Position numbers and translations under genes: made by a program
Origin: Lentzea aerocolonigenes
GTDB taxonomy: Bacteria; Actinomycetota; Actinomycetes; Mycobacteriales; Pseudonocardiaceae
Assembly (NCBI RefSeq): GCF_000974445.1
Contig: NZ_BBOJ01000028.1
Coordinates: 1 to 64,000, forward strand
Reading direction: 5' to 3'
DNA: 64,000 nt
Notes under the pieces: model-generated
What the model was told of the DNA's origin: nothing
The model's input: only the letters and a program-made list of their open reading frames with translations
Databases searched by the model: none
In this document: positions 1-64,000 of the stretch, in pieces
Position numbering within the stretch: the stretch's first letter is position 1
Layout of the letters: each line of letters starts with the position of its first letter

Positions 1-678
1 GCCGATACCGGGGATCTGCTGGATCACCGTCCAGCCGGGGTCTTTGGCGGCCCGGCGCAGCAGCAGGCCGGTGACGGTGTCGATCTCGAAACCGAACGCG
101 TCGATCAGCCGGCACTGCGAGTTCACCCTGGCCCGCAACACCGGCTCCAGCGGAACCTGCGCGAGCAGGACACGCCCGCGCACCCCGAACAGATCGGTGA
201 CCGGCAGCCGCAGGCCCTGCTTGGCCAGCACCGCGTGCACACCCGCTTTCAACCCCGACCGCCGGCCGACCAGCCGGCACCGATACCGCACCAACTCCCG
301 CAGCTCCCGCACCGCCGGCGGAGCGATCCACGCCTCGGGCAGGCGGCCCATCCGCAGCAGGTCCGCCAGATCCGTGGCATCCCGCACATCGTTTTTCACC
401 CGCCGGGTCGTGAATCCCTTGATCCCCAGCGGATGCGCCAGATGCACGTGCGCGCCCGCCTCCGCCAGCACGTCCGCGGCCCAGTACCAGCCATAGGTGG
501 CCTCCAGCACCACCTCCGGCGCCTCACCGGCCTTGCCGATCTCGGCCATCAACCGCATCGGATCGTTCACGATCCGCACCGCGTCCAACCGCTCACCCTC
601 AGCGGTCATCCGCACGATCACCGAACGAGACCGGTGCAAATCGATCCCGACGAACTGTTTCCCGTCATACTCAGACAC
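1..678 (-). CDS. IS110-family transposase, truncated by the window edge
   Basis: The reading frame starts at GTG 678 and stays open to base 1, so about 226 N-terminal residues are present and the C-terminus lies outside. The start is preceded by a GGGAGG ribosome site. Residues 1-20 include the GIDLHRSRSVIV pattern typical of the IS110 DEDD (RuvC-like) catalytic domain. Residues near 135 read RGRVLLAQVPLEPVLRARV. The frame ends in IQQIPGIG, the entry to the IS116/IS110/IS902 helix-hairpin-helix domain. These enzymes act as site-specific recombinases on circular intermediates. Because no end is visible on the left, intactness cannot be judged. Confidence 0.88.
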   Translation of the reverse strand, partial: MSEYDGKQFVGIDLHRSRSVIVRMTAEGERLDAVRIVNDPMRLMAEIGKAGEAPEVVLEATYGWYWAADVLAEAGAHVHLAHPLGIKGFTTRRVKNDVRDATDLADLLRMGRLPEAWIAPPAVRELRELVRYRCRLVGRRSGLKAGVHAVLAKQGLRLPVTDLFGVRGRVLLAQVPLEPVLRARVNSQCRLIDAFGFEIDTVTGLLLRRAAKDPGWTVIQQIPGIG

Positions 679-760
679 AGGGGCCTCCCTTGAGTTGGAG
701 TGAGCAACCCGAGTGTCCGCTCGGGACCCACCAGGAGCGAGGCCCCGCTCCTTCATCGCA
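679..760 (-). ncRNA. candidate bridge-RNA region upstream of the IS110 transposase
   Basis: In IS110-group elements the non-coding end before the recombinase encodes a bridge RNA that pairs with target and donor DNA. Here the flank before the GTG at 678 holds two clean stem-loops in series on the minus strand: CCCGAG/CTCGGG (708-725, 6-nt loop) and GGAGCG/CGCTCC (734-751, 6-nt loop). The stems are visible in the sequence. The bridge-RNA role is inference from the family, and no guide loops were assigned. Confidence 0.35.
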
Positions 761-987
761 TCAAGCCCCAATCGCAATCGTCGCGAAGCGGCGATGAAAT
801 GACCCGGCTCGTCATACAACCCAAAGCGACCACGCTGGAACACGACCACACCAGCAAAAGGTGACCACCCCGCTGGAACCCGCGCCCAACCACCCCAAGC
901 CGACCCACGCAAGCCGAACCCGCGCAAGCCCAACGCAACACAAAGCAGAGCGGGGCACGAAACACCGCACCCCGCCCCACCCCCAAC
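760..987. other. intergenic region between IS110 end and htpG
   Basis: No convincing gene is seen. From 875 to 987 the plus strand contains no thymine at all, so the htpG 3' trailer would be adenine-free. The tract stops exactly at the htpG stop codon (988-990). Confidence 0.6.
950..975 (-). terminator. probable htpG terminator
   Basis: On the minus strand a GCGGGG/CCCCGC stem with a 14-nt loop is followed by TCTGCTTTGTGTTG, a weak U-rich tail. It lies 13 bases past the htpG stop. The tail closely resembles the one after prcA (27918-27932). Confidence 0.45.
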
Positions 988-2829
988 TCAGAAGGTCCGC
1001 TGCACCCGCTCAGCCACCAACTTCACGAACCGCGACGGATCCGAAAGCTCCCCGCCCTCAGCCAGCAACGCCAGCCCGTAGATCAGCTCCACCGCGTCCT
1101 CCAACGAGGAGCGCTCCCCAGAGACAAACGCCGAGTGCAGCCCCTCCACCAGCGGATGCGACGGGTTGAGCTCCAGGATCCGCTTGATCTTCGGCAGCTC
1201 CTGCCCCATCGCCTTGTACATCTTCTCCAGCGTCGGCGTGATGTCGTGCGCATCGCCGACCACGCACGCCGGCGAAGTGGTCAGACGCGTGGACAGCCGC
1301 ACCTCCTTCACGTCTTCCGACAACGAGGAGGCCATCCACGACAGCAGGTCCGCGAACTCCGAAGCCTTGGCCGCGGCCGCGGACTTCTCCTCTTCCGTCT
1401 CCAGGTCTACCTGACCCTTCGCGACGGACTGGAACTGCTTGCCGTCGAACGACGGCACCGCGTCGACCCACATCTCGTCGATCGGGTCGGTCAGGATCAG
1501 CACCTCGTAACCCTTGGCGCGCAGGGCTTCCATGTGCGGCGAGTTCTCCACGGCCGTGCGTGAGTCGCCGGTCATGAAGTAGATGTGCTCCTGGCCTTCC
1601 TTCATCCGCGACACGTAGTCGGCCAGCGTCGTCAGGGTGTCCTCGGAGTGCGTCGAGGCGAACGAGCAGACCTCGAGGATCGCGTCGCGGTTGTCGTGGT
1701 CGGAGAGCAGGCCCTCCTTCAGCGCCGCGCCCATCTCGCCCCAGAACTTCTTGTAGTCGTCCGGGCGAGCGCCCATCAGCGACTTCAGAGAAGAAAGGAC
1801 CTTCTTCACCAGGCGGCGGCGCATCAGCTGGATCTGGCGGTCCTGCTGCAGGATCTCGCGCGAGACGTTCAGCGAGAGGTCCGCAGCGTCGACCACGCCC
1901 TTCACAAAACGCAGGTACTCCGGCATCAGCTCGGCGCAGTCGTCCATGATGAAGACGCGCTTCACGTAGAGCTGCACGCCGCGCCTGCTGTCGCGCATGA
2001 ACAGGTCCATCGGGGCCTGCGCCGGCAGGAACAGCAGCGCCTGGTACTCGAACGTGCCCTCTGCCTGCATGCGGATGGTCTCGAGCGGCGCGTTCCAGTC
2101 GTGGCTGATGTGCCGGTAGAACTCCGCGTACTCCTCCTCCGTCACCTCGGAGGCCGGGCGTGCCCACAGGGCCTTGCGGGAGTTGATCTCCTCGCCGCCC
2201 AGGCGCACGGGCCAGGTGATGAAGTCCGAGTAGCGCTTGACGATCTCGCGGATCTTCGCCGGCTCGGTGTAGTCCGGCAGCCGGTCCTCGTCGTCGGACG
2301 GCTTGAGGTGCAACGTGACCGAGGTGCCCTGCGGCGCGTCGTCGACGTCCTCGATCGTGTACGTGCTCTCGCCGGTCGACTCCCAGCGGACGCCCTTCTC
2401 GGCGTGCGGGTGCCGGGTCACGAGGGTGACCTTGTCGGCCACCATGAACGACGAGTAGAAGCCGATGCCGAACTGGCCGATCAGGTCGGACGACGACGAC
2501 TGCTGTTCCTTGAGCTTGCGCAGGAACTCGGCGGTGCCGGACTTCGCGATCGTGCCGATGAGGCCCACGACATCCTCGCGCGTCATGCCGATGCCGTTGT
2601 CGCGCACGGTCAGCGTGCGTTCGGCGGGATCGGACTCGATCACGATGTGCAGGTCGTCGACGTCGACCTTCATGTCCTTGTCGCGGAAGGACTCCAGCCT
2701 CAGCTTGTCCAGTGCGTCGGAGGCGTTCGACACCAGCTCGCGCAGGAACGTGTCCTTGTTCGAGTAGATCGAGTGGATCATCAGCTGCAGCAGCTGGCGC
2801 GCCTCGGACTGGAACTCAAGGGTTTCCAT
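988..2829 (-). CDS. htpG: molecular chaperone HtpG (HSP90)
   Basis: This is an ATP-dependent cytosolic chaperone of 613 residues, the usual bacterial HtpG length. The GHKL ATP-binding motifs are intact: E31/N35/D38 in [15 protein letters not shown] at 77-82, and GQFGIGFYS at 118-126. The middle and C-terminal dimerisation domains follow without interruption. ATG 2829 is preceded by GGTGGGG. The gene follows the lipid-kinase gene by 43 bp on the same strand and probably has its own promoter in that gap. A second, very different HSP90-type ATPase lies 6.5 kb away. Confidence 0.97.
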
Positions 2830-2872
2830 GCATCCCCACCGAAAAAGAAAGCGGAACGAACAGCCCTACAAC

Positions 2873-3733
2873 TTAGCGACCCACGACGGTGAGTGCGTGC
2901 GGGACCGTGTGAACTGACACCGGCAACGCCTCCTGGCGTTCGCCGTCGGCGTAAGCGATCCACCCGTTGCCACCGGACAACGACACCTCGCGCGCGCGGA
3001 ACGTCCGCACGGCCGGATGCTCGGTGTGCGTGCCTGTGCGCAACGTCGGCAGCATGCGCATCAGCATGGCGCGGCTGGCGTGCTCCACGACCGTGACGTC
3101 GAACAGGCCGTCATGAGCGTCCGCGCCGGGGCACACCGGGATGCCACCGCCGTAGTTCGGGGTGTTGCCGACCGCCACGAGCGTCGCGTCCAGCTCGATC
3201 GACTCGTCCTCGGTCGTCACGACCAGCGGTGCCGACCTCAGCGAGGCCAGCTCGGCCACGATCGCGAGGTCGTAGCGGCGGGGACCGGACGGCCAGCGCA
3301 TCGCGTTCGCCCGCTCGTTCACCGCGGAGTCGAACCCGGCGCACAGCACCGTCGCGAACCACTGGCCGGTCGACAGCCGCCCCAGGTCGAGGGTCTTGCG
3401 GATGCCGTGGACGACGTCCTCGACCGACTGCGACCCGATCGCGGCGGCCAGGTCGTTGCCGGTGCCGGCCGGCACGATGCCCAGAGCCGTCGACGTGCCC
3501 GCGCACGCCTGGATGCCCAGGTGCGCGGCCCCGTCACCGCCGAGCACGACGAGCAGGTCGACGCCGTCGGCGACCGCCTCGCGCGCCATCGCGAGGGTCC
3601 CTGAGGCGTCGTGCGCCACCAGCTGCGTCAGCGACGACACGTGCGGGCGCAGCGCGGCGGCGGTCGACCCGGCCATCCGGGCCGCCCGCCCCTTGCCCGA
3701 CGCGGGGCAGACCAGCAGAGCCGCCCGCGTCAC
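2873..3733 (-). CDS. diacylglycerol/lipid kinase family protein
   Basis: This 286-residue protein has the DAGK catalytic signature VVLGGDGAAHLG (GGDG at 65-68) and the PAGTGNDLA motif at 88-96, so it probably phosphorylates a lipid or diacylglycerol with ATP. The start is GTG 3733, overlapping the tatC stop by four bases (GTGA), so the gene is translationally coupled to tatC. In related actinobacteria such a kinase often follows tatC. The substrate is not predictable from sequence. Confidence 0.85.
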   Translation of the reverse strand: MTRAALLVCPASGKGRAARMAGSTAAALRPHVSSLTQLVAHDASGTLAMAREAVADGVDLLVVLGGDGAAHLGIQACAGTSTALGIVPAGTGNDLAAAIGSQSVEDVVHGIRKTLDLGRLSTGQWFATVLCAGFDSAVNERANAMRWPSGPRRYDLAIVAELASLRSAPLVVTTEDESIELDATLVAVGNTPNYGGGIPVCPGADAHDGLFDVTVVEHASRAMLMRMLPTLRTGTHTEHPAVRTFRAREVSLSGGNGWIAYADGERQEALPVSVHTVPHALTVVGR

Positions 3734-4713
3734 GTGGCGTCGTCGTAGTTCACGCGCTTCGCGGGTTCCGAAGCGACGGCTTTCTCACCGGGCATGTTGC
3801 CGTCGGCATCGGACGGCGTGTAGTCGAACGGCGCCGCCTCGTTGTCGTCGAGCGAGTCCCAGCCCTCGGCCTTGCGCAGCCTGGCCTGACGCTTGTCGTG
3901 GAGGCGCGCGAGCTGGATCGCCATCTCGAACAGCAGGGACAGCGCGAGCGCCAGCGCGACCATCGAGATCGGGTCGGTGCCCGGCGTCGCGATCGCGGCG
4001 AACACGAACAGGCCCATCAGCAGGCCGCGCCGCCACTTCGCGAGCAGCTCGTAGCTGACCACGCCCGCCCGGTTCAGCATCACGACCACCAGCGGCAGCT
4101 CGAAGCTCACGCCGAAGATGAACAGCATCGTGATGACGAACGAGACGTACTTCCCACCGGTCAGCGCCGTGATGAACTGGTCGCCACCGAAGCTGATCAG
4201 CACCTGCAGGCCCTGCGGCACGACCCAGTAAGCAAGCACCGCACCCGCCGCGAACAGGATCGCGGCGAAGAACACGAAGGTGCGCGCGAACTTGCGTTCC
4301 TTCTGGTACAGGCCGGGCGTGATGAACGCCCAGAACTGGTACAGCCAGAAGGGGCTGAGCAGCACGGCACCCGCCGCGGCACCGACCTGCAACCGGATCA
4401 TGAAGCTCTCGAACGGCTCCGTCTGCAACAGCCGGCAGCCGGTCTCACCGGGGAACTGGACCCGGTACGGCGCGAGGTCCGGCTGGCAGTAGGGGCCGGT
4501 CATGATGTCGCCCAGCGACGGGATCGGGCCCAGCTTCACGGCGAACCAGATCCAGCCGAAGATGGCACCGGCGGTGATGATCAACATCGCCATCGCGAGC
4601 CGGTGCCTCAGCTCGTAAAGGTGCTCTTTGAGCGACATGGTGCCGTCGGGGTTGCCCCGACGGCGCTTGCCGCGTTCCCGGCGCTCGGCAAACCACCGGA
4701 ACGGACTTGCCAC
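3730..4713 (-). CDS. tatC: Sec-independent translocase subunit TatC
   Basis: TatC is the multi-pass receptor of the twin-arginine translocase. After a basic N-terminal extension, the conserved cytoplasmic segment MSLKEHLYELRHRL begins near residue 26 and leads into the first membrane helix. Later segments show the expected six hydrophobic helices. The 327-residue length includes an acidic C-terminal tail after the last helix. The start is taken at GTG 4713; MSLKEHLYE could be an internal alternative. It sits 37 bp after tatA, forming the usual tatA-tatC pair. Confidence 0.95.
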   Translation of the reverse strand: MASPFRWFAERRERGKRRRGNPDGTMSLKEHLYELRHRLAMAMLIITAGAIFGWIWFAVKLGPIPSLGDIMTGPYCQPDLAPYRVQFPGETGCRLLQTEPFESFMIRLQVGAAAGAVLLSPFWLYQFWAFITPGLYQKERKFARTFVFFAAILFAAGAVLAYWVVPQGLQVLISFGGDQFITALTGGKYVSFVITMLFIFGVSFELPLVVVMLNRAGVVSYELLAKWRRGLLMGLFVFAAIATPGTDPISMVALALALSLLFEMAIQLARLHDKRQARLRKAEGWDSLDDNEAAPFDYTPSDADGNMPGEKAVASEPAKRVNYDDAT

Positions 4714-4750
4714 CGCGCGAACCGTCCTTACAAGTCAGATGACCGGCAGG

Positions 4751-5041
4751 TCAGTTGTTGGTGGCCTTGTTCTGCGCGGTCTGCTCGATCGGAGGAGCGA
4801 CCTGGGGCTGCTGCTGCACCTGCGGCTGGGCCGGCGGGAGCTGCTGCACCGGCTGCTGCACGGGCTGCTGCTGAACGGGCGCGTCGTCCGCGTCCTGCTC
4901 GCGCAGGCCCTTCGTCTCGGCCTTGAAGATCTTCGCCGACCGGCCGAGCGAACGAGCCATGTCAGGCAGCTTCTTCGCACCGAACAGCAGAATGATCACC
5001 ACTGCGATGATGATCAGCTCGGTGGGTCCGAGGTTACCCAT
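4751..5041 (-). CDS. tatA: Sec-independent translocase subunit TatA
   Basis: This is a 96-residue TatA protein: one N-terminal membrane helix ([20 protein letters not shown]), the FGAKKLPD hinge, an amphipathic helix, and a long Gln/Pro/Val-rich tail. ATG 5041 is chosen over an in-frame start nine codons earlier because GGAGG lies 7 nt before it and the protein then begins as TatA does. The start overlaps the 3' end of the preceding small membrane-protein gene by 8 bp. Confidence 0.93.
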
Positions 5042-5312
5042 TGGTGATCCTCCTGTCTCCCCCGCCACGACGATCGTACGCGGGGTTCGCCCTGGTACGG
5101 GCCTGTTCCGGGTGCCGCCGTGCGGCGAAGGCCACCTTCAGCGCAGCGGATCGCGCCTTCAGCAGTCCGACGCCGTCGCCGACCCTGTCCCTCACCAGAG
5201 TGCGGGCGCTGGCGAATCGACGCAAGGATCGGATGACTCGGACCGCGATCGCGACCAGCGCGACGAGGCCGAGCGCGATCAGCGCCAGGGTCGGTGTAGA
5301 CGGCACGAGCAC
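5034..5312 (-). CDS. small single-pass membrane protein, function unknown
   Basis: This 92-residue protein starts at GTG 5312. It has one hydrophobic helix at about residues 7-27, followed by an Arg-rich basic region ([20 protein letters not shown]) and a basic tail. It lies between pafC (3 bp before) and tatA (8 bp overlap), so it is probably cotranscribed. No family was recognised. Its position suggests a membrane-linked accessory of the locus, but nothing in the sequence shows a role. Confidence 0.6.
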
Positions 5313-5315
5313 ACG

Positions 5316-6296
5316 TTATACGTCTTGGGTGGACAGCAGGTGATCTGCCCGCATCAATGCTTCGCGAGCTTGGCGCGTCACCTCGTCCGCGAGCTCGGCC
5401 GGCTGTTCGACGTGCACGTCCCCGCCCAGCCCCAGGAGCAGGCGCACCATCCACGACGGGTCGTCGTACCGCATGAGGACACGCGTGCGGCCGTCCGAGA
5501 GCTCCGCGGCGTGGTCGACCGGGTAGTACTCGGCGACCCAGTGCGCGTCCGGTTCGAGCAGAAGGACCGCGATCTTCTGATCGTCCCGCGGCTGGAACAA
5601 GCCCTCCGATGTATCCGTCAGCCTCGCGTGGGGCGGAGGCGAGGACGGCTCGTCGAGGACCTCCACGTCGTCGATCCGGTCGAGCCGGAACAGCCGCACG
5701 CCGAGCGCCGAGCGGCACCACGCTTCGAGATAGCCGCGGCCTTCCACGAGCAGCAGACGCATCGGATCCACCACTCGGTCGCTCATCGCGTCGTGCGACT
5801 GCGAGTAGTAACGGATGCGCACGGCCCGTTCGCGCTTCACGGCGTCCTGCACCGCGGCACGGACCTCCGCCGTCTCGCCCCGTTCGAACGCGCCGAGCCC
5901 GACCACCATGCCCGCGGGCTGCGCCTTGCCGACCGCCGACTCGATCTTGGCCAGCGCGCGCTGCACGGCGTCCGTGTCGACCACACCGGGTGTGTCCGCC
6001 AGCGCCCTGAGCGCGACCAGCAGCGACGCCGCCTCGGCAGCCGTGAGCCGCAACGGCCGGTTCATGCCCGCGTCGAACGAGACGGTGATCGTCTCGCCCT
6101 CGAACGAGAGGTCGATCAGGTCGCCGGGACCGTAGCCGGGCAGGCCGCACATCCACAGCAGCTCGAGGTCCTTGCGCAGCTGCTTGGGCGTGATGCCGAA
6201 GTCGGCCGCGGCCTCCTTCACGGTGATCGCGGGCCGGTTGAGCAGGTACGGCACGAGTGCGAGCAGACGCGGCAGCCGTTCGTTCGACGCGGTCAC
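5316..6296 (-). CDS. pafC: WYL-domain transcriptional regulator PafC
   Basis: The 326-residue protein has an N-terminal winged HTH (NERLPRLLALVPYLLNRP, then VKEAAADFGITPKQLRKDL), a WYL domain (VRIRYYSQS near the middle) and a C-terminal WCX extension. With PafB it forms the heterodimeric activator of the mycobacterial RecA-independent DNA-damage response. GTG 6296 is chosen because it overlaps the pafB stop as GTGA. A longer frame reaches 6395, but that extension is low-complexity Arg/Gly. Confidence 0.9.
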   Translation of the reverse strand: MTASNERLPRLLALVPYLLNRPAITVKEAAADFGITPKQLRKDLELLWMCGLPGYGPGDLIDLSFEGETITVSFDAGMNRPLRLTAAEAASLLVALRALADTPGVVDTDAVQRALAKIESAVGKAQPAGMVVGLGAFERGETAEVRAAVQDAVKRERAVRIRYYSQSHDAMSDRVVDPMRLLLVEGRGYLEAWCRSALGVRLFRLDRIDDVEVLDEPSSPPPHARLTDTSEGLFQPRDDQKIAVLLLEPDAHWVAEYYPVDHAAELSDGRTRVLMRYDDPSWMVRLLLGLGGDVHVEQPAELADEVTRQAREALMRADHLLSTQDV

Positions 6297-7258
6297 CGCG
6301 CTCCTTCCAGTGCGCCCTGCAGGCGGTCGCGGACGGACTTGGCCAGCACCTCGGGCTCCAGCACCACGACGTCGGGCCCGAACCCGGCGAGCCACTTGGC
6401 CGCGGAGTCGGGGAACTTCAGGTCGATCTCGACGATGTCGCCGCCGTCGCGTTCGTCGACGACCTTCGCGTGCCGGCGCACGCCCTGCGCCCTGCCCTTG
6501 GCCACCCAGATCCTGGCGGGGGCGGTCTGGTGCGGATCAGCCTCCGTGCGCGCGATGAGGCTCATCAGGTCGGTGCCCTCCGGCACCTTGAAGGCGCCCG
6601 GCTTGCCGACGGTCCGGACTGTCCCCACGACCCTGGACAGCCGGAAACAGCGCGTGCCGTCGCGGTCGCGGTCCCAGCCCACGAGGTACCACTTGCCGCG
6701 CCAGGCGACGACGCCCCACGGCTCGACCGTTCGTTCGCTCTGCCCGCCGGGCGGGGGCTTGCGGTAGGAGAACGTGACGACCTGACCCGCCTGCACGGCC
6801 TGCAACAGCGGCGGGAACGCGGGCTCGTTCGCGCGGACCTTGGGCTCGACGGTCGCCGGCGTGTCCTGGTCGACGTCCACTCCTGCTGCCCTGAGCTTGA
6901 TCAACGCTCCGTGCACGGCACCCGTGAGCTGCGGCGAGTCCCACAGCCGCGCGGCCAGCGCCACCGCGGCGGCCTCGTCGGGTTCGAGGTCGATGTCGCC
7001 GAGCTCGTAGTCGCGCCGCGCGATCCGGTAGCCGTCCTCCGCGCCCTCCACGTTCGACTGCCGGCCGGTCTCCAGCGGTACGCCGAGGTCCCGCAGCTCG
7101 GACTTGTCCCTTTCGAACATGCGGAAGAACGCCTCGTCCGTCGGCGCTTCGTGATAGCCGGGGACGATGACGCGGATGCGCTCCGCTGTCAGGTACTGAC
7201 GGGTCGACAGCAGGCACAGCACCAGGTTGACAAGGCGTTCGGCACGGGCGATGGCCAC
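6293..7258 (-). CDS. pafB: WYL-domain transcriptional regulator PafB
   Basis: PafB has an N-terminal winged helix (ARAERLVNLVLCLLSTRQYL), a central WYL domain (VTFSYRKP, WYLVGWDRDR) and a C-terminal WCX region. It pairs with PafC, whose gene overlaps by four bases. GTG 7258 has AGGG 7 nt upstream; a TTG at 7264 is the alternative start. In this genome pafBC are separated from pafA by about 6 kb holding the hydrolase, YCF48-like and HSP90-repeat genes. Confidence 0.9.
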   Translation of the reverse strand: MAIARAERLVNLVLCLLSTRQYLTAERIRVIVPGYHEAPTDEAFFRMFERDKSELRDLGVPLETGRQSNVEGAEDGYRIARRDYELGDIDLEPDEAAAVALAARLWDSPQLTGAVHGALIKLRAAGVDVDQDTPATVEPKVRANEPAFPPLLQAVQAGQVVTFSYRKPPPGGQSERTVEPWGVVAWRGKWYLVGWDRDRDGTRCFRLSRVVGTVRTVGKPGAFKVPEGTDLMSLIARTEADPHQTAPARIWVAKGRAQGVRRHAKVVDERDGGDIVEIDLKFPDSAAKWLAGFGPDVVVLEPEVLAKSVRDRLQGALEGAR

Positions 7259-7318
7259 GGACAAACCCTAACCCCGTGCGCTTCGAAACCCTGACATCAC
7301 CTGTCGTGAACGGTCCGT

Positions 7319-8173
7319 TCAGAGCAGTGTGCGCAGCTCCCGCACCAGCTCCACGGGTGCTTCCTCGGCCATGTGGTGTCCACAGTCGATGGACCGAACC
7401 CGCACGTCACCCGCCCACTCGTCCCAGATTCCGGCCAGGTCCTCGTACAGCTCGCCGAGGTCGTCCTTGGCCGACCACAGGGCCAGCACCGGACAGGTGA
7501 TCCTGCGGCCGCGCGCCCGGTCCTCGTCGTCGTGTCCCCGGTCGACCTCCAGCCCGGCGCGGTAGTCGCCGCACATCGCGAGCACGGTCTCCGGGTCGTG
7601 GATGGCGCGCTGGTAGTCGGCCCAGTTCTCCACGCCCATCGCGAGTGGCGTGTCGTGGTAGCGCCCGCCGTACCAGAGGTCCGGGTCCTGGTTGATCATC
7701 GCGGCCGCGATCTCCTGCTGCGCCAGGAAGAACCAGTGGTACCAGGCCTGCGCGAACCGGGCGTCGCAGCGCCGCAGGTGGGCGCCGATCGGCAGCCCGT
7801 CCAGCACGGCCAGCGCGGTGACGCGGGCCGGGTGGTCGAGCGCGAGCCGGATCGCCGCGGCCGCACCCCGGTCGTGCCCGGCGACCGCGAACCGCTCGTG
7901 GCCGAGCGCGCTCATCAGGTTGACGAAGTCGCGTGCCATGGCGCGTTTCGAGTAGTCGCCGGGTTTGCTGGACTCGCCGTAGCCGCGCAAGTCCGGGCAC
8001 ACGACCGTGTGGTCCTCGGCGAGCAACGGCGCGACGCGGTGCCACGTCGTGTGGGTTCGAGGGTGGCCGTGCAGGAGGAGGACCGGTGGCCCTGCCCCAC
8101 CGATCCTCACTCGCAGCACGGCCTCGCCGACATCGATGCGGCGCAAGGTGAATCCCTCGAACACCTTCGTCAT
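7319..8173 (-). CDS. alpha/beta hydrolase, haloacetate-dehalogenase-like
   Basis: This 284-residue alpha/beta hydrolase has HGHPRT (oxyanion region, residue 35 on) and the nucleophile elbow GHDRG with Asp101, so it is of the dehalogenase/epoxide-hydrolase type and not an esterase. From memory of fluoroacetate dehalogenases, several active-site counterparts are present: Asp125 in AVLDGLP, His146-Trp147 in the halide pocket, Tyr204 in GDYRAG and His266. The second carboxylate-binding arginine after HDRG is replaced by alanine, so haloacetate may not be the substrate. It lies 54 bp upstream (genome left) of the pafB start on the same strand. Confidence 0.8.
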   Translation of the reverse strand: MTKVFEGFTLRRIDVGEAVLRVRIGGAGPPVLLLHGHPRTHTTWHRVAPLLAEDHTVVCPDLRGYGESSKPGDYSKRAMARDFVNLMSALGHERFAVAGHDRGAAAAIRLALDHPARVTALAVLDGLPIGAHLRRCDARFAQAWYHWFFLAQQEIAAAMINQDPDLWYGGRYHDTPLAMGVENWADYQRAIHDPETVLAMCGDYRAGLEVDRGHDDEDRARGRRITCPVLALWSAKDDLGELYEDLAGIWDEWAGDVRVRSIDCGHHMAEEAPVELVRELRTLL

Positions 8174-8285
8174 CTACCCGGCGGGGGCTACGAGGAAACG
8201 GCCGGGGCGACGACGATCTCAGAGTGTGGATCGTGCGGGAGCACGGTCGTGCCTGCCACGACGAAGCTCACGGGGTGCAACCGCA

Positions 8286-9284
8286 TCAGGTGCGACCGAC
8301 CCGTCCCTTCTCGCCGGCGGCCCAGCAGTTGAACCCGGCGCAGTCGACGGTGTCGAAGCTGCCCGTGTCCGCGACCTTCCAGTGCTCGCCGTCCTTGCTG
8401 ACGTCCGTGCCCGACGGCCCGACCGCCACCAGCCCGTTGCCGCGGTAGGCGATGCCGGAGCGGTACCCGACCGGGGCCTGCCCGCCTGCCTTCCAGCCGC
8501 GCGGGTCGTAGGTCGCGAACGCCGGCGTCGGGTCGGTCGGCTTCAGGTAGTCGCCGCCGATCGCGACGCCCCGCCACGGCGTCTTGAACGCGACCGCGAA
8601 CACCCCGGCCGCCGCGCCACTGGGCAACGGCACGTCGGAGGCCTTCCACGACCTGCCACCGTCACGCGACTCCAGCACCCGTGCCTTCGCGCCGCCGCCG
8701 GTCGCGATCCACGCGTGGTTGCCGCTCGTCGTCACGCACTGCCCGGACGCCGCGAACGCGAACTCGCCCGGCAACGCGTCCGGCATGCCCTTCGTGTCGT
8801 TGACGTGCCACGACCGCCCACCGTCCCACGTGCGCAACACGCGGAACTTGCCGTCAACGGGGTCACTCAGCGCGAGCCCGCGAAACCGGTCGAAGAACGC
8901 CACACAGTCGTAGAACGCCTTCGGGTCGTTGTTGCGGAACGACTCCTGCCAGGTCTTGCCGCCGTCGGACGTGCGGTAGATCCGTGATGCCTCCCCCTCG
9001 CCGATGGACAGCGCGACGGCGTTGCGCGCGTCGAACGCCTGGATGTCGCGGAAGTCCAGCGTCGCGGTGTCCGGCGGTGCCACGGACTCCCACGACCGGC
9101 CGCCGTTGGTCGTGCGCAGGACCGTGCCTTTCGAGCCGCTGACCCAGGCGACCTGGCCGTTGACCGCGGACAGGCCGCGCAGGCGTGCGTCCGTGCCGGT
9201 CGGTTTCAGCTCCCAGTAGGAGTCGGCCGAGGCGACTCCGGGGAGAACCAGGAAAGCGGCGAGTGCCGCCGCGATGATCCTCAT
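8286..9284 (-). CDS. secreted YCF48/BNR-repeat beta-propeller protein
   Basis: The 332-residue product starts with a signal peptide (MRIIAAALAAFLVLPGVASA, cleavage after about residue 20). It then carries repeated Asp-box/YCF48 motifs: TTNGGRSWE, TSDGGKTWQE, TWDGGRSWH and SRDGGRSWK, separated by about 50-60 residues, consistent with a beta-propeller like sialidase/HCF136-type proteins. There are four Cys in pairs (DCVAF, QCVTT, DCAGFNC). Such proteins are often annotated as oxidoreductases without proof. No catalytic residues can be assigned. It is divergent from the HSP90-like gene. Confidence 0.75.
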   Translation of the reverse strand: MRIIAAALAAFLVLPGVASADSYWELKPTGTDARLRGLSAVNGQVAWVSGSKGTVLRTTNGGRSWESVAPPDTATLDFRDIQAFDARNAVALSIGEGEASRIYRTSDGGKTWQESFRNNDPKAFYDCVAFFDRFRGLALSDPVDGKFRVLRTWDGGRSWHVNDTKGMPDALPGEFAFAASGQCVTTSGNHAWIATGGGAKARVLESRDGGRSWKASDVPLPSGAAAGVFAVAFKTPWRGVAIGGDYLKPTDPTPAFATYDPRGWKAGGQAPVGYRSGIAYRGNGLVAVGPSGTDVSKDGEHWKVADTGSFDTVDCAGFNCWAAGEKGRVGRT

Positions 9285-9405
9285 GCCGCCACTCTGGTCG
9301 AACGCGGTGATCGCTTCCTAGCCCCGATCGGACCGAGAGGGCTGAACGGGTGATCTGCTGCGTCGTTGCGGTACTTCCGTTCGGTCGCGGCCGAAGATCT
9401 CCGGC

Positions 9406-12400
9406 ATGCAGGAGAACGACCCGCGTCTGGTGATCGGGGCGACGGCCCCGCGACGGTCACTCGCGGAGGTCACCACACCGCACCCGTGGACGACGGCGGC
9501 ACGCGAGCACCTCGGGCCGTCGAACACGATGCGCAACGCCTGCGCGGCGGTGGTGTCGGAGCTGGCCGCGTCGTGGACGGGCCACCGCGCGGCCTCGGCG
9601 GGTGATCCCTGGCTCGACGAGGGGTTCGCGGACCGGTTCACGCTGCGACTGCGCTGGCTGACCCTCAGCGTGCTGCGGACGGACGAGTTGCGCCTGTCCG
9701 ACGCCGAGACCGCCCTGCTCGTCACGTTCCCCTACCTGCACCAGGCGTTCTGGGCGAAGCAGGCGGAGACCGTGCTGCGGGGCACCGATCCCGCGGTCGC
9801 GGCCTTCGCCTCCAGTGCCGAGCTGCCGAAGTTCAGCGCGTTCGCGGCCGGGTTCGGCGCCCTGCACCGCCGGGGCGTGCGCGCGCTCTCCTCGGGCGAC
9901 CCCGCCGCCACCGGCATCGGGTGGTGGCTCTTCCACCAGTGGCTCGTCCGGCAACCCGAGTGCTACGGCCAGGAGAACATCACCTCGCTCTTGCCGGCCT
10001 CGATCCCGCCGCCGTTGAACGCCGTGCTCACCGCGCCGCGGCTGACGGAACTGATGCGCGCCGTCCAGCTCGACCCCGCGTACCTGCGCCGCGTCGACCG
10101 TCCGGCGAGGCTGAGGCCGACGGTCCGCCTCCTCGGCGGCACCGAGCTGGAACAGGACCTGCGCGAGCAGCTGCTGGGCTACCTGCTCGTCGTCGCCCAC
10201 CGCACGGCCGTCGACCCCACCGTGCTGCCGCGCGTGATCGCCGACCACCTCGGCATCGACGACGGCATCACGCCCGGCGAGGTGCTGACGTCCATCCGCG
10301 AGGCGACGTGGGACGGCAACCGCACGCGGGTGCTCACCGCCACGTGCCAGCACCCCGCGACCGCGCTCGCCCTGCACGACCGGGCCGCGGCGGTCGACGC
10401 CGTCCTCACGGAGATCGTGCGCGCGGCCGAGGACTCCCCCACGCTCGCACCGCTGAGGGACATGCCCGTCCACGCCTCGGCCGACGGCACGAGCCCGACC
10501 ACCTCCGAGGGCCACCGGTTCCGCCTGGCGGACGACCAGATCCAGGCGTTGCTCATGGGCGAACAGCTCTACGGCACACCGGACCTCGCGATCCGCGAGC
10601 TCTACCAGAACGCGCTGGACGCCTGCCGCTACCGCCAGGCCAGGACCTCCTACCTGACCGCGATGGGCACCGCGTTGCCGCCCTGGCAGGGCACGATCAG
10701 CTTCCGGCAGGGCGTCGACGAGCAGGGCCGACCGTTCCTCGAGTGCTCCGACAACGGCATCGGCATGGGCGACCGCGAGCTCGTCGACGTGTTCGCCCAC
10801 GCCGGCGTGCGGTTCACCGACATGCCGGAGTACGTCGAGGAACAGGCCGACTGGGCCTCGGTGGGCATCGAGTCGTTCCCCAACAGCCGGTTCGGCATCG
10901 GGGTGCTGAGTTACTTCATGCTCGCCGACGAGATCACGGTGACGACGTGCCGCCTGAGCCGCTCCGGCCGTCCGGGGCAGCGGCTGGAGGTGCACATCGC
11001 GGGCCCGGACGCGCTGTTCCGCGTGCGCGACCTGGGGCCGGGCGAGGACGCGGGCACCGTCGTGCGCCTGCGGCTGCGGCCGACGGAGAACCCGGTGCGC
11101 TGCACCGAGCTGCTCCGCCGGATCCTGTGGGTGAGCGACTTCACGGTGACGTCGGACGACGAAAGCGGCCAGCAAACCTGGGAACCCCGGCGGCTGTCCG
11201 ACACCGCACCGGTGGGTGCGGAAGACGCGTTCCGCGACGGCGCCCTCCGCTCCGCGAAAAAGCTCGCTCCCGCGAGCGGGGGCAGAGTGTGGTGGTGCGA
11301 CACCGAGGGAGCGATCCTCGCGGACGGGATCTGGGCGGGCATCACCACGTTCGGTGCCATCGTCAATCTGTCCGGCAGTGACCAGCCGCGGCTCACCGTG
11401 GACCGCAACGAGATCATCGACTTCGACAACGGGCGGGTCGACGAACTCATGTGGTCCGCCGTGCCGACACTGATCAACTCACCGGACACCCCGCTGTCCC
11501 ACGCCTGGCTCTCGGACCTCGCCGAGACGATGCCGCGACTCGCCGACGAGATCTGCGAGCGCGCGATCGAGGCCCGGCACCGCCCCTGGCGAGTCGGCAG
11601 CGTGGAAGGGCCCATAGAGATCGTGGGCTGCTATCCACCCGACGCCGATGCTCTGGCGCAGGACGATGAACTCGAGGCTGTCGAGTGGAGCGCCGCAGTC
11701 AGCAGGTGGCGACTGGCGGCGTGGCTTCGCGCCGGAGCAGGACCGATGTCCCCAGCAGTCGTGCCGGCTCGTCCGTCAGACGAGATCCTGCTCGAACACA
11801 GCGAGAGCACGGGATTCCCGGGCTATGTGCTGGAGGTGGCCGTGCGGGCGCACCGTTCACCCGCTGAGGTCGTGGCGCGACTCGCCGAGCTCGGACTTCC
11901 AGTCCCCGATCCGCGGTCGGTGCCCGCTGAGATCATCGAGTCCGACCGGGTCCTGCTGGCCGACCAGAACGAAGCGTCCGGGCGCTACCTCCCGTGGGAC
12001 GAGCCTGTGCCGCACGCTCACGTGCTGTTGGCCGCGGTCATGACAGGTATGACCCCCTCCGCCGTCGTCGCAAGGCTAATCGAACTCGGGTTTGACACCT
12101 CAAGGATCGGCAGGCTGCCCGCCGAAGTCGACGTCAGCGACCAGCTCCTGCTGAAGACTCGGGCGGCACCCGCGCCCCTCCCGGTCGATGAGATGGTCCC
12201 GGTCGCGCACGTCATGGTCGTGGCGGCCGATGACCACCGGACACCTGCCGAGATCGCGGCGAGGCTGGCCGAGCTCGGTTACGCCACGCCTGACCCTGGG
12301 AGCTTGCCAGCGCGCGTTGAGCCCGATGACGCGCGGACCTTCACCCTGAAGCAGGGCGAATGGACGTCGTACGTCCAGAACCCCGTCCCGGCACTGCACG

Positions 12401-13491
12401 TCGTTCGCGTCGCTCTTGCGACGAACAACCCACCGGCACACGTCGCCGCGCGGCTCGCGGCAGCGGGGTTCCAAGTCTCGGGGACGGTTCCCGAGCAGCT
12501 CACACCGCTCGACAGAAAGATCGCCCGGAGACGCCACCAGTCGGCCGACACCGTGCGTGACCTGTACACCGACACGGTCGTCACCACCGGACAAGTGGTG
12601 AGCATGGCGCTGGACCTGGACCAGCCACCGATGGCAATCGCGCGAAGGCTGGCCGAGTTCGGCTTCACCACGCCCTCGCACGACTGTCTCCCGGACGACG
12701 TGGACAGCACAGACAGGCAGCTGCTCAGCGCTTCGATCGGTGCGGAAGACCATTACTACGCCCAGGAGCCCGAATGGCTGCACACAGGCCAGTTTCTGAG
12801 CCTTCCTCACATCCTGATCGCCGCCACCAAGATGACGCGCAGTCCGCTCTCGATTGCCCGCAGGTTCGCCGAGTTCGGCTTCGGCACCCCGCCCGACCAC
12901 CTGCTGGACATCGACGTGCGGTTGGAGGACCTGCTGCTGCTAAGCCTCGACCTGGACGGAAAACCGCCGTGGCTGACCGACGAGCACCTGGTCGTGCCGC
13001 TGGGTCACGTGCTCGCCGCAGCTGCCAGGCTGGCCAGACCGCCCGCGGAGGTCGCCGCGAGACTGAGCGAGCTCGGACTGCGCCCCGAGGACGCTCCGCT
13101 GCCGGAGAAGGTCGAGCGGTACGACAGCAAGCTGCTCGCCTGGGTGCGGCGGAGCTACAGGTCGGGCGAGGCCCGTTGGATCGGACTGGCGGCGCCGGCC
13201 GACGCGCTGCACCTGCTGGTCACCGCCGGGAACACCGGGATGACACCTCACGAGGTGGCCAGGCGGCTGTCGGCTCTGGGCGTTCCCGTCGTGCGGCCGC
13301 GCCGGCCGTTGTCAGTCGATCGGACCGACATGGTTTTGCTGAGCCAGAACCTGGACGGCGATGCTCCGTACCGCGATCTGGCCGCGGACTTCCCGCGTGC
13401 CGACGTCATGCGTGCGGTGTCCGCCACGAAGCTGCTGCCCGGTGAGGTGCTCGGGCGGCTCACCCGGCTCGGCATCACCGTCGGCGAATGA
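9406..13491 (+). CDS. HSP90-like GHKL ATPase with nine C-terminal tandem repeats
   Basis: This 1361-residue protein has an unassigned N-terminal region (1-365, probably mostly helical). An HSP90-type ATPase domain follows with intact motifs: E398/N402/D405 in ELYQNALDA, DNGIGM 449-454 and RFGIGVLSYFM 495-505. The middle segment contains PRLTVDRNEI. From about Asp792 to the end there are about nine units of 55-72 residues starting at D792, D847, D912, D975, D1036, D1103, D1175, D1240 and D1308. Each has a pattern like aHVL-AA---PaEVAaRLaELG and an LP- -V- -D-LLL boundary. The repeats look like winged-helix-type modules associated with HSP90-like ATPases in predicted conflict systems (family knowledge, from memory). 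ATG 9406 has no strong ribosome site. No partner effector gene is adjacent. Confidence 0.8.
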   Translation: MQENDPRLVIGATAPRRSLAEVTTPHPWTTAAREHLGPSNTMRNACAAVVSELAASWTGHRAASAGDPWLDEGFADRFTLRLRWLTLSVLRTDELRLSDAETALLVTFPYLHQAFWAKQAETVLRGTDPAVAAFASSAELPKFSAFAAGFGALHRRGVRALSSGDPAATGIGWWLFHQWLVRQPECYGQENITSLLPASIPPPLNAVLTAPRLTELMRAVQLDPAYLRRVDRPARLRPTVRLLGGTELEQDLREQLLGYLLVVAHRTAVDPTVLPRVIADHLGIDDGITPGEVLTSIREATWDGNRTRVLTATCQHPATALALHDRAAAVDAVLTEIVRAAEDSPTLAPLRDMPVHASADGTSPTTSEGHRFRLADDQIQALLMGEQLYGTPDLAIRELYQNALDACRYRQARTSYLTAMGTALPPWQGTISFRQGVDEQGRPFLECSDNGIGMGDRELVDVFAHAGVRFTDMPEYVEEQADWASVGIESFPNSRFGIGVLSYFMLADEITVTTCRLSRSGRPGQRLEVHIAGPDALFRVRDLGPGEDAGTVVRLRLRPTENPVRCTELLRRILWVSDFTVTSDDESGQQTWEPRRLSDTAPVGAEDAFRDGALRSAKKLAPASGGRVWWCDTEGAILADGIWAGITTFGAIVNLSGSDQPRLTVDRNEIIDFDNGRVDELMWSAVPTLINSPDTPLSHAWLSDLAETMPRLADEICERAIEARHRPWRVGSVEGPIEIVGCYPPDADALAQDDELEAVEWSAAVSRWRLAAWLRAGAGPMSPAVVPARPSDEILLEHSESTGFPGYVLEVAVRAHRSPAEVVARLAELGLPVPDPRSVPAEIIESDRVLLADQNEASGRYLPWDEPVPHAHVLLAAVMTGMTPSAVVARLIELGFDTSRIGRLPAEVDVSDQLLLKTRAAPAPLPVDEMVPVAHVMVVAADDHRTPAEIAARLAELGYATPDPGSLPARVEPDDARTFTLKQGEWTSYVQNPVPALHVVRVALATNNPPAHVAARLAAAGFQVSGTVPEQLTPLDRKIARRRHQSADTVRDLYTDTVVTTGQVVSMALDLDQPPMAIARRLAEFGFTTPSHDCLPDDVDSTDRQLLSASIGAEDHYYAQEPEWLHTGQFLSLPHILIAATKMTRSPLSIARRFAEFGFGTPPDHLLDIDVRLEDLLLLSLDLDGKPPWLTDEHLVVPLGHVLAAAARLARPPAEVAARLSELGLRPEDAPLPEKVERYDSKLLAWVRRSYRSGEARWIGLAAPADALHLLVTAGNTGMTPHEVARRLSALGVPVVRPRRPLSVDRTDMVLLSQNLDGDAPYRDLAADFPRADVMRAVSATKLLPGEVLGRLTRLGITVGE
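11779..13488 (+). repeat. coding tandem repeats, about nine units of 55-72 codons
   Basis: These are the diverged repeats at the 3' end of the HSP90-like gene. Unit starts (Asp codons) fall at nt 11779, 11944, 12139, 12328, 12511, 12712, 12928, 13123 and 13327. DNA identity between units is low while the protein pattern is kept, which points to old duplications under selection. Confidence 0.75.
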
Positions 13492-13530
13492 CGAAGCGGC
13501 GGGCCCCAGACGGGACCCGCCGCTTCGTCA
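13489..13530. terminator. bidirectional terminator hairpin
   Basis: A perfect 15-bp stem starts at the stop codon of the HSP90-like gene (TGACGAAGCGGCGGG, 13489-13503) and pairs with 13516-13530, with a 12-nt loop. It separates that gene from convergent pafA (stop at 13540). Confidence 0.8.
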
Positions 13531-13539
13531 ACAGCCTGG

Positions 13540-14898
13540 TCAGAGCGACGAGATGAGCCGCTCCACCCGCTCGTCCACCGCGCGGAACGGGTCCTTGCAC
13601 AGCACGGTGCGCTGCGCCTGGTCGTTCAGCTTCAGGTGCACCCAGTCGACGGTGAAGTCACGTCCGGCGGCCTGGGCCGCCGCGATGAAGTCACCGCGCA
13701 GCTTCGCCCGCGTGGTCTGCGGCGGCGTGTCCTTCGCGGCCTCGATCTCGCCGTCGTCGGTCACGCGCTCGACCTGGCCCTTGCGCTGCAGCAGGTCGAA
13801 CACGCCGCGGCCGCGCCGGATGTCGTGGTAGGCGAGGTCGAGCTGGGCGATGCGCGGGTTCGACAGGTCCATGTTGTGCTTGGCCATGTACCGCTCCATC
13901 AGGCGGTTCTTGATGGCCCAGTCGATCTCGCGGTCGATCTTCGTGAGGTCCTGCGACTCGACGGCGTCCAGCGTGCGGCCCCACAGCTCGATCACGCGCT
14001 GCGCCATCGGGTCCGGCGAGCGCTTGGCCGTGTGCTCGACGGCCTTCTCGTAGTACTCGCGCTGGATGTCGAGCGCGGAGGCCTCCTTGCCGCCCGCCAG
14101 GCGCACCGTGCGGCGGCCGGTCAGGTCGTGGGAGATCTCGCGGATGGCTCGGATGGGGTTGTCCAGGGAGAAGTCGCGGAACTGGACGCCCTGCTCGATC
14201 ATCTCGAGCACGAGGTTCGCGCTGCCGACCTTGAGCAGCGTCGTCACCTCGGACATGTTCGAGTCGCCGACGATGACGTGCAGGCGCCGGTAGCGCTCGG
14301 CGTCGGCGTGCGGCTCGTCGCGGGTGTTGATGATCGGGCGGGAACGCGTGGTCGCGGACGACACACCCTCCCAGATGTGCTCGGCGCGCTGCGAGAGGCA
14401 GTACACGGCGCCGCGCGGGGTCTGCAGGACCTTGCCGGCGCCGCAGATCAGCTGGCGGGTGACCAGGAACGGCAGCAGCACGTCCGCGATGCGGGAGAAC
14501 TCGCCGGCCCGTGCGACCAGGTAGTTCTCGTGGCAGCCGTAGGAGTTGCCCGCAGAGTCGGTGTTGTTCTTGAACAGGAAGATGTCGCCGCCGATGCCCT
14601 CGTCGGCCAGTCTGCGCTCGGCGTCGACGAGCAGGTCCTCGAGGATCCGCTCACCCGCCTTGTCGTGCGTGACCAGCTGGGCCAGGTCGTCGCACTCGGC
14701 CGTGGCGTACTCCGGGTGTGAGCCGACGTCGAGGTAGAGCCGAGAACCGTTGCGCAGGAAGACGTTCGAGGAACGCCCCCACGACACGACCCGACGGAAC
14801 AAGTACCGCGCGACCTCGTCCGGGGAGAGACGCCGCTGCCCGTGGAAGGTGCAGGTCACCCCGAACTCTGTCTCAATGCCGAAGATCCGCCGCTGCAT
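13540..14898 (-). CDS. pafA: Pup--protein ligase PafA
   Basis: PafA uses ATP to join the C-terminal glutamate of Pup to lysines of target proteins. The 452-residue protein begins [20 protein letters not shown]; the IETEFG glutamates are the metal/ATP site of this glutamine-synthetase-like fold. It continues with [17 protein letters not shown] and the conserved NTRDEPHA and [12 protein letters not shown] motifs. The length matches the family. It has a separate promoter and is not linked here to prcA or pafBC as in mycobacteria. Confidence 0.97.
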
Positions 14899-14965
14899 CC
14901 CTCAACAGTAGGCGACTTCCGGCCGCACGCGGGTGATCCGTTCGGGCGGCACGCCGGTTGCGGTT

Positions 14966-14979
14966 TAGTGTCGGTGGGG
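14966..14979 (+). promoter_or_regulatory. probable leaderless promoter of the PAP2-kinase gene
   Basis: TAGTGT (14966-14971) is followed by 7 nt and the GTG start at 14979, the spacing expected when transcription starts at the start codon. Confidence 0.45.
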
Positions 14980-16379
14980 TGTGGAAACGGGTCAGCGCTC
15001 TCGACAAGAAGCTCATGAGCTCCTCTGCCGGACTGCCTCCGAGCAGGCTCGACAGGGGTTTGAAGAGGCTTTCCAAAGCCGCCAACCACAGTCTGCTGTG
15101 GTTCGTCGTGGCGGCAATTCTGGCAACGGGGAAGGGATCGTTCCGGCGCGGCGCGCTACGGGGTGTCGCGGCCATTGCCGGGGCCTCTGCCAGCGCGAAC
15201 CTCGTCGGGAAGTCACTTTTTCCGCGACGCAGGCCAGCCGCGGATCTGATCGCGGTGGAACGTCGCCTGTCCAAACGGCCGACCTCGTCGTCATTCCCGT
15301 CGGGGCACTCCGCGTCCGCCGCCGCTTTCGCCACGGCGGTCGCCATGGAATCCCCCAAAGCAGGCGCGGTGGTGGCACCGATCGCGGCCGCCGTGGCTTA
15401 TTCACGCGTCCACACAGGCGTGCATTGGCCGACTGACGTCGCGGCCGGCGCGGCGGTCGGCGTCGGGGCCGCGATGCTGACGCGCCGGTGGTGGCCGCTC
15501 GGGTTGAACGAGCCCGCGTCGGCCTACGAGCACGCCGACCTGACGTCGTTGCAGGAGGGCGACGGGCTGGTCGTGGTGGTGAACCCGCACTCGGGAATCG
15601 GGCCGGACCCGACGCCGCAGATCACCGAGGAGTGGCCGAAGGCCCAGGTCGTGACGATCGACGAGCTGGACTCGCTGCCGGACGCGAAAGCGCTGGGTGT
15701 GGCCGGTGGCGACGGGACGGTGGCCGCCGTGGCCGCCATCGCGGCCGAACGAGATCTGCCGCTCGTGCTCATCCCGTCCGGCACGTTGAACCACTTCGCG
15801 CGCGACGTCGGCATCACCGGCCTGCACGACACGGCTCAGGCGGTGGCGGACGGCGTGGGCGTGCGGGTGGACCTCGCGCAGGTCAACGGCCAGTGGTTCG
15901 TGAACACGGCGTCGCTGGGCGGCTACCCCGACATGGTGCGGATCCGCGAGAAGCTGCAGAAGCGCTGGGGCAAGTGGCCGGCGGCGGCGATAGCGCTGGG
16001 CCGGGTGTTGCAGCGCGCGCGTCCGTTGGAGATGACCATCGACGGCGACAAGCACCTCGTGTGGTTGTTGTTCGTGGGCAACGGGCCGTATCGACCCAAG
16101 GGGTTCGCACCGACGATGCGTCCGCGTCTGAACGATGGACTGCTCGACGTCCGGTACGTCCGTGCGGATCGCCGGTTCTCACGGACCAGGTTCTTCCTGG
16201 GCGCCCTGCTCGGGGCGTTGGAGCACTCACGGACGTACACACACCTTGAGGTCGGGTCGTTGAACGTGAAGGTGCACGGTGCGCCCGTGTCCATCGCAAC
16301 GGACGGAGAGGTGCGCGAGAGAGACACGCAGTTCCTCTTCCGCTCCCGAGCCGCCGCCCTAGGCATCTACCGCCCTTGA
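14979..16379 (+). CDS. PAP2 phosphatase-diacylglycerol kinase fusion protein
   Basis: This 466-residue protein joins two lipid domains. Residues about 40-170 form a PAP2 phosphatase with all three motifs: K78-x6-R85-P86, PSGH 107-110 and SRVHTGVHWPTD 142-153. Residues about 195-460 form a DAGK/sphingosine-kinase-like domain with VVNPHSGIG, GGDGT 243-247 and PSGTLNHFARD. It probably both dephosphorylates and phosphorylates lipids at the membrane, perhaps in undecaprenyl or glycerolipid turnover (inference). GTG 14979 is chosen over a TTG seven codons earlier because of the promoter spacing. It is divergent from pafA. Confidence 0.88.
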   Translation: MWKRVSALDKKLMSSSAGLPPSRLDRGLKRLSKAANHSLLWFVVAAILATGKGSFRRGALRGVAAIAGASASANLVGKSLFPRRRPAADLIAVERRLSKRPTSSSFPSGHSASAAAFATAVAMESPKAGAVVAPIAAAVAYSRVHTGVHWPTDVAAGAAVGVGAAMLTRRWWPLGLNEPASAYEHADLTSLQEGDGLVVVVNPHSGIGPDPTPQITEEWPKAQVVTIDELDSLPDAKALGVAGGDGTVAAVAAIAAERDLPLVLIPSGTLNHFARDVGITGLHDTAQAVADGVGVRVDLAQVNGQWFVNTASLGGYPDMVRIREKLQKRWGKWPAAAIALGRVLQRARPLEMTIDGDKHLVWLLFVGNGPYRPKGFAPTMRPRLNDGLLDVRYVRADRRFSRTRFFLGALLGALEHSRTYTHLEVGSLNVKVHGAPVSIATDGEVRERDTQFLFRSRAAALGIYRP

Positions 16380-16435
16380 GTTCACGCGGGGCCCCCGCGT
16401 CCTTCAGAAGAGTACGTAGGGTCCCCGCGTGAACT
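16379..16435 (+). terminator. terminator with alternative hairpins
   Basis: AGTTCACGCGGGG (16379-16391) pairs perfectly with 16423-16435 over 13 bp. The inner ACGCGGGG (16384-16391) can instead pair with the adjacent CCCCGCGT (16393-16400). The two pairings exclude each other. It ends the PAP2-kinase gene just before the glp regulator promoter. Confidence 0.65.
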
Positions 16436-16440
16436 TCAGT

Positions 16441-16457
16441 GTTCGACATTGTCGAAC
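16441..16457. promoter_or_regulatory. operator O1 of the IclR-type glycerol regulator
   Basis: GTTCGAC-ATT-GTCGAAC is a perfect 7-bp inverted repeat 10 bp upstream of the -10 element of the regulator gene. The same sequence recurs before glpK (17248-17263). Confidence 0.75.
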
Positions 16458-16466
16458 GTTCGCAGC

Positions 16467-16480
16467 TAGAGTGCGTGCTG
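16467..16480 (+). promoter_or_regulatory. probable leaderless promoter of the IclR gene
   Basis: TAGAGT (16467-16472) lies 7 nt before GTG 16480. The operator lies between the -35 and -10 positions, fitting autorepression. Confidence 0.45.
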
Positions 16481-17235
16481 TGCCCGGACCCATTCAGTCC
16501 ATCCAGCGCGCGGCGGAGGTCCTCAAGCTGCTCGCCCACGGCGGCGCGCACCAGCTGAGCGTCGGCGAGATCGCCCGCGCCCTCGACCTCGCGAAACCGA
16601 CGGCGCACGGCATCCTGCGGACGTTGCAGGAGGTCGGGTTCGTCGAGCAGGAGGTGGAGGGCGGCAAGTACCGCCTCGGCGCCGCCCTGTTCCAGATCGG
16701 CACCTCCTACCTCGACGGCAACGAGCTGCGCGCGAAGGCGTTGAACTGGTCGGACACGCTGGCGATGCGTGCGCGCGAGGCGGTGCGCATCGGCGTGATG
16801 CACGGCAAACACGTGCTCGTCGTGCATCACGTGTTCCGGCCGGACAACAGCCGGCAGACGCTCGACACCGGCGCGCTGCTGCCGTGGCACGCGACCGCAC
16901 TGGGCAAGGCGCTGGTGGCGTTCGGCGAGTGGCCCGACGGCGATCTTCAGCGGTTCACCCGGCACACGCTCAACCCCGACGAGCTGGCCGTCGCCATGAA
17001 CGAGGTCCGCGACCGCGACTGGGCCTACGACCTGCACGAACTCGTCGAGGGCGAGGCGTCGGTCGCCGCGCCGATCCGCGACAGGCGCGGTGTGGTCGTC
17101 GGCGCGATCGGGATCTCCGGGCCCGTCGAGCGGCTGTGCGACTCCCCCGACCAGCCGCCGCGCCTCGAGCTCGTCTCGTACGTACGTGAGGCAGCTCGCA
17201 GTGTCTCCAGGGAGCTGGGTGGCCTCTCCTGGTAG
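16480..17235 (+). CDS. IclR-family regulator of the glycerol operon
   Basis: This 251-residue repressor has an N-terminal winged HTH ([14 protein letters not shown], then [24 protein letters not shown]) and a C-terminal IclR effector domain ending in [22 protein letters not shown] 16480 is chosen because the protein then begins at the HTH as other IclR proteins do. It lies directly before glpK and glpD and resembles GylR-type glycerol regulators; glycerol or glycerol-3-phosphate as inducer is inference from context. Confidence 0.88.
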
Positions 17236-17263
17236 TAGTGTGAGACCGTTCGACATTGTCGAA
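17236..17263 (+). promoter_or_regulatory. glpK promoter -10 and operator O2
   Basis: TAGTGT (17236-17241) is a likely -10. The operator GTTCGACATTGTCGAA (17248-17263) starts 6 bp downstream, so a bound repressor would cover the transcription start. Confidence 0.65.
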
Positions 17264-17287
17264 TGGTTCACACAGAGGAGTGTGCAC

Positions 17288-18757
17288 GTGGGCTACATCG
17301 CGGCGATCGACCAGGGCACGACGTCGTCCCGGTGCATCGTGTTCGACCGGTCCGGCGGGATCGTGTCGGTCGCTCAGCGCGAGCACCGGCAGATCTTCCC
17401 CAAGCCCGGCCTGGTGGAGCACGACGCGACCGAGATCTGGACGAACGTGCAGGCCGTCGTGCGCGACGCCCTCCAGCAGGCCTCGCTGACCTACGCCGAC
17501 ATCGCCGCGTTCGGGATCACCAACCAGCGCGAAACGACGGTCGTGTGGGACAAGGCGACCGGCGAGCCCGTCCACAACGCGATCGTCTGGCAGGACACGC
17601 GCACGGACGCGTTGATCAAGCAGCTCGGCGACCAGGACAGGTTCCGCGAGCGCTCCGGCCTGCCGCTCGCGACGTACTTCTCCGGTCCGAAGCTGCGGTG
17701 GCTGCTCGACAACGTCGAGGGCCTGCGCGCACGGGCCGAACGCGGCGAGGTCCTGTTCGGCACCATGGACACCTGGCTGATCTGGAACCTGACCGGCCGC
17801 CACGTCACCGACGTGACCAACGCGTCGCGCACCATGCTGATGAACCTGGAGACCCTGGACTGGGACCCGGAGCTGGTGGCCGCGATGGACGTCCCGCGCG
17901 AGATGCTCCCCGAGATCCGGTCCTCCTCCGAGGTCTACGGCACCCACGAGGGTGTGCCGGTCGCGTCGGCGCTCGGCGACCAGCAGGCGGCGCTGTTCGG
18001 CCAGACCTGCTTCGCGCCCGGCGAGGGCAAGTGCACGTACGGCACGGGCGCGTTCCTGCTGATCAACACCGGTGACAAGCCGGTGCACTCGCAGAACGGC
18101 CTGCTGACCACCGTCGGTTACAAGATCGGCGACGAGCCGGCCGCGTACGCGCTGGAGGGCGCGATCGCGGTGACCGGCGCGCTGGTGCAGTGGTTCCGCG
18201 ACAAGGTCGGGCTGATCTCGTCGGCCGCGGAGATCGAGACGCTGGCCCGCACGGTCGACGACAACGGCGGCGCGTACTTCGTGCCCGCGTTCTCCGGACT
18301 CTTCGCACCGCACTGGCGCAGTGACGCGCGCGGCGTGATCGCCGGCCTGACGGGCTACATCTCGCGCGGACACCTCGCACGGGCCGTGCTGGAGGCATCG
18401 GCGTGGCAGACCAAAGAGGTCGTGGACGCCATGAACGCCGACAGCGGTGTTGACCTCACGACGTTGCGGGTCGACGGCGGGATGACCGCCAACAACCTGC
18501 TCATGCAGTTCCTGGCGGACGTGCTCGACGTGCCGGTGGTGCGCCCGATCGTGGCCGAGACGACGTGCCTCGGCGCGGCGTACGCGGCCGGGCTCGCGGT
18601 GGGCTACTGGCCGGACACGGACGCGTTGAAGGCGAACTGGCACAAGGCGGCCGAGTGGGAGCCGTCGATGGAACCGGCCGCCCGCGACAAGGGCTACCGG
18701 AAGTGGAAGAAGGCGGTCGAGCGGACCGTCGGGTGGATGGACGAGGACGATGACTGA
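17288..18757 (+). CDS. glpK: glycerol kinase
   Basis: GlpK phosphorylates glycerol to sn-glycerol-3-phosphate with ATP. The 489-residue protein starts [19 protein letters not shown] (FGGY phosphate-binding loop) and carries [13 protein letters not shown] and the second FGGY motif [21 protein letters not shown] 17288 is chosen because AGAGGAG ends 7 nt before it; a GTG two codons earlier is too close. The open frame extends upstream into the regulator gene but is not translated as a fusion. It overlaps glpD by 8 bp. Confidence 0.96.
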
Positions 18758-20270
18758 CCTGACACAGCGGGAACGGGCTCGCGAAGAGCTCCAGCACGGC
18801 AAGTTCGACGTCGTCGTGATCGGCGGCGGCATCCTGGGCATCGCGACCACGTGGGCCGCGGCCCGCTCCGGCCTGCGGGTCGCCCTGGTCGAGAGCGGTG
18901 ACTTCGCGGGCGCCACCTCGTCCGCGTCGTCGAAGCTCGTGCACGGCGGCCTGCGCTACCTCGCGATGGGCCCGTCGGCCGTGCCGATGGTGCACGAGAA
19001 CCACAAGGAGCGCCGCGCCCTGGGCGACCGCCTGGCCCCGCACCTGGTGCGCCCGCTGCCGTTCCTCGTCCCCGTCTACAAGGGAGGCCCGCACAGCCGT
19101 TTCGTGCTGGGTGCGGGCGTGACGCTGTACTCCGCGCTGTCGGGCTTCGGCGACGGCATGGGGAAGGTGCTGTCGGCGCGCAGGGCTGTTGAATGGGTGC
19201 CTGACCTGCGCGCCGACGGTTTGCGCGGTGCCGCGATGTACTACGACCACCAGATGAACGACAGCCGCGTGGCGATCACCGCCGCGCGCGCCGCCGCCGA
19301 GGCCGGTGCCGTGCTGCTCAACCACATCTCGGTCGTGGGCCTGCGCAAGACCGGTGAGAAGGTGACGGGCGTCGACCTGCGCGACGAGCAGGGCGAGTTC
19401 GGCGTGGACGCGCGCGTCGTCGTGAACGCGACCGGCCCGTGGCTGGACGTGTTGCGGCGCATGGAGGACCCCGCCGCCGCGCCGTCGATCCGCCTGTCCA
19501 AGGGCTCGCACCTGGTGCTGCGGACGTCGTCGGAGTGGAAGGCCGCGCTGACGATCCCGGTCGACGACGTGCGCGTGTCGTTCGCGATCCCGTGGGAGGG
19601 CCACCTCCTCCTCGGCACCACCGACGAGGCGTACGACGACGACCCGGCCAAGGTCGCCTGCACCGACGCCGACGTCGACCAGATCCTGGGCGAGGCGGGC
19701 GTCGCGGTGTCCGGCCTGGACCGTTCGCGCATCGCGTACACGTTCGCGGGCCTGAGGGTGCTCCCCGGAGGCCCCGGCGACACCTCGCACGCCAAGCGCG
19801 AGACGGTGATCACCGCGGGCTCCGGCGGCATGATCAGCGTGGCCGGCGGCAAGTGGACGACGTTCCGCAAGATCGGCGCCACCGTGCTGGAGCGGGTCAA
19901 CTCCGAGCTCGGCCGCACGTTCGACGGCCCGCTGGACGGCGTGGCGCTGCCCGGTTCCGCCCAGCCCACCACCGTCGGCGACGTGCTGCACACCGCCTGG
20001 GACGCGCTGCCCGACGACGTGGTGCGCCACCTCGCCACGCACTACGGCACGACGTCGCACGAGGTAGTCGCGCTGGGCCTGGAGAACCCGGCCCTGCTGG
20101 AGCGCGTCCACCCGGACGGCCCGGACATCTGGGCGCAGGTCGAGCACGCCCGCCGCACCGAGTGGGCGTCCGAAGTGGACGATGTACTTCGCCGTCGCAC
20201 CACGGTGATGGTGCGCGGTCTCGACTCGCCCGAGGTGCGCACGCGGGTGTCGGAGCTGCTGGCTTCCTAG
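18750..20270 (+). CDS. glpD: glycerol-3-phosphate dehydrogenase (FAD)
   Basis: This membrane-associated flavoenzyme oxidises glycerol-3-phosphate to dihydroxyacetone phosphate. The 506-residue protein has the Rossmann FAD motif [17 protein letters not shown] at about 26-42, the second signature [13 protein letters not shown] and [11 protein letters not shown] near 365. It overlaps glpK by 8 bp. No glpF permease gene is present in the operon. Its stop overlaps that of the convergent kinase-like gene by 3 bp. Confidence 0.96.
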
Positions 20271-21094
20271 AGGGCCATCGCGCGTTCCACGAGGTACTCG
20301 GCCAGTTCGGGTGCCGAGTGGAACGCGCTGCGCACGGCCAGTGTCCCGTCGCAGCCCAGCACGACCTCTTCCCGCGACACCACGCGGTGTTCCAGCCGCA
20401 GCCCCTCCAGATAGGCCTCGATGATCGCCTCCCGCACAGGCGGCAGGTCCGCGACCGCCATCCGCCCGGCCTGCGCGAGTCCCACGAGCAGCTGACCGAG
20501 GTCCGCGCCGACCGGGTTCGGGCACTGCCAGGCCACGTCGATCACCACGAACGACTCGGGCTCGTCCGCGGGCACGAGCAGGTTCTGCGGGCACGCGTCG
20601 TTGTGCCCGTTCGCCTGCGGCAAGGCCTCCAGCCGTGCCAGCAGTTCCGGCATTCGCGTGGCCAACGGCGAGCAGTCCGGCCGCAGGAACGCGTCCCGCA
20701 CCAGCCTTCCCTCGTACAGCACCCGCAGCGCCCTGCCCGGCGGGCCGCCGAACCTGCGTCCCGCCCACCGGCCGAGTGCCAGCGCGGCCCGCCGGAACCG
20801 GGGCAGGTCCCACGACACGTCCGCGACCGCGACGTCCTCCAGCCACAACGCGATCCGGTCGCCCAAGTCGTCCACCCGCACGACCCGCGGCCGGCGCATC
20901 CCGGGCGGCAGCTCGAAGTCCGACAACAGGAAGTCCGCCTCGTCGCGCCACGGGAACTCCCCGACCACCTCCGCCAGGTCGGCGGGAATCCGGGGTTTGC
21001 GCAGGACCTTCACGAAGACCGACTCTCCAGGCGTCACGACCCGGTAGAGCGCGGCCGTGGTCACGGCGATCGGCCGGAACGCGATCGGGACCAC
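20267..21094 (-). CDS. aminoglycoside phosphotransferase-like kinase
   Basis: This 275-residue protein of the APH/choline-kinase fold has the Brenner-type catalytic loop NGHNDACPQNLLVP and the metal-binding VVIDVAWQCP (D in place of the usual DFG-type Asp). The nucleotide-binding part includes SVFVKVLRKP with the ATP lysine and LWLEDV hinge. GTG 21094 lies 5 nt past the MarR stop, so the gene is likely coupled to it. The true substrate is unknown; resistance is only one possibility. Confidence 0.75.
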   Translation of the reverse strand: MVPIAFRPIAVTTAALYRVVTPGESVFVKVLRKPRIPADLAEVVGEFPWRDEADFLLSDFELPPGMRRPRVVRVDDLGDRIALWLEDVAVADVSWDLPRFRRAALALGRWAGRRFGGPPGRALRVLYEGRLVRDAFLRPDCSPLATRMPELLARLEALPQANGHNDACPQNLLVPADEPESFVVIDVAWQCPNPVGADLGQLLVGLAQAGRMAVADLPPVREAIIEAYLEGLRLEHRVVSREEVVLGCDGTLAVRSAFHSAPELAEYLVERAMAL

Positions 21095-21099
21095 GCGGG

Positions 21100-21519
21100 T
21101 CAGCGGTACGGGTCGGTGATCTCGCCCAGCTTCTCCAGCGCCTCGCGCAGCTGGGCCATGCGGCGCTTGCCGATGTGTCGTTCCCATTCCGCCTCGATTC
21201 TCGCGATCTCCGCCTCGGCGACGGGCGCGGCACCCTTGGCCTTCTCGGTGACGCACACCAGGCGCGCCCTGCCGTCCGTCGGATCCGGCAGCCGTTCCAC
21301 GTACCCGGCCTTCTCCAGCTGGTCGACCAGGAACCCGGCGGTCTGCTTGGTCACCTGGGCCGCTTCGGCGAGCTCGGTCAGCCGCGTGCCGTCCGGCCCG
21401 ATCCGTTGCAGGAGACGGGCCTGAGCGAGGGTCACGTCGTATCCGGCCTCGGTGATCACCGACATGATCCGGTTCTCCAGCTCCCGGTACGGGATGTAGA
21501 GCAGCAGCCCGATGTTCAC
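21100..21519 (-). CDS. MarR-family transcriptional regulator
   Basis: This 139-residue winged-helix regulator shows LTELAEAAQVTKQTAGFLVDQLEKAGYV (recognition helix) and the wing RLPDPTDGRARLV. Its start is separated by 70 bp from the divergent gene at 21590. The gap holds a 23-bp near-perfect palindrome, so it probably represses itself and the divergent gene. Confidence 0.88.
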   Translation of the reverse strand: MNIGLLLYIPYRELENRIMSVITEAGYDVTLAQARLLQRIGPDGTRLTELAEAAQVTKQTAGFLVDQLEKAGYVERLPDPTDGRARLVCVTEKAKGAAPVAEAEIARIEAEWERHIGKRRMAQLREALEKLGEITDPYR

Positions 21520-21536
21520 CCAGGACTCCTCTTGTT

Positions 21537-21559
21537 TTTAGTCAGAGACTCTGATTAAA
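21537..21559. promoter_or_regulatory. MarR operator palindrome
   Basis: The centre TCAGAG-A-CTCTGA (21542-21554) extends outward to 11-bp arms with one mismatch (21541/21555). A weaker related site, TAGTCAG to AACTA, follows at about 21561-21579. Both lie in the divergent intergenic space. Confidence 0.65.
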
Positions 21560-21589
21560 GTAGTCAGCCTCTCGAACTAAATCAAGGGG

Positions 21590-22207
21590 ATGGTGACGAT
21601 GGACGAGACCGCGATGTGGCAGACGATCGACTCCGAACGCGCGGCGACCGCGGACCTGCTCGCCGGGCTCACCGACGTCGAGTGGACCTACCCGTCGCTG
21701 TGCGAGGGGTGGACCGTGCGCGAGGTCGCCGCGCACCTCTCTTTTGCGGACCGCGTCGGCGTGGGCACGGCGTTCAAGGCCTTCGTCCGGGCTCGCGGCA
21801 GCTTCAACCGCATGGTCGACCAGACCGCCCGTGCCGAGGCGCGCAGACCGACGGCGGAGATCGTCGCGAACGTGCGCGGCGCGGTCGAGCACCACCGGCT
21901 CGCGCCCGGTCAGACCCTCAAGAACGCCCTGATGGACATCATGGTCCACACGCAGGACATCACCCTGCCGCTCGGCATCGAGCGTCACATGCCGATCGAC
22001 GCCGCCGTCGTCGCGGCGGAGGACCTGTGGCGGATGGGGTTCCCGTTCCACGCGCGGCGCAGGCTCGCCGGGCACCGGCTCGTCGCCACCGACGCCGACT
22101 GGTCCGCCGGCGAGGGCACCGAGGTCAGCGGCCCGATCGAGGCGCTGGTCATGCTGCTGGCCGGCCGCACCGCGACCATCCCGCGGCTCACCGGCATCAA
22201 GGTCTGA
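21590..22207 (+). CDS. maleylpyruvate isomerase/mycothiol-dependent (DinB-like) family protein
   Basis: This 205-residue protein has the DinB-like four-helix pattern of the TIGR03083 family: SLCEGWTVREVAAHLSFADRV with the first metal-ligand His and LMDIMVHTQDITLPLG with the second. Members are mycothiol-dependent or uncharacterised thiol transferases. It is divergent from the MarR gene and likely its main target. It overlaps the convergent GNAT gene by 11 bp. Confidence 0.78.
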   Translation: MVTMDETAMWQTIDSERAATADLLAGLTDVEWTYPSLCEGWTVREVAAHLSFADRVGVGTAFKAFVRARGSFNRMVDQTARAEARRPTAEIVANVRGAVEHHRLAPGQTLKNALMDIMVHTQDITLPLGIERHMPIDAAVVAAEDLWRMGFPFHARRRLAGHRLVATDADWSAGEGTEVSGPIEALVMLLAGRTATIPRLTGIKV

Positions 22208-22745
22208 GCTCGCGCACCACCCGCCGGCACACGTGCACGCGCTCGAACCGTTGGCGCATCTCGGTTTCTCGCTCGATCCTGGCGCGCAGCACCGCCCCGA
22301 CGGGCTCCAGCCCGTACTTGGCGCTCAGCACCGTGCCCACCTCGGCGGCTGACGCGTGCACCTGCACGTAGCTGTCCTGCTCCACAAAACCGTTGCGCGC
22401 GAACCACCCCAGCGCTTCCTCTCGAACGCACGCGTCGAGCGAGCGCACCCCGCACCGCTCCAGCCGCCGCACGGCTTCCGCGAGCAACGCCGTCGCGATC
22501 CCCCGCCGCCGGCAGTCCGGATGCACCACCACGGTGTCGATGGTCGCCTCCGCGCCGGGCACCGAGATGTCCAGCACTCCCACCACGTCGCCGTCGACCG
22601 CGACGAGCTCCAGGTCGGCACGACGTTTGACCGGCCAGACGTCGTCGTAGTGAGTGGTCCGCAGCAATCCGAGAACCCGGCACCGCAGCCACGACGCCTC
22701 GTCGGTGGCCTCGTAGTCGCGGACCTCCGCCTGCGAGGCGAGCAC
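22197..22745 (-). CDS. GNAT-family N-acetyltransferase
   Basis: The protein has 182 residues from GTG 22745, which has GAGG 8 nt upstream; longer in-frame starts exist but add low-complexity sequence. It shows the acetyl-CoA binding motif VVVHPDCRRRGIATALL and C-terminal GWFARNGF. The N-terminal YEATDEASWLRCRVLGLL pattern matches a GNAT subgroup common in actinobacteria and bacilli. The substrate is unknown. Confidence 0.8.
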   Translation of the reverse strand: MLASQAEVRDYEATDEASWLRCRVLGLLRTTHYDDVWPVKRRADLELVAVDGDVVGVLDISVPGAEATIDTVVVHPDCRRRGIATALLAEAVRRLERCGVRSLDACVREEALGWFARNGFVEQDSYVQVHASAAEVGTVLSAKYGLEPVGAVLRARIERETEMRQRFERVHVCRRVVRELRP

Positions 22746-22915
22746 AGCGGGCACCTCAGGTCTGCCAGAAGTCCCCAGCAAGCTCAGTCTCCCGGTTCTC
22801 CCCCGCACGGCGCCGCTCACGATCCCCCACCCCGCTTCCGCAGCCTCCGCCGTCAAGGGTTCCTGATGTCAGGCCAGCTCGCACGCAGGTTCGGCCGTCA
22901 CCGTTTGCCAGGAAC

Positions 22916-22941
22916 ATACTCAGTATGCATACTCGGTAGGC
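22916..22941 (+). promoter_or_regulatory. PadR promoter-operator
   Basis: ATACT-C-AGTAT (22916-22926) is a perfect inverted repeat, followed 2 bp later by the related ATACTCGGTAG (22929-22939). The second copy overlaps a likely -10 (CATACT) placed 8 nt before the ATG at 22942, fitting autorepression and probable leaderless transcription. Confidence 0.55.
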
Positions 22942-23487
22942 ATGTCGGTCAAACACGGTCTGCTCGCGTTGCTCGAGCGCGGACCCATGTACGGCTACCA
23001 GCTGCGGGCGGCGTTCGACTCGGCCACCGGCGGCACGTGGCCGTTGAACATCGGACAGGTCTACACGACGTTGTCACGCCTGGAGCGGGACGACCTGGTC
23101 GCCGCGCTGCCCGAGAACGACGGCCAGCGCCCCTACGAGATCACCGGCCACGGCCGCGACGAGCTCAAGAAGTGGTTCGCCACGCCCGTCCAGCGCGGCG
23201 ACCGGCCGCGCGACGAGGTGGCGATCAAGCTCGCCCTCGCGATCACCACTCCCGGCGTCGACGTCGCCAAGGTCGTGATGACCCAGCGCACGGCCACGAT
23301 GCGCACGCTGCAGGAGTACACGCGGCTCAAGACCCAGCCCGGCGACCTGCCGTGGCTGCTCGTGCTCGACGCGATGATCTTCCAGGCCGAGGCGGAGCTG
23401 CGCTGGCTCGACCACTGCGAGGCGAGCCTGCTGCGCTACGAGCCGCAGGCCCTTCCCCAGACGGCGGACGTCGAGGTGCCGCGATGA
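22942..23487 (+). CDS. PadR-family transcriptional regulator
   Basis: This 181-residue regulator has an N-terminal winged helix (HGLLALLERGPMYGYQL, NIGQVYTTLSRLERDDLV, wing RPYEITGHGRDEL) and a C-terminal four-helix Vir-type domain. It is the first gene of a three-gene operon with 4-bp overlaps (ATGA, GTGA) to the ABC exporter genes, so it likely controls their expression in response to an exported compound. Confidence 0.92.
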   Translation: MSVKHGLLALLERGPMYGYQLRAAFDSATGGTWPLNIGQVYTTLSRLERDDLVAALPENDGQRPYEITGHGRDELKKWFATPVQRGDRPRDEVAIKLALAITTPGVDVAKVVMTQRTATMRTLQEYTRLKTQPGDLPWLLVLDAMIFQAEAELRWLDHCEASLLRYEPQALPQTADVEVPR

Positions 23488-24188
23488 CCGTCCTCGAACT
23501 GCGCGGCGTGCACCGCGTCCACGGCACCGGCGAGACGGCGGTCAACGCCCTCGACGACGTCTCGCTCACCGTCGAACCCGGCGAGCTCGTCGCCGTGATG
23601 GGCCCGTCCGGCTCCGGCAAGTCGACGTTGCTGAACCTCGCCGGCGGCCTCGACAGCCCGACCAGCGGCCAGGTCCTCGTCGACGGCACGAGCCTGCAGT
23701 CGTTGTCCCGCAAGCAGCTCGCCGCGTGGCGCCGCAAGCGGATCGGTTACGTCTTCCAGAACCTCAACCTGATCGCGAGCCTCACCGCCGCGGAGAACGT
23801 CGCGCTCCCCCTCGACCTCGACGGCGTGCGCGGGTCCCGCAAGCAGGCCGAGCAGGCACTGTCCGAAGTGGACCTCGACGGCTACGCGGACCGCTTTCCC
23901 GACGAGATGTCCGGCGGCCAGCAGCAACGCGTCGCCATCGCCCGTGCCCTGATCGGCGAGCGCCGCCTCGTCCTCGCCGACGAACCGACCGGCGCCCTCG
24001 ACTCCCGCACCGGCGAGACGGTGCTGCGCCTGCTCCGCTCCAAAGTGGACGCCGGAGCCGCCGCCGTCCTCGTGACGCACGACGCCCGGCACGCCGCCTG
24101 GGCGGACCGCGTGGTCTTCCTGCGCGACGGCGTCGTGGTCGACGTGTCGGAGCGCGACCACCCAGAACAACTGCTGAGCACGCCGTGA
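23484..24188 (+). CDS. ABC transporter ATP-binding protein (LolD/MacB type)
   Basis: This 234-residue ATPase has Walker A GPSGSGKS (40-47), Q-loop FQNLNLIASLTA, signature SGGQQQRVAIARAL, Walker B VLADEPTGALD and the His-switch VTHDARHA. ATG 23484 overlaps the padR stop. It pairs with the FtsX-type permease that follows. Confidence 0.94.
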   Translation: MTVLELRGVHRVHGTGETAVNALDDVSLTVEPGELVAVMGPSGSGKSTLLNLAGGLDSPTSGQVLVDGTSLQSLSRKQLAAWRRKRIGYVFQNLNLIASLTAAENVALPLDLDGVRGSRKQAEQALSEVDLDGYADRFPDEMSGGQQQRVAIARALIGERRLVLADEPTGALDSRTGETVLRLLRSKVDAGAAAVLVTHDARHAAWADRVVFLRDGVVVDVSERDHPEQLLSTP

Positions 24189-26821
24189 ACGGCTGGCGCG
24201 CAGCACTGCGCATCGCCTGGCGCGAGGCCCTCAAATCCCGCGGTCGCTCGGCGCTCGTCGTGGCCCTGATCCTGATCCCGGTGGCCGCGTTGTCGTTCGC
24301 GGCCATCGTCTACGACTCGACCGAACTGACCCCCGACGAGGACGCCTCCCGCCACATGGGCGCCGCCGAAGCACTGGTCAGGTGGCCCACGGGCGCCCCG
24401 GTCATCCAGCAGCCCAACCAGCTCCTGGGCATCCCCGCGGGCAAGGAAACGGGCCCGCCACCGTCAGAAGAACGCCTGAAGGCCCTGCTGCCAGGCTCCC
24501 AGCTCCTCCCAGTCCAGCGCGCCGACGTCACCGTCCGCACCACTGCGGGCGCTGGCCGCTTCGAGGCCCGCCTGCTCGACCTGACCAACCCGCTCACCAC
24601 CGGCACGGTCACCGTGCTGGAGGGCCGCCCCGCCACGAACCCCACCGAAGTCGCGTTGTCCCGCAAGGCGATGGACCGCACCGGCACGAAGCTGGGCGGC
24701 ACGATCACCACGGAGACCGGCCGCACCTTCACCGTCGTGGGCCTGGTCGAGGAACCCGGCGGCCTCGAGAACACCACGATGGTCACCCTGCCCGGCGCGT
24801 TCCCCGACGCCGACCAGGCCTGGCTCGTGAGCACCCCGCTCGACTGGGCGAAGGTCAAGGAGCTCAACAAACAGGGCATCGTCGCGCTGTCCCGCACAGT
24901 CCTGCGCACCCTGCCACCGCCCTCCGAACGCTATCCGCAACTCGAAGGCACCAACGAACTCCGCGCCGACGTCCTGGCCCTCATCGCGGGCTTGGCCGTC
25001 CTGGAAATGACCCTCCTGGCAGGCTCAGCCCTCGCCGTGGGCGCCCGCCGCCGCAAACGCGACCTCGCCCTCGTCGCCGCGGTGGGCGGCGCCCCGTCCC
25101 ACGTCCGCCGCATAGTCCTGGCAGACGGCGTGGTCCTCGGCACCCTGGCCGCCCTCGGCGGCGTAGCCCTGGGCACGCTCACCGCTCTCCTCAGCCGCCC
25201 GCTGATCGAGTCGGCCATCGAGGAACGCTACGGCGCCCAACGCTTCTACCCCACGGCCCTGGCCGCCCTCGCCCTGCTGGCCGTGATCACCGGCCTGCTG
25301 GCAGCCCTGGTCCCGGCCTGGATCTCCTCCCGCCAGGACGTGGTGACCGCACTGGCGGGCCGCAGAGGCATCACCCGCTCCCGCCGACGCTGGCTGGTCC
25401 TGGGCCTGACCCTCATCGCGGCAGGCGTGGCCACCGGCATCCTCACCGCGATCCGAATGGAGATCGCCGGCATCCTCATCGCCCTGATCCTCACCGAACT
25501 GGGCCTGGTCCTCTGCACCCCGGCCCTGCTGGGCCTGCTGGCCAAAGCGGGACGATGGCTCCCGGTCCCCTTGCGCATAGCCCTGCGCGACGCCTCGCGC
25601 AACAGAACCGCCGCAGCCCCAGCCATCTCAGCCGTCATGACGGCAGTGATCGGCGCCGTGACCGTGAGCGTCATGCTGACCTCCCAAGCAGAACAGGAAG
25701 CCGGCCAACTGGCGGGCACCCTCGGCGACGTGACGGTCCACCAACGAGGCGGCCCGGGCACCACCCCCACCACCTCGATCCCCACCGAGGTGGCCACCGC
25801 CATCCGCAACACCATGCCCACCAGGGAAGTCCACGAACTCAAACTCCTGTCCTGCCCCGGCGGCCCCTGCCTGGCCCACATCCGCCCACCAGCAGACAGG
25901 GAGTGCCCCTACTCCCAGGACGTCCTGAACCGAGCCCCCACCACCGCAGAAGAACAAGCGGCCCTGAAAGACCCCCTCTGCACCAACGTGGGCCGCTCCC
26001 ACCGCTACTTCAACAGCTTCACCACCCCCAACGGCTTCCTCGTGATCGCCACCCCGGAAGCCGCCACATCCCTCTTCCACCTGGCACCACAGGACACAGC
26101 CCCAGCCGAAGCGGCCCTGCGCGAGGGCAAGGTGGTCGTCAACGACCCCACCCAGATCTCCAACGGCCAGGCCCTGATCGCCACCGGCGCCCAAGCCACC
26201 ACAACCCCGGCCAAAGCCCACGCGGTGCCCCCGACATCAGCCCCACTGGCCGTGATGACCGAGGACACCGCCAATTCCCTGGGCTTCGACATCACAGCCT
26301 TCACGATCTACGCCCCGACCACCCGCATGCCCACCCAGGCAGAACAAGACGCCCTGACAGCAGCCCTGGGCACGGGCCAGTACGACGTGAACGTAACCCG
26401 CCCGACAGAATCAGAAGTACAGCGCTACCTGAGCATCCTGAGCCTGGTAGCAGGCCTGATCACCCTGGCAGCAGCCGCCCTGGCCACAGGCCTGGCAGCA
26501 GCCGACAGCCAAAAGGACCTCACCACCCTCGCCGCCGTAGGCGCCACCCCAACCCTGCGCAAACTCCTGTCCCTGTCCCAATCGGGCATGATCGCGGGCC
26601 TGGGAGGCCTGCTGGGCACAGCCGCAGGAATAGGCGCAGCCCTGGCCCTGCTGGCAGCACTGAACGTCGGCTACGCCACCCACTGGCCCCAACCACCCCA
26701 AAACCCGCTGACCGTCCCCTGGCAGAACACCCTGGTCCCACTACTGGTGATCCCAGCAGTGGCCATGCTCGGCGCAGCCCTCTTCACCCGATCCCGCCTA
26801 CCAGTCGAACGCCGCGAATAG
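24185..26821 (+). CDS. FtsX-type ABC transporter permease
   Basis: This 878-residue permease has an N-terminal membrane helix (about 19-41), a large extracytoplasmic region, a first FtsX block (about 260-420, GGAPSHVRRIVLADGVVLG) and a second FtsX block near the C-terminus (GATPTLRKLLSLSQSGMIAG). GTG 24185 overlaps the ATPase stop (GTGA). From the middle onward the gene uses many A-ending codons (GCA, CCA, ACA, GAA) unlike most of the window. Confidence 0.9.
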   Translation: MNGWRAALRIAWREALKSRGRSALVVALILIPVAALSFAAIVYDSTELTPDEDASRHMGAAEALVRWPTGAPVIQQPNQLLGIPAGKETGPPPSEERLKALLPGSQLLPVQRADVTVRTTAGAGRFEARLLDLTNPLTTGTVTVLEGRPATNPTEVALSRKAMDRTGTKLGGTITTETGRTFTVVGLVEEPGGLENTTMVTLPGAFPDADQAWLVSTPLDWAKVKELNKQGIVALSRTVLRTLPPPSERYPQLEGTNELRADVLALIAGLAVLEMTLLAGSALAVGARRRKRDLALVAAVGGAPSHVRRIVLADGVVLGTLAALGGVALGTLTALLSRPLIESAIEERYGAQRFYPTALAALALLAVITGLLAALVPAWISSRQDVVTALAGRRGITRSRRRWLVLGLTLIAAGVATGILTAIRMEIAGILIALILTELGLVLCTPALLGLLAKAGRWLPVPLRIALRDASRNRTAAAPAISAVMTAVIGAVTVSVMLTSQAEQEAGQLAGTLGDVTVHQRGGPGTTPTTSIPTEVATAIRNTMPTREVHELKLLSCPGGPCLAHIRPPADRECPYSQDVLNRAPTTAEEQAALKDPLCTNVGRSHRYFNSFTTPNGFLVIATPEAATSLFHLAPQDTAPAEAALREGKVVVNDPTQISNGQALIATGAQATTTPAKAHAVPPTSAPLAVMTEDTANSLGFDITAFTIYAPTTRMPTQAEQDALTAALGTGQYDVNVTRPTESEVQRYLSILSLVAGLITLAAAALATGLAAADSQKDLTTLAAVGATPTLRKLLSLSQSGMIAGLGGLLGTAAGIGAALALLAALNVGYATHWPQPPQNPLTVPWQNTLVPLLVIPAVAMLGAALFTRSRLPVERRE

Positions 26822-26830
26822 GCTGCAGCC

Positions 26831-27463
26831 GTGACCACCTTCGCGATAGTGCACGGCGCAGGCGACGTGGGTTGGTCGTGGCACCTGGTAGCCAACGCTC
26901 TGGAAGCCAAGGGCCACACCGTCGTAGCCCCAGACCTCCCCACCGAAGACGAGCAAAAGGACCTGACGGACTGGGCGTCGACAGTGACCGACGCCCTCCC
27001 GTCCACGTCAGACGTGGTGGTAGTGGGCCACTCCTTCGGAGGCTTCATCGCCCCACTGGTAGCAGCAGAGATCAACGCCAAAGCCCTGATCTTCGTAACG
27101 GCCATGCTCCCCGAACCAGGCGAGGCACCGGCCGACTGGTGGGAGAACACCGGCTACACCGACAGCGGCCTGGAAGACCAGTTCTGGCACGACGTCCCAC
27201 CACACCTGGCCGAGGAGAGCCAAAAACGGGAACGAGGCATGTCAGAGGCGGCCATGGCAAAGCCGTGGCCCCTGGACACGATGCCCAACATCCCAACCCA
27301 CTTCATCCTGTGCACAGAGGACCGCTTCTTCACACCAGAGTTCATACGCCCAGTAGTGGCAGACCGCCTGGGCGTGGAACCCGTAGAGCTGGCCGCAGGC
27401 CACTGCGCACAACTGAGCAAGCCAACAGAACTGGCAGCCCTGCTAGAGCTCTACGGAAAATAG
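26831..27463 (+). CDS. alpha/beta hydrolase
   Basis: This 210-residue hydrolase starts at GTG 26831, 9 bp after the permease stop. It has HGAG oxyanion residues (8-11), the nucleophile elbow GHSFGG with Ser68, an acid in CTEDRFF and a late His in AGHCAQLSKP. It resembles the small esterase/hydroxynitrile-lyase-like group. It may share the PadR operon transcript. It shows the same A-ending codon bias as the permease 3' half. Confidence 0.8.
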   Translation: MTTFAIVHGAGDVGWSWHLVANALEAKGHTVVAPDLPTEDEQKDLTDWASTVTDALPSTSDVVVVGHSFGGFIAPLVAAEINAKALIFVTAMLPEPGEAPADWWENTGYTDSGLEDQFWHDVPPHLAEESQKRERGMSEAAMAKPWPLDTMPNIPTHFILCTEDRFFTPEFIRPVVADRLGVEPVELAAGHCAQLSKPTELAALLELYGK

Positions 27464-27519
27464 GGCCGAGGCCGAAGGCGAGCCGACGCGAAGGCGAAGC
27501 CGAGCAGCACTTAGCGTGG

Positions 27520-27673
27520 GGTTCCGGTGGGTTGGTCCCGTCACGAGTCGTGCCACAGCTCTTGTCGCGCCCGAGGGGAGAGGTCAAGTCGCACGCTTTT
27601 CGCGACTTGACCTCTCCCCTCGGGTGTGACTCGCTCCTGGTACGGCTCGTGACGGGACCAACCCACCCGAACC
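27520..27673. repeat. 154-bp near-perfect palindrome
   Basis: The inner arms 27570-27592 and 27602-27624 are perfect over 23 bp around the 9-nt loop ACGCTTTTC. The outer arms 27520-27554 and 27640-27673 match with about three mismatches. Only the short middle stretch 27556-27569 against 27625-27639 pairs poorly. It lies between the convergent hydrolase and prcA genes and could be a double terminator, a MITE-like element or a structured RNA. Confidence 0.85.
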
Positions 27674-27932
27674 GCACGCCCTACGCAACCGCAAGCCGCC
27701 CAAAGCACCAGGCGTGCCATCAACCCGCGTGCGGCGCTGGCCGGTCTTTGATCAGATTGGCGGGGTAAGGGCAGAGCCCCCAGCCTGAAACCGGCACCGA
27801 ACACGGCGACGCAACCACCGCCAGCTCGAAACAGGAACGGGACACCGCAACCCCAACCACCCCACGGACACAAACCGGCAAACGCCAACGCACCAGGGAA
27901 GACAAACCCGACGCGCACAACCACAAAGCAAA

Positions 27933-27960
27933 GGGCCCCCGACCAAAAGCCGAGGGCCCC
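27933..27960 (-). terminator. prcA terminator
   Basis: On the minus strand a GGGCCC-based stem (about 11 bp counting G-U pairs) with a TTTTG loop is followed by CTTTGCTTTGTGGTTG. It lies 18 bases past the prcA stop. Confidence 0.65.
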
Positions 27961-27978
27961 GCAACACTCAACCCCTAC

Positions 27979-28743
27979 TCAGGACTCGTCCTCAGCCTCA
28001 GGCAACGAAACATCCTCCACCGGCTTACCACCCTTGGTCCCAGCCGGCATCAACGAATCCAACGCCGCCCCGGCAATCCGGCGGAACGCCCGCCGAGGCC
28101 GAGCCCTCTCCAACACCGCCACCTCCAACTTGGCAGCGGGCAACACCTCAGGCGACCCGTTCCCGGTGGACGGCGACCCAGCCGACAACGCCTTCACGGC
28201 AACCGGCACAGCATCAGCCAACGACAACCCGTCGGAGAACGACTCCTTCAGGGCAGTGTTGGCGGCGTCCACAGTGCCACCCATGACGATGTACTGCGGT
28301 TCGTCCACAATGGACCCGTCGTACGTCAACCGGTACAACGTGTCCGACTCCGCCGAGTCCCCGACCTCAGCCACGCAGATCTCCACCTCGAAGGGCTTGA
28401 TCTGCTCGGTGAAGTAGGTGCCCAACGTGGTCGCGTAAACGTTGGCGAGCGAACGAGAAGTGACGTCCCGGGGGTCGTTCTGATACCCGCGCACATCAGC
28501 GAACCGGATACCGGCCTGCCGGAGGTTCTCGAACTCGCTGTACCGCCCCACGGCCGCGAAGCCGATGCGGTCGTAGATCTCCGAGACCTTGTGCAGCGTG
28601 CTGGACGGGTTTTCCGCGACGAACAGAATGCCGTCCGCGTACTTCAGCACGATGACGCTGCGACCCCTGGCGATGCCCTTGCGGGCGTACTCCGAGCGGT
28701 CGCGCATCACCTGCTCTGCCGATGCGTACAGCGGCATCGTCAT
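27979..28743 (-). CDS. prcA: 20S proteasome alpha subunit
   Basis: PrcA forms the outer, gating rings of the 20S core. This 254-residue alpha-type subunit starts [23 protein letters not shown], the alpha N-terminal helix, and continues with [21 protein letters not shown]. The C-terminus has the family's acidic, disordered tail. ATG 28743 is chosen because AGGAG ends 8 nt before it. It follows prcB by 34 bp. Confidence 0.96.
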
Positions 28744-28777
28744 GGGTGGTGCTCCTGACGTCGAACCGGTGGGGGAC

Positions 28778-29626
28778 TCAGCCTGCGGGGCGGGACCGGC
28801 GGCCTTCGACGACCGCGTCGGCGATCGTCTGGACCTGCGACTCCGGTACCTCGACGGCGCCGTCGGCACCGTTGATCGTGACCACGACCGGGTAAAGGCG
28901 CCGGACCGGGTCCGGGCCGCCCGTCGCCGAGTCGTCGTCCGCGGCGTCGTAGAGCGCCTCGACGACCGCGCGGATGGCGGTGTCGACGTCCGCGTCGGGG
29001 TCGTAGAGCTTCTTGAGCGCCGACTTCGCGAAGAGCGAACCCGAGCCCACGGCCTGGTAGCCCTGCGACTCCTCGTAGCGGCCGCCGGTGACGTCGTAGG
29101 ACACGATGCGGCCTGCGCGTTCGGGATCTGCGGCCGAGGTGTCGTACCCGGCGAACAGAGGCACCACGGCGAGGCCTGCCATGGCCGCGTCGAGGTTGCC
29201 CCTGATCATCGCCGAGAGGCGGTTCGCCTTGCCGTCGAGCGACAGCGGAACGCCCTCGATCTTCTCGTAGTGCCGCAGCTCGACCGCGTACAGCCGCACG
29301 ATCTCGATCGCGATGCCCGCGGTGCCCGCGATGCCGACGGCCGAGTGGTCGTCGGTCACGAAGACCTTCTTCATGTCGCGCTGGGCGATGACGTTGCCCA
29401 TCGTCGCGCGCCGGTCGCCGGCGATCACGACGCCACCCTTGTACGTGGCCGCGACGATCGTCGTCCCGTGCGGGGCCTGGACGGTCCCCTCCGGGAGCTT
29501 CCGGGCGCTAGGCAACATGTCGGGTGCCTGTGCCCGCAGGAAGTCCGTGAACGACGACGAGCCCGGCGTGAGGTACGCCGAAGGCAGCGCCGCGGCCGGG
29601 TAACGCCCGGTCGAGCTGTTGTCCAT
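28778..29626 (-). CDS. prcB: 20S proteasome beta subunit
   Basis: PrcB carries the proteolytic sites. The 282-residue precursor has a 54-residue propeptide ending in APHG, so autocleavage exposes Thr55 ([11 protein letters not shown]), the N-terminal nucleophile. Other conserved residues include GDRRAT and the GSGSLFAKS turn. It follows pup by 49 bp and precedes prcA. Confidence 0.97.
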
Positions 29627-29675
29627 GTGTTGGTTGTTCTCCCGTCCCCGAAATGGTCAACAGGCCCCCGGAGGC

Positions 29676-29870
29676 CTACTGACCACCCTTTTGCACGTAT
29701 GCGCGGACGAAGTCCTCCGCGTTCTCCTCGAGCACGTCGTCGATCTCGTCGAGGATCGCGTCCACGTCCTCGCCGAGCTTCTCGCGGCGTTCCTGACCGG
29801 CACCCGCGGCGTCGTCGGCACCGTCGTCGCCGTCGCCACCGCCCTGGCGCTGCTTCTGTTCCTGGGACAT
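29676..29870 (-). CDS. pup: prokaryotic ubiquitin-like protein Pup
   Basis: This 64-residue modifier ends in YVQKGGQ: the last Gln must be deamidated to Glu by Dop before ligation. The body is acidic and mostly disordered, with the coiled-coil region DAILDEIDDVLEENAEDFVRA that binds Mpa. ATG 29870 (MSQEQKQ) is chosen because GGGAGG lies 5 nt before it; an ATG five codons earlier is the alternative. Confidence 0.95.
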   Translation of the reverse strand: MSQEQKQRQGGGDGDDGADDAAGAGQERREKLGEDVDAILDEIDDVLEENAEDFVRAYVQKGGQ

Positions 29871-29950
29871 CTCGGCCTCCCGCATAACTCGCCTGACAAG
29901 AACACTACCCAGCGGCACCGACAAAAATCCTGAGCCACTCGGGTAGACGA

Positions 29951-31444
29951 TCACCCGCGAGTCAGTGCGTCCACCAGCTGCTCGGCGGTGTCAGAAGCCT
30001 CCAACAGCGCTCCGACGTGCGCTTTTGTGCCTCGGAGCGGTTCGAGCGTCGGGATTCGCACGAGCGATTCCCGACCGAGATCAAAGATCACCGAGTCCCA
30101 GGACGCGGCCGCGACCGAGGTCGGGTAGCGCTCCAGGCACCGGCCGCGGAAGTACGCACGCGTGTCCTCAGGCGGCGTGGTGATGGCCGCGCGGACCTCC
30201 TCCTCGCTGACCAGCCGCTTCATCGAGCCGCGCGCGACCAGGCGGTTGTAGAGGCCCTTGTCGAGCCGCACGTCCGAGTACTGCAGGTCGACCAGGTTCA
30301 GCCGCGCGGAGCCCCAGGCGAGGCCGTCGCGCTGCCGGTAGCCCTCGAGCAGCCGCAGCTTGGCGACCCAGTCGAGCCGGTCCGCGCACTCCGCGGGGTC
30401 GCGGGCCAGGGCGTCGAGCACCTCGCCCCAGATCCGCAGGACGTCGCGGTCGCCGACGCCCTCCTTCTCGACGAAGGCGGTCGCGCGCTCGTGGTAGGCG
30501 AACTGGACGTCGAGGCCGGTGAACTTGCGGCCGCCGGTCAGCTCGACCTTGGTCTTGAGCGTCGGGTCGTGGCTGATCTGGTGCACCGCGCGCACCGGGT
30601 CGACCAGGCGCAGGTCGTCGAACCGCTGGCCGGCCTCGATCATGTCCAGCACCAGCGACGTCGTGCCGACCTTGAGGTACGTCGAGTACTCGGCCAGGTT
30701 CGCGTCGCCGATGATGACGTGCAGGCGGCGGTACTTGTCCGCGTCCGCGTGCGGCTCGTCGCGCGTGTTGATGATGCCGCGCTTGAGCGTCGTCTCCAGG
30801 CCGACCTCGACCTCGATGTAGTCGGCGCGCTGCGAGAGCTGGTAGCCCGCCTCCTCGCCGGACGGGCCGATGCCCACGCGGCCGGAACCCGTCACGACCT
30901 GGCGCGACACGAAGAACGGCGTGAGGCCCGCGATGACGGCCGTGAACGGCGTCGACCGCTGCATCAGGTAGTTCTCGTGCGTGCCGTACGACGCGCCCTT
31001 GCCGTCGACGTTGTTCTTGTACAGCTGCAGGCGGGGCTGGCCGGGCACGGTGGCGGCCTTCAGCGCGGCCTCCTCCATCACCCGCTCTCCCGCCTTGTCC
31101 CAGATCACCGCGTCACGCGCGTTGGTGACCTCGGGAGCCGAGTACTCGGGGTGCGCGTGGTCGACGTAGAGCCGCGCGCCGTTGGTGAGGATGACGTTCG
31201 CCGCGCCCAGGTCCTCGACGTCGGAGTCGGCGGGGTGACCACCGGGCGAGCCCAGGTCGAACCCGCGCGCGTCGCGCAGCGGCGACTCCACCTCGTAGTC
31301 CCACCGGGCACGCCTGGCGCGCGGTATGTCCGCCGCCGCCGCGTACGCGAGCACCACCTGTGTCGAAGTGAGCACCGGGTTCGCGGTCGCGTCGCCCGGC
31401 ACCGCGATGCCGTACTCGACCTCGGTTCCCATGATCCGCCGCAT
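29951..31444 (-). CDS. dop: Pup deamidase/depupylase Dop
   Basis: Dop deamidates the Pup C-terminus and removes Pup from substrates. This 497-residue relative of PafA starts [18 protein letters not shown] and has the Dop-specific loop around residues 38-80, [21 protein letters not shown], then [22 protein letters not shown] 31444 is preceded by TAGGGT and 7 nt, so it is probably leaderless. It leads the dop-pup-prcB-prcA operon. Confidence 0.96.
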
Positions 31445-31457
31445 ACGCAACACCCTA
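31445..31457 (-). promoter_or_regulatory. probable dop operon promoter
   Basis: On the minus strand TAGGGT (31452-31457) lies 7 nt before ATG 31444. Confidence 0.45.
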
Positions 31458-31483
31458 CGACGTAGGCCCGACATTGTGGTGAG

Positions 31484-31514
31484 GGCGGCTCGAACGTCGC
31501 ACGTCCGAGCCGCC
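31484..31514 (-). terminator. hairpin after the FtsX permease gene
   Basis: A 14-bp stem with one mismatch (31484-31497 against 31501-31514, loop CGC) lies 38 bp past the permease stop, before the dop promoter. Confidence 0.6.
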
Positions 31515-31552
31515 GTCTCCGCGGGGGCGCCGTCAAGCTCCGCTCACCCCGC

Positions 31553-33946
31553 TCACCCGGAGGCGAGCCCTGCTGCCGGGCGAATCCTCGACGCGCCGCG
31601 AGAAGGCCCGAACGCGGCGACCACGGCGAGCACCACGACCGCCAGCGCACCGATGACCAGCGGCAACACCACCGTCGCCCCCGGCAGCGAGAGGTCCAGG
31701 CCGGTCGCCAGGATCGCGATTTCCGCGTAACCGAACCCGAGCACGCCGCCACCGATCACGCCCACGAGGGCCAACATGACCGCTTCAGCGATGACTCCGC
31801 CCTGCAGTCCGCCGCGAGTGACGCCCAAGGCGCGCCTGAGTGCGAGCTCCTTGCGGCGTTCCTGGACCGAGATCGTCAGGGCGGTGCCGATGCCGGTCAC
31901 GGCGACCGCGACGGACAGCCCGAGCAGCACCATCATCAGCACCGTGCCGAGGTGCATGTACCGGTCCGCGTTCGCCCGCTCGTCCGCGTCCGTCCGCACG
32001 ATCACGGTCGGGTTGCCGGGCAGCGCGGCCTGCAGGCCCGCCCGGAACTTCGCGGGGTCGACACCGGGCTTCAAAGCGACCAGCACCTTCTCGGCCGCTC
32101 CCGTGGTCAGGCCGCCGAGGATCGGCGTGTAACCGGTGAGCGTGCCGGGCACCGTGCCCACGACCTCGTACTGCTTCCCGTCGTTCTCGACGAACGACCG
32201 GTCCGACCAGTGCTCCGGCAAGACCGCGGTCCCGGCGACGAGCCGCTCGGCACCGGCGACGTTCTGCGCCTTCATCCACGCCTTGAACTCGTCCGGGTCC
32301 ACACCCGCCCCGTTCTCGGCCTTGTGCAGCACCACGCTCGCCGCCACGCCGTCCTGCGCGGGAATCACCGGCAGCGGGCGCTCCCCCGCGTCCACGACGG
32401 TCGCGTCCGGGCGTTCCTCGTTGGCGAACGTGTAGGTCATCTCCTGCGCACTGCCCAGCACGACCAGGAAGAACGTCACCATCGAGCTGGCCAGCAGCAA
32501 CGGCAGCGCCACCGACGCCGACCGCTGCGGCATCCTGCGCACCTCCGCGCCGGCGAGCTTCCAGTGCGTGCCGCCGATCTTGCCGAACAGCCGGGCGATG
32601 AACGGCACCGTGACCGGGCCGAGGATCCAGAACAGTCCGGTCACCGCGGCGATCGCGGAGAACGTGACCGCGAGCGGAGCACCCGCGGTGCCCTTGGCCG
32701 CGATGGCCAGCAGGGCCAGCATCGCCGCGCCACCGGTGAACAGCAGGCCGAACACCAGCCGCAGCCGGCGGACCGAGCGGGGCGGCACCTCGTTCTCCGC
32801 GTCACGCAGAGCAGCCAACGGCGACACGCGCGCAGCGTTGATCGCGGGCCGTACAGCCGCCATCACGCTCAACAGCGCGGCAACAACAACTCCGAGGACG
32901 ACGTACCCGAGCGACGGCAACAGCTCCGGGCTCAGCTGCACCGCGCCGAACAGCGCGGAGATGCCCGTGACGTCGAACGTCCTGGCCAGCACCCACGCCA
33001 TCGGCCCGCCGAGCAGCGCACCGCCGACACCGGCCAGCGCACCCGTCACGAACGCCTCGAACAGGCTCCTGCGCACCAACGGCCCGCGCTGGGCACCGAT
33101 GCACCGCAGCAGCGCCGTCTGCCGCTGACGTTGCGCGTAGACGGCGCGGAACGTGGCAGCGGCGACGAACACCGCCGTCGCCAGCGCCAGCACGCTGAAC
33201 GGCAGCAGGATGAACTTGAGGTCGTCACCGACCTTGTCCGCGTCCGGCGCCGGGTCCCACACGACGTACGAAGCGCCCGCCGCGCTCGCCACGACGTCGC
33301 GAGGGCCGCCGATCACCCACACCGCCAGGGTGTCCGGCCGCGGGTCGAGCTTGCGGGCGAGGTCCGGACCGGCGACCAGGATCGGCCGCGAGTCCATCCC
33401 GCCCTTCTTCATGACACCGCTGACAGCGACCTCGAACGGCTTGCCGTCCGCGGAGGCGAGTTTGATCCTGTCGCCCGGCTTGAGGCCGCGTTCGTAGGCG
33501 GTGATCTTGTCGACGGCGACCTCGTTGTCGGCGGCGGGTGCCTTGCCCTCGGCCAGCGGCCAGCGCACCAGATCCGGTTGCTGGACCTCCACCTCGGCCC
33601 GGTGCTCCCCCGCACGGCCGTTGGCGTCCAGCAGGTCCGCGTGCGCCTGCTGCACCGGCACCGCCCTGCCGACCGCCGACAGCCTGGCCAGCAACGCGTC
33701 GTCGAGCTTCGGGCGGTTCGCCTCCACGGCGTTCTCGTCGTAGGGCTGCCGTTTGACGTCCACCACGTGGCCCACTGTGGACGGTGTGAGCGGTGCGCCC
33801 TCGTCGACCGACCTGGTGAGCGCGTCGCTCAGCACCAGAGCGGCCAGCAGGCAGGCCACACCGACCACGAGCGCGACGCCCGGCAGCAGCGCGCGGCCCG
33901 GCCGGGCGCGGAACTCGGCGACGCCGAGCCGCAGGGAAGTGGACAC
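31553..33946 (-). CDS. FtsX-type permease without a partner ATPase gene
   Basis: This 797-residue membrane protein has an N-terminal helix (PGVALVVGVACLLAALVLS), a MacB-like periplasmic region, an FtsX block (TALLRCIGAQRGPLVRRSLFEAF), a further region and a second FtsX block (LALRRALGVTRGGLQGGVIAEAVML) before the last helices. GTG 33946 has AGGAGG just before it. No ATP-binding gene is adjacent on either side, so it would need an ATPase encoded elsewhere. Confidence 0.85.
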   Translation of the reverse strand: MSTSLRLGVAEFRARPGRALLPGVALVVGVACLLAALVLSDALTRSVDEGAPLTPSTVGHVVDVKRQPYDENAVEANRPKLDDALLARLSAVGRAVPVQQAHADLLDANGRAGEHRAEVEVQQPDLVRWPLAEGKAPAADNEVAVDKITAYERGLKPGDRIKLASADGKPFEVAVSGVMKKGGMDSRPILVAGPDLARKLDPRPDTLAVWVIGGPRDVVASAAGASYVVWDPAPDADKVGDDLKFILLPFSVLALATAVFVAAATFRAVYAQRQRQTALLRCIGAQRGPLVRRSLFEAFVTGALAGVGGALLGGPMAWVLARTFDVTGISALFGAVQLSPELLPSLGYVVLGVVVAALLSVMAAVRPAINAARVSPLAALRDAENEVPPRSVRRLRLVFGLLFTGGAAMLALLAIAAKGTAGAPLAVTFSAIAAVTGLFWILGPVTVPFIARLFGKIGGTHWKLAGAEVRRMPQRSASVALPLLLASSMVTFFLVVLGSAQEMTYTFANEERPDATVVDAGERPLPVIPAQDGVAASVVLHKAENGAGVDPDEFKAWMKAQNVAGAERLVAGTAVLPEHWSDRSFVENDGKQYEVVGTVPGTLTGYTPILGGLTTGAAEKVLVALKPGVDPAKFRAGLQAALPGNPTVIVRTDADERANADRYMHLGTVLMMVLLGLSVAVAVTGIGTALTISVQERRKELALRRALGVTRGGLQGGVIAEAVMLALVGVIGGGVLGFGYAEIAILATGLDLSLPGATVVLPLVIGALAVVVLAVVAAFGPSRGASRIRPAAGLASG

Positions 33947-34053
33947 GAATCCTCCTCGGTGACGTCTGACCGTCACGAAGGTAGGAAGGAAGGCGATCAG
34001 CGGGCGTCGGACTGCGGTAGCAAGCTCGCGTACGACCACAGGAGGACACGGGG

Positions 34054-34551
34054 ATGATCAACCTCTACGACGAGAACGCGAACGTGATCGGAGAGGTGAC
34101 CCGCGAACGCATGCGCGCCGAGAACCTCTGGCACGGCTGCGTCCTCACCCTGGTGCACTCGACCGACGGCGAACGGATCTACGCCCACCGCCGCACCGAC
34201 ACCAAGGACATCTTCCCCGGCCTGTACGACTACACGGCCGGTGGTGTGATCGACGCGGGTGAGACGCCCGACGTCGCGGCTCAGCGCGAACTGAAGGAGG
34301 AGCTCGGAGTCGAGGCGCCCCTGACGTTCCTCTTCCAGACCACGTACGTCGACGAGCAGACCCGCTACCACGCGTGGGTTTACGAGACGCACAGCGACGG
34401 GCCGTTCACGCACCAGCCCGAGGAGGTCGCCTGGGGCGGGTGGATGGGCCTGGACGAGCTGCGCGGCAAGATCGACGACCCCGGCTGGCCGCTCGTCCCC
34501 GACGGCCGCGCGATCGGCCGCGAGTGGTTGCGCCGCACCGGTTCCCGCTAG
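34054..34551 (+). CDS. Nudix hydrolase (Idi/YfcD-like)
   Basis: This 165-residue protein has a complete Nudix box, G64-x5-E70-x7-R78-E79-L-x-E82-E83-x-G85-V86, so it should hydrolyse a nucleoside diphosphate linked to X. N-terminal YDENANVIGEVTRERMRAE resembles Idi/YfcD-type members, where the substrate is usually unknown. AGGAGG lies 8 nt before ATG 34054. It is divergent from the FtsX permease and ends 4 bp into the convergent response-regulator gene. Confidence 0.9.
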   Translation: MINLYDENANVIGEVTRERMRAENLWHGCVLTLVHSTDGERIYAHRRTDTKDIFPGLYDYTAGGVIDAGETPDVAAQRELKEELGVEAPLTFLFQTTYVDEQTRYHAWVYETHSDGPFTHQPEEVAWGGWMGLDELRGKIDDPGWPLVPDGRAIGREWLRRTGSR

Positions 34552-35156
34552 AGCCACCCGCGTTCGTCGGCGACCCGCAGGGCCTCCATCCGGTTGCGGG
34601 TGCCGGTCTTCGTGGTGGCACCGGAGAGGTAGTTCCGCACGGTGCCCTCGGCGAGGTACAGCCGGGCGGCGATCTCGGCCACGGTCGCGCTGGAGCGGGC
34701 CGCGATGAGCACGTCGCGTTCGCGGGCGGTCAACGGTGACTCGCCCGCGGCGAGCGTGGCCGCGGCGAGCACCGGGTCCACCACCCGTTCGCCTGCCGCC
34801 ACCCGACGGACGGCGTCCGCGAGCACCTCTGCGGGAGCGTCCTTCACGACGAACCCGACGGCGCCCGCCTCCATCGCCCGGCGCAGGTACCCGGTGCGGC
34901 CGAAGGTGGTCAGGATGACCACGCGGCAACCGGGCACCTGCGCGGTGAGCACGGCGGCGGCCGCGAGCCCGTCCAGTCCCGGCATGTCGATGTCGAGCAG
35001 CGCCACGTCCGGCTGGTGTTCCAGCGCCGCGGCCGTGACCTCGTCGCCGCGGCCGACCGACGCGACGACCTCGAAGTCCGGTTCGAGGTCGAGCAGGACG
35101 CCGAGCGCTTGGCGGATCAGCTCCTGGTCGTCGGCGAGCAGCAGCCTGATCGTCAC
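34548..35156 (-). CDS. LuxR/NarL-type response regulator
   Basis: This 202-residue regulator has a receiver domain with acidic pocket ADD (8-10), phospho-acceptor Asp55 (LLDIDMPG) and Lys near 105 (VVKDAP), then a GerE HTH (LTARERDVLIAARSSATVAEIAARLYLAEGT in parts). GTG 35156 overlaps the kinase stop (GTGA). The DesR-like C-terminus ends ALRVADERGWL. Confidence 0.93.
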   Translation of the reverse strand: MTIRLLLADDQELIRQALGVLLDLEPDFEVVASVGRGDEVTAAALEHQPDVALLDIDMPGLDGLAAAAVLTAQVPGCRVVILTTFGRTGYLRRAMEAGAVGFVVKDAPAEVLADAVRRVAAGERVVDPVLAAATLAAGESPLTARERDVLIAARSSATVAEIAARLYLAEGTVRNYLSGATTKTGTRNRMEALRVADERGWL

Positions 35157-36193
35157 ACCGCCACCCGCAGAGACCAGCCGCGAGGGTGTGCCGGACCGGC
35201 GGTCAGCACACCACCGGCCGTGGTCACCCTGGTCCGCAGACCGTCCAAACCGGACCCGGCACCGGCAGTGCCGCCCAGGCCGTCGTCGCGCACCTCCACC
35301 GAGGACGCGGTCAGCTCGACCGTGCACCGCCCGGCCCGCGCGTGCCGCACCACGTTCGTCACCCCTTCCCTGACGACCCAGCCGAACAGTTCCCGGCGCT
35401 CCGGCGGCACCGCGTCGCAGGCGGTGGGCAGGTCGGCCGCGATCCCGGCCGCCCGCAGCAGTTCCCGGCTCCTGGCGAGCTCACCGGCGAGCGTGACGTG
35501 CTGGTACCCGGACACCGCTGCCCGCACGTCGGCCAGCGCCTGACGGGCCAGCTGCTCCACCGACTCCATCTCGGCGCGCGCCTGCGGTGGTTCGAGCCTT
35601 CTGGCCAGAGCGCTCTTCACGGTGATCGCGGTGAGCGAGTGGCCGAGCAGGTCGTGCAGATCGCGGGCGATCCGGTTGCGTTCGGCCTCCGACGCGAGCC
35701 TCGCGACCTCGGCCTGGGCCTCCCGCAGCTGCTGGTTCGCCGTGGCGGTGCGACCGAAGGCGTGGACCAGCAACGCGGTGAACACCACGGCCACCGCGAA
35801 GTACCAGCTCGCCTCGGTGTCCCACCCAACCACTCGCGGCACGACCACGCACGCGGCAGCGCCCACAACCACAAGAGCCACCGCCGCACGGGTGCCGAGA
35901 CGCGCAGTCGCCGACGGCACGACCATCGCGAGGAGGATCAGCACCATCTCGTGGGCCAGCGGCGCGAGCAGCACCGCCAGCACCGTCATCGCCGCCACCA
36001 GCCACCAGTGCAGCCGCCACGCCGACCGGATCGAGGCGATCACGACGCCGAGGTAGCAGGCGGAGACGGCCACCAGCAGCAGGTAGCCGACGATCAGGCC
36101 GGTGCCGTGCGCGTGCTGGTTGACGCCGGCGGCCGCCAGGAACGGGTAGCAGAGCATGCCCAGCGAGAGCAGCAACCGGCGCCTGTCGTCCAC
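35153..36193 (-). CDS. sensor histidine kinase (DesK/HisKA_3 type)
   Basis: This 346-residue kinase has five or six N-terminal membrane helices, a HisKA_3 dimerisation helix with phospho-accepting His180 (IARDLHDLLGHSLTAI) and an HATPase domain (REGVTNVVRHA, DDGLGG, GSGLDGLRTRV). GTG 36193 is chosen because TAAGGT (36201-36206) lies 7 nt before it; the frame is open up to a GTG at 36220 inside the palindrome. It forms a pair with the overlapping response regulator. Confidence 0.88.
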   Translation of the reverse strand: MDDRRRLLLSLGMLCYPFLAAAGVNQHAHGTGLIVGYLLLVAVSACYLGVVIASIRSAWRLHWWLVAAMTVLAVLLAPLAHEMVLILLAMVVPSATARLGTRAAVALVVVGAAACVVVPRVVGWDTEASWYFAVAVVFTALLVHAFGRTATANQQLREAQAEVARLASEAERNRIARDLHDLLGHSLTAITVKSALARRLEPPQARAEMESVEQLARQALADVRAAVSGYQHVTLAGELARSRELLRAAGIAADLPTACDAVPPERRELFGWVVREGVTNVVRHARAGRCTVELTASSVEVRDDGLGGTAGAGSGLDGLRTRVTTAGGVLTAGPAHPRGWSLRVAV

Positions 36194-36202
36194 GTCAATG
36201 AC

Positions 36203-36251
36203 CTTACGTTGTCGACACACGAGCGCTTTTCTCGTGTGTCGACAACGTAAG
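36203..36251. promoter_or_regulatory. 21-bp perfect inverted repeat over the kinase promoter
   Basis: Arms 36203-36223 and 36231-36251 are perfect over 21 bp with the 7-nt loop CGCTTTT. It spans from the likely -10 of the histidine-kinase gene to beyond -35 and also lies 17 bp past the stop of the upstream membrane-protein gene, so it could be an operator, a terminator or both. The loop shares CGCTTTT with the 154-bp palindrome. Confidence 0.75.
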
Positions 36252-36268
36252 AATCGCTTCTAGGAGTG

Positions 36269-36676
36269 TCACGAGGTCGCGAAGGTGGCGCGCACGCTGC
36301 GGGCGAACGTCAGCAGCACGACGATGATCAGCAACGCGCCGCACACCCCGTTCGCGATCTTGAACCAGACCGGGAACGAGCCCGGAATGGACTCGATCAC
36401 GACGATCGCCACCACCTGAGCCGTCGCGATGATCCGCACCCTGCGGTAGTTGCCGCGCGAGCCGTTGGCCATGGACACCCCGAGCGCGAACGTGACCAGC
36501 GACGCCACCGCGAGGATCGAGCCGCGGATCCACACCGCGTCCGTGACGACGTCGGGGTCGCCGCTGAACACCACGATCGCGAGCAACGTCAGCACGGCCA
36601 CGGCCGCGTAACCGCCGAGCAGCTTCTTGGCGATGTCCAGCTTCTCCCGGGCATCGGGATCGGTTTGCTTCGTCAT
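36269..36676 (-). CDS. four-helix membrane protein, function unknown
   Basis: This 135-residue protein has four predicted membrane segments (about 20-38, 51-70, 82-100, 106-126) after a charged N-terminus (TKQTDPDAREKLDIAKK). ATG 36676 is chosen because upstream sequence in frame is basic low-complexity. No family was recognised. It lies between the aldo/keto reductase and the two-component system. Confidence 0.6.
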   Translation of the reverse strand: MTKQTDPDAREKLDIAKKLLGGYAAVAVLTLLAIVVFSGDPDVVTDAVWIRGSILAVASLVTFALGVSMANGSRGNYRRVRIIATAQVVAIVVIESIPGSFPVWFKIANGVCGALLIIVVLLTFARSVRATFATS

Positions 36677-36760
36677 GCCGACAATGCTGGTCGTGCGGAG
36701 TTTCCGCTGGTAGCGATGATCCGCACGTCCTCGCCGTGACATCTGTCAGAAACCGGACAC

Positions 36761-37639
36761 CTAGGTCCAGCTGAGCCCGGCGCGCGTCTTCCAGTACTGC
36801 TCGGCGGGTTCGGCCAGGTCCGGCAGGTCCACGCCGACCCGCAGCGCGTCCACATTGGACCGCAGCTGCTCCGGGCTCGCTGCACCCGACAGCACGACGT
36901 CCACCCACGGCTGCCGCGCGATCGCCGCCAGCGCCACCGCGTCCGGGCCGACGCCCAGCGCTTCCGCCTGCGCCGCAACCGCTTGCGGCGGGTCGACGAC
37001 GAGCCTGCCGTTCGCCACACCCTCCTTGACGATCACGCGCAACCCGGCGTCGTGCGCCTCCCGCAGCGCCTCTCCCGCCGAGGTCTCCAGCAGGTTCCAG
37101 GTGGACTGGACGGACGAGAAGATGCCGAGTTCGAGCGCCTTGCGGATCGCGTCGGCCTGCCGCGGTCCGGACGTGGAGAAGCCCAGCGGCACGCCGATCT
37201 CGACCATCGCGTCCTGCAACGCGCGATCTGAGAACAACGGGCTGTCGGCCGTCAGCGAGTGCACCTGGTAGAGGTCGATGCGCGGCAGCAGTGCGCGGGT
37301 TTCCTGCCACTGCTGGGTGAAGCGGGCCAGGGAGTGCTCCTTGACCTCGTGCACCTCGGCGTCGGGCCGCCAGTTCGCGGTGTAGGCGTAGCCCCACTTG
37401 CTGGAGACCGTCACGTCGTCGTGGCCGGGCAGCCACGACGACAGGAACTCCTCCGACAGCCCGTACGAGCGGGCGGCGTCGACCCAGCGAATGCCCAGTT
37501 CATAAGCCGTGTCGAGAACACGGTGGCATTGCGCGCGCATCGACTCGACGTCACGCACGGCAGGAAGCGCGTCTTCGCGACCGAGGTTGATGTAGGCGGG
37601 ACGACCGAGCGACGCCAGTCCGAGCGCGAGTTGAGCCAT
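36761..37639 (-). CDS. aldo/keto reductase
   Basis: This 292-residue TIM-barrel oxidoreductase keeps the catalytic tetrad Asp54, Tyr59 (VDAARSYG), Lys81 (SSKWGY) and His127 (YQVHSL), so NADPH-dependent carbonyl reduction is expected. Late residues VLSGAASPEQLRSN form the cofactor-binding loop. The substrate is unknown. It probably has its own promoter in the 60 bp before 37700. Confidence 0.9.
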   Translation of the reverse strand: MAQLALGLASLGRPAYINLGREDALPAVRDVESMRAQCHRVLDTAYELGIRWVDAARSYGLSEEFLSSWLPGHDDVTVSSKWGYAYTANWRPDAEVHEVKEHSLARFTQQWQETRALLPRIDLYQVHSLTADSPLFSDRALQDAMVEIGVPLGFSTSGPRQADAIRKALELGIFSSVQSTWNLLETSAGEALREAHDAGLRVIVKEGVANGRLVVDPPQAVAAQAEALGVGPDAVALAAIARQPWVDVVLSGAASPEQLRSNVDALRVGVDLPDLAEPAEQYWKTRAGLSWT

Positions 37640-37651
37640 GGTGCAACGGTA

Positions 37652-37677
37652 AACGGCGGCCCCGGAGGACCGCCGTT
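37652..37677 (-). terminator. terminator after the GH5 gene
   Basis: AACGGCGG (37652-37659) pairs with CCGCCGTT (37670-37677); on the minus strand the stem is followed by TACCGTTG. It lies 23 bp past the endoglucanase stop. Confidence 0.6.
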
Positions 37678-37699
37678 CACGTGACCCGCCGGGGTCGGC

Positions 37700-38743
37700 C
37701 TAACGGTTGGCCCTGATGTGGTTGCGCACCCACTTGCCGGCTTCCTTCAGCCGGCTCTCACCGGTGAAGCTGCTGCCGGAGCAGGTGCCTTCCTTGAACA
37801 CCGCGCCCGAGCGCTCGTCGTCGGAGAAGTTCCAGTTCGTCCACGAGATCTTCGCGGAGTTCATGAACGTGATGAACTTGTTCGCCATGGTGAAGTCGTT
37901 GGGACCGTCACCGGAGGCCTCCTGCGAACCGAACTCGGTGACGAACACCGGCACCTGGCTCGAGACCGTCTTCAGGGCGTTGAGGTAGCTGTCCCTGTGG
38001 TCCTTGGCGTAGAAGTGGAACGTGTACATCAGGTTCGAGGCGTTGACCTTGTTGCGGCTCACCTCGTTGATGTCCTTGCCGTCGGACAGGCCGAACGTCG
38101 ACCAGCCGTGCGTGCCCACGAGCACCAGGCTGTCCGGGTCCTCGGCGCGGATCGTCGGGATGACGGCCTCCGCGTAGGACTTGACCTTCGACCACGACAC
38201 GCCGTTCGGCTCGTTGGCGATGTCGTAGATGATGTTGGTCTTGTCCTTGTGCCGCTGCGCGATCTCCTTGAAGAACGTCTTGGCGCGCGAGGTGTTGTGG
38301 TTCGGGTCGCCCGGCGAGAGCTGGTGCCAGTCCACCAGCGCGTACAGGCCGCGCTTGGTGGCCTCCTCGATGTAGCCGTGCACCATGTCGGTGAACTTCC
38401 GGGGGTTCGACTCGTAGCCGCCCTCCTGGATGTACATCGAGATGCGCAGGACGTCGGCCTTCCAGTCGTTCGCGAGCGCGTCCAGGGACGCCGTCTTCAC
38501 GCACTGGGAGTACCACTGGATGCCGTGGGTGCTCATGCCCCGCAACTGGACCTGCTGGCCCGCCTGGTTGCACAGCTTCACACCGCAGACCTTCAGCTGG
38601 CCGTTGACCGCCGCGGGCGAACCCGGTGGCAGAGCGGCAGCGGAGACGTCACCCGCGGCGGCGGCGGAACTTCCCGCCACGACACCGGTCAACGGGAGCA
38701 CGACCGCCGCGGCGAGCGCCACCACAGACTTCTGCCAAGCCAT
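37700..38743 (-). CDS. secreted GH5 endoglucanase (cellulase)
   Basis: This 347-residue secreted hydrolase has a signal peptide (about 1-30, ending SSAAAA), then a GH5 barrel. The acid/base is Glu178 in YDIANEPNG and the nucleophile is Glu270 in VFVTEFGS, so retaining hydrolysis of beta-1,4-glucan is expected. Four Cys (53, 58, 81 and one near the C-terminus in GTCSG) may form disulfides. There is no cellulose-binding module. A palindromic site precedes it. Confidence 0.93.
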   Translation of the reverse strand: MAWQKSVVALAAAVVLPLTGVVAGSSAAAAGDVSAAALPPGSPAAVNGQLKVCGVKLCNQAGQQVQLRGMSTHGIQWYSQCVKTASLDALANDWKADVLRISMYIQEGGYESNPRKFTDMVHGYIEEATKRGLYALVDWHQLSPGDPNHNTSRAKTFFKEIAQRHKDKTNIIYDIANEPNGVSWSKVKSYAEAVIPTIRAEDPDSLVLVGTHGWSTFGLSDGKDINEVSRNKVNASNLMYTFHFYAKDHRDSYLNALKTVSSQVPVFVTEFGSQEASGDGPNDFTMANKFITFMNSAKISWTNWNFSDDERSGAVFKEGTCSGSSFTGESRLKEAGKWVRNHIRANR

Positions 38744-38778
38744 TCAGCGCCTCCTCTCGGACTGCTGGCGGCGGATTA

Positions 38779-38797
38779 GTTAGGTAACTTTCCTTAC
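38779..38797. promoter_or_regulatory. candidate operator of the GH5 gene
   Basis: GTTAGGTAACTTTCCTTAC is an imperfect palindrome (arms GTTAGG/CCTTAC, one mismatch) 36 bp before the GH5 start, in an AT-rich stretch. Similar GTTAGG-n-CCTAAC sites precede secreted polysaccharide hydrolase genes in related actinobacteria as I recall; the regulator is unknown. Confidence 0.45.
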
Positions 38798-38839
38798 CGT
38801 TAAAGGTATAGACGACCTTAGGGCTGCCCCAAGAGCGAG

Positions 38840-39595
38840 TCAAGCGTCTCGTCGCAGAAGAGTCACCGTTCCGGCACCCAGTGTCACCACTACGTAAATG
38901 AACAAACAGGCGACGGCGGCGAGCGGGCCCAGCGGCGGATCGTTGACGACCCCGGCCACCTCCCACACGAGGTACGGCACCATCACTCCTGATGCGTCCA
39001 TGTTCCACGGGGAGGGCAGCATCGGTGTGACGGCCGGCAGACCCCACAGCAGGACGCCCACCACCACGATCGTCACCGCCGTCGACCGCAGCGCCAGGCC
39101 GAGCCCGAGGCCGGTCAGGCCCGTCACCAGGATCGACAGCACCGCCGCGCCCGCCCACGGCAGCACGTCGCCCAGGCTGTCCCACGGCGCGACCGGGGGC
39201 GGCCGGTCCCCCATGATCAGCCAGCTCGTGCCGATGCTGAGGGTCAGCGCGACGGCCCCGATCACCACAGCCGTGGTGGCGACGAGCGCGCTTTTGGCCG
39301 CCAGCAAGCGTTTCCGGTCCGGCACGGCGGTCAGCGCGCCCAGCCGCGGGTCGGACGTCGCCACCAGGGCACCGAGCGCCGCCACGCAGAACTGGACGAC
39401 CGGCGTGATCACCACGCTCGCGTCGGCGGACCCGAACTTCATCTGCTCGGCCGCGGACGACGTGTCGTAGTCCCGCACCATCAGCCACGAGATGGTCGCG
39501 CCGAACGCGATCATCACGCCGATGGCGGCGATCAGGCCGTAGGGCGCCCGGACCGTCCGGAGTTTCAGCCACTCTGCGGCGAGTGCGTTCTTCAC
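38840..39595 (-). CDS. ABC-2 type transporter permease
   Basis: This 251-residue protein has a cytoplasmic N-terminus (LAAEWLKLRTVR, typical of ABC-2 permeases) and six membrane helices, with the loop DPRLGALTAVPDRKRLLAAK between the second and third. It overlaps the ATPase stop by 4 bp and forms the exporter with it. The substrate is unknown. Confidence 0.88.
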   Translation of the reverse strand: MKNALAAEWLKLRTVRAPYGLIAAIGVMIAFGATISWLMVRDYDTSSAAEQMKFGSADASVVITPVVQFCVAALGALVATSDPRLGALTAVPDRKRLLAAKSALVATTAVVIGAVALTLSIGTSWLIMGDRPPPVAPWDSLGDVLPWAGAAVLSILVTGLTGLGLGLALRSTAVTIVVVGVLLWGLPAVTPMLPSPWNMDASGVMVPYLVWEVAGVVNDPPLGPLAAVACLFIYVVVTLGAGTVTLLRRDA

Positions 39596-40293
39596 AGACC
39601 CCTCCCCGAGGTCAGTTCGAGGTAGGCGTCCTCGAGGGAACCGTTCTGCGTCAACGCCTCCATCGGCGTCTCCTTGACCAGCTGTCCTCTTGCGACGATC
39701 ACGACGTGGTCGGCGGTCAGCGCCATCTCGCTCATCAGGTGGCTGGAGACGAAGACCGTGCGGCCCTCCTTCGCGAGGCCGCGCATGAGGTCGCGGATCC
39801 AGCGGACGCCTTCGGGGTCGAGGCCGTTGACCGGTTCGTCGAACATCAGGACCTCCGGGTCGCCCAGCAGCGCCGCCGCGACGCCCAGCCGTTGCTTCAT
39901 GCCCAGTGACAGCGCCTTGATCCGCTTGTGCCGCACGCCTCCCAGACCGACCTGCTCCAGCAGCTCGGTGGCGCGTTTCCGGTCGATCCCGTTGCTGGCG
40001 GCGATCCAGCGCAGGTGGTCGAGCGCCCTGCGCCCGTGGTGCACGGCGGCCGGGTCGAGCAGCGAGCCGACGTGCCGCAGCGGGTGGTCCAGGTCCTGGT
40101 AGCGCTTGCCGTTCACGAGCGCCTCGCCGCCCGTCGGCCGGTCCAGCCCGAGAACCATGCGCATGGTCGTGGACTTGCCGGCGCCGTTCGGGCCGAGGAA
40201 GCCCGTGACCAGTCCTGGTTGGACGGTGAACGACAGGCCGTCGACCGCCGTCGTGTCCCCGTATCTCTTCGTCAGGTTCCGCACCTCGATCAT
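39592..40293 (-). CDS. ABC transporter ATP-binding protein (DrrA/CcmA type)
   Basis: This 233-residue ATPase has Walker A GPNGAGKS (34-41), signature LSLGMKQRLGVAAAL, Walker B VLMFDEPVNGLD and H-switch VSSHLMSE. It is divergent from a two-component system, the usual arrangement for exporters induced by cell-envelope stress or antibiotics. Confidence 0.94.
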   Translation of the reverse strand: MIEVRNLTKRYGDTTAVDGLSFTVQPGLVTGFLGPNGAGKSTTMRMVLGLDRPTGGEALVNGKRYQDLDHPLRHVGSLLDPAAVHHGRRALDHLRWIAASNGIDRKRATELLEQVGLGGVRHKRIKALSLGMKQRLGVAAALLGDPEVLMFDEPVNGLDPEGVRWIRDLMRGLAKEGRTVFVSSHLMSEMALTADHVVIVARGQLVKETPMEALTQNGSLEDAYLELTSGRGL

Positions 40294-40354
40294 GCGGAAG
40301 AGGGTCGGCCTTCGAGGCCTTCTGACGGATCGGCCCGCAGGCCGAGGTCGTGAA

Positions 40355-40370
40355 TCGGACCGTGGTCCGA
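40355..40370. promoter_or_regulatory. palindrome between exporter and two-component genes
   Basis: TCGGACC-GT-GGTCCGA is a perfect 16-bp palindrome 23 bp upstream of the likely -10 of the kinase gene (40394-40399), overlapping the -35 position. Confidence 0.5.
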
Positions 40371-40393
40371 GGCGTCCGGGCCTCTCGGCTCGC

Positions 40394-40407
40394 TACCGTC
40401 GACCGCG
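40394..40407 (+). promoter_or_regulatory. probable leaderless promoter of the kinase gene
   Basis: TACCGT (40394-40399) lies 7 nt before GTG 40407. Confidence 0.4.
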
Positions 40408-41477
40408 TGATCGCGAAACTGCACCTCTACCTGGTCGACGTGGCGGCCGCGCTGGTGATCTGGATCCTCGTCGCCTACGCGATGCTCGAGCCCCACCAGC
40501 CCCCGTCGCCCTGGGTCGCGGTGCCGTTGGCCGCACTGGTCGCGGTCCCCGTCGCCGTCCGCCGGTTGTGGCCGGAGATCGCGCTGGGCGTGACCACGGC
40601 CGCGATGGTGGTGGCGGTGATCAGCCGGGTGCTTCCCGTGCACGCGCTCGGCGCCACGGTGGCCGCGGTCTGCTTCGTGCTCTACACGGTGGCAGTCGAA
40701 CGCGACCGCACGTGGTCGCTGGCGGCGCTCGTGGTCGCCGTCATCGCGACCACGGGGATCTCCGGTGGCGAGCCCGAGAGCTTGCTGGTCGCCTTCGCCG
40801 CGCTGGGTTCGGTGTGGGCCATCGGGTACACGACCAGGCTGCGGCGGTCGTTCCTGGAGCGCGAGACGACCCAGCGGGCCGAGCAGGCGCTGGCCGACGA
40901 ACGCCTCCGCATCGCCCGCGAACTGCACGACGTGGTGGCGCACAACCTGTCCCTGATCGCGGTGCAGGCCGCCAACGCCGCACACGTGCGCTCACCCGCG
41001 CACGCCTACGAAGCCCTGACGGTGATCTCCGAGACGAGCCGCGCCGCGTTGACGGAGATGCGCAGCCTCCTCGGCGTCCTGCGCTCCGACGCCGACCTCG
41101 CCCCCTCCCCCGGCCTGGACGGCCTCGCCGAACTGGCCGACCGCGCGTCACTCGCGGGCGTGCGCGTCTCGTTGGAAGTGCGGGGCGACTCCGCTGTGCC
41201 GGAGGGGATCGGCCTGTCGGTGTACCGGATCGTGCAGGAGGCTCTGACCAACGTCGTGAAGCACGCCGCGCCCGCGTCGTGCACGGTGGTGGTGGACGTG
41301 ACGCCGTCGTCGGTGCGGGTCGAGGTGACCGACGACGGACCTGGGGTGAAGGAGCTGGGAGTGGGACACGGCCTGATCGGCATGCGCGAACGCGTGGCGG
41401 TTTACGGCGGCACGTTCAGCGCGGGCCCTGGTGAGACCGGCGGTTTCCGGGTCGTCGCGGAGCTGCCGCACCGATGA
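40407..41477 (+). CDS. sensor histidine kinase (HisKA_3 type)
   Basis: This 356-residue kinase has five N-terminal membrane helices, a phospho-accepting His174 in IARELHDVVAHNLSLIAVQ, and HATPase motifs QEALTNVVKHA, DDGPG and GLIGMRERV. GTG 40407 is chosen over an upstream GTG at 40350 because of promoter spacing and because the protein then begins just before the first helix. It overlaps the response regulator gene by 4 bp and is divergent from the ABC-2 exporter. Confidence 0.9.
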   Translation: MIAKLHLYLVDVAAALVIWILVAYAMLEPHQPPSPWVAVPLAALVAVPVAVRRLWPEIALGVTTAAMVVAVISRVLPVHALGATVAAVCFVLYTVAVERDRTWSLAALVVAVIATTGISGGEPESLLVAFAALGSVWAIGYTTRLRRSFLERETTQRAEQALADERLRIARELHDVVAHNLSLIAVQAANAAHVRSPAHAYEALTVISETSRAALTEMRSLLGVLRSDADLAPSPGLDGLAELADRASLAGVRVSLEVRGDSAVPEGIGLSVYRIVQEALTNVVKHAAPASCTVVVDVTPSSVRVEVTDDGPGVKELGVGHGLIGMRERVAVYGGTFSAGPGETGGFRVVAELPHR

Positions 41478-42103
41478 CGAGCGTGCTGATCGTCGACGAC
41501 CAGGCGTTGCTGCGCGCGAGCTTCCGCCTGCTGGTCGACAGCGAACCGGACCTGACCGTGGTGGGCGAGGCGGGCACGGGCTCGGAAGCCGTGTCGCTCG
41601 CTTCTTCTTTGGCACCGGACGTCGTGCTGATGGACATCCGCATGCCGGAGATGGACGGCATCGAGGCCACCCGTCTCATGAACGGCCCTCGCGTGCTGGT
41701 GCTGACGACGTTCAACCTGGACGAGTACGTGTTCGGTGCGTTGAGGGCAGGCGCCTCGGGCTTCCTGCTCAAGGACACGCCCCCTGGCGAGCTGCTGGCG
41801 GCGATCAGGGTGGTGGCGTCCGGCGAGTCGTTGCTGTCGCCGCCGGTGACGCGCCGGCTGATCTCCGAGTTCGTCCGGCAGCCCGCGTCGATGGTGGTGT
41901 CGGGGCTGGAACGGCTGACGGAGCGGGAGAAGGAGGTCCTGCTGCTGGTCGCTCGGGGGCTGTCCAACTCGGAGATCATGGCGGAGCTGCACGTCAGCAC
42001 CGGGACGGTGAAGACGCACATCGGGAACCTGCTGTCCAAACTGCACGCACGCGACCGTGCACAGCTGGTTATTGCGGCCTACGAGTCGGGCCTGGTCGGT
42101 TAG
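41474..42103 (+). CDS. NarL/LuxR-type response regulator
   Basis: This 209-residue regulator has receiver residues VDD (7-9), Asp54 (LMDIRMPEMDG) and Lys (LLKDTPPGE), then a GerE HTH (LTEREKEVLLLVARGLSN, STGTVKTHIGNLL). ATGA overlap couples it to the kinase. The divergent ABC exporter is its likely target (context inference). Confidence 0.94.
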   Translation: MTSVLIVDDQALLRASFRLLVDSEPDLTVVGEAGTGSEAVSLASSLAPDVVLMDIRMPEMDGIEATRLMNGPRVLVLTTFNLDEYVFGALRAGASGFLLKDTPPGELLAAIRVVASGESLLSPPVTRRLISEFVRQPASMVVSGLERLTEREKEVLLLVARGLSNSEIMAELHVSTGTVKTHIGNLLSKLHARDRAQLVIAAYESGLVG

Positions 42104-42113
42104 CCTGCCCCGG
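42101..42113 (+). promoter_or_regulatory. probable leaderless promoter of the MoxR operon
   Basis: TAGCCT (42101-42106), overlapping the response-regulator stop codon, lies 6 nt before GTG 42113. Confidence 0.4.
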
Positions 42114-43207
42114 TGTTCTCTGGGGATGTCACCGCCGTGCGCGAGGCCGTCGCCGCCGCGCAGTCCGGTTTGGTCGATCGTGAGCTGATCGCCGAGGTCG
42201 TGGTGCTGTGCGCCGTCGCGGGCGAGCACGCTCTCGTCGTCGGCCCGCCGGGCACGGCCAAGTCGGCGGCGGTGCGGACGATCGCGCGGCAGCTGGGCGG
42301 CACGTACTTCGAGTACGTGCTGGGGCGCTTCACCGAGCCCAACGAGATCTTCGGGCCGGTGGACCTGCGCAGGCTCGCCGACGGAGTGGTCGAGATCGAG
42401 ACCGCCGGCATGCTGCCCGAGGCGGAGATCGCGTTCCTCGACGAGGTGTTCCTGGGGTCCACGGCCATCCTCAACACGTTGCTGGGCCTGTTGAACGAGC
42501 GGGTGTTCCGGCGCGGCGCCACGCGGCTGGAGAGCCCGCTGCGGGTGTGCGTGGGCGCCACGAACACCCTGCCGGACGACCCGGTGCTGGCGGCGTTCGC
42601 GGACCGGTTCCTGGTGCGGCTGTTCATCGACCCGGTGGCGGACGCGCTGCTCGAGGAACTGCTGGAGACGGCGTGGGCGCCCGTGCAGAGCCCCGCGGCA
42701 CACGTGCTGCCGTCCGTCGACCGGCTGGCCGAGCAGGCACGCGCGGTGGACCTGCGACCGGTGGTGCAGGCGGCCGCCACGGCGGTGCGCAGGCTGCGGC
42801 ACGCCGGTGTGGTGCTGAGCGACCGGCGGGTGGTGCGGGCGCAGCGGCTGGTCGCGGCGGCGGCCGTGCTGGACGGCCGGACCGAGGCGTCGGCGGAGGA
42901 CCTGTGGGTGCTGCCGCTCATCGCGCCCAGCAGGGAGGCGCAGGCTCTGGCGAGGGACGTCCTCGGTGACCTGATCGACCGGGCGCGCAACGCGAGCCTG
43001 GTGCACGCGGCGGAGGAGTTCTCCCGCGGGCCGCAGGCGCGGGCGGAACGGCTGGCGCTCACCGCGGAGAAGGTGCTCGGCGGTGAGCTGGACCGGCTGC
43101 GCGTGGAGGCGACGCTGCGGGAGATCGACGCCGGTTTCGCGGCGGACGACCTGCCCGCGGTGCTGCGCGACGCCCGCACGCGTCTCATCACCGCGCTCCA
43201 GCCGTGA
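42113..43207 (+). CDS. MoxR-family AAA+ ATPase
   Basis: This 364-residue RavA/MoxR-type ATPase has Walker A GPPGTAKS (44-51), Walker B IAFLDE (106-111), sensor 1 at VGATNTLPDD and an arginine finger region near FADRFLVRL. MoxR proteins act as chaperone-like remodellers with vWA partners. It is the first gene of a four-gene operon with 4-bp overlaps throughout, and is the motor of a likely MoxR-vWA-beta-propeller ternary system. Confidence 0.92.
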   Translation: MFSGDVTAVREAVAAAQSGLVDRELIAEVVVLCAVAGEHALVVGPPGTAKSAAVRTIARQLGGTYFEYVLGRFTEPNEIFGPVDLRRLADGVVEIETAGMLPEAEIAFLDEVFLGSTAILNTLLGLLNERVFRRGATRLESPLRVCVGATNTLPDDPVLAAFADRFLVRLFIDPVADALLEELLETAWAPVQSPAAHVLPSVDRLAEQARAVDLRPVVQAAATAVRRLRHAGVVLSDRRVVRAQRLVAAAAVLDGRTEASAEDLWVLPLIAPSREAQALARDVLGDLIDRARNASLVHAAEEFSRGPQARAERLALTAEKVLGGELDRLRVEATLREIDAGFAADDLPAVLRDARTRLITALQP

Positions 43208-43554
43208 GACCGCTGACCTGGGCGCGCCGCGAGCCGCCGCTGGAAGCCGCTGCCGTGGCGGGCGGTGCCACATTGCGTGCCGCGACGGTGCGACGGCTGC
43301 GGGCCGGTGCCCGGCTGCGGGTGGCGTTCGGTCCTGAGTGGACGCTCGTGGTCGGTGACGACCTGCCGTGGGCCGACGGCGTCACCTACCTCGGGTGGGA
43401 CGACGGACTACTGGTGCCGACGACCCTCGCGCCGTCGACACCGCCGGGGCTCTTGCGGCACTCGCTGCCGGACGACGCGCTCGTGGTGCTGCCGGGTGCG
43501 GTGCTGACGGGCCCCGCTCCGAGGCGCACGGCGAACCCGGAGCTGCTCGCATGA
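43204..43554 (+). CDS. small bpX-type protein of the MoxR ternary operon
   Basis: This 116-residue protein overlaps both neighbours by four bases (GTGA, ATGA). It shows short beta-strand-like segments with WTLVVGDDLPWADGVTYLGWDDGLLVPTT in parts and a C-terminal VVLPG. Its position between the MoxR ATPase and the vWA/propeller gene matches the small bpX0/bpX1-type component of MoxR-vWA-beta-propeller systems (family knowledge). No catalytic motif is seen. Confidence 0.6.
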   Translation: MRPLTWARREPPLEAAAVAGGATLRAATVRRLRAGARLRVAFGPEWTLVVGDDLPWADGVTYLGWDDGLLVPTTLAPSTPPGLLRHSLPDDALVVLPGAVLTGPAPRRTANPELLA

Positions 43555-45068
43555 CACTGCCGGACGCACTCCGCCCCTGGGCCACCACGCTGTCCACGAT
43601 GGACCTCGACCTCGCCACCGCGCTGGGCCCGCTGCTCAGGGACCTGGACGAGTTCATCGACGCGGCGACCACGACGCACCCGCACCGCGGCGAGCCCGAC
43701 GGGTTCGGCGGCATCGGGCTGAAGGGCGAACCGGAACGCATTCTGGTCTCCGAGTGGGCGCTGGCCCGGCACTTCCCGCACGAGTTCCTCCGCAAGGCCG
43801 CCACCGGTGAGCTCCTCCACACCACCCCGGAGTTCGTCGAACCGCACCGGAGAGGTCAGGCGGCGGTCCTCGTCGACGCGGGCCCCGACCAGCTGGGCGC
43901 CGCGCGGCTGGTGCAGCTCGCGGCGCTGATCGTGCTGCAGCGCAGGGAACCCGGCCTGCTGCTCGGCGTTCTCGGCGATCGGCCGGGCACGTGGCATCCC
44001 GCCGGCATCACGGGGCTCCTCGAGGCCCGCCGCACCACGCGGCCCGACCAGAGCGACGTCACGAAGTGGGCGGACACCGTCGACGACCTGTGGCTGCTGA
44101 GCAGTCCGCGGCTGACCGCCCGGCGCTGCCTCACCACCACCGAGTCGGCGTGGGACGAACGGGGTGCCACCGCCGTGCGCGTCGAGCTCAACGGACTCTC
44201 CACCGAGCTGACGTTGCCCGGCAGGCGGCACGGCGTCAGGTTGTTGCGCGGCAACCTGCGCACGCCCCCGGAGGAGGAGAAGCGCGCGGGCGTGCTGCGG
44301 TTCCCGTCGTTCCCCGGCGCCGAGAAGGTGTTGCTGGCGCGCGGCAGCACCGATCGCGACCTGGTGACGTTGCAGGTCCTCAGCGGCATCCAGCGCCACC
44401 ACCGGCTGCCGGGACGAGTGCTCGCGGCCGCCCAGGTGCACAACCGGCTCGTCACCCTCGTCGAGCGGGACGGTGTCGTCCGTGCGCACGTCATCGGCAA
44501 CCAGCTCAAGCGGTTCTACCGGCTGGCGGTGACCGCGGAGGAGCTCGGCATCGACCCCGAGCAGGTCGCGGCCACCGGACTCGCGCCGCTGCACGTGTCC
44601 GGCAACACGATGTTGTGCCGGTGGAACGACAACTGGTGGGTCCTCCAGGCAGGTGAGCCGCCCCGCGTCAGCGAGTTCGCGGTCGTCGCGCCCGGCAACC
44701 ACCACACGGACGAGCCCCGCACGTCGCGAACGCCCGTGCTGCTCGGTCCTCCTCCGTTGCGGGCCACGTCGCACGACGGAACCCGATGGCGGTTCGAGCG
44801 TCCGCCGGACATCCTGCTCCCGGACGGAGCCAGGCCGCTCGGCCTGCACCTGTTCGAGGACAACAGGCCCGGGATCGTCTTCCAGGAAGGCCTGATCGTG
44901 CGCGTGCAGACCGCCGCCCGCACCCGCACGCTCACCGCCTGGTCCGGCGCGCCCGCCGTGGTGCACCCGATGCAGCCGTGGGTCGCCGTGCCGCGTGACG
45001 ACGGCCGCGTCGAGGTGGGTCACCTCGTCACCGGGAAACGGATCGCGACGATGCGAGGTGACGCGTGA
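43551..45068 (+). CDS. degenerate vWA-like plus beta-propeller protein of the MoxR system
   Basis: The 505-residue protein has a region at about 104-190 resembling a von Willebrand A domain (AAVLVDAGPDQLG then a long helix and LLLGVLGDRPG), but the metal site D-x-S-x-S is replaced by Asp109-Ala-Gly-Pro-Asp113, so metal-ion binding is doubtful. The C-terminal 300 residues hold short repeated beta units (for example WWVLQAGEPP, WVAVPRDDGRVEVGHL), consistent with a propeller (bpX2-like). ATG 43551 overlaps the preceding stop. Confidence 0.65.
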   Translation: MTLPDALRPWATTLSTMDLDLATALGPLLRDLDEFIDAATTTHPHRGEPDGFGGIGLKGEPERILVSEWALARHFPHEFLRKAATGELLHTTPEFVEPHRRGQAAVLVDAGPDQLGAARLVQLAALIVLQRREPGLLLGVLGDRPGTWHPAGITGLLEARRTTRPDQSDVTKWADTVDDLWLLSSPRLTARRCLTTTESAWDERGATAVRVELNGLSTELTLPGRRHGVRLLRGNLRTPPEEEKRAGVLRFPSFPGAEKVLLARGSTDRDLVTLQVLSGIQRHHRLPGRVLAAAQVHNRLVTLVERDGVVRAHVIGNQLKRFYRLAVTAEELGIDPEQVAATGLAPLHVSGNTMLCRWNDNWWVLQAGEPPRVSEFAVVAPGNHHTDEPRTSRTPVLLGPPPLRATSHDGTRWRFERPPDILLPDGARPLGLHLFEDNRPGIVFQEGLIVRVQTAARTRTLTAWSGAPAVVHPMQPWVAVPRDDGRVEVGHLVTGKRIATMRGDA

Positions 45069-47443
45069 CCACGTTCCGCGGCACCGTCACCGCCAGGGCG
45101 TTCGTCATCGACGTCGGCGTGATCGGCGAGCAGGAGGCCCGCACGCGGGTGCTCGACCTGTGGCAGCCGGGCGCACGCATCCACGCGCTGCCAACGGGTT
45201 CGTGGCTGGTCGTGCTCGCCGAGCCGGTGGAGGTCCGCGCCGAACGAGCACCCGGCCTGCCGCTCACCGAGGTGCCGGAAGGCCTGGAGCCACTCGACTG
45301 TGCACTGTGGACGGACACGAGCGGCCTCACCCGGCACGAGCTCACCCCCGCGGATCTCGCCCCGGCGCCGGAACCCGTCGAGTCAGCCGTCCCCGAGAGA
45401 CCTCAGCTGCGGGTCCGCGGCGGCATCGGCACGCCGTCCAAGCACGCCGAGAAACTCCTCCGGCACGATGGCGGTACACCGTTCCGCGCGCTCCTCATCG
45501 TCGTCGGCGCGCTCAGCGTTCCGGTTCTGGTGCTCGTCGCGCTCTCCGCGGGCAACATCAAGCCGATCCTGGTCATCGTGTTCATCGCGACCATCGTGGC
45601 CATGCGGACCGCGAGTGGGGGTACCGCGGGAACAGCTGACCGGGCACCGGGCCGGGAACCGGGGAACCTCTGGGTGCGGCTGGTCATGCGCACGCCGTTG
45701 CGGGCGCTCGTGCGGTCGCGGCACGACAGGTACCTGCGCCGGCTCACCGAGCAGTTCGAGCGCAAGGACTGGCACAACGCGCTGCGCGACGCCGTCGGGA
45801 TCGGCGGCGACTCGAGCAGCGGCCGGCTCACCACGAAGACTCCTTCGAGGCGCACGGGCGCGGTGCGGCCCACCAACGTCCTCACCCCCGGAGCCGGACC
45901 GCTGTACGGGCCCGACGTGCACCGGCACCTCAGGGGGCTCTACGAGGCCGCCGCGCGGGACCTCGAACGGCTGGGACGCCACGACGAGGCCGCGTTCGTG
46001 CACGCGGACCTGCTCGGCGATCCCGCCGCGGCGGTCGCGATGTTCGAGCGGCTCGGCAGGTTCACCGACGCGGCCGAGCTCGCGGAAGGCCGGAACCTCG
46101 ACGCGGACCTGGTCGTGCGGCTCTGGTGGCGTGCCGGGAACAGGACGCGGGCGATCGACGTGGCACGGGCGCGCGGCGCGTTCGCCACCGCCATCGCCCG
46201 CCTGTCCGCCGAGGACGGGCGAGAGCTGCGCGCGGAGTGGGTGCGCGAGCGGCAGGACGCGGGCGACCACCTGGGCGCGGTCGCGGCGGCCTGGCCCGAC
46301 GAGACCACCCGCCACTTCGCGGTGCCCTGCATCCAGGCGGGCATGGCGCTCGGCGGACCGGTGAGCAGCGCCTTGTTCGCCCACCTGGCCGTCGGCTGGC
46401 CCACCCCCGCCACGCACAGCACGGCGCTCGCGTTGCTGAACAGCGACGACCCTGAGCTCGCCGCGGCCAGGAAGCACTTCGTCGACGCCTGGCTCGCTCT
46501 GAACGGCGACGACCGCGAACTCGGCAGTGCGGCCACGCGGGCGTTCGTGCGCGACGGCACGACCGTGCCACCGGCGTTGAAGAAGGCGGCCGACCCGTTG
46601 CTGGCCGCCGACCTGCCCAAGGCGCCGAAGCTCCGCCGGACCGTGCCGGACCTCGAGGTCCCGGTGCTACCGGGGCAGCTCCTGGTGCACGACGCGGTGG
46701 CGGTGCGCGGCGGTGCGGTCCTGGTGGCGCTCGGCGACCAGGGCACCCGGCTCGTCACCGGCGACGGACGCACGCGGGCGCACTGGGACGTGCCGTCGCA
46801 CCAGGTCGTCATGGCCGACCACGGCGGATCAGCGCTGCTGGCCGGTGTGCGCGGCTCGGTCAGCGAGGTGCACCACGTCGACCTGGCCTCCCGCAGGGTC
46901 CGGCACTGGACCACGCTGTCGCACCGCACGTTCCTCCGGTCGTTCGACGGCGGCATCGCGGTCGTGACGGGACCGGACGGGCTGGAGTTCCTGGACGTGC
47001 GCAGGAACCCGCCGACCGTCGTGTGGCGGGAGCTCGACCGTGACGCGTCGATCCTCGGCGTCGCGCGGAACGCCCGCAGCCTCGCGGTGGTGTTCGCCGA
47101 GCCGGGCGGTCAGGTGATCGAGCGGTGGCGGTGGGACCTGCCGGATCTCACGCTGCGCCAGCGCGTGCGGGACCCGGACCTGACCCTGCCGCACCGCGGG
47201 ACGCTGCTGCCGTCCGGCGAGTACTGCGCCGGTGTCGCGGACGGCGACGCCTGGTACGTGCAGCAGGACGACTGCGTGGAGATCCGCACCAAGGAACGTG
47301 TCGTGGCGCGCACGACCGCGGTGGTGGACGTGATCCGCTGGCACGCGGGGATCGTCACGCTGATCGACCACGACAACCGCGTGCTGGCCGTGGACGCGGC
47401 CACCGGCGCGCAGGTCGCGGCGTTCGCTCTCCAGGCCTGGTAG
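45065..47443 (+). CDS. membrane-anchored bpX6-like protein of the MoxR system
   Basis: This 792-residue protein has an N-terminal bpX6-like domain (about 1-110, FRGTVTARAFVIDVGVIGEQ), two membrane helices (about 141-161 and 166-181), a helical TPR-like region (about 275-500, repeats such as LERLGRHDEAAFVHADLLGD) and a C-terminal beta-propeller (about 545-792). It would tether the complex to the membrane. GTG 45065 overlaps the preceding stop. Family placement rests on domain order and operon context. Confidence 0.68.
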   Translation: MTTFRGTVTARAFVIDVGVIGEQEARTRVLDLWQPGARIHALPTGSWLVVLAEPVEVRAERAPGLPLTEVPEGLEPLDCALWTDTSGLTRHELTPADLAPAPEPVESAVPERPQLRVRGGIGTPSKHAEKLLRHDGGTPFRALLIVVGALSVPVLVLVALSAGNIKPILVIVFIATIVAMRTASGGTAGTADRAPGREPGNLWVRLVMRTPLRALVRSRHDRYLRRLTEQFERKDWHNALRDAVGIGGDSSSGRLTTKTPSRRTGAVRPTNVLTPGAGPLYGPDVHRHLRGLYEAAARDLERLGRHDEAAFVHADLLGDPAAAVAMFERLGRFTDAAELAEGRNLDADLVVRLWWRAGNRTRAIDVARARGAFATAIARLSAEDGRELRAEWVRERQDAGDHLGAVAAAWPDETTRHFAVPCIQAGMALGGPVSSALFAHLAVGWPTPATHSTALALLNSDDPELAAARKHFVDAWLALNGDDRELGSAATRAFVRDGTTVPPALKKAADPLLAADLPKAPKLRRTVPDLEVPVLPGQLLVHDAVAVRGGAVLVALGDQGTRLVTGDGRTRAHWDVPSHQVVMADHGGSALLAGVRGSVSEVHHVDLASRRVRHWTTLSHRTFLRSFDGGIAVVTGPDGLEFLDVRRNPPTVVWRELDRDASILGVARNARSLAVVFAEPGGQVIERWRWDLPDLTLRQRVRDPDLTLPHRGTLLPSGEYCAGVADGDAWYVQQDDCVEIRTKERVVARTTAVVDVIRWHAGIVTLIDHDNRVLAVDAATGAQVAAFALQAW

Positions 47444-47450
47444 GAAACGG

Positions 47451-47485
47451 CGAACCGCCCCGGCCGAAGCGACCGGGGCGGTTCG
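47451..47485. terminator. bidirectional terminator
   Basis: CGAACCGCCCCGG (47451-47463) pairs perfectly with CCGGGGCGGTTCG (47473-47485) with a 9-nt loop, between the convergent MoxR operon and mpa. Confidence 0.85.
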
Positions 47486-47496
47486 GGCGAACGGTC

Positions 47497-49293
47497 TTAC
47501 AGGTACGTGCCGGTGTTCGTGGCCGTGTCGATCGCGCGGCCCGTCTCCTGGTTCTTCCCGGTGACGAGCGTGCGGATGTAGACGATCCGCTCGCCCTTCT
47601 TGCCCGAGATGCGTGCCCAGTCGTCCGGGTTCGTCGTGTTCGGCAGGTCCTCGTTCTCGGCGAACTCGTCGACGATGGCGGCCTGCAGGTGCCGGACCGA
47701 GAGGCCGGGCTGCTTGGTGTCGAGCAGCGACTTGATCGCCGCCTTCTTGGCCCTGTCGACGATGTTCTGGATCATCGCGCCGGAGTTGAAGTCCCGGAAG
47801 TACAGGACCTCCTTGTCACCGTTGGCGTAGGTGACCTCCAGGAAGCGGTTCTCCTCGGACTCCTCGTACATGCGCTCGACGGTGTGCTGAACCATGCCCT
47901 CGATGCAGGCCTTCGGGTCTCCGCCGAACTCGGCGAGGTCGTCGGCGTGCAGCGGGAGGTTCGCCGTCAGGTACTTGTTGAAGATGTCCTTCGCGCCCTC
48001 GGCGTCCGGTCGCTCGATCTTGATCTTCACGTCGAGGCGGCCGGGGCGGAGGATCGCCGGGTCGATCATGTCCTCGCGGTTGGAGGCGCCGATGACGATG
48101 ACGTTCTCCAGGCCCTCGACGCCGTCGATCTCGCTGAGGAGCTGGGGAACGATCGTCGTCTCGACGTCGGACGACACGCCGGAACCGCGGGTGCGGAAGA
48201 TCGAGTCCATCTCGTCGAAGAACACGATCACCGGGGTGCCCTCTGACGCCTTCTCACGAGCCCGCTGGAAGATCAGGCGGATGTGCCGCTCGGTCTCACC
48301 GACGAACTTGTTGAGGAGCTCGGGGCCCTTGATGTTGAGGAAGTAGGACTTGGCCTGCTTGTCGGTCTCGCCGCGGATCTCCCGCACCTTCTTGGCCAGG
48401 GAGTTCGCCACCGCCTTGGCGATGAGCGTCTTGCCGCAGCCGGGAGGGCCGTAGAGCAGCACGCCCTTGGGCGGGCGCAGCTCGTACTCGCGGAACAGGT
48501 CGGCGTGCAGGAACGGCAGCTCCACGGCGTCGCGGATCTGCTCGATCTGCCGGGACAGGCCGCCGATGTCGCTGTAGTCGATGTCCGGGACCTCCTCGAG
48601 CACGAGGTCCTCGACCTCGGCCTTGGGGACCCGCTCGTAGGCGAAACCCGCCTTCGAGTCGACCAGCAGCGAGTCGCCGGGCTTGAGCGGCGAGTCGAGC
48701 AGCGGCTGGGCGAGCCAGACCACCCTCTCCTCGTCCGCGTGACCGACGACCAGCGCGCGGGCGATCTGGTCCTCTCCCTCTTCGGAGAGCACCTCCCGCA
48801 GTGCGCAGACCTCACCCGACCGCTCGAAACCGCCGGCCTCGACGACCGTCAGCGCCTCGTTGAGGCGGACCGACTGCCCGAACGACAGCTTCTCCGGCTC
48901 GACCGCGGGGGACACGGCGACCCGCATCCTCCGGCCGGACGTGAAGACGTCCACCGTCCCGTCGTCGAAACGCGCCATGAAGACGCCGTACCCGCTGGGC
49001 GGCTGCGCCAGCCGGTCGACCTCCTCACGCAGCGCGAGCAGCTGGCTTCGTGCTTCGCGGAGGGTGTCTATGAGCTTCGTGTTTCGCTCGGTCAGTTGGC
49101 TGACCCGCTCCGTCGCTTCCGCCAGCCGCTGCTCGAGCAACCGGACGTGGCGCGGGGACTCGGTCAGCTTGCGGCGCAACGACGCGATCTCGTCCTCGAG
49201 GAACCTGATCTGCGCGTTCAGCTCTGCAGAATTGTTGCCCTGGTTCAGCTCGCCACCCTCATCGGGTTGGCTGCCGGGATGACCGTGCTGCAT
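47497..49293 (-). CDS. mpa: proteasome-associated AAA+ ATPase Mpa/ARC
   Basis: Mpa recognises pupylated proteins, unfolds them and feeds them to the 20S core. The 598-residue protein has an N-terminal coiled coil (about 24-97), two OB folds (about 98-235), an AAA+ domain with Walker A GPPGCGKT (282-289) and Walker B FFDEMD (358-363), and ends in GTYL, the Tyr-Leu docking tail that opens the proteasome gate. It is 16 kb from dop, unlike the usual adjacent arrangement. Confidence 0.97.
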
Positions 49294-50008
49294 GTCGGCA
49301 CCCTCCTCCCGTGTTCGTACCGATTACGGTACCGGCGATCACCGACAAAATCGTGTACTCACAACATCATCTTCGCTCGTGTGACGCAACGGTCCGGCCT
49401 CCAACAGAGGTCAACTGCTCCATCTCGGTGTCCGGTGGAACCACCCACCCGCTACGGTGCGTCCCAGAAACCCCGGCCCGCGCATCGCTCTGCGACACGC
49501 CAGCCGACCTGCGAGAAGTCCGAGGAGAGGGTCATGGGAGCACCTGGGCGGCCGCCCGGTCCCCACGCTCCGCGACCACCCTCGGACGACCGCGAACACG
49601 CCTGGTGCGGCCCGCGGCCCGGCGACGGGCGCCAACCCGCCGTCGTCCCACCAGGTGGACGATCGGCTGCTCCGATCGGTGGTGACACACCGCAACCCAC
49701 CCCGTTCGTGCCCGTCGGAGGACCCGCGCGAGCGAGGCTCCGGTGCGACCGGAGGGCGTGCGGCCAACCGGGTGGTCGTGCCGACGCGACCGGCGCACCA
49801 CTCCGACAGCGCAGTGCATCGCGCTCGATTTCCGGTGGAGGTGCCGCAATCGTTATCAGACACGGCCCTGGCGCGGCCAGCCGGCAACAGCACAAGGTGT
49901 GCATAACCACTCGTGCGTGTCGATAGACCCCATTCGGCCGCGCGCCCGACCACGAAGTACCAGAATGTCCAAGCGATAGATCACCTCATCCGCATCGGGG
50001 GAGTTTCG
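49294..50008. other. 715-bp region between mpa and the repeat-protein gene
   Basis: The part nearest mpa should hold its promoter. Beyond a weakly supported small ORF (49534-49926), nothing recognisable was found. Confidence 0.5.
49534..49926 (+). CDS. doubtful 130-residue Pro/Gly/Arg-rich ORF
   Basis: ATG 49534 has AGGAG 6 nt before it, and the frame runs 130 codons. The protein starts MGAPGRPPGPHAPRPP and is rich in Pro, Gly and Arg with no recognisable domain. It could be a disordered protein, a decayed gene or chance in GC-rich DNA. Confidence 0.22.
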   Translation: MGAPGRPPGPHAPRPPSDDREHAWCGPRPGDGRQPAVVPPGGRSAAPIGGDTPQPTPFVPVGGPARARLRCDRRACGQPGGRADATGAPLRQRSASRSISGGGAAIVIRHGPGAASRQQHKVCITTRACR

Positions 50009-50857
50009 ATGACGTACCCGCCGCAGCAGCCCGGTCCCTACGGGCAGCAGCCGCAGCCCGGTGGGCCGTACGGGCAGCAGCCGCCGCAGCAGCCGGGTCA
50101 CGGCCAGCAGCCGCAACCCGGTTACGGCCAGCAGCCGCCGCCGGGGTACGGCCAGCAGCCGAATCCGTACGGCCAGCCGCAGCAGGACCCGTTCGGCCAG
50201 CAGGGGCCGCAGAGCGGCGGTTTCCCGCAGCAGGGTTACGGCCAGCCCCAGCCCGGCTACGGCCAGCCCGGCCCCTACGGCCAGCAGCCCGGCTACGGCG
50301 GGTTCGGCGGTCCCCCGCCTCCCAAGAAGAGCAACACCGGCCTGATCATCGGTGTCGTCATCGGCGTGCTGGTGCTCGTCGGCGGTGGCATCACGGCGGC
50401 TGTCATCTACTCCGGCAACAGCTCCAGCAGCAACTCGTCGTCGTCCAACTCGGGCAACGGCTCGGACTCGGGCAACAGCGGCGGCGGTGACGACGCGGCC
50501 GAGGTCAAGAAGGTCGCCGAGGAGTACTACGCGGCCGGCACCTCCGGCAACACCAGCAAGGCCAAGTCGATGGCCTGCAAGGAGGTCGTCGACGAGGCCG
50601 AGCAGGCCGAGAAGAAGCTCGACAGCCTCACGCCGGAGCAGCGCAAGCAGGCCGAGGAACTGGCGAAGACGCTGAAGACCAGCGTGAAGGTCAACGACGT
50701 GGCCGTCAGCGGCAACGAGGCGACGGTCAAGATCAACCTCTCCATGAGCATCGGTGGCAAGAACTCGACCGTCGACACCGACGTGAAGTTCAAGAAGATC
50801 TCGGGCACCTGGAAGTTCTGCACGCTGCAGAAGGACATCAAGATCCCGACGAAGTAG
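50009..50857 (+). CDS. Gly/Pro/Gln-rich membrane-anchored protein, copy 1
   Basis: This 282-residue protein has an N-terminal region of PGYGQQP-type repeats (about 1-110), one membrane helix (TGLIIGVVIGVLVLVGGGI, about 113-131), a Ser/Asn/Gly linker and an exported C-terminal domain with a conserved Cys pair (MACKE and KFCTL). GGGGGAG lies 5 nt before ATG 50009. It is a close paralogue of the next gene in length, order of parts and leader sequence. The function is unknown. Confidence 0.75.
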   Translation: MTYPPQQPGPYGQQPQPGGPYGQQPPQQPGHGQQPQPGYGQQPPPGYGQQPNPYGQPQQDPFGQQGPQSGGFPQQGYGQPQPGYGQPGPYGQQPGYGGFGGPPPPKKSNTGLIIGVVIGVLVLVGGGITAAVIYSGNSSSSNSSSSNSGNGSDSGNSGGGDDAAEVKKVAEEYYAAGTSGNTSKAKSMACKEVVDEAEQAEKKLDSLTPEQRKQAEELAKTLKTSVKVNDVAVSGNEATVKINLSMSIGGKNSTVDTDVKFKKISGTWKFCTLQKDIKIPTK

Positions 50858-50950
50858 CCGGTGACGCGGCGAGGGGCCCTGCCGAATCGGTGGAACCCCT
50901 TTGTGAACTAATGGCACGTCGAGCCAGAAGATCTGCATCGGGGGAATTCG

Positions 50951-51799
50951 ATGACCTACCCGCCTCAGCAGCCCGGGCAGCAGCCCGGTTACGGCCAGCA
51001 GCCGCCGCCGGGGTACGGACAGCAACCGGGCTACGGACAGCCGCCGGGACAGCCGGGGTACGGACAGCAGCCGGGTCCGTACGGCCAGCCGCAGCAGGAC
51101 CCGTTCGGCCAGCAGGGACCCCAGAGCGGCGGGTTCCCTCCGCAGGGACCGCAGAGCGGCGGTTTCCCGCAGCAGGGTTACGGCCAGCCCCAGCCCGGCT
51201 ACGGCCAGCCCGGTCCCTACGGCCAGCAGCCCGGCTACGGCGGGTTCGGCGGTCCCCCGCCGAAGAAGAGCAAGACCGGTCTGATCATCGGTGTCGTCAT
51301 CGGCGTGCTGGTGCTCGTCGGCGGTGGCATCACGGCCGCCGTCCTGCTCACCGGCAACAGCTCCAAGAGCAACGACTCGGCGTCGACGAACACGAACTCC
51401 CAGCCGACGAACGGCAGCACGAAGCCGACCACACCGTCGTCGAAGAGCTCGTCGAGCGGCGGCGACTCGGACGCGAAGGAAGTCGCCGAGAAGTTCACCG
51501 AGATCGTCCTGAAGGGCGTTCGGGCGGGCAAAACCGACCCGAACGACGTCAAGTCCCTCGTGTGCTCGGCGGAGTTCCCCAAGCTGAAGAACCAGTCCGG
51601 TCAGGCCCAGCCGACCGCGGCGGCCACCGTGGCGGACGTCAAGACCTCGGGCAGCAGCGGCACGTTCACGCAGAAGCTCACCGGGCTCGTCGATCCGTCC
51701 AAGCCGGGTCAGACCACCTCGGGCAGCATCATCTACAAGCTGTCCAAGGAAGGTGGCGACTGGAAGGTCTGCGGCATCGACAAGATCGAGTCCAACTGA
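50951..51799 (+). CDS. Gly/Pro/Gln-rich membrane-anchored protein, copy 2
   Basis: It has the same 282-residue length and architecture as the preceding gene: PGYGQQP repeats (about 1-108), an almost identical membrane helix, a Thr/Ser/Lys linker and a C-terminal domain with Cys in LVCSAE and KVCGID. The N-terminal halves are very similar and the exported halves have diverged, indicating tandem duplication followed by specialisation. Confidence 0.75.
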   Translation: MTYPPQQPGQQPGYGQQPPPGYGQQPGYGQPPGQPGYGQQPGPYGQPQQDPFGQQGPQSGGFPPQGPQSGGFPQQGYGQPQPGYGQPGPYGQQPGYGGFGGPPPKKSKTGLIIGVVIGVLVLVGGGITAAVLLTGNSSKSNDSASTNTNSQPTNGSTKPTTPSSKSSSSGGDSDAKEVAEKFTEIVLKGVRAGKTDPNDVKSLVCSAEFPKLKNQSGQAQPTAAATVADVKTSGSSGTFTQKLTGLVDPSKPGQTTSGSIIYKLSKEGGDWKVCGIDKIESN

Positions 51800-51811
51800 C
51801 CCCATGACGCG

Positions 51812-51843
51812 AAAGCGGGAGCCTCACGTGAGGCTCCCGCTTT
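51812..51843. terminator. bidirectional terminator
   Basis: AAAGCGGGAGCCTCAC (51812-51827) is directly followed by its exact reverse complement (51828-51843), between convergent genes. Confidence 0.85.
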
Positions 51844-51850
51844 GCGTTTC

Positions 51851-52690
<840 letters not shown>

Positions 52691-53809
52691 TCAAACGCCC
52701 TTCTCAATGGCCGCACGCAGGTCCTCCCTGCGCAGCACACCGGCGGGACGGCCCTCCAGGTCGACGACGAGGAACTGCCACGCCGCGGTGCCCTGGACGC
52801 GTTCCACGATCTCCTCGCCGGGCTCGTCGGCGAGCAGCACGGTCTCCGGCAGGATCGGCTCCGCGGCCTGCTCAGCGGGCGCGAACGGGCTCGAGGCGGC
52901 CAGCTTCTCCGCGGCCTCGGTGTCGAGCAGGCCCGCCGCCACGCCGTCCGCCCTGACCAGCACCACGCCCCGGCCCGCGGAGGTGCTCAGCGCGTCCTTG
53001 ACGGGACTTTCGGCCGGCAGCTGGAGCACCGGCCGGATGAGGTCGGCGAGGGTGACACCGGCAGGCCACGTACGGCGTCGTTCGCTGGCCAGCTCGCTCT
53101 TCGCACCGGCGACGACGACCCACGCCGTGAGGGCGCACACGCCGAAACGCAGCCAACGGTCCTCCGCGCCTTCCGCCACGCCGTACAGCGCCCACGCCAC
53201 CAATGCGATGGCAACGGCGAAACCACCGACCACGGCGACACGCGTGCCCATCGCTCGTTGCCCCGTCACGGCCCACACTCCCGCACGGACGATCCGCCCG
53301 CCGTCGAGCGGAAGGCCGGGCAACAGGTTGAACACGGCGACCGCGACGTTCGCGGCGGCGATCTGGAAGACCAGCACCCACACGACGTCGCCGGGTTCCA
53401 TCACGAACGCGCCGAGGCCGAAGACCACCGCGAGCACCACGGACACGATCGGACCCGCGCCCGCGACGACGCCCTCGTGGCTGGGTTTGCCGGGCGTGCG
53501 CATGATCTCGGACAGTCCGCCCAGCAGGTACAGGCGCAGTCTTCTGACCGGAAGACCGAGCCGCAGCGCCGCGACGCAGTGGCCGAGCTCGTGCGCGAGC
53601 ACCGAAAGCCCCAGGAACACGGCGAACAACGCCGCCAGCAGGAGACCGACGCCCGGTGGCGTGCCGGGGGCGAGGTCGTCGACGAGGGGTGCGTAGAAGG
53701 CGACCACGATCGCCGAGCCGACCCACCACGACGGCGCGAGCAGCACCGGGATGCCCGCCACCCGGAACAGCAGCAGGCCGCCCTCTCGTTCACTGATCCG
53801 CGCGGCCAC
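52691..53809 (-). CDS. site-2 protease family (M50) membrane protein with CBS-like region
   Basis: This 372-residue membrane metalloprotease has HELGH at 73-77 and LPLDGGR at 166-172 (the third ligand), within six or so membrane helices. The C-terminus (about 240-370) resembles a CBS pair. It cleaves within membranes, often on anti-sigma factors; its target here is unknown. It shares the trmI-mpa neighbourhood. Confidence 0.9.
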   Translation of the reverse strand: MAARISEREGGLLLFRVAGIPVLLAPSWWVGSAIVVAFYAPLVDDLAPGTPPGVGLLLAALFAVFLGLSVLAHELGHCVAALRLGLPVRRLRLYLLGGLSEIMRTPGKPSHEGVVAGAGPIVSVVLAVVFGLGAFVMEPGDVVWVLVFQIAAANVAVAVFNLLPGLPLDGGRIVRAGVWAVTGQRAMGTRVAVVGGFAVAIALVAWALYGVAEGAEDRWLRFGVCALTAWVVVAGAKSELASERRRTWPAGVTLADLIRPVLQLPAESPVKDALSTSAGRGVVLVRADGVAAGLLDTEAAEKLAASSPFAPAEQAAEPILPETVLLADEPGEEIVERVQGTAAWQFLVVDLEGRPAGVLRREDLRAAIEKGV

Positions 53810-53892
53810 GGGTGCACTGTAAGGCCGCAGGTGTGATCTCGCGGTCTGGTGGGGCGGCCGGATGCGGTCCCGTAATTGTCAGACCCCTGTCC

Positions 53893-53906
53893 TAGGGTTC
53901 GACCCA
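53893..53906 (+). promoter_or_regulatory. probable leaderless promoter of the RecB-like gene
   Basis: TAGGGT (53893-53898) lies 7 nt before ATG 53906, the same element and spacing as at dop. Confidence 0.45.
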
Positions 53907-54751
53907 TGAGCACCACGTTGCGCAGGCCCGCGCTGTCGCCGTCCCGGGCGGGGGACTTCAAGCAGTGCCCGCTGCTCTACCGGTTCCGCGCGGTCGACCG
54001 CCTGCCGGAGAAGCCGACGAAGGCCCAGGTGCGCGGCACTGTGGTGCACGCGGTGCTCGAGGACCTGTTCGCGCTGCCCGCCGCCGAACGCGTGCCGGAC
54101 CGCGCCCGCACGATGATCGCGCCCGCGTGGGAGCGCGTGAAGGCGGAACGCCCGGAGTTCTCGACGTTGTTCGAGGTTCCCGGCGGCGAGGAGGAAGCAG
54201 AGTGGCTGGCGTCCGCGACCAAGCTGCTCGACGGCTACTTCGGCCTGGAGGACCCGCGCCGCCTCGAACCGGAGTCGCGCGAGCTGCTGGTCGAGTCCGA
54301 ACTGCCCTCCGGCGTCCTGCTGCGCGGCTACATCGACAGGGTCGACGTGGCGCCGACGGGTGAGATCCGCGTGGTGGACTACAAAACCGGCGCCGCGCCC
54401 CGCGAGGTGGGCGAGGCGAAGGCGCTGTTCCAGATGAAGTTCTACGCCCTGGTCCTGTGGAAGCTGCGCGGCGTCGTCCCCCGCCAGCTGCGTCTGATGT
54501 ACCTGGCCGACCGCCAGGCCCTGGCCTACACCCCGGACGAGTCGGAGCTCTCCCGCTTCGAACGCACCCTGGAAGCCATCTGGCAGGCCATCATGCGCGC
54601 GGCCCCGACCGGCGACTTCCGCCCGTCCCCCAGCCGCCTGTGCGACTACTGCGACCACAAGGCGTTCTGCCCCGCGTTCGACGGCACCCCGCCTCCCTAC
54701 CCGGGCTGGCCGGAGCCGGACGACACCGAGCCCCTCCAGGACCGCGACTGA
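53906..54751 (+). CDS. RecB-family exonuclease with Fe-S cysteines
   Basis: This 281-residue PD-(D/E)XK nuclease has Asp144 (GYIDRVD) and Asp158-x-Lys160 (VVDYKTG). Four Cys fit an AddB-like Fe-S cluster: Cys21 (KQCP) and Cys245/248/254 (CDYCDHKAFC). ATG 53906 is chosen over one ten codons earlier because of the promoter spacing. Such genes lie beside proteasome loci in many actinobacteria; their exact role is unknown. Confidence 0.88.
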   Translation: MSTTLRRPALSPSRAGDFKQCPLLYRFRAVDRLPEKPTKAQVRGTVVHAVLEDLFALPAAERVPDRARTMIAPAWERVKAERPEFSTLFEVPGGEEEAEWLASATKLLDGYFGLEDPRRLEPESRELLVESELPSGVLLRGYIDRVDVAPTGEIRVVDYKTGAAPREVGEAKALFQMKFYALVLWKLRGVVPRQLRLMYLADRQALAYTPDESELSRFERTLEAIWQAIMRAAPTGDFRPSPSRLCDYCDHKAFCPAFDGTPPPYPGWPEPDDTEPLQDRD

Positions 54752-55515
54752 TGAGCGCCTTCTACCTGCCCCTGAGCGACAACACGTTCCGCGCGACGGA
54801 GCACACCGTCGGCCCGTGGGGTCCCGAGAGCCAGCACCTGGGCCCGCCCTCCGCACTGCTGGTGCGCTCGCTGCTGGCCCTCGGCAGGCCTTCGGTGTCC
54901 CGCGTGACGTTCGAGGTCCTCGGCCCGGTCCCGGTGGCCGACCTGGCGGTGTCCACTTCGGTCGAACGCCCGGGCCGCTCCGTGGAACTGCTGTCGGCCT
55001 CACTGTCGTCCGAAGGCCGCGTGGTGCTCACGGCGCGTGCGTGGCACATCGTCGGTTCGGACACCACAGCCGTGGCAGGCGGCGAAGTCCCCGCGATGGC
55101 ACCGCCGACGTCGGCCGCGCCGATGGAGATCCCGGACTTCTGGTCAGGCGGCTACCTGGCCGCCGTCGAATGGCTTTCCGTGTCCGGCGGCATCTTCACC
55201 CCCGGCGACGCCCAGGTGTGGGCCCGCCCGCGCGTGGCCGTCGTCGAGGGCTTCGAGCCGACCCCGCTGGAACGCCTGTTCTCGGTGGTGGACTCGGCCA
55301 GCGGCGTTTCGTCCCGTGTGGACATCCGCAAGTGGTACGCCATCAACACCGACCTGACGGTGCACCTGCACCGGCAACCCGTCGGCGAGTGGGTGGGCAT
55401 GGACGCCCGCACCACCATCGGCCCGGACGGCGTCGGCCTGGCGACGAGCGTGGTGCACGACGTGGAGGGGCCAGTGGGGTCGACGGCGCAGGCGCTGTTC
55501 GTGCGCGAACGCTGA
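54751..55515 (+). CDS. acyl-CoA thioesterase-like double hotdog protein
   Basis: This 254-residue protein resembles TesB-like thioesterases with two hotdog domains (LSDNTFRATEHTVGPWG in the first, VDIRKWYAINTDLTVHLHR with the second). ATG 54751 overlaps the nuclease stop by one base (TGATG), so they are cotranscribed. The substrate is unknown. Confidence 0.75.
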   Translation: MSAFYLPLSDNTFRATEHTVGPWGPESQHLGPPSALLVRSLLALGRPSVSRVTFEVLGPVPVADLAVSTSVERPGRSVELLSASLSSEGRVVLTARAWHIVGSDTTAVAGGEVPAMAPPTSAAPMEIPDFWSGGYLAAVEWLSVSGGIFTPGDAQVWARPRVAVVEGFEPTPLERLFSVVDSASGVSSRVDIRKWYAINTDLTVHLHRQPVGEWVGMDARTTIGPDGVGLATSVVHDVEGPVGSTAQALFVRER

Positions 55516-55540
55516 GACGCCCCCGCACGAACATCTCCCA

Positions 55541-55756
55541 TCACAACGACAGTTCTTTCTTCTTGTCCTCCGCGGTTGCGCGGTCGTCTGCGCCGCGCAG
55601 CCACGTGGAGTACAGACCGGACAGCGCCAGGGCCACAGTGCCCACCGCTTCCGCGCTCACTCCCAGCGCCACCAGGGCGACCGCGGAGCCGAGCACGACG
55701 ACGAGGGCGGCGAGATCGACCGCTCGCGACCTCGAGATGAACTGGCGACGCGACAT
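55541..55756 (-). CDS. small membrane protein
   Basis: This 71-residue protein starts at ATG 55756, with AAGG 5 nt before it. It has two hydrophobic segments (about 15-32 and 37-52) and a charged C-terminus (DDRATAEDKKKELSL). No family was recognised. It is divergent from the NaeI-like nuclease gene. Confidence 0.55.
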   Translation of the reverse strand: MSRRQFISRSRAVDLAALVVVLGSAVALVALGVSAEAVGTVALALSGLYSTWLRGADDRATAEDKKKELSL

Positions 55757-55821
55757 CAAGACCTTCTTTCCGGGTTGCCCGACCGGATCCGAGTCTGTCG
55801 GCCGCCTGACTGCCGTGTACA

Positions 55822-55838
55822 TTTGTCGCTGAGACAAA
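55822..55838. promoter_or_regulatory. palindrome before the NaeI-like gene
   Basis: TTTGTC-GCTGA-GACAAA is a perfect 6-bp inverted repeat 30 bp before GTG 55868. A second GAGACAA copy follows at 55851-55857. A candidate binding site for the HTH-like N-terminus of the nuclease. Confidence 0.45.
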
Positions 55839-55867
55839 ACACAATTGAGCGAGACAATGGAGCCGCG

Positions 55868-57439
55868 GTGCACCCCCGCCGACCGTCACGAGGCAGGCCG
55901 CGCACTGCCCCTGGTGGCGGCACCGTGGAGATCAACGAGTTGGCCCTGCACCTGCAGGAGCTGATGCGGTCGGCGAACATGTCCGTCAGCCGGCTGTGCG
56001 CCTCGTTCACCGAGGAGCAGTTCCGATCGGATCCGGACGCACCCGCGGCCGTCCCGAGCCGTGCGACGCTCTCTCGCCGCCTGAACGGCATCGGCCTGCT
56101 GGGGCAGCGGATGCTCGTCGAGGCGATCGTCGCCGCTTGCACCACACCGGAAACACACGCGGCCGCCCGGCAACGGGCCATGCGGCTCTTCCGCCGAGCC
56201 AGTCAGCAAGCCACCCCGCTCGACGCCGTGCCCACCCGGCAGGACGAGCTGACCAAGCTCCGCTCAGAGGTGGCACGACTGCGCCACCGGTTGTCGCACG
56301 GGAACACCAAGCACGAGGCGCTCACCAACCGGGTCCTCGAGCTTTCGCTGCACCTCGTCGAACAGGGCAAGGCACCTGAACGGGATGACGACACGTCCGA
56401 CCCTCGCGTGGCTGCGTTCCAGCAGGTGCTCCAGCGGTCGGAGGACGCCCGCCGCCGGGCCGAACGGCTCGCCGAGTCACTCCAACGGCAGCTGGACGCG
56501 ATCAGGACCCAGGCGCCGGCCACCGGACAGGTCCCGCCCGCCGAAGTCGCGCCACGCCCCGCAGATCCGGCGCCGGGCCCCGAGGACGTCGAGAGACTCG
56601 TGACGGCGATCCGGGAGATGGATCCGACGGGCACGAGGTTCGCGTCCGCCATCCGCAAGGCGCTCGACAGTCATCTGGACGGCCTGCACACCGGCCGCTT
56701 CCGGTGGGACCAGCTCTCCAGGGTCGAGAAGACGACCATCGGGGACCGGATCCGGCTGATGATCGGCCGGGAGTTCGCGTTCGCCGACGGGTCGGCGCTG
56801 GACTTCGAGCTCGACGGCATCGAGTTCGACTGCAAGGTCTCGCTGACGAAGGAATGGATGATCGCGCCGGAGGCCTTCTCCAAGCCCTGCTTGCTGATCT
56901 GGGCCAGCGACGTGCGGTCCGAGTGGGGCGCGGGCCTCCTGCAGATGACCGGAGACCTGCTCAGCGCCCCCAACAGAGACAACAAGAGGCGACTCACCCG
57001 GCAGGGCAAGGAGACGATCCGCTGGATTCACGAGAACGCTCCGCTCCCGCCCAACCTGCTCCTGCAACTGCCCGGCGACCAGGTGGACGCCGTCCTCGCG
57101 CCGCGTGCGGCGGCAGCACGGGTGTCCGAGCTGTTCCGCCGGGCACAAGGCCTCGTGATCGACATGACCGTGCTCCAGACGGTCACGATGGACAACCTCG
57201 CCGCCAAGCGGGTGCGGGAAGCGATCCGCGCCGTGCGCGCGGACGGCGTGCTCGTGCTGCGGGCGCGCCACGGCCACATCGCCCGGCAGCTGGGTTTGCC
57301 GGTGCCGGAAACCGGTCAGTTGGTGAGCGTGAGGGTCGTCCCCGCGGGGGAAGACGACGTGCTGGTCGCCACGATCGACGGGCAGCCGTGGCGCCCCGCC
57401 TATCCGGAAGACCCGATCGTCGAGGCACCACAGCTGTAG
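55868..57439 (+). CDS. NaeI-like endonuclease with N-terminal HTH-like region
   Basis: This 523-residue protein has an HTH-like N-terminal region (about 20-95, with LCASFTEEQF and SRATLSRRLNGIGL), a coiled coil (about 125-215), a NaeI-like endonuclease domain (about 255-420) and a C-terminal winged-helix-like part. Catalytic candidates are Asp312, Asp321 and Lys323 in ALDFELDGIEFDCK; the 9- and 2-residue spacings match the NaeI Asp86-Asp95-Lys97 set as I recall it. The motif RDNKRRLTRQGKETIRW and APLPPNLLLQLP also fit NaeI. GTG 55868 has GGAG 5 nt before it; GTG 55925 is an alternative. No DNA methyltransferase gene is adjacent. Confidence 0.78.
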   Translation: MHPRRPSRGRPRTAPGGGTVEINELALHLQELMRSANMSVSRLCASFTEEQFRSDPDAPAAVPSRATLSRRLNGIGLLGQRMLVEAIVAACTTPETHAAARQRAMRLFRRASQQATPLDAVPTRQDELTKLRSEVARLRHRLSHGNTKHEALTNRVLELSLHLVEQGKAPERDDDTSDPRVAAFQQVLQRSEDARRRAERLAESLQRQLDAIRTQAPATGQVPPAEVAPRPADPAPGPEDVERLVTAIREMDPTGTRFASAIRKALDSHLDGLHTGRFRWDQLSRVEKTTIGDRIRLMIGREFAFADGSALDFELDGIEFDCKVSLTKEWMIAPEAFSKPCLLIWASDVRSEWGAGLLQMTGDLLSAPNRDNKRRLTRQGKETIRWIHENAPLPPNLLLQLPGDQVDAVLAPRAAAARVSELFRRAQGLVIDMTVLQTVTMDNLAAKRVREAIRAVRADGVLVLRARHGHIARQLGLPVPETGQLVSVRVVPAGEDDVLVATIDGQPWRPAYPEDPIVEAPQL

Positions 57440-57443
57440 GACG

Positions 57444-58007
57444 TCACCGGTCCGCCGGGTCGAGATCCAGAGCGCCCATCAGCGCACGCACACACAGATC
57501 TCGCAGCTCCACCCGATCGAAAGCCTGACGCTCCAACCATTCCACGCACATCACGCGCACGAACTCCAGCCAGGCCAGCACAGCAGCGGCCGCCAGCGGG
57601 TTGGTCACGCCCGCCGCGTCGAGCAGCCTTCGTTGCAGGGCGGCGAACCCGCCCGTGGTCACCGCCTGCACCACCGGATCGTTCGCCAGCACGCGGTTCG
57701 CGGCCAGCACGACGTTGCGGTTGGCCTGGAAGTAGTCGACGTGGGCGTCGAGACCGACGGCGATCTGGTCGGCGAGGCTGCCGGTGCCCAGGTCCTCAAC
57801 CTCTGTCAGCAGCTGGGCGGTGGCGCGCTCGTGCACGGCGGCGAACAGATCCCGCTTGCTGGAGAAGTGCCGGTAAAGCAGCGCGCGGGAGACGCCGGCC
57901 CTGGTCGCGACCTCCTCCATCAACACGTCGTCGTAGAGCTTCGCGGCGAACAACGAAGCACCCACGTCGATCAGCTGGAAACGGCGCGATTCCGGCGTCA
58001 ACCTCAC
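57444..58007 (-). CDS. TetR-family transcriptional regulator
   Basis: This 187-residue repressor has an N-terminal HTH (LMEEVATRAGVSRALLYRHFSSKRDLF, in parts) and a helical ligand domain. Its start faces the DUF4345 gene, and two related palindromes lie between them, so it probably represses both. Confidence 0.9.
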   Translation of the reverse strand: MRLTPESRRFQLIDVGASLFAAKLYDDVLMEEVATRAGVSRALLYRHFSSKRDLFAAVHERATAQLLTEVEDLGTGSLADQIAVGLDAHVDYFQANRNVVLAANRVLANDPVVQAVTTGGFAALQRRLLDAAGVTNPLAAAAVLAWLEFVRVMCVEWLERQAFDRVELRDLCVRALMGALDLDPADR

Positions 58008-58019
58008 GCCGGGAGCTTA

Positions 58020-58059
58020 GTTGACACGCGTCTACCAAGCCGAGTAGACACGTGTCTAC
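58020..58059. promoter_or_regulatory. twin TetR operators
   Basis: GTAGACACGTGTCTAC (58044-58059) is a perfect 16-bp palindrome. GTTGACACGCGTCTAC (58020-58035) is the same site with two mismatches. The centres are 24 bp apart, between the divergent genes. Confidence 0.75.
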
Positions 58060-58072
58060 CAAGGGGGTGGGG

Positions 58073-58468
58073 ATGGCCGCGACGCTGAGATGGCTCGCGT
58101 GGGCGATGGGAGTCGCCTGCGCGTTGATCGGGATCTACCACGTGGTGCTGGGGGTCGCCTCCGTGCCGGGTGAGGAGATGGCCGGCGCGACGGTCGACAG
58201 CCGCGAGCGCTTCTACAACGCGATCTTCTTCGGCTACGGGCTGGCGTGGATCTGGGCGGCCCGGCAGAAGCCGGTCCCCGCCACCGCCGTCCGGTGGCTG
58301 GCGGGCGTGTTCGCGCTGTCGGCTGTCGGAAGGCTGCTGTCTCTCGCCGTGCACGGGCAGCCGCACTGGTTCCAGATCCCGCTGATCGTCCTGGAAGTGG
58401 TGCTTCCTCCGGTCTTCTTCTGGCTCGCCTCCGCCGACGAGAAGCGCGTAACTTCAACGGGACTGTGA
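58073..58468 (+). CDS. DUF4345-type membrane protein
   Basis: This 131-residue protein has four membrane helices (about 5-25, 43-60, 73-92, 97-117) and the pattern RFYNAIFFGYGLAWIWAAR typical of DUF4345. ATG 58073 is preceded by AAGGGGG; an upstream in-frame GTG lies inside the operator. It is likely the TetR target. Confidence 0.75.
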   Translation: MAATLRWLAWAMGVACALIGIYHVVLGVASVPGEEMAGATVDSRERFYNAIFFGYGLAWIWAARQKPVPATAVRWLAGVFALSAVGRLLSLAVHGQPHWFQIPLIVLEVVLPPVFFWLASADEKRVTSTGL

Positions 58469-59079
58469 AGAGGTTCGCGAACCGGCAGGAGGCGGGCCGC
58501 GCCCTCGCCGCGCGACTCGCGGACCGGCCGTGGCACGACCCGCTGGTCCTCGGACTCCCCCGCGGCGGCGTCCCGGTGGCCAGGGAGGTCGCGAACCACC
58601 TCGGCGCCGAGCTCGACGTGGTGGTCGCGCGCAAGATCGGCGCACCCGGCCATCCCGAGTACGGGGTGGGCGCGGTGACGGCGGACAGCGAACCGATCTA
58701 CGACCAGCGGGTGCTCAGGGCGTTGCGTCTCACCGAGGAACTGCTCGCCGGCACCTGCGATCGGGAACGCGACGAGGCCGCGCGGCGAACCGCCCTCTAC
58801 CGCAAGGACAAGCCGCTCACCATCTCCGACCGCGACGTCATCCTCGTGGACGACGGGCTCGCCACCGGCGTCACCGCCAAGGCCGCGCTGCACTGGATCA
58901 CCCGGCACGAACCGAGAAGCGTCACGCTCGCCGTGCCCGTGGCCGCCAGGGAGTCGCTCAGCACGTTCTCGACGCCGGTGGTCGCCGTGCTGGTCCCGCG
59001 GCACTTCGGCGCGGTCAGCCGCTGGTACGAGCGGTTCGATCAGACGACGGACGCCGAAGTGCTCAGCGCGCTCGAGTAG
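58465..59079 (+). CDS. phosphoribosyltransferase family protein
   Basis: This 204-residue PRTase has the PRPP-binding signature VILVDDGLATGVTAK (125-139) and GLPRGGVPVA (30-39). The 4-bp GTGA overlap couples it to the DUF4345 gene. Its C-terminus overlaps the antisense monooxygenase-like gene by 40 bp. The base or other acceptor is unknown. Confidence 0.85.
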   Translation: MKRFANRQEAGRALAARLADRPWHDPLVLGLPRGGVPVAREVANHLGAELDVVVARKIGAPGHPEYGVGAVTADSEPIYDQRVLRALRLTEELLAGTCDRERDEAARRTALYRKDKPLTISDRDVILVDDGLATGVTAKAALHWITRHEPRSVTLAVPVAARESLSTFSTPVVAVLVPRHFGAVSRWYERFDQTTDAEVLSALE

Positions 59080-59351
59080 TGCTCCACCACCGGGAACGGC
59101 GAGTAGAACTTGTGCAGCAGCGACGACCAGCGCTCGTACGACGGCCCCTGCCGGAAGCCCACGGTGTGCGCCTCGAGCGACTCCCACCGCACCAGCAGCA
59201 GGTAGCGCGACGACGTCTCCAGGCACCGCAGCAGTTCGAGGCCGAGGAAGCCCGGCGAGGCGGAGATCAGCTCCCGCGCCTCGCCGAACGCCCACTCGAA
59301 CTCGGACTCGCGGCCCGGCACCACGTCCAGGACCGCCTGCTCCAGGATCAC
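59040..59351 (-). CDS. antibiotic-biosynthesis-monooxygenase-like protein
   Basis: This 103-residue ABM-fold protein (ferredoxin-like dimer) has [19 protein letters not shown] and [18 protein letters not shown] 59351 overlaps the hisG stop (GTGA), so it is cotranscribed with hisE and hisG. Its role next to histidine genes is unclear. Confidence 0.75.
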
Positions 59352-60208
59352 AGCCGGCAGAACCTGATGTCCGAGGCCAGCACGGCCTTGGCACCGATCG
59401 CGGCCAGCTCGTCCATCACGCGGTTCGCGTCCTTGCGCGACACCATCGCCCGCACGGCCACCCAGTTCTCGTCGGCCAGCGGCGCGACCGTCGGCGACTC
59501 CAGACCCGGCGTCAGGGCGACCGCGTCGTCGAGGATCGTGCGCGGGCAGTCGTAGTCGAGCATCAGGTACTGCTGGGCGAACACGACACCCTGCAGGCGA
59601 GCCGTCAGCTGCTTCTTGGCCGCGGTCAGCTCGGAGCCGGCGCGGTGCACGAGCACCGCCTCGGACTCGCAGATCGGGTCGCCGAACGGCACCAGGTCGT
59701 GCTGGCGCAGGGTCCGGCCGGACCCCACGACGTCGGCGATCAGGTCCGCCACGCCGAGCTGGATCGAGATCTCGACGGCACCGTCGAGCCGGATCACCTT
59801 GGCGCTGATGCCCCGCGTCCTCAGGTCGCGGTTCACGAGCTTCGGGTACGCCGTGGCGAGGCGCTTGCCCTCCAGGTCCTCGACCTTCCAGTCCTTGCCC
59901 TTGGGCCCGGCGTAGCGGAAGGTCGACCCGCCGAAGCCCAGCGCCAGCAGCTCCTCGACGGAGGAGCCGTTGTCGTCGGCGCCGGAGTCGGCGGCGAGGT
60001 CGCGGCCGGTGATGCCCAGGTCGAGGTCACCGGACGCCACGTAGATCGCGATGTCCTTGGGACGCAAGAAGAAGAACTCGACGTCGTTGTTCGGGTCCAG
60101 CACGGTCAGGTCACGCGACTCGTGCCGCTGGCGGTATCCGGCCTCGGTCAGCATGGCGGAGGCGCGTTCGGTGAGCGCCCCCTTGTTCGGGACTGCTACG
60201 CGCAGCAT
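59348..60208 (-). CDS. hisG: ATP phosphoribosyltransferase HisG
   Basis: HisG joins ATP and PRPP in the first step of histidine synthesis. The 286-residue long form has the catalytic part ([34 protein letters not shown]) and the C-terminal regulatory domain for histidine feedback ([22 protein letters not shown] in parts). ATG 60208 is chosen because GGAG lies 8 nt before it. It lies 13 bp after hisE. Confidence 0.96.
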
Positions 60209-60221
60209 GTGGAAGTCTCCG

Positions 60222-60485
60222 TCAGAGGTACTTGTAAACATCTTCGAGGGTCAGGCCGCGGCCCAGCATGATCACCTGGAGGCGGTACAGCAGCTGCGAG
60301 ATCTCTTCGGCGAGCTTCTCGTCGGACTCGTACTCGGCGGCGATCCAGACCTCGCCCGCCTCCTCCAGGACCTTCTTGCCCTGCGCATGGACGCCGGCCT
60401 CGAGCGCTGCGACGGTGCCGGAACCCGCCGGCTTGGTGGCGGCTCGTTCGGTCAGTTCGGCGAACAGGGAGTCGAAGGTCTTCAC
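60222..60485 (-). CDS. hisE: phosphoribosyl-ATP pyrophosphatase HisE
   Basis: HisE hydrolyses phosphoribosyl-ATP to phosphoribosyl-AMP in histidine synthesis. The 87-residue all-helical protein has the [17 protein letters not shown] and [20 protein letters not shown] segments with the metal-binding acidic pairs. GTG 60485 is the best start; GGAGG lies 10 nt upstream. It is the first gene of the hisE-hisG operon. Confidence 0.93.
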
Positions 60486-60579
60486 GACGTGACATCCTCC
60501 CATCTCCCGCACCCCCGTCCACACCGCGGTCACATCTGTCCCAGGCCGTGGACGTGATCTGTCCTGCATGGACACCCGG

Positions 60580-60593
60580 TAGCGTGAATTCTC
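60580..60593 (+). promoter_or_regulatory. probable promoter of the FhuF-like gene
   Basis: TAGCGT (60580-60585) lies 8 nt before GTG 60594. Confidence 0.35.
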
Positions 60594-61244
60594 GTGTCGG
60601 AGTTCGCCGAAGTGCTCGAAGCGCTGCGCCGGGTGCGCGGAATCAACCCGTTCTTCGCCCTCGACGTGGGCCGCCCGGACCAGACGTGGCTGCCCGGATC
60701 GGCACTGCTGGAAGGCCCCGCGCTCAAGACGACCATCGACGCCATCGCCACCCGCTACCGGGCGGAGGAACCACGCGTCGCGGCGAGCCTGTTCTTCCTC
60801 AGCTACACAGCGCGGCTGCTCAGCCCTCTCACGGCGGCGAACCTCCCGATCGACGTGCGCCCGGAGAACCTGTGGTGGCACCACGACCCGGCGAACGGCC
60901 TGAGCGTCCGCATCGACGAGCCGCGGCTGGGCCCACCTGCCGCCGAGGCGCTCGAACCCGTGGTGGAAGCGATCCAGAGGATCACGCCCGTGGCGCGCGG
61001 ATTGTTGTGGGGCAACGCCATGTCGAACATCGCGGGCGCGCTCAAAATGGTTGTGCGCGCACGGATGCTCACGGCCGAAGAAGCGGAACTTCGCGGCGCA
61101 CGACTGATGAGCGCGCCACCGTTCGAACAGGCAGGGGAATTCATCCCCTTCCCCGGCGAGGTCACGTTCCGGCGTCGGAGCTGCTGCCTTTACTACCGCG
61201 TAGCCGCAGGTGGGAAGTGCGGCGACTGCCCACTCGTGAAGTGA
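60594..61244 (+). CDS. FhuF-like (2Fe-2S) protein
   Basis: This 216-residue protein has the FhuF C-terminal cluster site SCCLYYR, then KCGDCPLVK (four Cys), which holds a 2Fe-2S group used to reduce iron from siderophores. The N-terminal ferric-reductase-like part is poorly conserved. It lies just upstream of the cobalamin riboswitch, though its own control is not visible. Confidence 0.82.
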
Positions 61245-61293
61245 TGAACACGACAACTCTTATGGCCGGTTGTGTTTAAGCCACCGATCAACT

Positions 61294-61456
61294 TACGGTG
61301 CACGCGCCGCAGTGACGGGAAGCCGGTGTGAATCCGGCGCGGTCCTCGCCACTGTGACCGGGAAGCGATCCCCGCCGAGCACGTCACTGGTTCCACGCAG
61401 GAGCTGGGAAGACGCGGGGGCAGCGTTGATCCGGGAGTCAGGAGACCGGCTGCGGC
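61294..61456 (+). promoter_or_regulatory. cobalamin (AdoCbl) riboswitch
   Basis: The segment contains GGGAAGCCGGTGTGAATCCG, then GGTCCTCGCCACTGTGACCG (B12-box region) and GGGAAGACGCGGGGG followed by GGGAGTCAGGAGACC, matching the class-I cobalamin aptamer. It ends about 45 nt before the cbtB start and should lower cbtBA expression when B12 is plentiful. Confidence 0.92.
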
Positions 61457-61501
61457 GCCGCAAGGAGAGTTGACCTTCCACGAGGTATGGAGGAGCCCGT
61501 C

Positions 61502-61690
61502 ATGACGAGCCCCGCAGCACATCTGTCCGCCGTCCGCGTGCCCAAGTGGGCCTTCGCCGCCGCCCTGCTCGGCCTGATCGTCACGTACCTGGTCCTGCAG
61601 GAGAACGGACTCGCGCTCGGTGCGAGCTCGGAGCTGCTGCACGAGTTCTTCCACGACGGCCGGCACGCGCTCGGCGTCCCGTGCCACTGA
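61502..61690 (+). CDS. cbtB: cobalt transporter subunit CbtB
   Basis: CbtB is a small partner of the cobalt importer CbtA. The 62-residue protein has one membrane helix (about 14-32) and the His-rich end HEFFHDGRHALGVPCH with metal-ligand candidates. GGAGGAG lies 6 nt before ATG 61502. It follows the cobalamin riboswitch. Confidence 0.92.
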   Translation: MTSPAAHLSAVRVPKWAFAAALLGLIVTYLVLQENGLALGASSELLHEFFHDGRHALGVPCH

Positions 61691-61706
61691 TCCGCTGATC
61701 ACGCAC

Positions 61707-62459
61707 ATGACGACGACGTACAAGTCCCTCGCTCTGCGGGGGATCGCGGCGGGCGGCATCGCCGGTGTCGCCTCCGCGCTCGTGCAACTGCTGGTGACCG
61801 AGATCCCGATTCGCGCCGCGCTGGCGGTCGAGGAGGCCAGGGAACCGGCTGGCGAGGGCCATTCGCACGGTGGCGAGGAAGCACTGGTCGGCCGCGGCGC
61901 CCAGGTCGTGGGCGGCATGCTCGGCGTGGTGATCGTCGGCATCGCCGTGGGCCTGGTGTTCGCCACGGCCTACGCGCTGTCGAAGCGCTGGTTCGTCGAC
62001 CGCACGCCGTTCAGCCGCAGCCTCGCCTTCGGTGCCGCCGTGTTCGGCGCGGTGGCACTGCTGCCGTGGCTGAAGTACCCGGCCAACCCGCCCGCCGTGG
62101 GCGACCCGGAGACGGTGAACTACCGGACCGCGCTCTACCTCGGTGTGGTGGTGGCCGGTCTCGTGATCGTGTGGGGAGCGAGCCTGCTGGCCGAACGGCT
62201 GCGCGCGCAGCCACAGCCGGTGCGCGTCACCGCGGTGCTGCTCGCGGTGGCCGCGGCCGTCGCGGTGGTGCTGGTGGCGTTCCCCGCGCCGCCGGACACG
62301 ATCCCCGCGGACATGCCGGTGAACGTGCTGTGGCAGTTCCGCCTCAGCTCGCTCGCCCAGCTCGCCACGCTCTACGTCGGTCTCGGCGTGGTGTTCGGCC
62401 TGCTGATCGACCCGGCCACGCGCAGGGCCAAGGCCTCCGAGAAGGCCGCAGTCGCCTGA
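61707..62459 (+). CDS. cbtA: cobalt transporter CbtA
   Basis: CbtA is a cobalt importer of about six membrane helices. This 250-residue protein has the His loop EGHSHGGEEALVGR after the first helix and the family pattern RTPFSRSLAFG and LLPWLKYPANPPAVGDPETV (in parts). It follows cbtB by 16 bp and is under the same riboswitch. Confidence 0.92.
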   Translation: MTTTYKSLALRGIAAGGIAGVASALVQLLVTEIPIRAALAVEEAREPAGEGHSHGGEEALVGRGAQVVGGMLGVVIVGIAVGLVFATAYALSKRWFVDRTPFSRSLAFGAAVFGAVALLPWLKYPANPPAVGDPETVNYRTALYLGVVVAGLVIVWGASLLAERLRAQPQPVRVTAVLLAVAAAVAVVLVAFPAPPDTIPADMPVNVLWQFRLSSLAQLATLYVGLGVVFGLLIDPATRRAKASEKAAVA

Positions 62460-62460
62460 T

Positions 62461-62494
62461 GGTGTGGGGTGGTCGCGCGCGGCCACCCCACACC
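62461..62494. terminator. bidirectional terminator
   Basis: GGTGTGGGGTGG (62461-62472) pairs perfectly with CCACCCCACACC (62483-62494) around a 10-nt loop, between convergent cbtA and the nuclease gene. Confidence 0.85.
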
Positions 62495-62507
62495 GAGGTC
62501 AGTCCGC

Positions 62508-63947
62508 CTACACGATCACACGGACGTAGAACGGATCACCGTCGATGATCCGGTCGTAGGAGTACCACGCACTGAGCCAGGTGCCCGCGGCCTCGTTGTC
62601 GTCCCCGAGGATCGACTTGACCGAGAAGTTGCGCAGCGGGTTGTGCGTCGCCGAAGCGCCCTCCCTGGTGGTCGCGAACGGGTACTCGTCGCACTGGTGG
62701 CCGGGCTTCGGGTACTCGCCGGGAGGCAGTTCCGTCTCGCACGCCGCAAATGCGCTCTGCCTGTTCTTCTGGCGCCACTCCCTGTCGTGGTAGAGGCGGT
62801 GCAGTGGCGCGCGTCCGATGGCACCAGGGATGTCCTTGCCCGCGACCCTCGGACAGGTCTCGCCCGGTCGCTCCATCGCCTGCTTGTAGTGCATGCCGGA
62901 CGCCTGCATCGCCGCGAACTCGGGTGTGGCGATCGGGAAGTTGATCACCGCGTTGACGTCCGGGAAGATCGCACCCTGACCGCCGGTGAACGCGTTGTAC
63001 TTCAGGTAGTCGGCGGAGTCGAAGCGCACGCGGTTCTTGGGCGTGTCGAGGTCACGCCTGCTGTTGTTCGGCGCCGTCGCGGTCACGTGCACCCAGGCGT
63101 TGCCGTACCCGACCCGATCGGGGTTGAGGTCCGTGACGGGTGGTTCAGCGCCCACGACCTTCATGCGCGCCTCGTTGTTCGCGTCCCACTCGGAGATCGA
63201 ACGCTCCACTGAGGACAGACTGCTGTCCGGTGCGCAGTCGTCCGGTTGTACCAGGGAATCGCACCGCATCTCCACCTTGATCTTCATCAGGCGGTCGGCG
63301 ACTGAGACGTCCTCAAAATCGGAGACGAAAACCCGGTAGAGCGACTCGCGGAAGTGCGTGTTGCCCTCGCCGATCACCGTCACCAGGTACACGACCCGTC
63401 TGCCGAAGCACAGCGGCCCCCAGCAGTGCATCTTGTAGTTGATCGAAGCGTTGCCGCTCCAGCAGTACGAGTAGTGGTTCTTGATCTGCCCCGGCGGGTT
63501 CTCCTCCGCGCCGGGGTTGCGGCACTGGTCGAACGTGAAGTGGTCGTACTTGAAATCCGGCGGGGTCCAGGACGCACCCATCTGAGGCTTCGGCTTCAAC
63601 TGCAGGTCGGCGTACGTGCCGCTGCGGCCGTGTTCGGCCTGCAAGGACGTCAGATCGCGCAACTTCGGCGTCTCCTGCGACGGGGTGGCGGTTCCGGTGT
63701 CCGCACCACCCGAGTTGATCTCGACCAGTTTCTGGCCCTGGTCGAGGTAGACGGCCGTCCAGGTGCCGTTCGCCAAACCAGCGCCGTTGATCATGTTGTT
63801 GCCGCCGTTGAGCGGTGCGCCCTGCTGGGCGAGATCGTCCCAGCCCTGAGCGCCCGCCGCTGGATCCACACCGAACCGGCCACGGCTGATCTTGTTACCG
63901 GTACCGATGGACAAGATCGTCAGCATTCCGCTCGGCTCGAGGATCAC
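62508..63947 (-). CDS. NucA/NucB-type deoxyribonuclease domain protein
   Basis: This 479-residue protein ends in a NucA/NucB-like domain with the signature CDEYPFATTREGA and nearby NFSVKSILGDDNEA. It has several Cys (for example YCWSG, HCWGPLCFG), suggesting an exported, disulfide-bonded protein, yet no signal peptide precedes the start at GTG 63947. That start overlaps the stop of the upstream gene as GTGA, so the two may be one protein split by a frameshift. Confidence 0.7.
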   Translation of the reverse strand: MILEPSGMLTILSIGTGNKISRGRFGVDPAAGAQGWDDLAQQGAPLNGGNNMINGAGLANGTWTAVYLDQGQKLVEINSGGADTGTATPSQETPKLRDLTSLQAEHGRSGTYADLQLKPKPQMGASWTPPDFKYDHFTFDQCRNPGAEENPPGQIKNHYSYCWSGNASINYKMHCWGPLCFGRRVVYLVTVIGEGNTHFRESLYRVFVSDFEDVSVADRLMKIKVEMRCDSLVQPDDCAPDSSLSSVERSISEWDANNEARMKVVGAEPPVTDLNPDRVGYGNAWVHVTATAPNNSRRDLDTPKNRVRFDSADYLKYNAFTGGQGAIFPDVNAVINFPIATPEFAAMQASGMHYKQAMERPGETCPRVAGKDIPGAIGRAPLHRLYHDREWRQKNRQSAFAACETELPPGEYPKPGHQCDEYPFATTREGASATHNPLRNFSVKSILGDDNEAAGTWLSAWYSYDRIIDGDPFYVRVIV

Positions 63948-64000
63948 CGCAGTTCAGGAATCGTGCGGTAGGTCGCCGGTCCGCCCACGCCGTCGACCGA
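63944..64000 (-). CDS. C-terminal end of an upstream gene, cut by the window
   Basis: Only the last 18 codons are visible (VGGPATYRTIPELR, then stop TGA at 63944-63946). Its stop overlaps the nuclease GTG by four bases. Nothing can be said of its function. Confidence 0.6.
   Translation of the reverse strand, partial: SVDGVGGPATYRTIPELR

Follow-up and report, generated by a model that had tools for sequence, protein, structure and literature searches.

Four co-directional genes on the forward strand of Lentzea aerocolonigenes, at 42113-47443 of the window (the whole 64,000-nucleotide stretch of DNA analysed here), appear to constitute a beta-propeller MoxR-vWA ternary system in its bpX5/bpX6 form, most likely acting as an ATP-driven remodeller with an adaptor and a scaffold. 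We put the probability of this reading as a whole at roughly 0.64. Membership in the beta-propeller MoxR-vWA ternary systems is itself near certain, because both the Pfam matches and the gene order point to it, and a role in biological conflict, which is a published proposal and a predicted one, is plausible. What is new is an actinomycete clade, a clean 5.34-kb cassette in four of 24 Lentzea genomes, and a bpX6 linker that carries predicted membrane helices in only seven of 14 sequences.

Four overlapping genes

The genes of the cassette and the features bordering it are as follows.
41474-42103, + strand: response regulator, left flank, 9 bp before the MoxR start; outside the system
42113-43207, + strand: bpMoxR AAA+ ATPase, 364 aa; PF20030, E 1.7e-79; P-loop GPPGTAKS; nearest solved structure RavA
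43204-43554, + strand: bpX5 protein, 116 aa; PF19921, E 5.6e-9, 36.2 bits vs a cut-off of 27
43551-45068, + strand: vWA-propeller component, 505 aa; predicted helical region 1-96, alpha/beta core at about 104-233 with a degenerate MIDAS DxGPxxxG (D109), beta-propeller 246-503
45065-47443, + strand: bpX6 protein, 792 aa; PF19922, E 1.5e-9 at residues 4-73; further described by a structure model and hydropathy
47451-47485, no strand assigned: hairpin between convergent genes, a probable two-way terminator; RNA fold z -2.0, with 5 of 200 shuffles folding as well; also found at the short empty sites
47497-49293, - strand: proteasome ATPase (ARC/Mpa), right flank, with proteasomal ATPase OB domains; outside the system

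In the ORF calls, each gene overlaps the next by exactly 4 bp (43204-43207, 43551-43554, and 45065-45068), which bears out the layout given in the sequence-only reading. Its naming of the first gene as a MoxR ATPase was likewise borne out, with a bpMoxR score of 266 bits vs a cut-off of 27; this model also fires in 12 of 14 control genomes, and the six other matches in the Lentzea host genome reach 56 bits at most. The second gene, noted only as a small strand-rich protein, could be assigned to bpX5 above the Pfam cut-off. The ORF of the vWA gene is open upstream as far as a GTG at 43368, but a start there was rejected, the alignments of homologues beginning only at the ATG at 43551. Not every genome has the bpX5/vWA overlap: of three sibling Lentzea sequences, two have the aligned vWA start about 115 bp downstream of the bpX5 stop.

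The four genes are not chance ORFs, given the third-position GC of ORFs 3 and 4 (0.89-0.93), the dN/dS ratios, and the recurrence of the four-gene order. The same crude coding caller favoured an antisense ORF over the MoxR gene, a call that homology overrides. Mean dN/dS among the four Lentzea carriers was 0.15 for MoxR, 0.20 for bpX5, 0.30 for the vWA gene, and 0.51 for bpX6, and that of seven flanking genes was 0.08-0.31 (one measured in three genomes only). We scanned 3861 ORFs of 80 fetched loci, which were the best 80 of at least 273 relatives. The four-gene order recurred in 13 of the 15 loci L016-L030, the exceptions being L022, with an internal deletion, and L026, which ends at a contig edge, and it is also carried by an Embleya megaplasmid. 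The order is thus conserved in other actinomycetes, and this, together with bpX5 and bpX6 scoring above their Pfam cut-offs, supports the earlier proposal that it fits the MoxR-vWA-bpX ternary systems. At L022, from Planosporangium thailandense, MoxR is fused in frame to the propeller end of bpX6 (7938-9422), through either an internal deletion or an error of assembly; the four genes are all present in P. flavigriseum.

Relatives and component architecture

The MoxR tree (34 rows) divided into two deep clades, the first containing Actinomycetota, Pseudomonadota-labelled MAGs, and one Acidobacteriota, and the second Bacteroidota, one Planctomycetota, and one Limnohabitans. Eight actinomycete rows and the Lentzea window formed a single clade (97/100), with the Actinomycetota MAG L027 outside it. 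Among the matches listed, the nearest named loci were L. kentuckyensis and L. alba (91% MoxR identity), and the named actinomycete carriers were Planosporangium, Actinocrispum, Streptomyces smaragdinus, Catellatospora, and Yinghuangia. A Methylobacterium plasmid had MoxR, vWA, and bpX6 matches with the bpX5 match absent, and a phage collection yielded only partial MoxR matches. The two deep groups of the tree carry different partner proteins: bpX5 is encoded in 13 of the 15 loci L016-L030 but turned up in none of the 65 loci L031-L095, and in one Chryseobacterium and one Planctomycetota locus Pfam recognised bpX0 and bpX1 within the vWA component and bpX3 within the third. Among 396 phylum genomes, bpX5 exceeded its cut-off only in the host itself; a sub-cut-off match in G226 (L143) was set aside, as no comparable operon was present there.

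These systems were defined by Kaur et al. 2020, who proposed a conflict role for them (PMC7159879); their paper assigns them mostly only to Bacteroidetes, Planctomycetes, Verrucomicrobia, and Proteobacteria, and describes a GXXXTAKS P-loop as frequent. The Lentzea cassette resembles the published systems in its bpMoxR with GXXXTAKS, its vWA-like component with a C-terminal propeller, its third protein made up of an N-domain, a membrane segment, a repeat solenoid, and a propeller, and its lack of a conventional effector. It differs in its actinomycete host, in its MIDAS strand (DxGPxxxG vs DxS(L/I)xNWG), and in having bpX5 and bpX6 where the two other-clade loci tested have bpX0, bpX1, and bpX3. 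The P-loop of the window, GPPGTAKS, is a GXXXTAKS variant, and TAKS occurs in 80 of the 81 MoxR homologues of the fetched loci. The motif is not exclusive to the system, being shared by two other MoxR-like genes of the same genome (L006 and L007, on C55 and C54), which have G.PGTAKS P-loops and VWA_CoxE genes within about 9 kb. A published counterpart in layout comes from Pseudomonas syringae clade 2b-a, for which a table lists ravA, bpX5, 6ND4, and bpX6 in the region of genome plasticity RGP_32 (PMC9677677). It is alike in its four genes, their identical listed order, and its location in a plasticity region, and differs in belonging to another phylum and in consisting of rows of a table in a paper whose main text lacks the words propeller and conflict. 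A literature search, for which subscription papers were largely out of reach, found no experimental study of this system.

The third protein had been read as a degenerate vWA domain plus a propeller. The propeller stood: the model (15 sequences; mean pLDDT 79, pTM 0.58) comprises a helical N-terminus, an alpha/beta stretch at 104-233, and a propeller at 246-503, and structure searches also returned a C-terminal beta-propeller, with 6ND4 among the matches. These searches tested propellers only and list only propeller matches, so they are silent on the vWA fold. The vWA part proved less firmly grounded than assumed, in that the protein has no Pfam match and Pfam VWA is absent from 15 of 15 members; what points to it is an N-terminal match to the gene in the same position of other loci and the alpha/beta core of the model. 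Specifically, a profile of residues 1-240 from 15 bpX5/6-type rows picked up 62 of the 65 loci L031-L095 at E <=1e-3 (61 at <=1e-5; best 8e-11), and the ten matches listed are the gene directly behind MoxR in second-clade, mostly Bacteroidota, loci. The strongest matching extends from about residue 20 to 130-237 and therefore includes the MIDAS strand. Residues 95-240 alone matched in none of the 65 second-clade loci, and the propeller alone gave no match at E <=1e-3. The reverse profile scored 12 near ORFs at E 1.4e-5 to 0.04. E-values of <=1e-46 between the clades were overstated, as they came from an iterated profile already holding those sequences, and are replaced by the values for the 1-240 profile.

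On the MIDAS strand, D109, G111, P112, and G116 were invariant in the 15 rows, and the other clade mostly had DxS(L/I)xNWG, by a search pattern that missed two of 13 near rows and 11 of 62 far rows. A comparison of profiles with VWA_CoxE gave P 0.009-0.015 when Bacteroidota members were included; with the 15 bpX5/6-type rows by themselves P was 0.56, and a MoxR negative control gave 0.18-0.81. The comparison places the DxGPxxxG strand, weakly, on the MIDAS strand. We regard a vWA fold of the third protein as likely, short of settled, from these profiles and the model. In two other Lentzea, stand-alone proteins resembling residues 203-504, the propeller half (L141, 9561-10841; L142, 8994-10220), were rejected as cassette members, as no MoxR match lies nearby.

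The AF2 model of bpX6 (14 sequences; mean pLDDT 78, pTM 0.45) suggests an N-domain followed by a low-confidence linker, with two hydrophobic helices at about 141-182, a confidently modelled solenoid at 201-515, and a propeller at about 540-790; at this pTM, the placement of the domains is uncertain. The earlier description of a two-helix membrane propeller protein is backed by hydropathy (segments 142-160 and 162-180) and by model helices at 141-160 and 168-182, where the confidence is below 50. By hydropathy, linker membrane segments occur in seven of the 14 bpX6 sequences, three of them from Lentzea, including the window; L020 was left out of this count because its hydrophobic segment lies inside the solenoid. 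The linker varies in length from 48 to 316 residues, and, leaving out the truncated end, conservation within Lentzea is lowest at residues 101-200, a pattern that relaxed constraint would explain as well as diversification. Low identity at residues 701-750 is spurious, as a contig end truncates one of the genes. The solenoid profile gave matches at E <=1e-3 in 59 of the 65 second-clade loci (best 7e-20), either in the third component or in a separate neighbour, and the propeller profile matched in none of the 65 at the same threshold. The bpX6 protein of Yinghuangia (L030, 11454-15344; 1297 aa) has two hydrophobic segments separated by about 160 residues that contain repeated motifs. The membrane segment is part of the published argument for membrane-proximal action, and it is missing in half of the 14 bpX6 sequences.

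The cassette slot in Lentzea

All 24 Lentzea genomes have the proteasome ATPase gene, and four have the full-length vWA gene. In all four carriers, the operon lies behind the response regulator, and in three the proteasome ATPase gene follows on the same contig; in G110, the contig ends inside bpX6. The slot was readable in 18 of the 20 non-carriers (G106 is at a contig edge and G108 was left out), and in all 18 the response regulator adjoins the proteasome ATPase gene, with only the hairpin between them in five (58-63 bp) and 201-3232 bp of other sequence in 13. Eight cargo proteins from four of these 13 gave GntR, CAAX-protease-like, DUF4407, DUF5808, and DUF6368 matches, three having no Pfam match. 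When the flanks of the window were joined (42103 to 47444), they aligned to the five short sites at 109-122 identical columns of 146-153, indicating a clean gain of 5340 bp in the carriers or a clean loss elsewhere. The 5.34-kb cassette between the response-regulator stop codon and the shared terminator is patchily present in Lentzea and sits cleanly in the slot. The sequence-only reading had counted absence of the operon from related genomes with MoxR alone as evidence against it; half of this was found, in that 20 of the 24 Lentzea lack the full-length vWA gene, and in the five short slots the whole cassette is cleanly absent.

Full-length vWA homologues were found in five of 390 family genomes (two of 46 genera), with four partial ones, and in one of 394 class genomes, the host itself, counts that may be low as only three candidates per genome were scored. 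Insertion linked to tRNA genes is not supported, with one tRNA gene in seven loci. Beyond the proteasome ATPase gene, the window holds two neighbouring genes whose proteins have similar proline/glutamine-rich starts (49913-50857 and 50951-51799); across other Lentzea, differing numbers of matches to the first lie next to the proteasome ATPase gene. Elsewhere in the window, a 1361-aa protein (9406-13491, + strand) combines an iHD-CE domain with nine wHTH-HSP90_Na-assoc stretches and could be part of a different predicted conflict system; the gene beside it is presumably a Pup ligase.

Predicted function and alternatives

As a remodeller, the cassette would work through an ATP-fuelled MoxR ring that tugs the vWA adaptor or re-seats it, in the manner attributed to RavA-ViaA and NorQ-NorD. 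The two propellers and the solenoid would scaffold a client complex, in Lentzea one at the membrane, with bpX5 as a small coupling subunit, and a trigger would lead to the complex being assembled or taken apart. By sequence and model, bpX6 is a solenoid-propeller protein whose membrane anchor is optional. As a tentative and rather doubtful extension, the linker between the bpX6 domain and the solenoid may be an exchangeable targeting module, whose swap directs the ATPase-adaptor engine to either membrane or cytosol and thereby changes its clients, the whole cassette being swapped in and out of fixed slots.

A maturation chaperone for a membrane or respiratory enzyme, like RavA-ViaA or NorQ-NorD and in place of a conflict system, is a possible alternative that we hold less probable than the main reading. 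For it, RavA is the nearest solved structure to the Lentzea ATPase by sequence (E 3e-37), the bpX6 protein has hydrophobic helices in Lentzea, and no effector domain was found by Pfam in the four proteins. Against it, the full-length vWA gene is missing in 385 of the 390 family genomes as well as 20 of the 24 Lentzea, and no client gene is common to the flanks of six actinomycete loci, which share kinase-regulator pairs and two weaker matches; a flavin-oxidoreductase-like gene, 71% identical, is common to the flanks of the two Streptomycetaceae. In both pairs, as here, a MoxR ATPase adjoins a vWA-type partner. The Lentzea ATPase falls below the NCBIfam RavA equivalog cut-off (142 bits vs 681), and, to our knowledge, the two pairs have no propellers, solenoid, or bpX proteins.

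Other searches bear on the surroundings of the cassette. VMAP families, suggested as a check in the sequence-only reading, were absent from the Pfam matches of the four proteins at E <=10, and PADLOC-DB 2.0.0 gave only mad8 (E 0.0017, ATPase residues 36-65) and one bpX5 match (E 0.059), neither counting as a component match. A PADLOC scan of 63 hand-picked genes of the window and five actinomycete loci, made without a control set, matched 13 families at E <=1e-10, each in one member; a defence-island context was rejected on this ground, and no known defence system was seen beside the cassette in these genes. Nine of the 63 were scanned singly, and here the IetA/TRIP13 match was the proteasome ATPase, the Cas4-like match a PD-(D/E)XK gene, and the WYL match a regulator; mad3, AriA, and C3a156 matches were also among the 63.

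Decay of an element under weak constraint would account for the rapid evolution of bpX6, the fastest evolving of the four genes, and for the P. thailandense fusion, but it is very unlikely given dN/dS of 0.15-0.51 in all four genes and frames that stay open over the sequenced extent of the genes in the Lentzea carriers. A proteasome-linked module, suggested by the direct abutment of the cassette on the proteasome ATPase gene in Lentzea, is scarcely credible and was rejected, as the link is not conserved: other actinomycete loci have no proteasome ATPase match in their gene lists, and the same Lentzea slot holds unrelated cargo in other species. In its favour, two Pup-ligase family genes were among the 63 scanned proteins, and we take them by their starts to be the window's.

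The reading as a ternary remodeller concerns a system with only a predicted function, and the carriers and empty sites within one genus provide a natural plus/minus comparison for it, which makes the conflict hypothesis testable by deletion or transfer.
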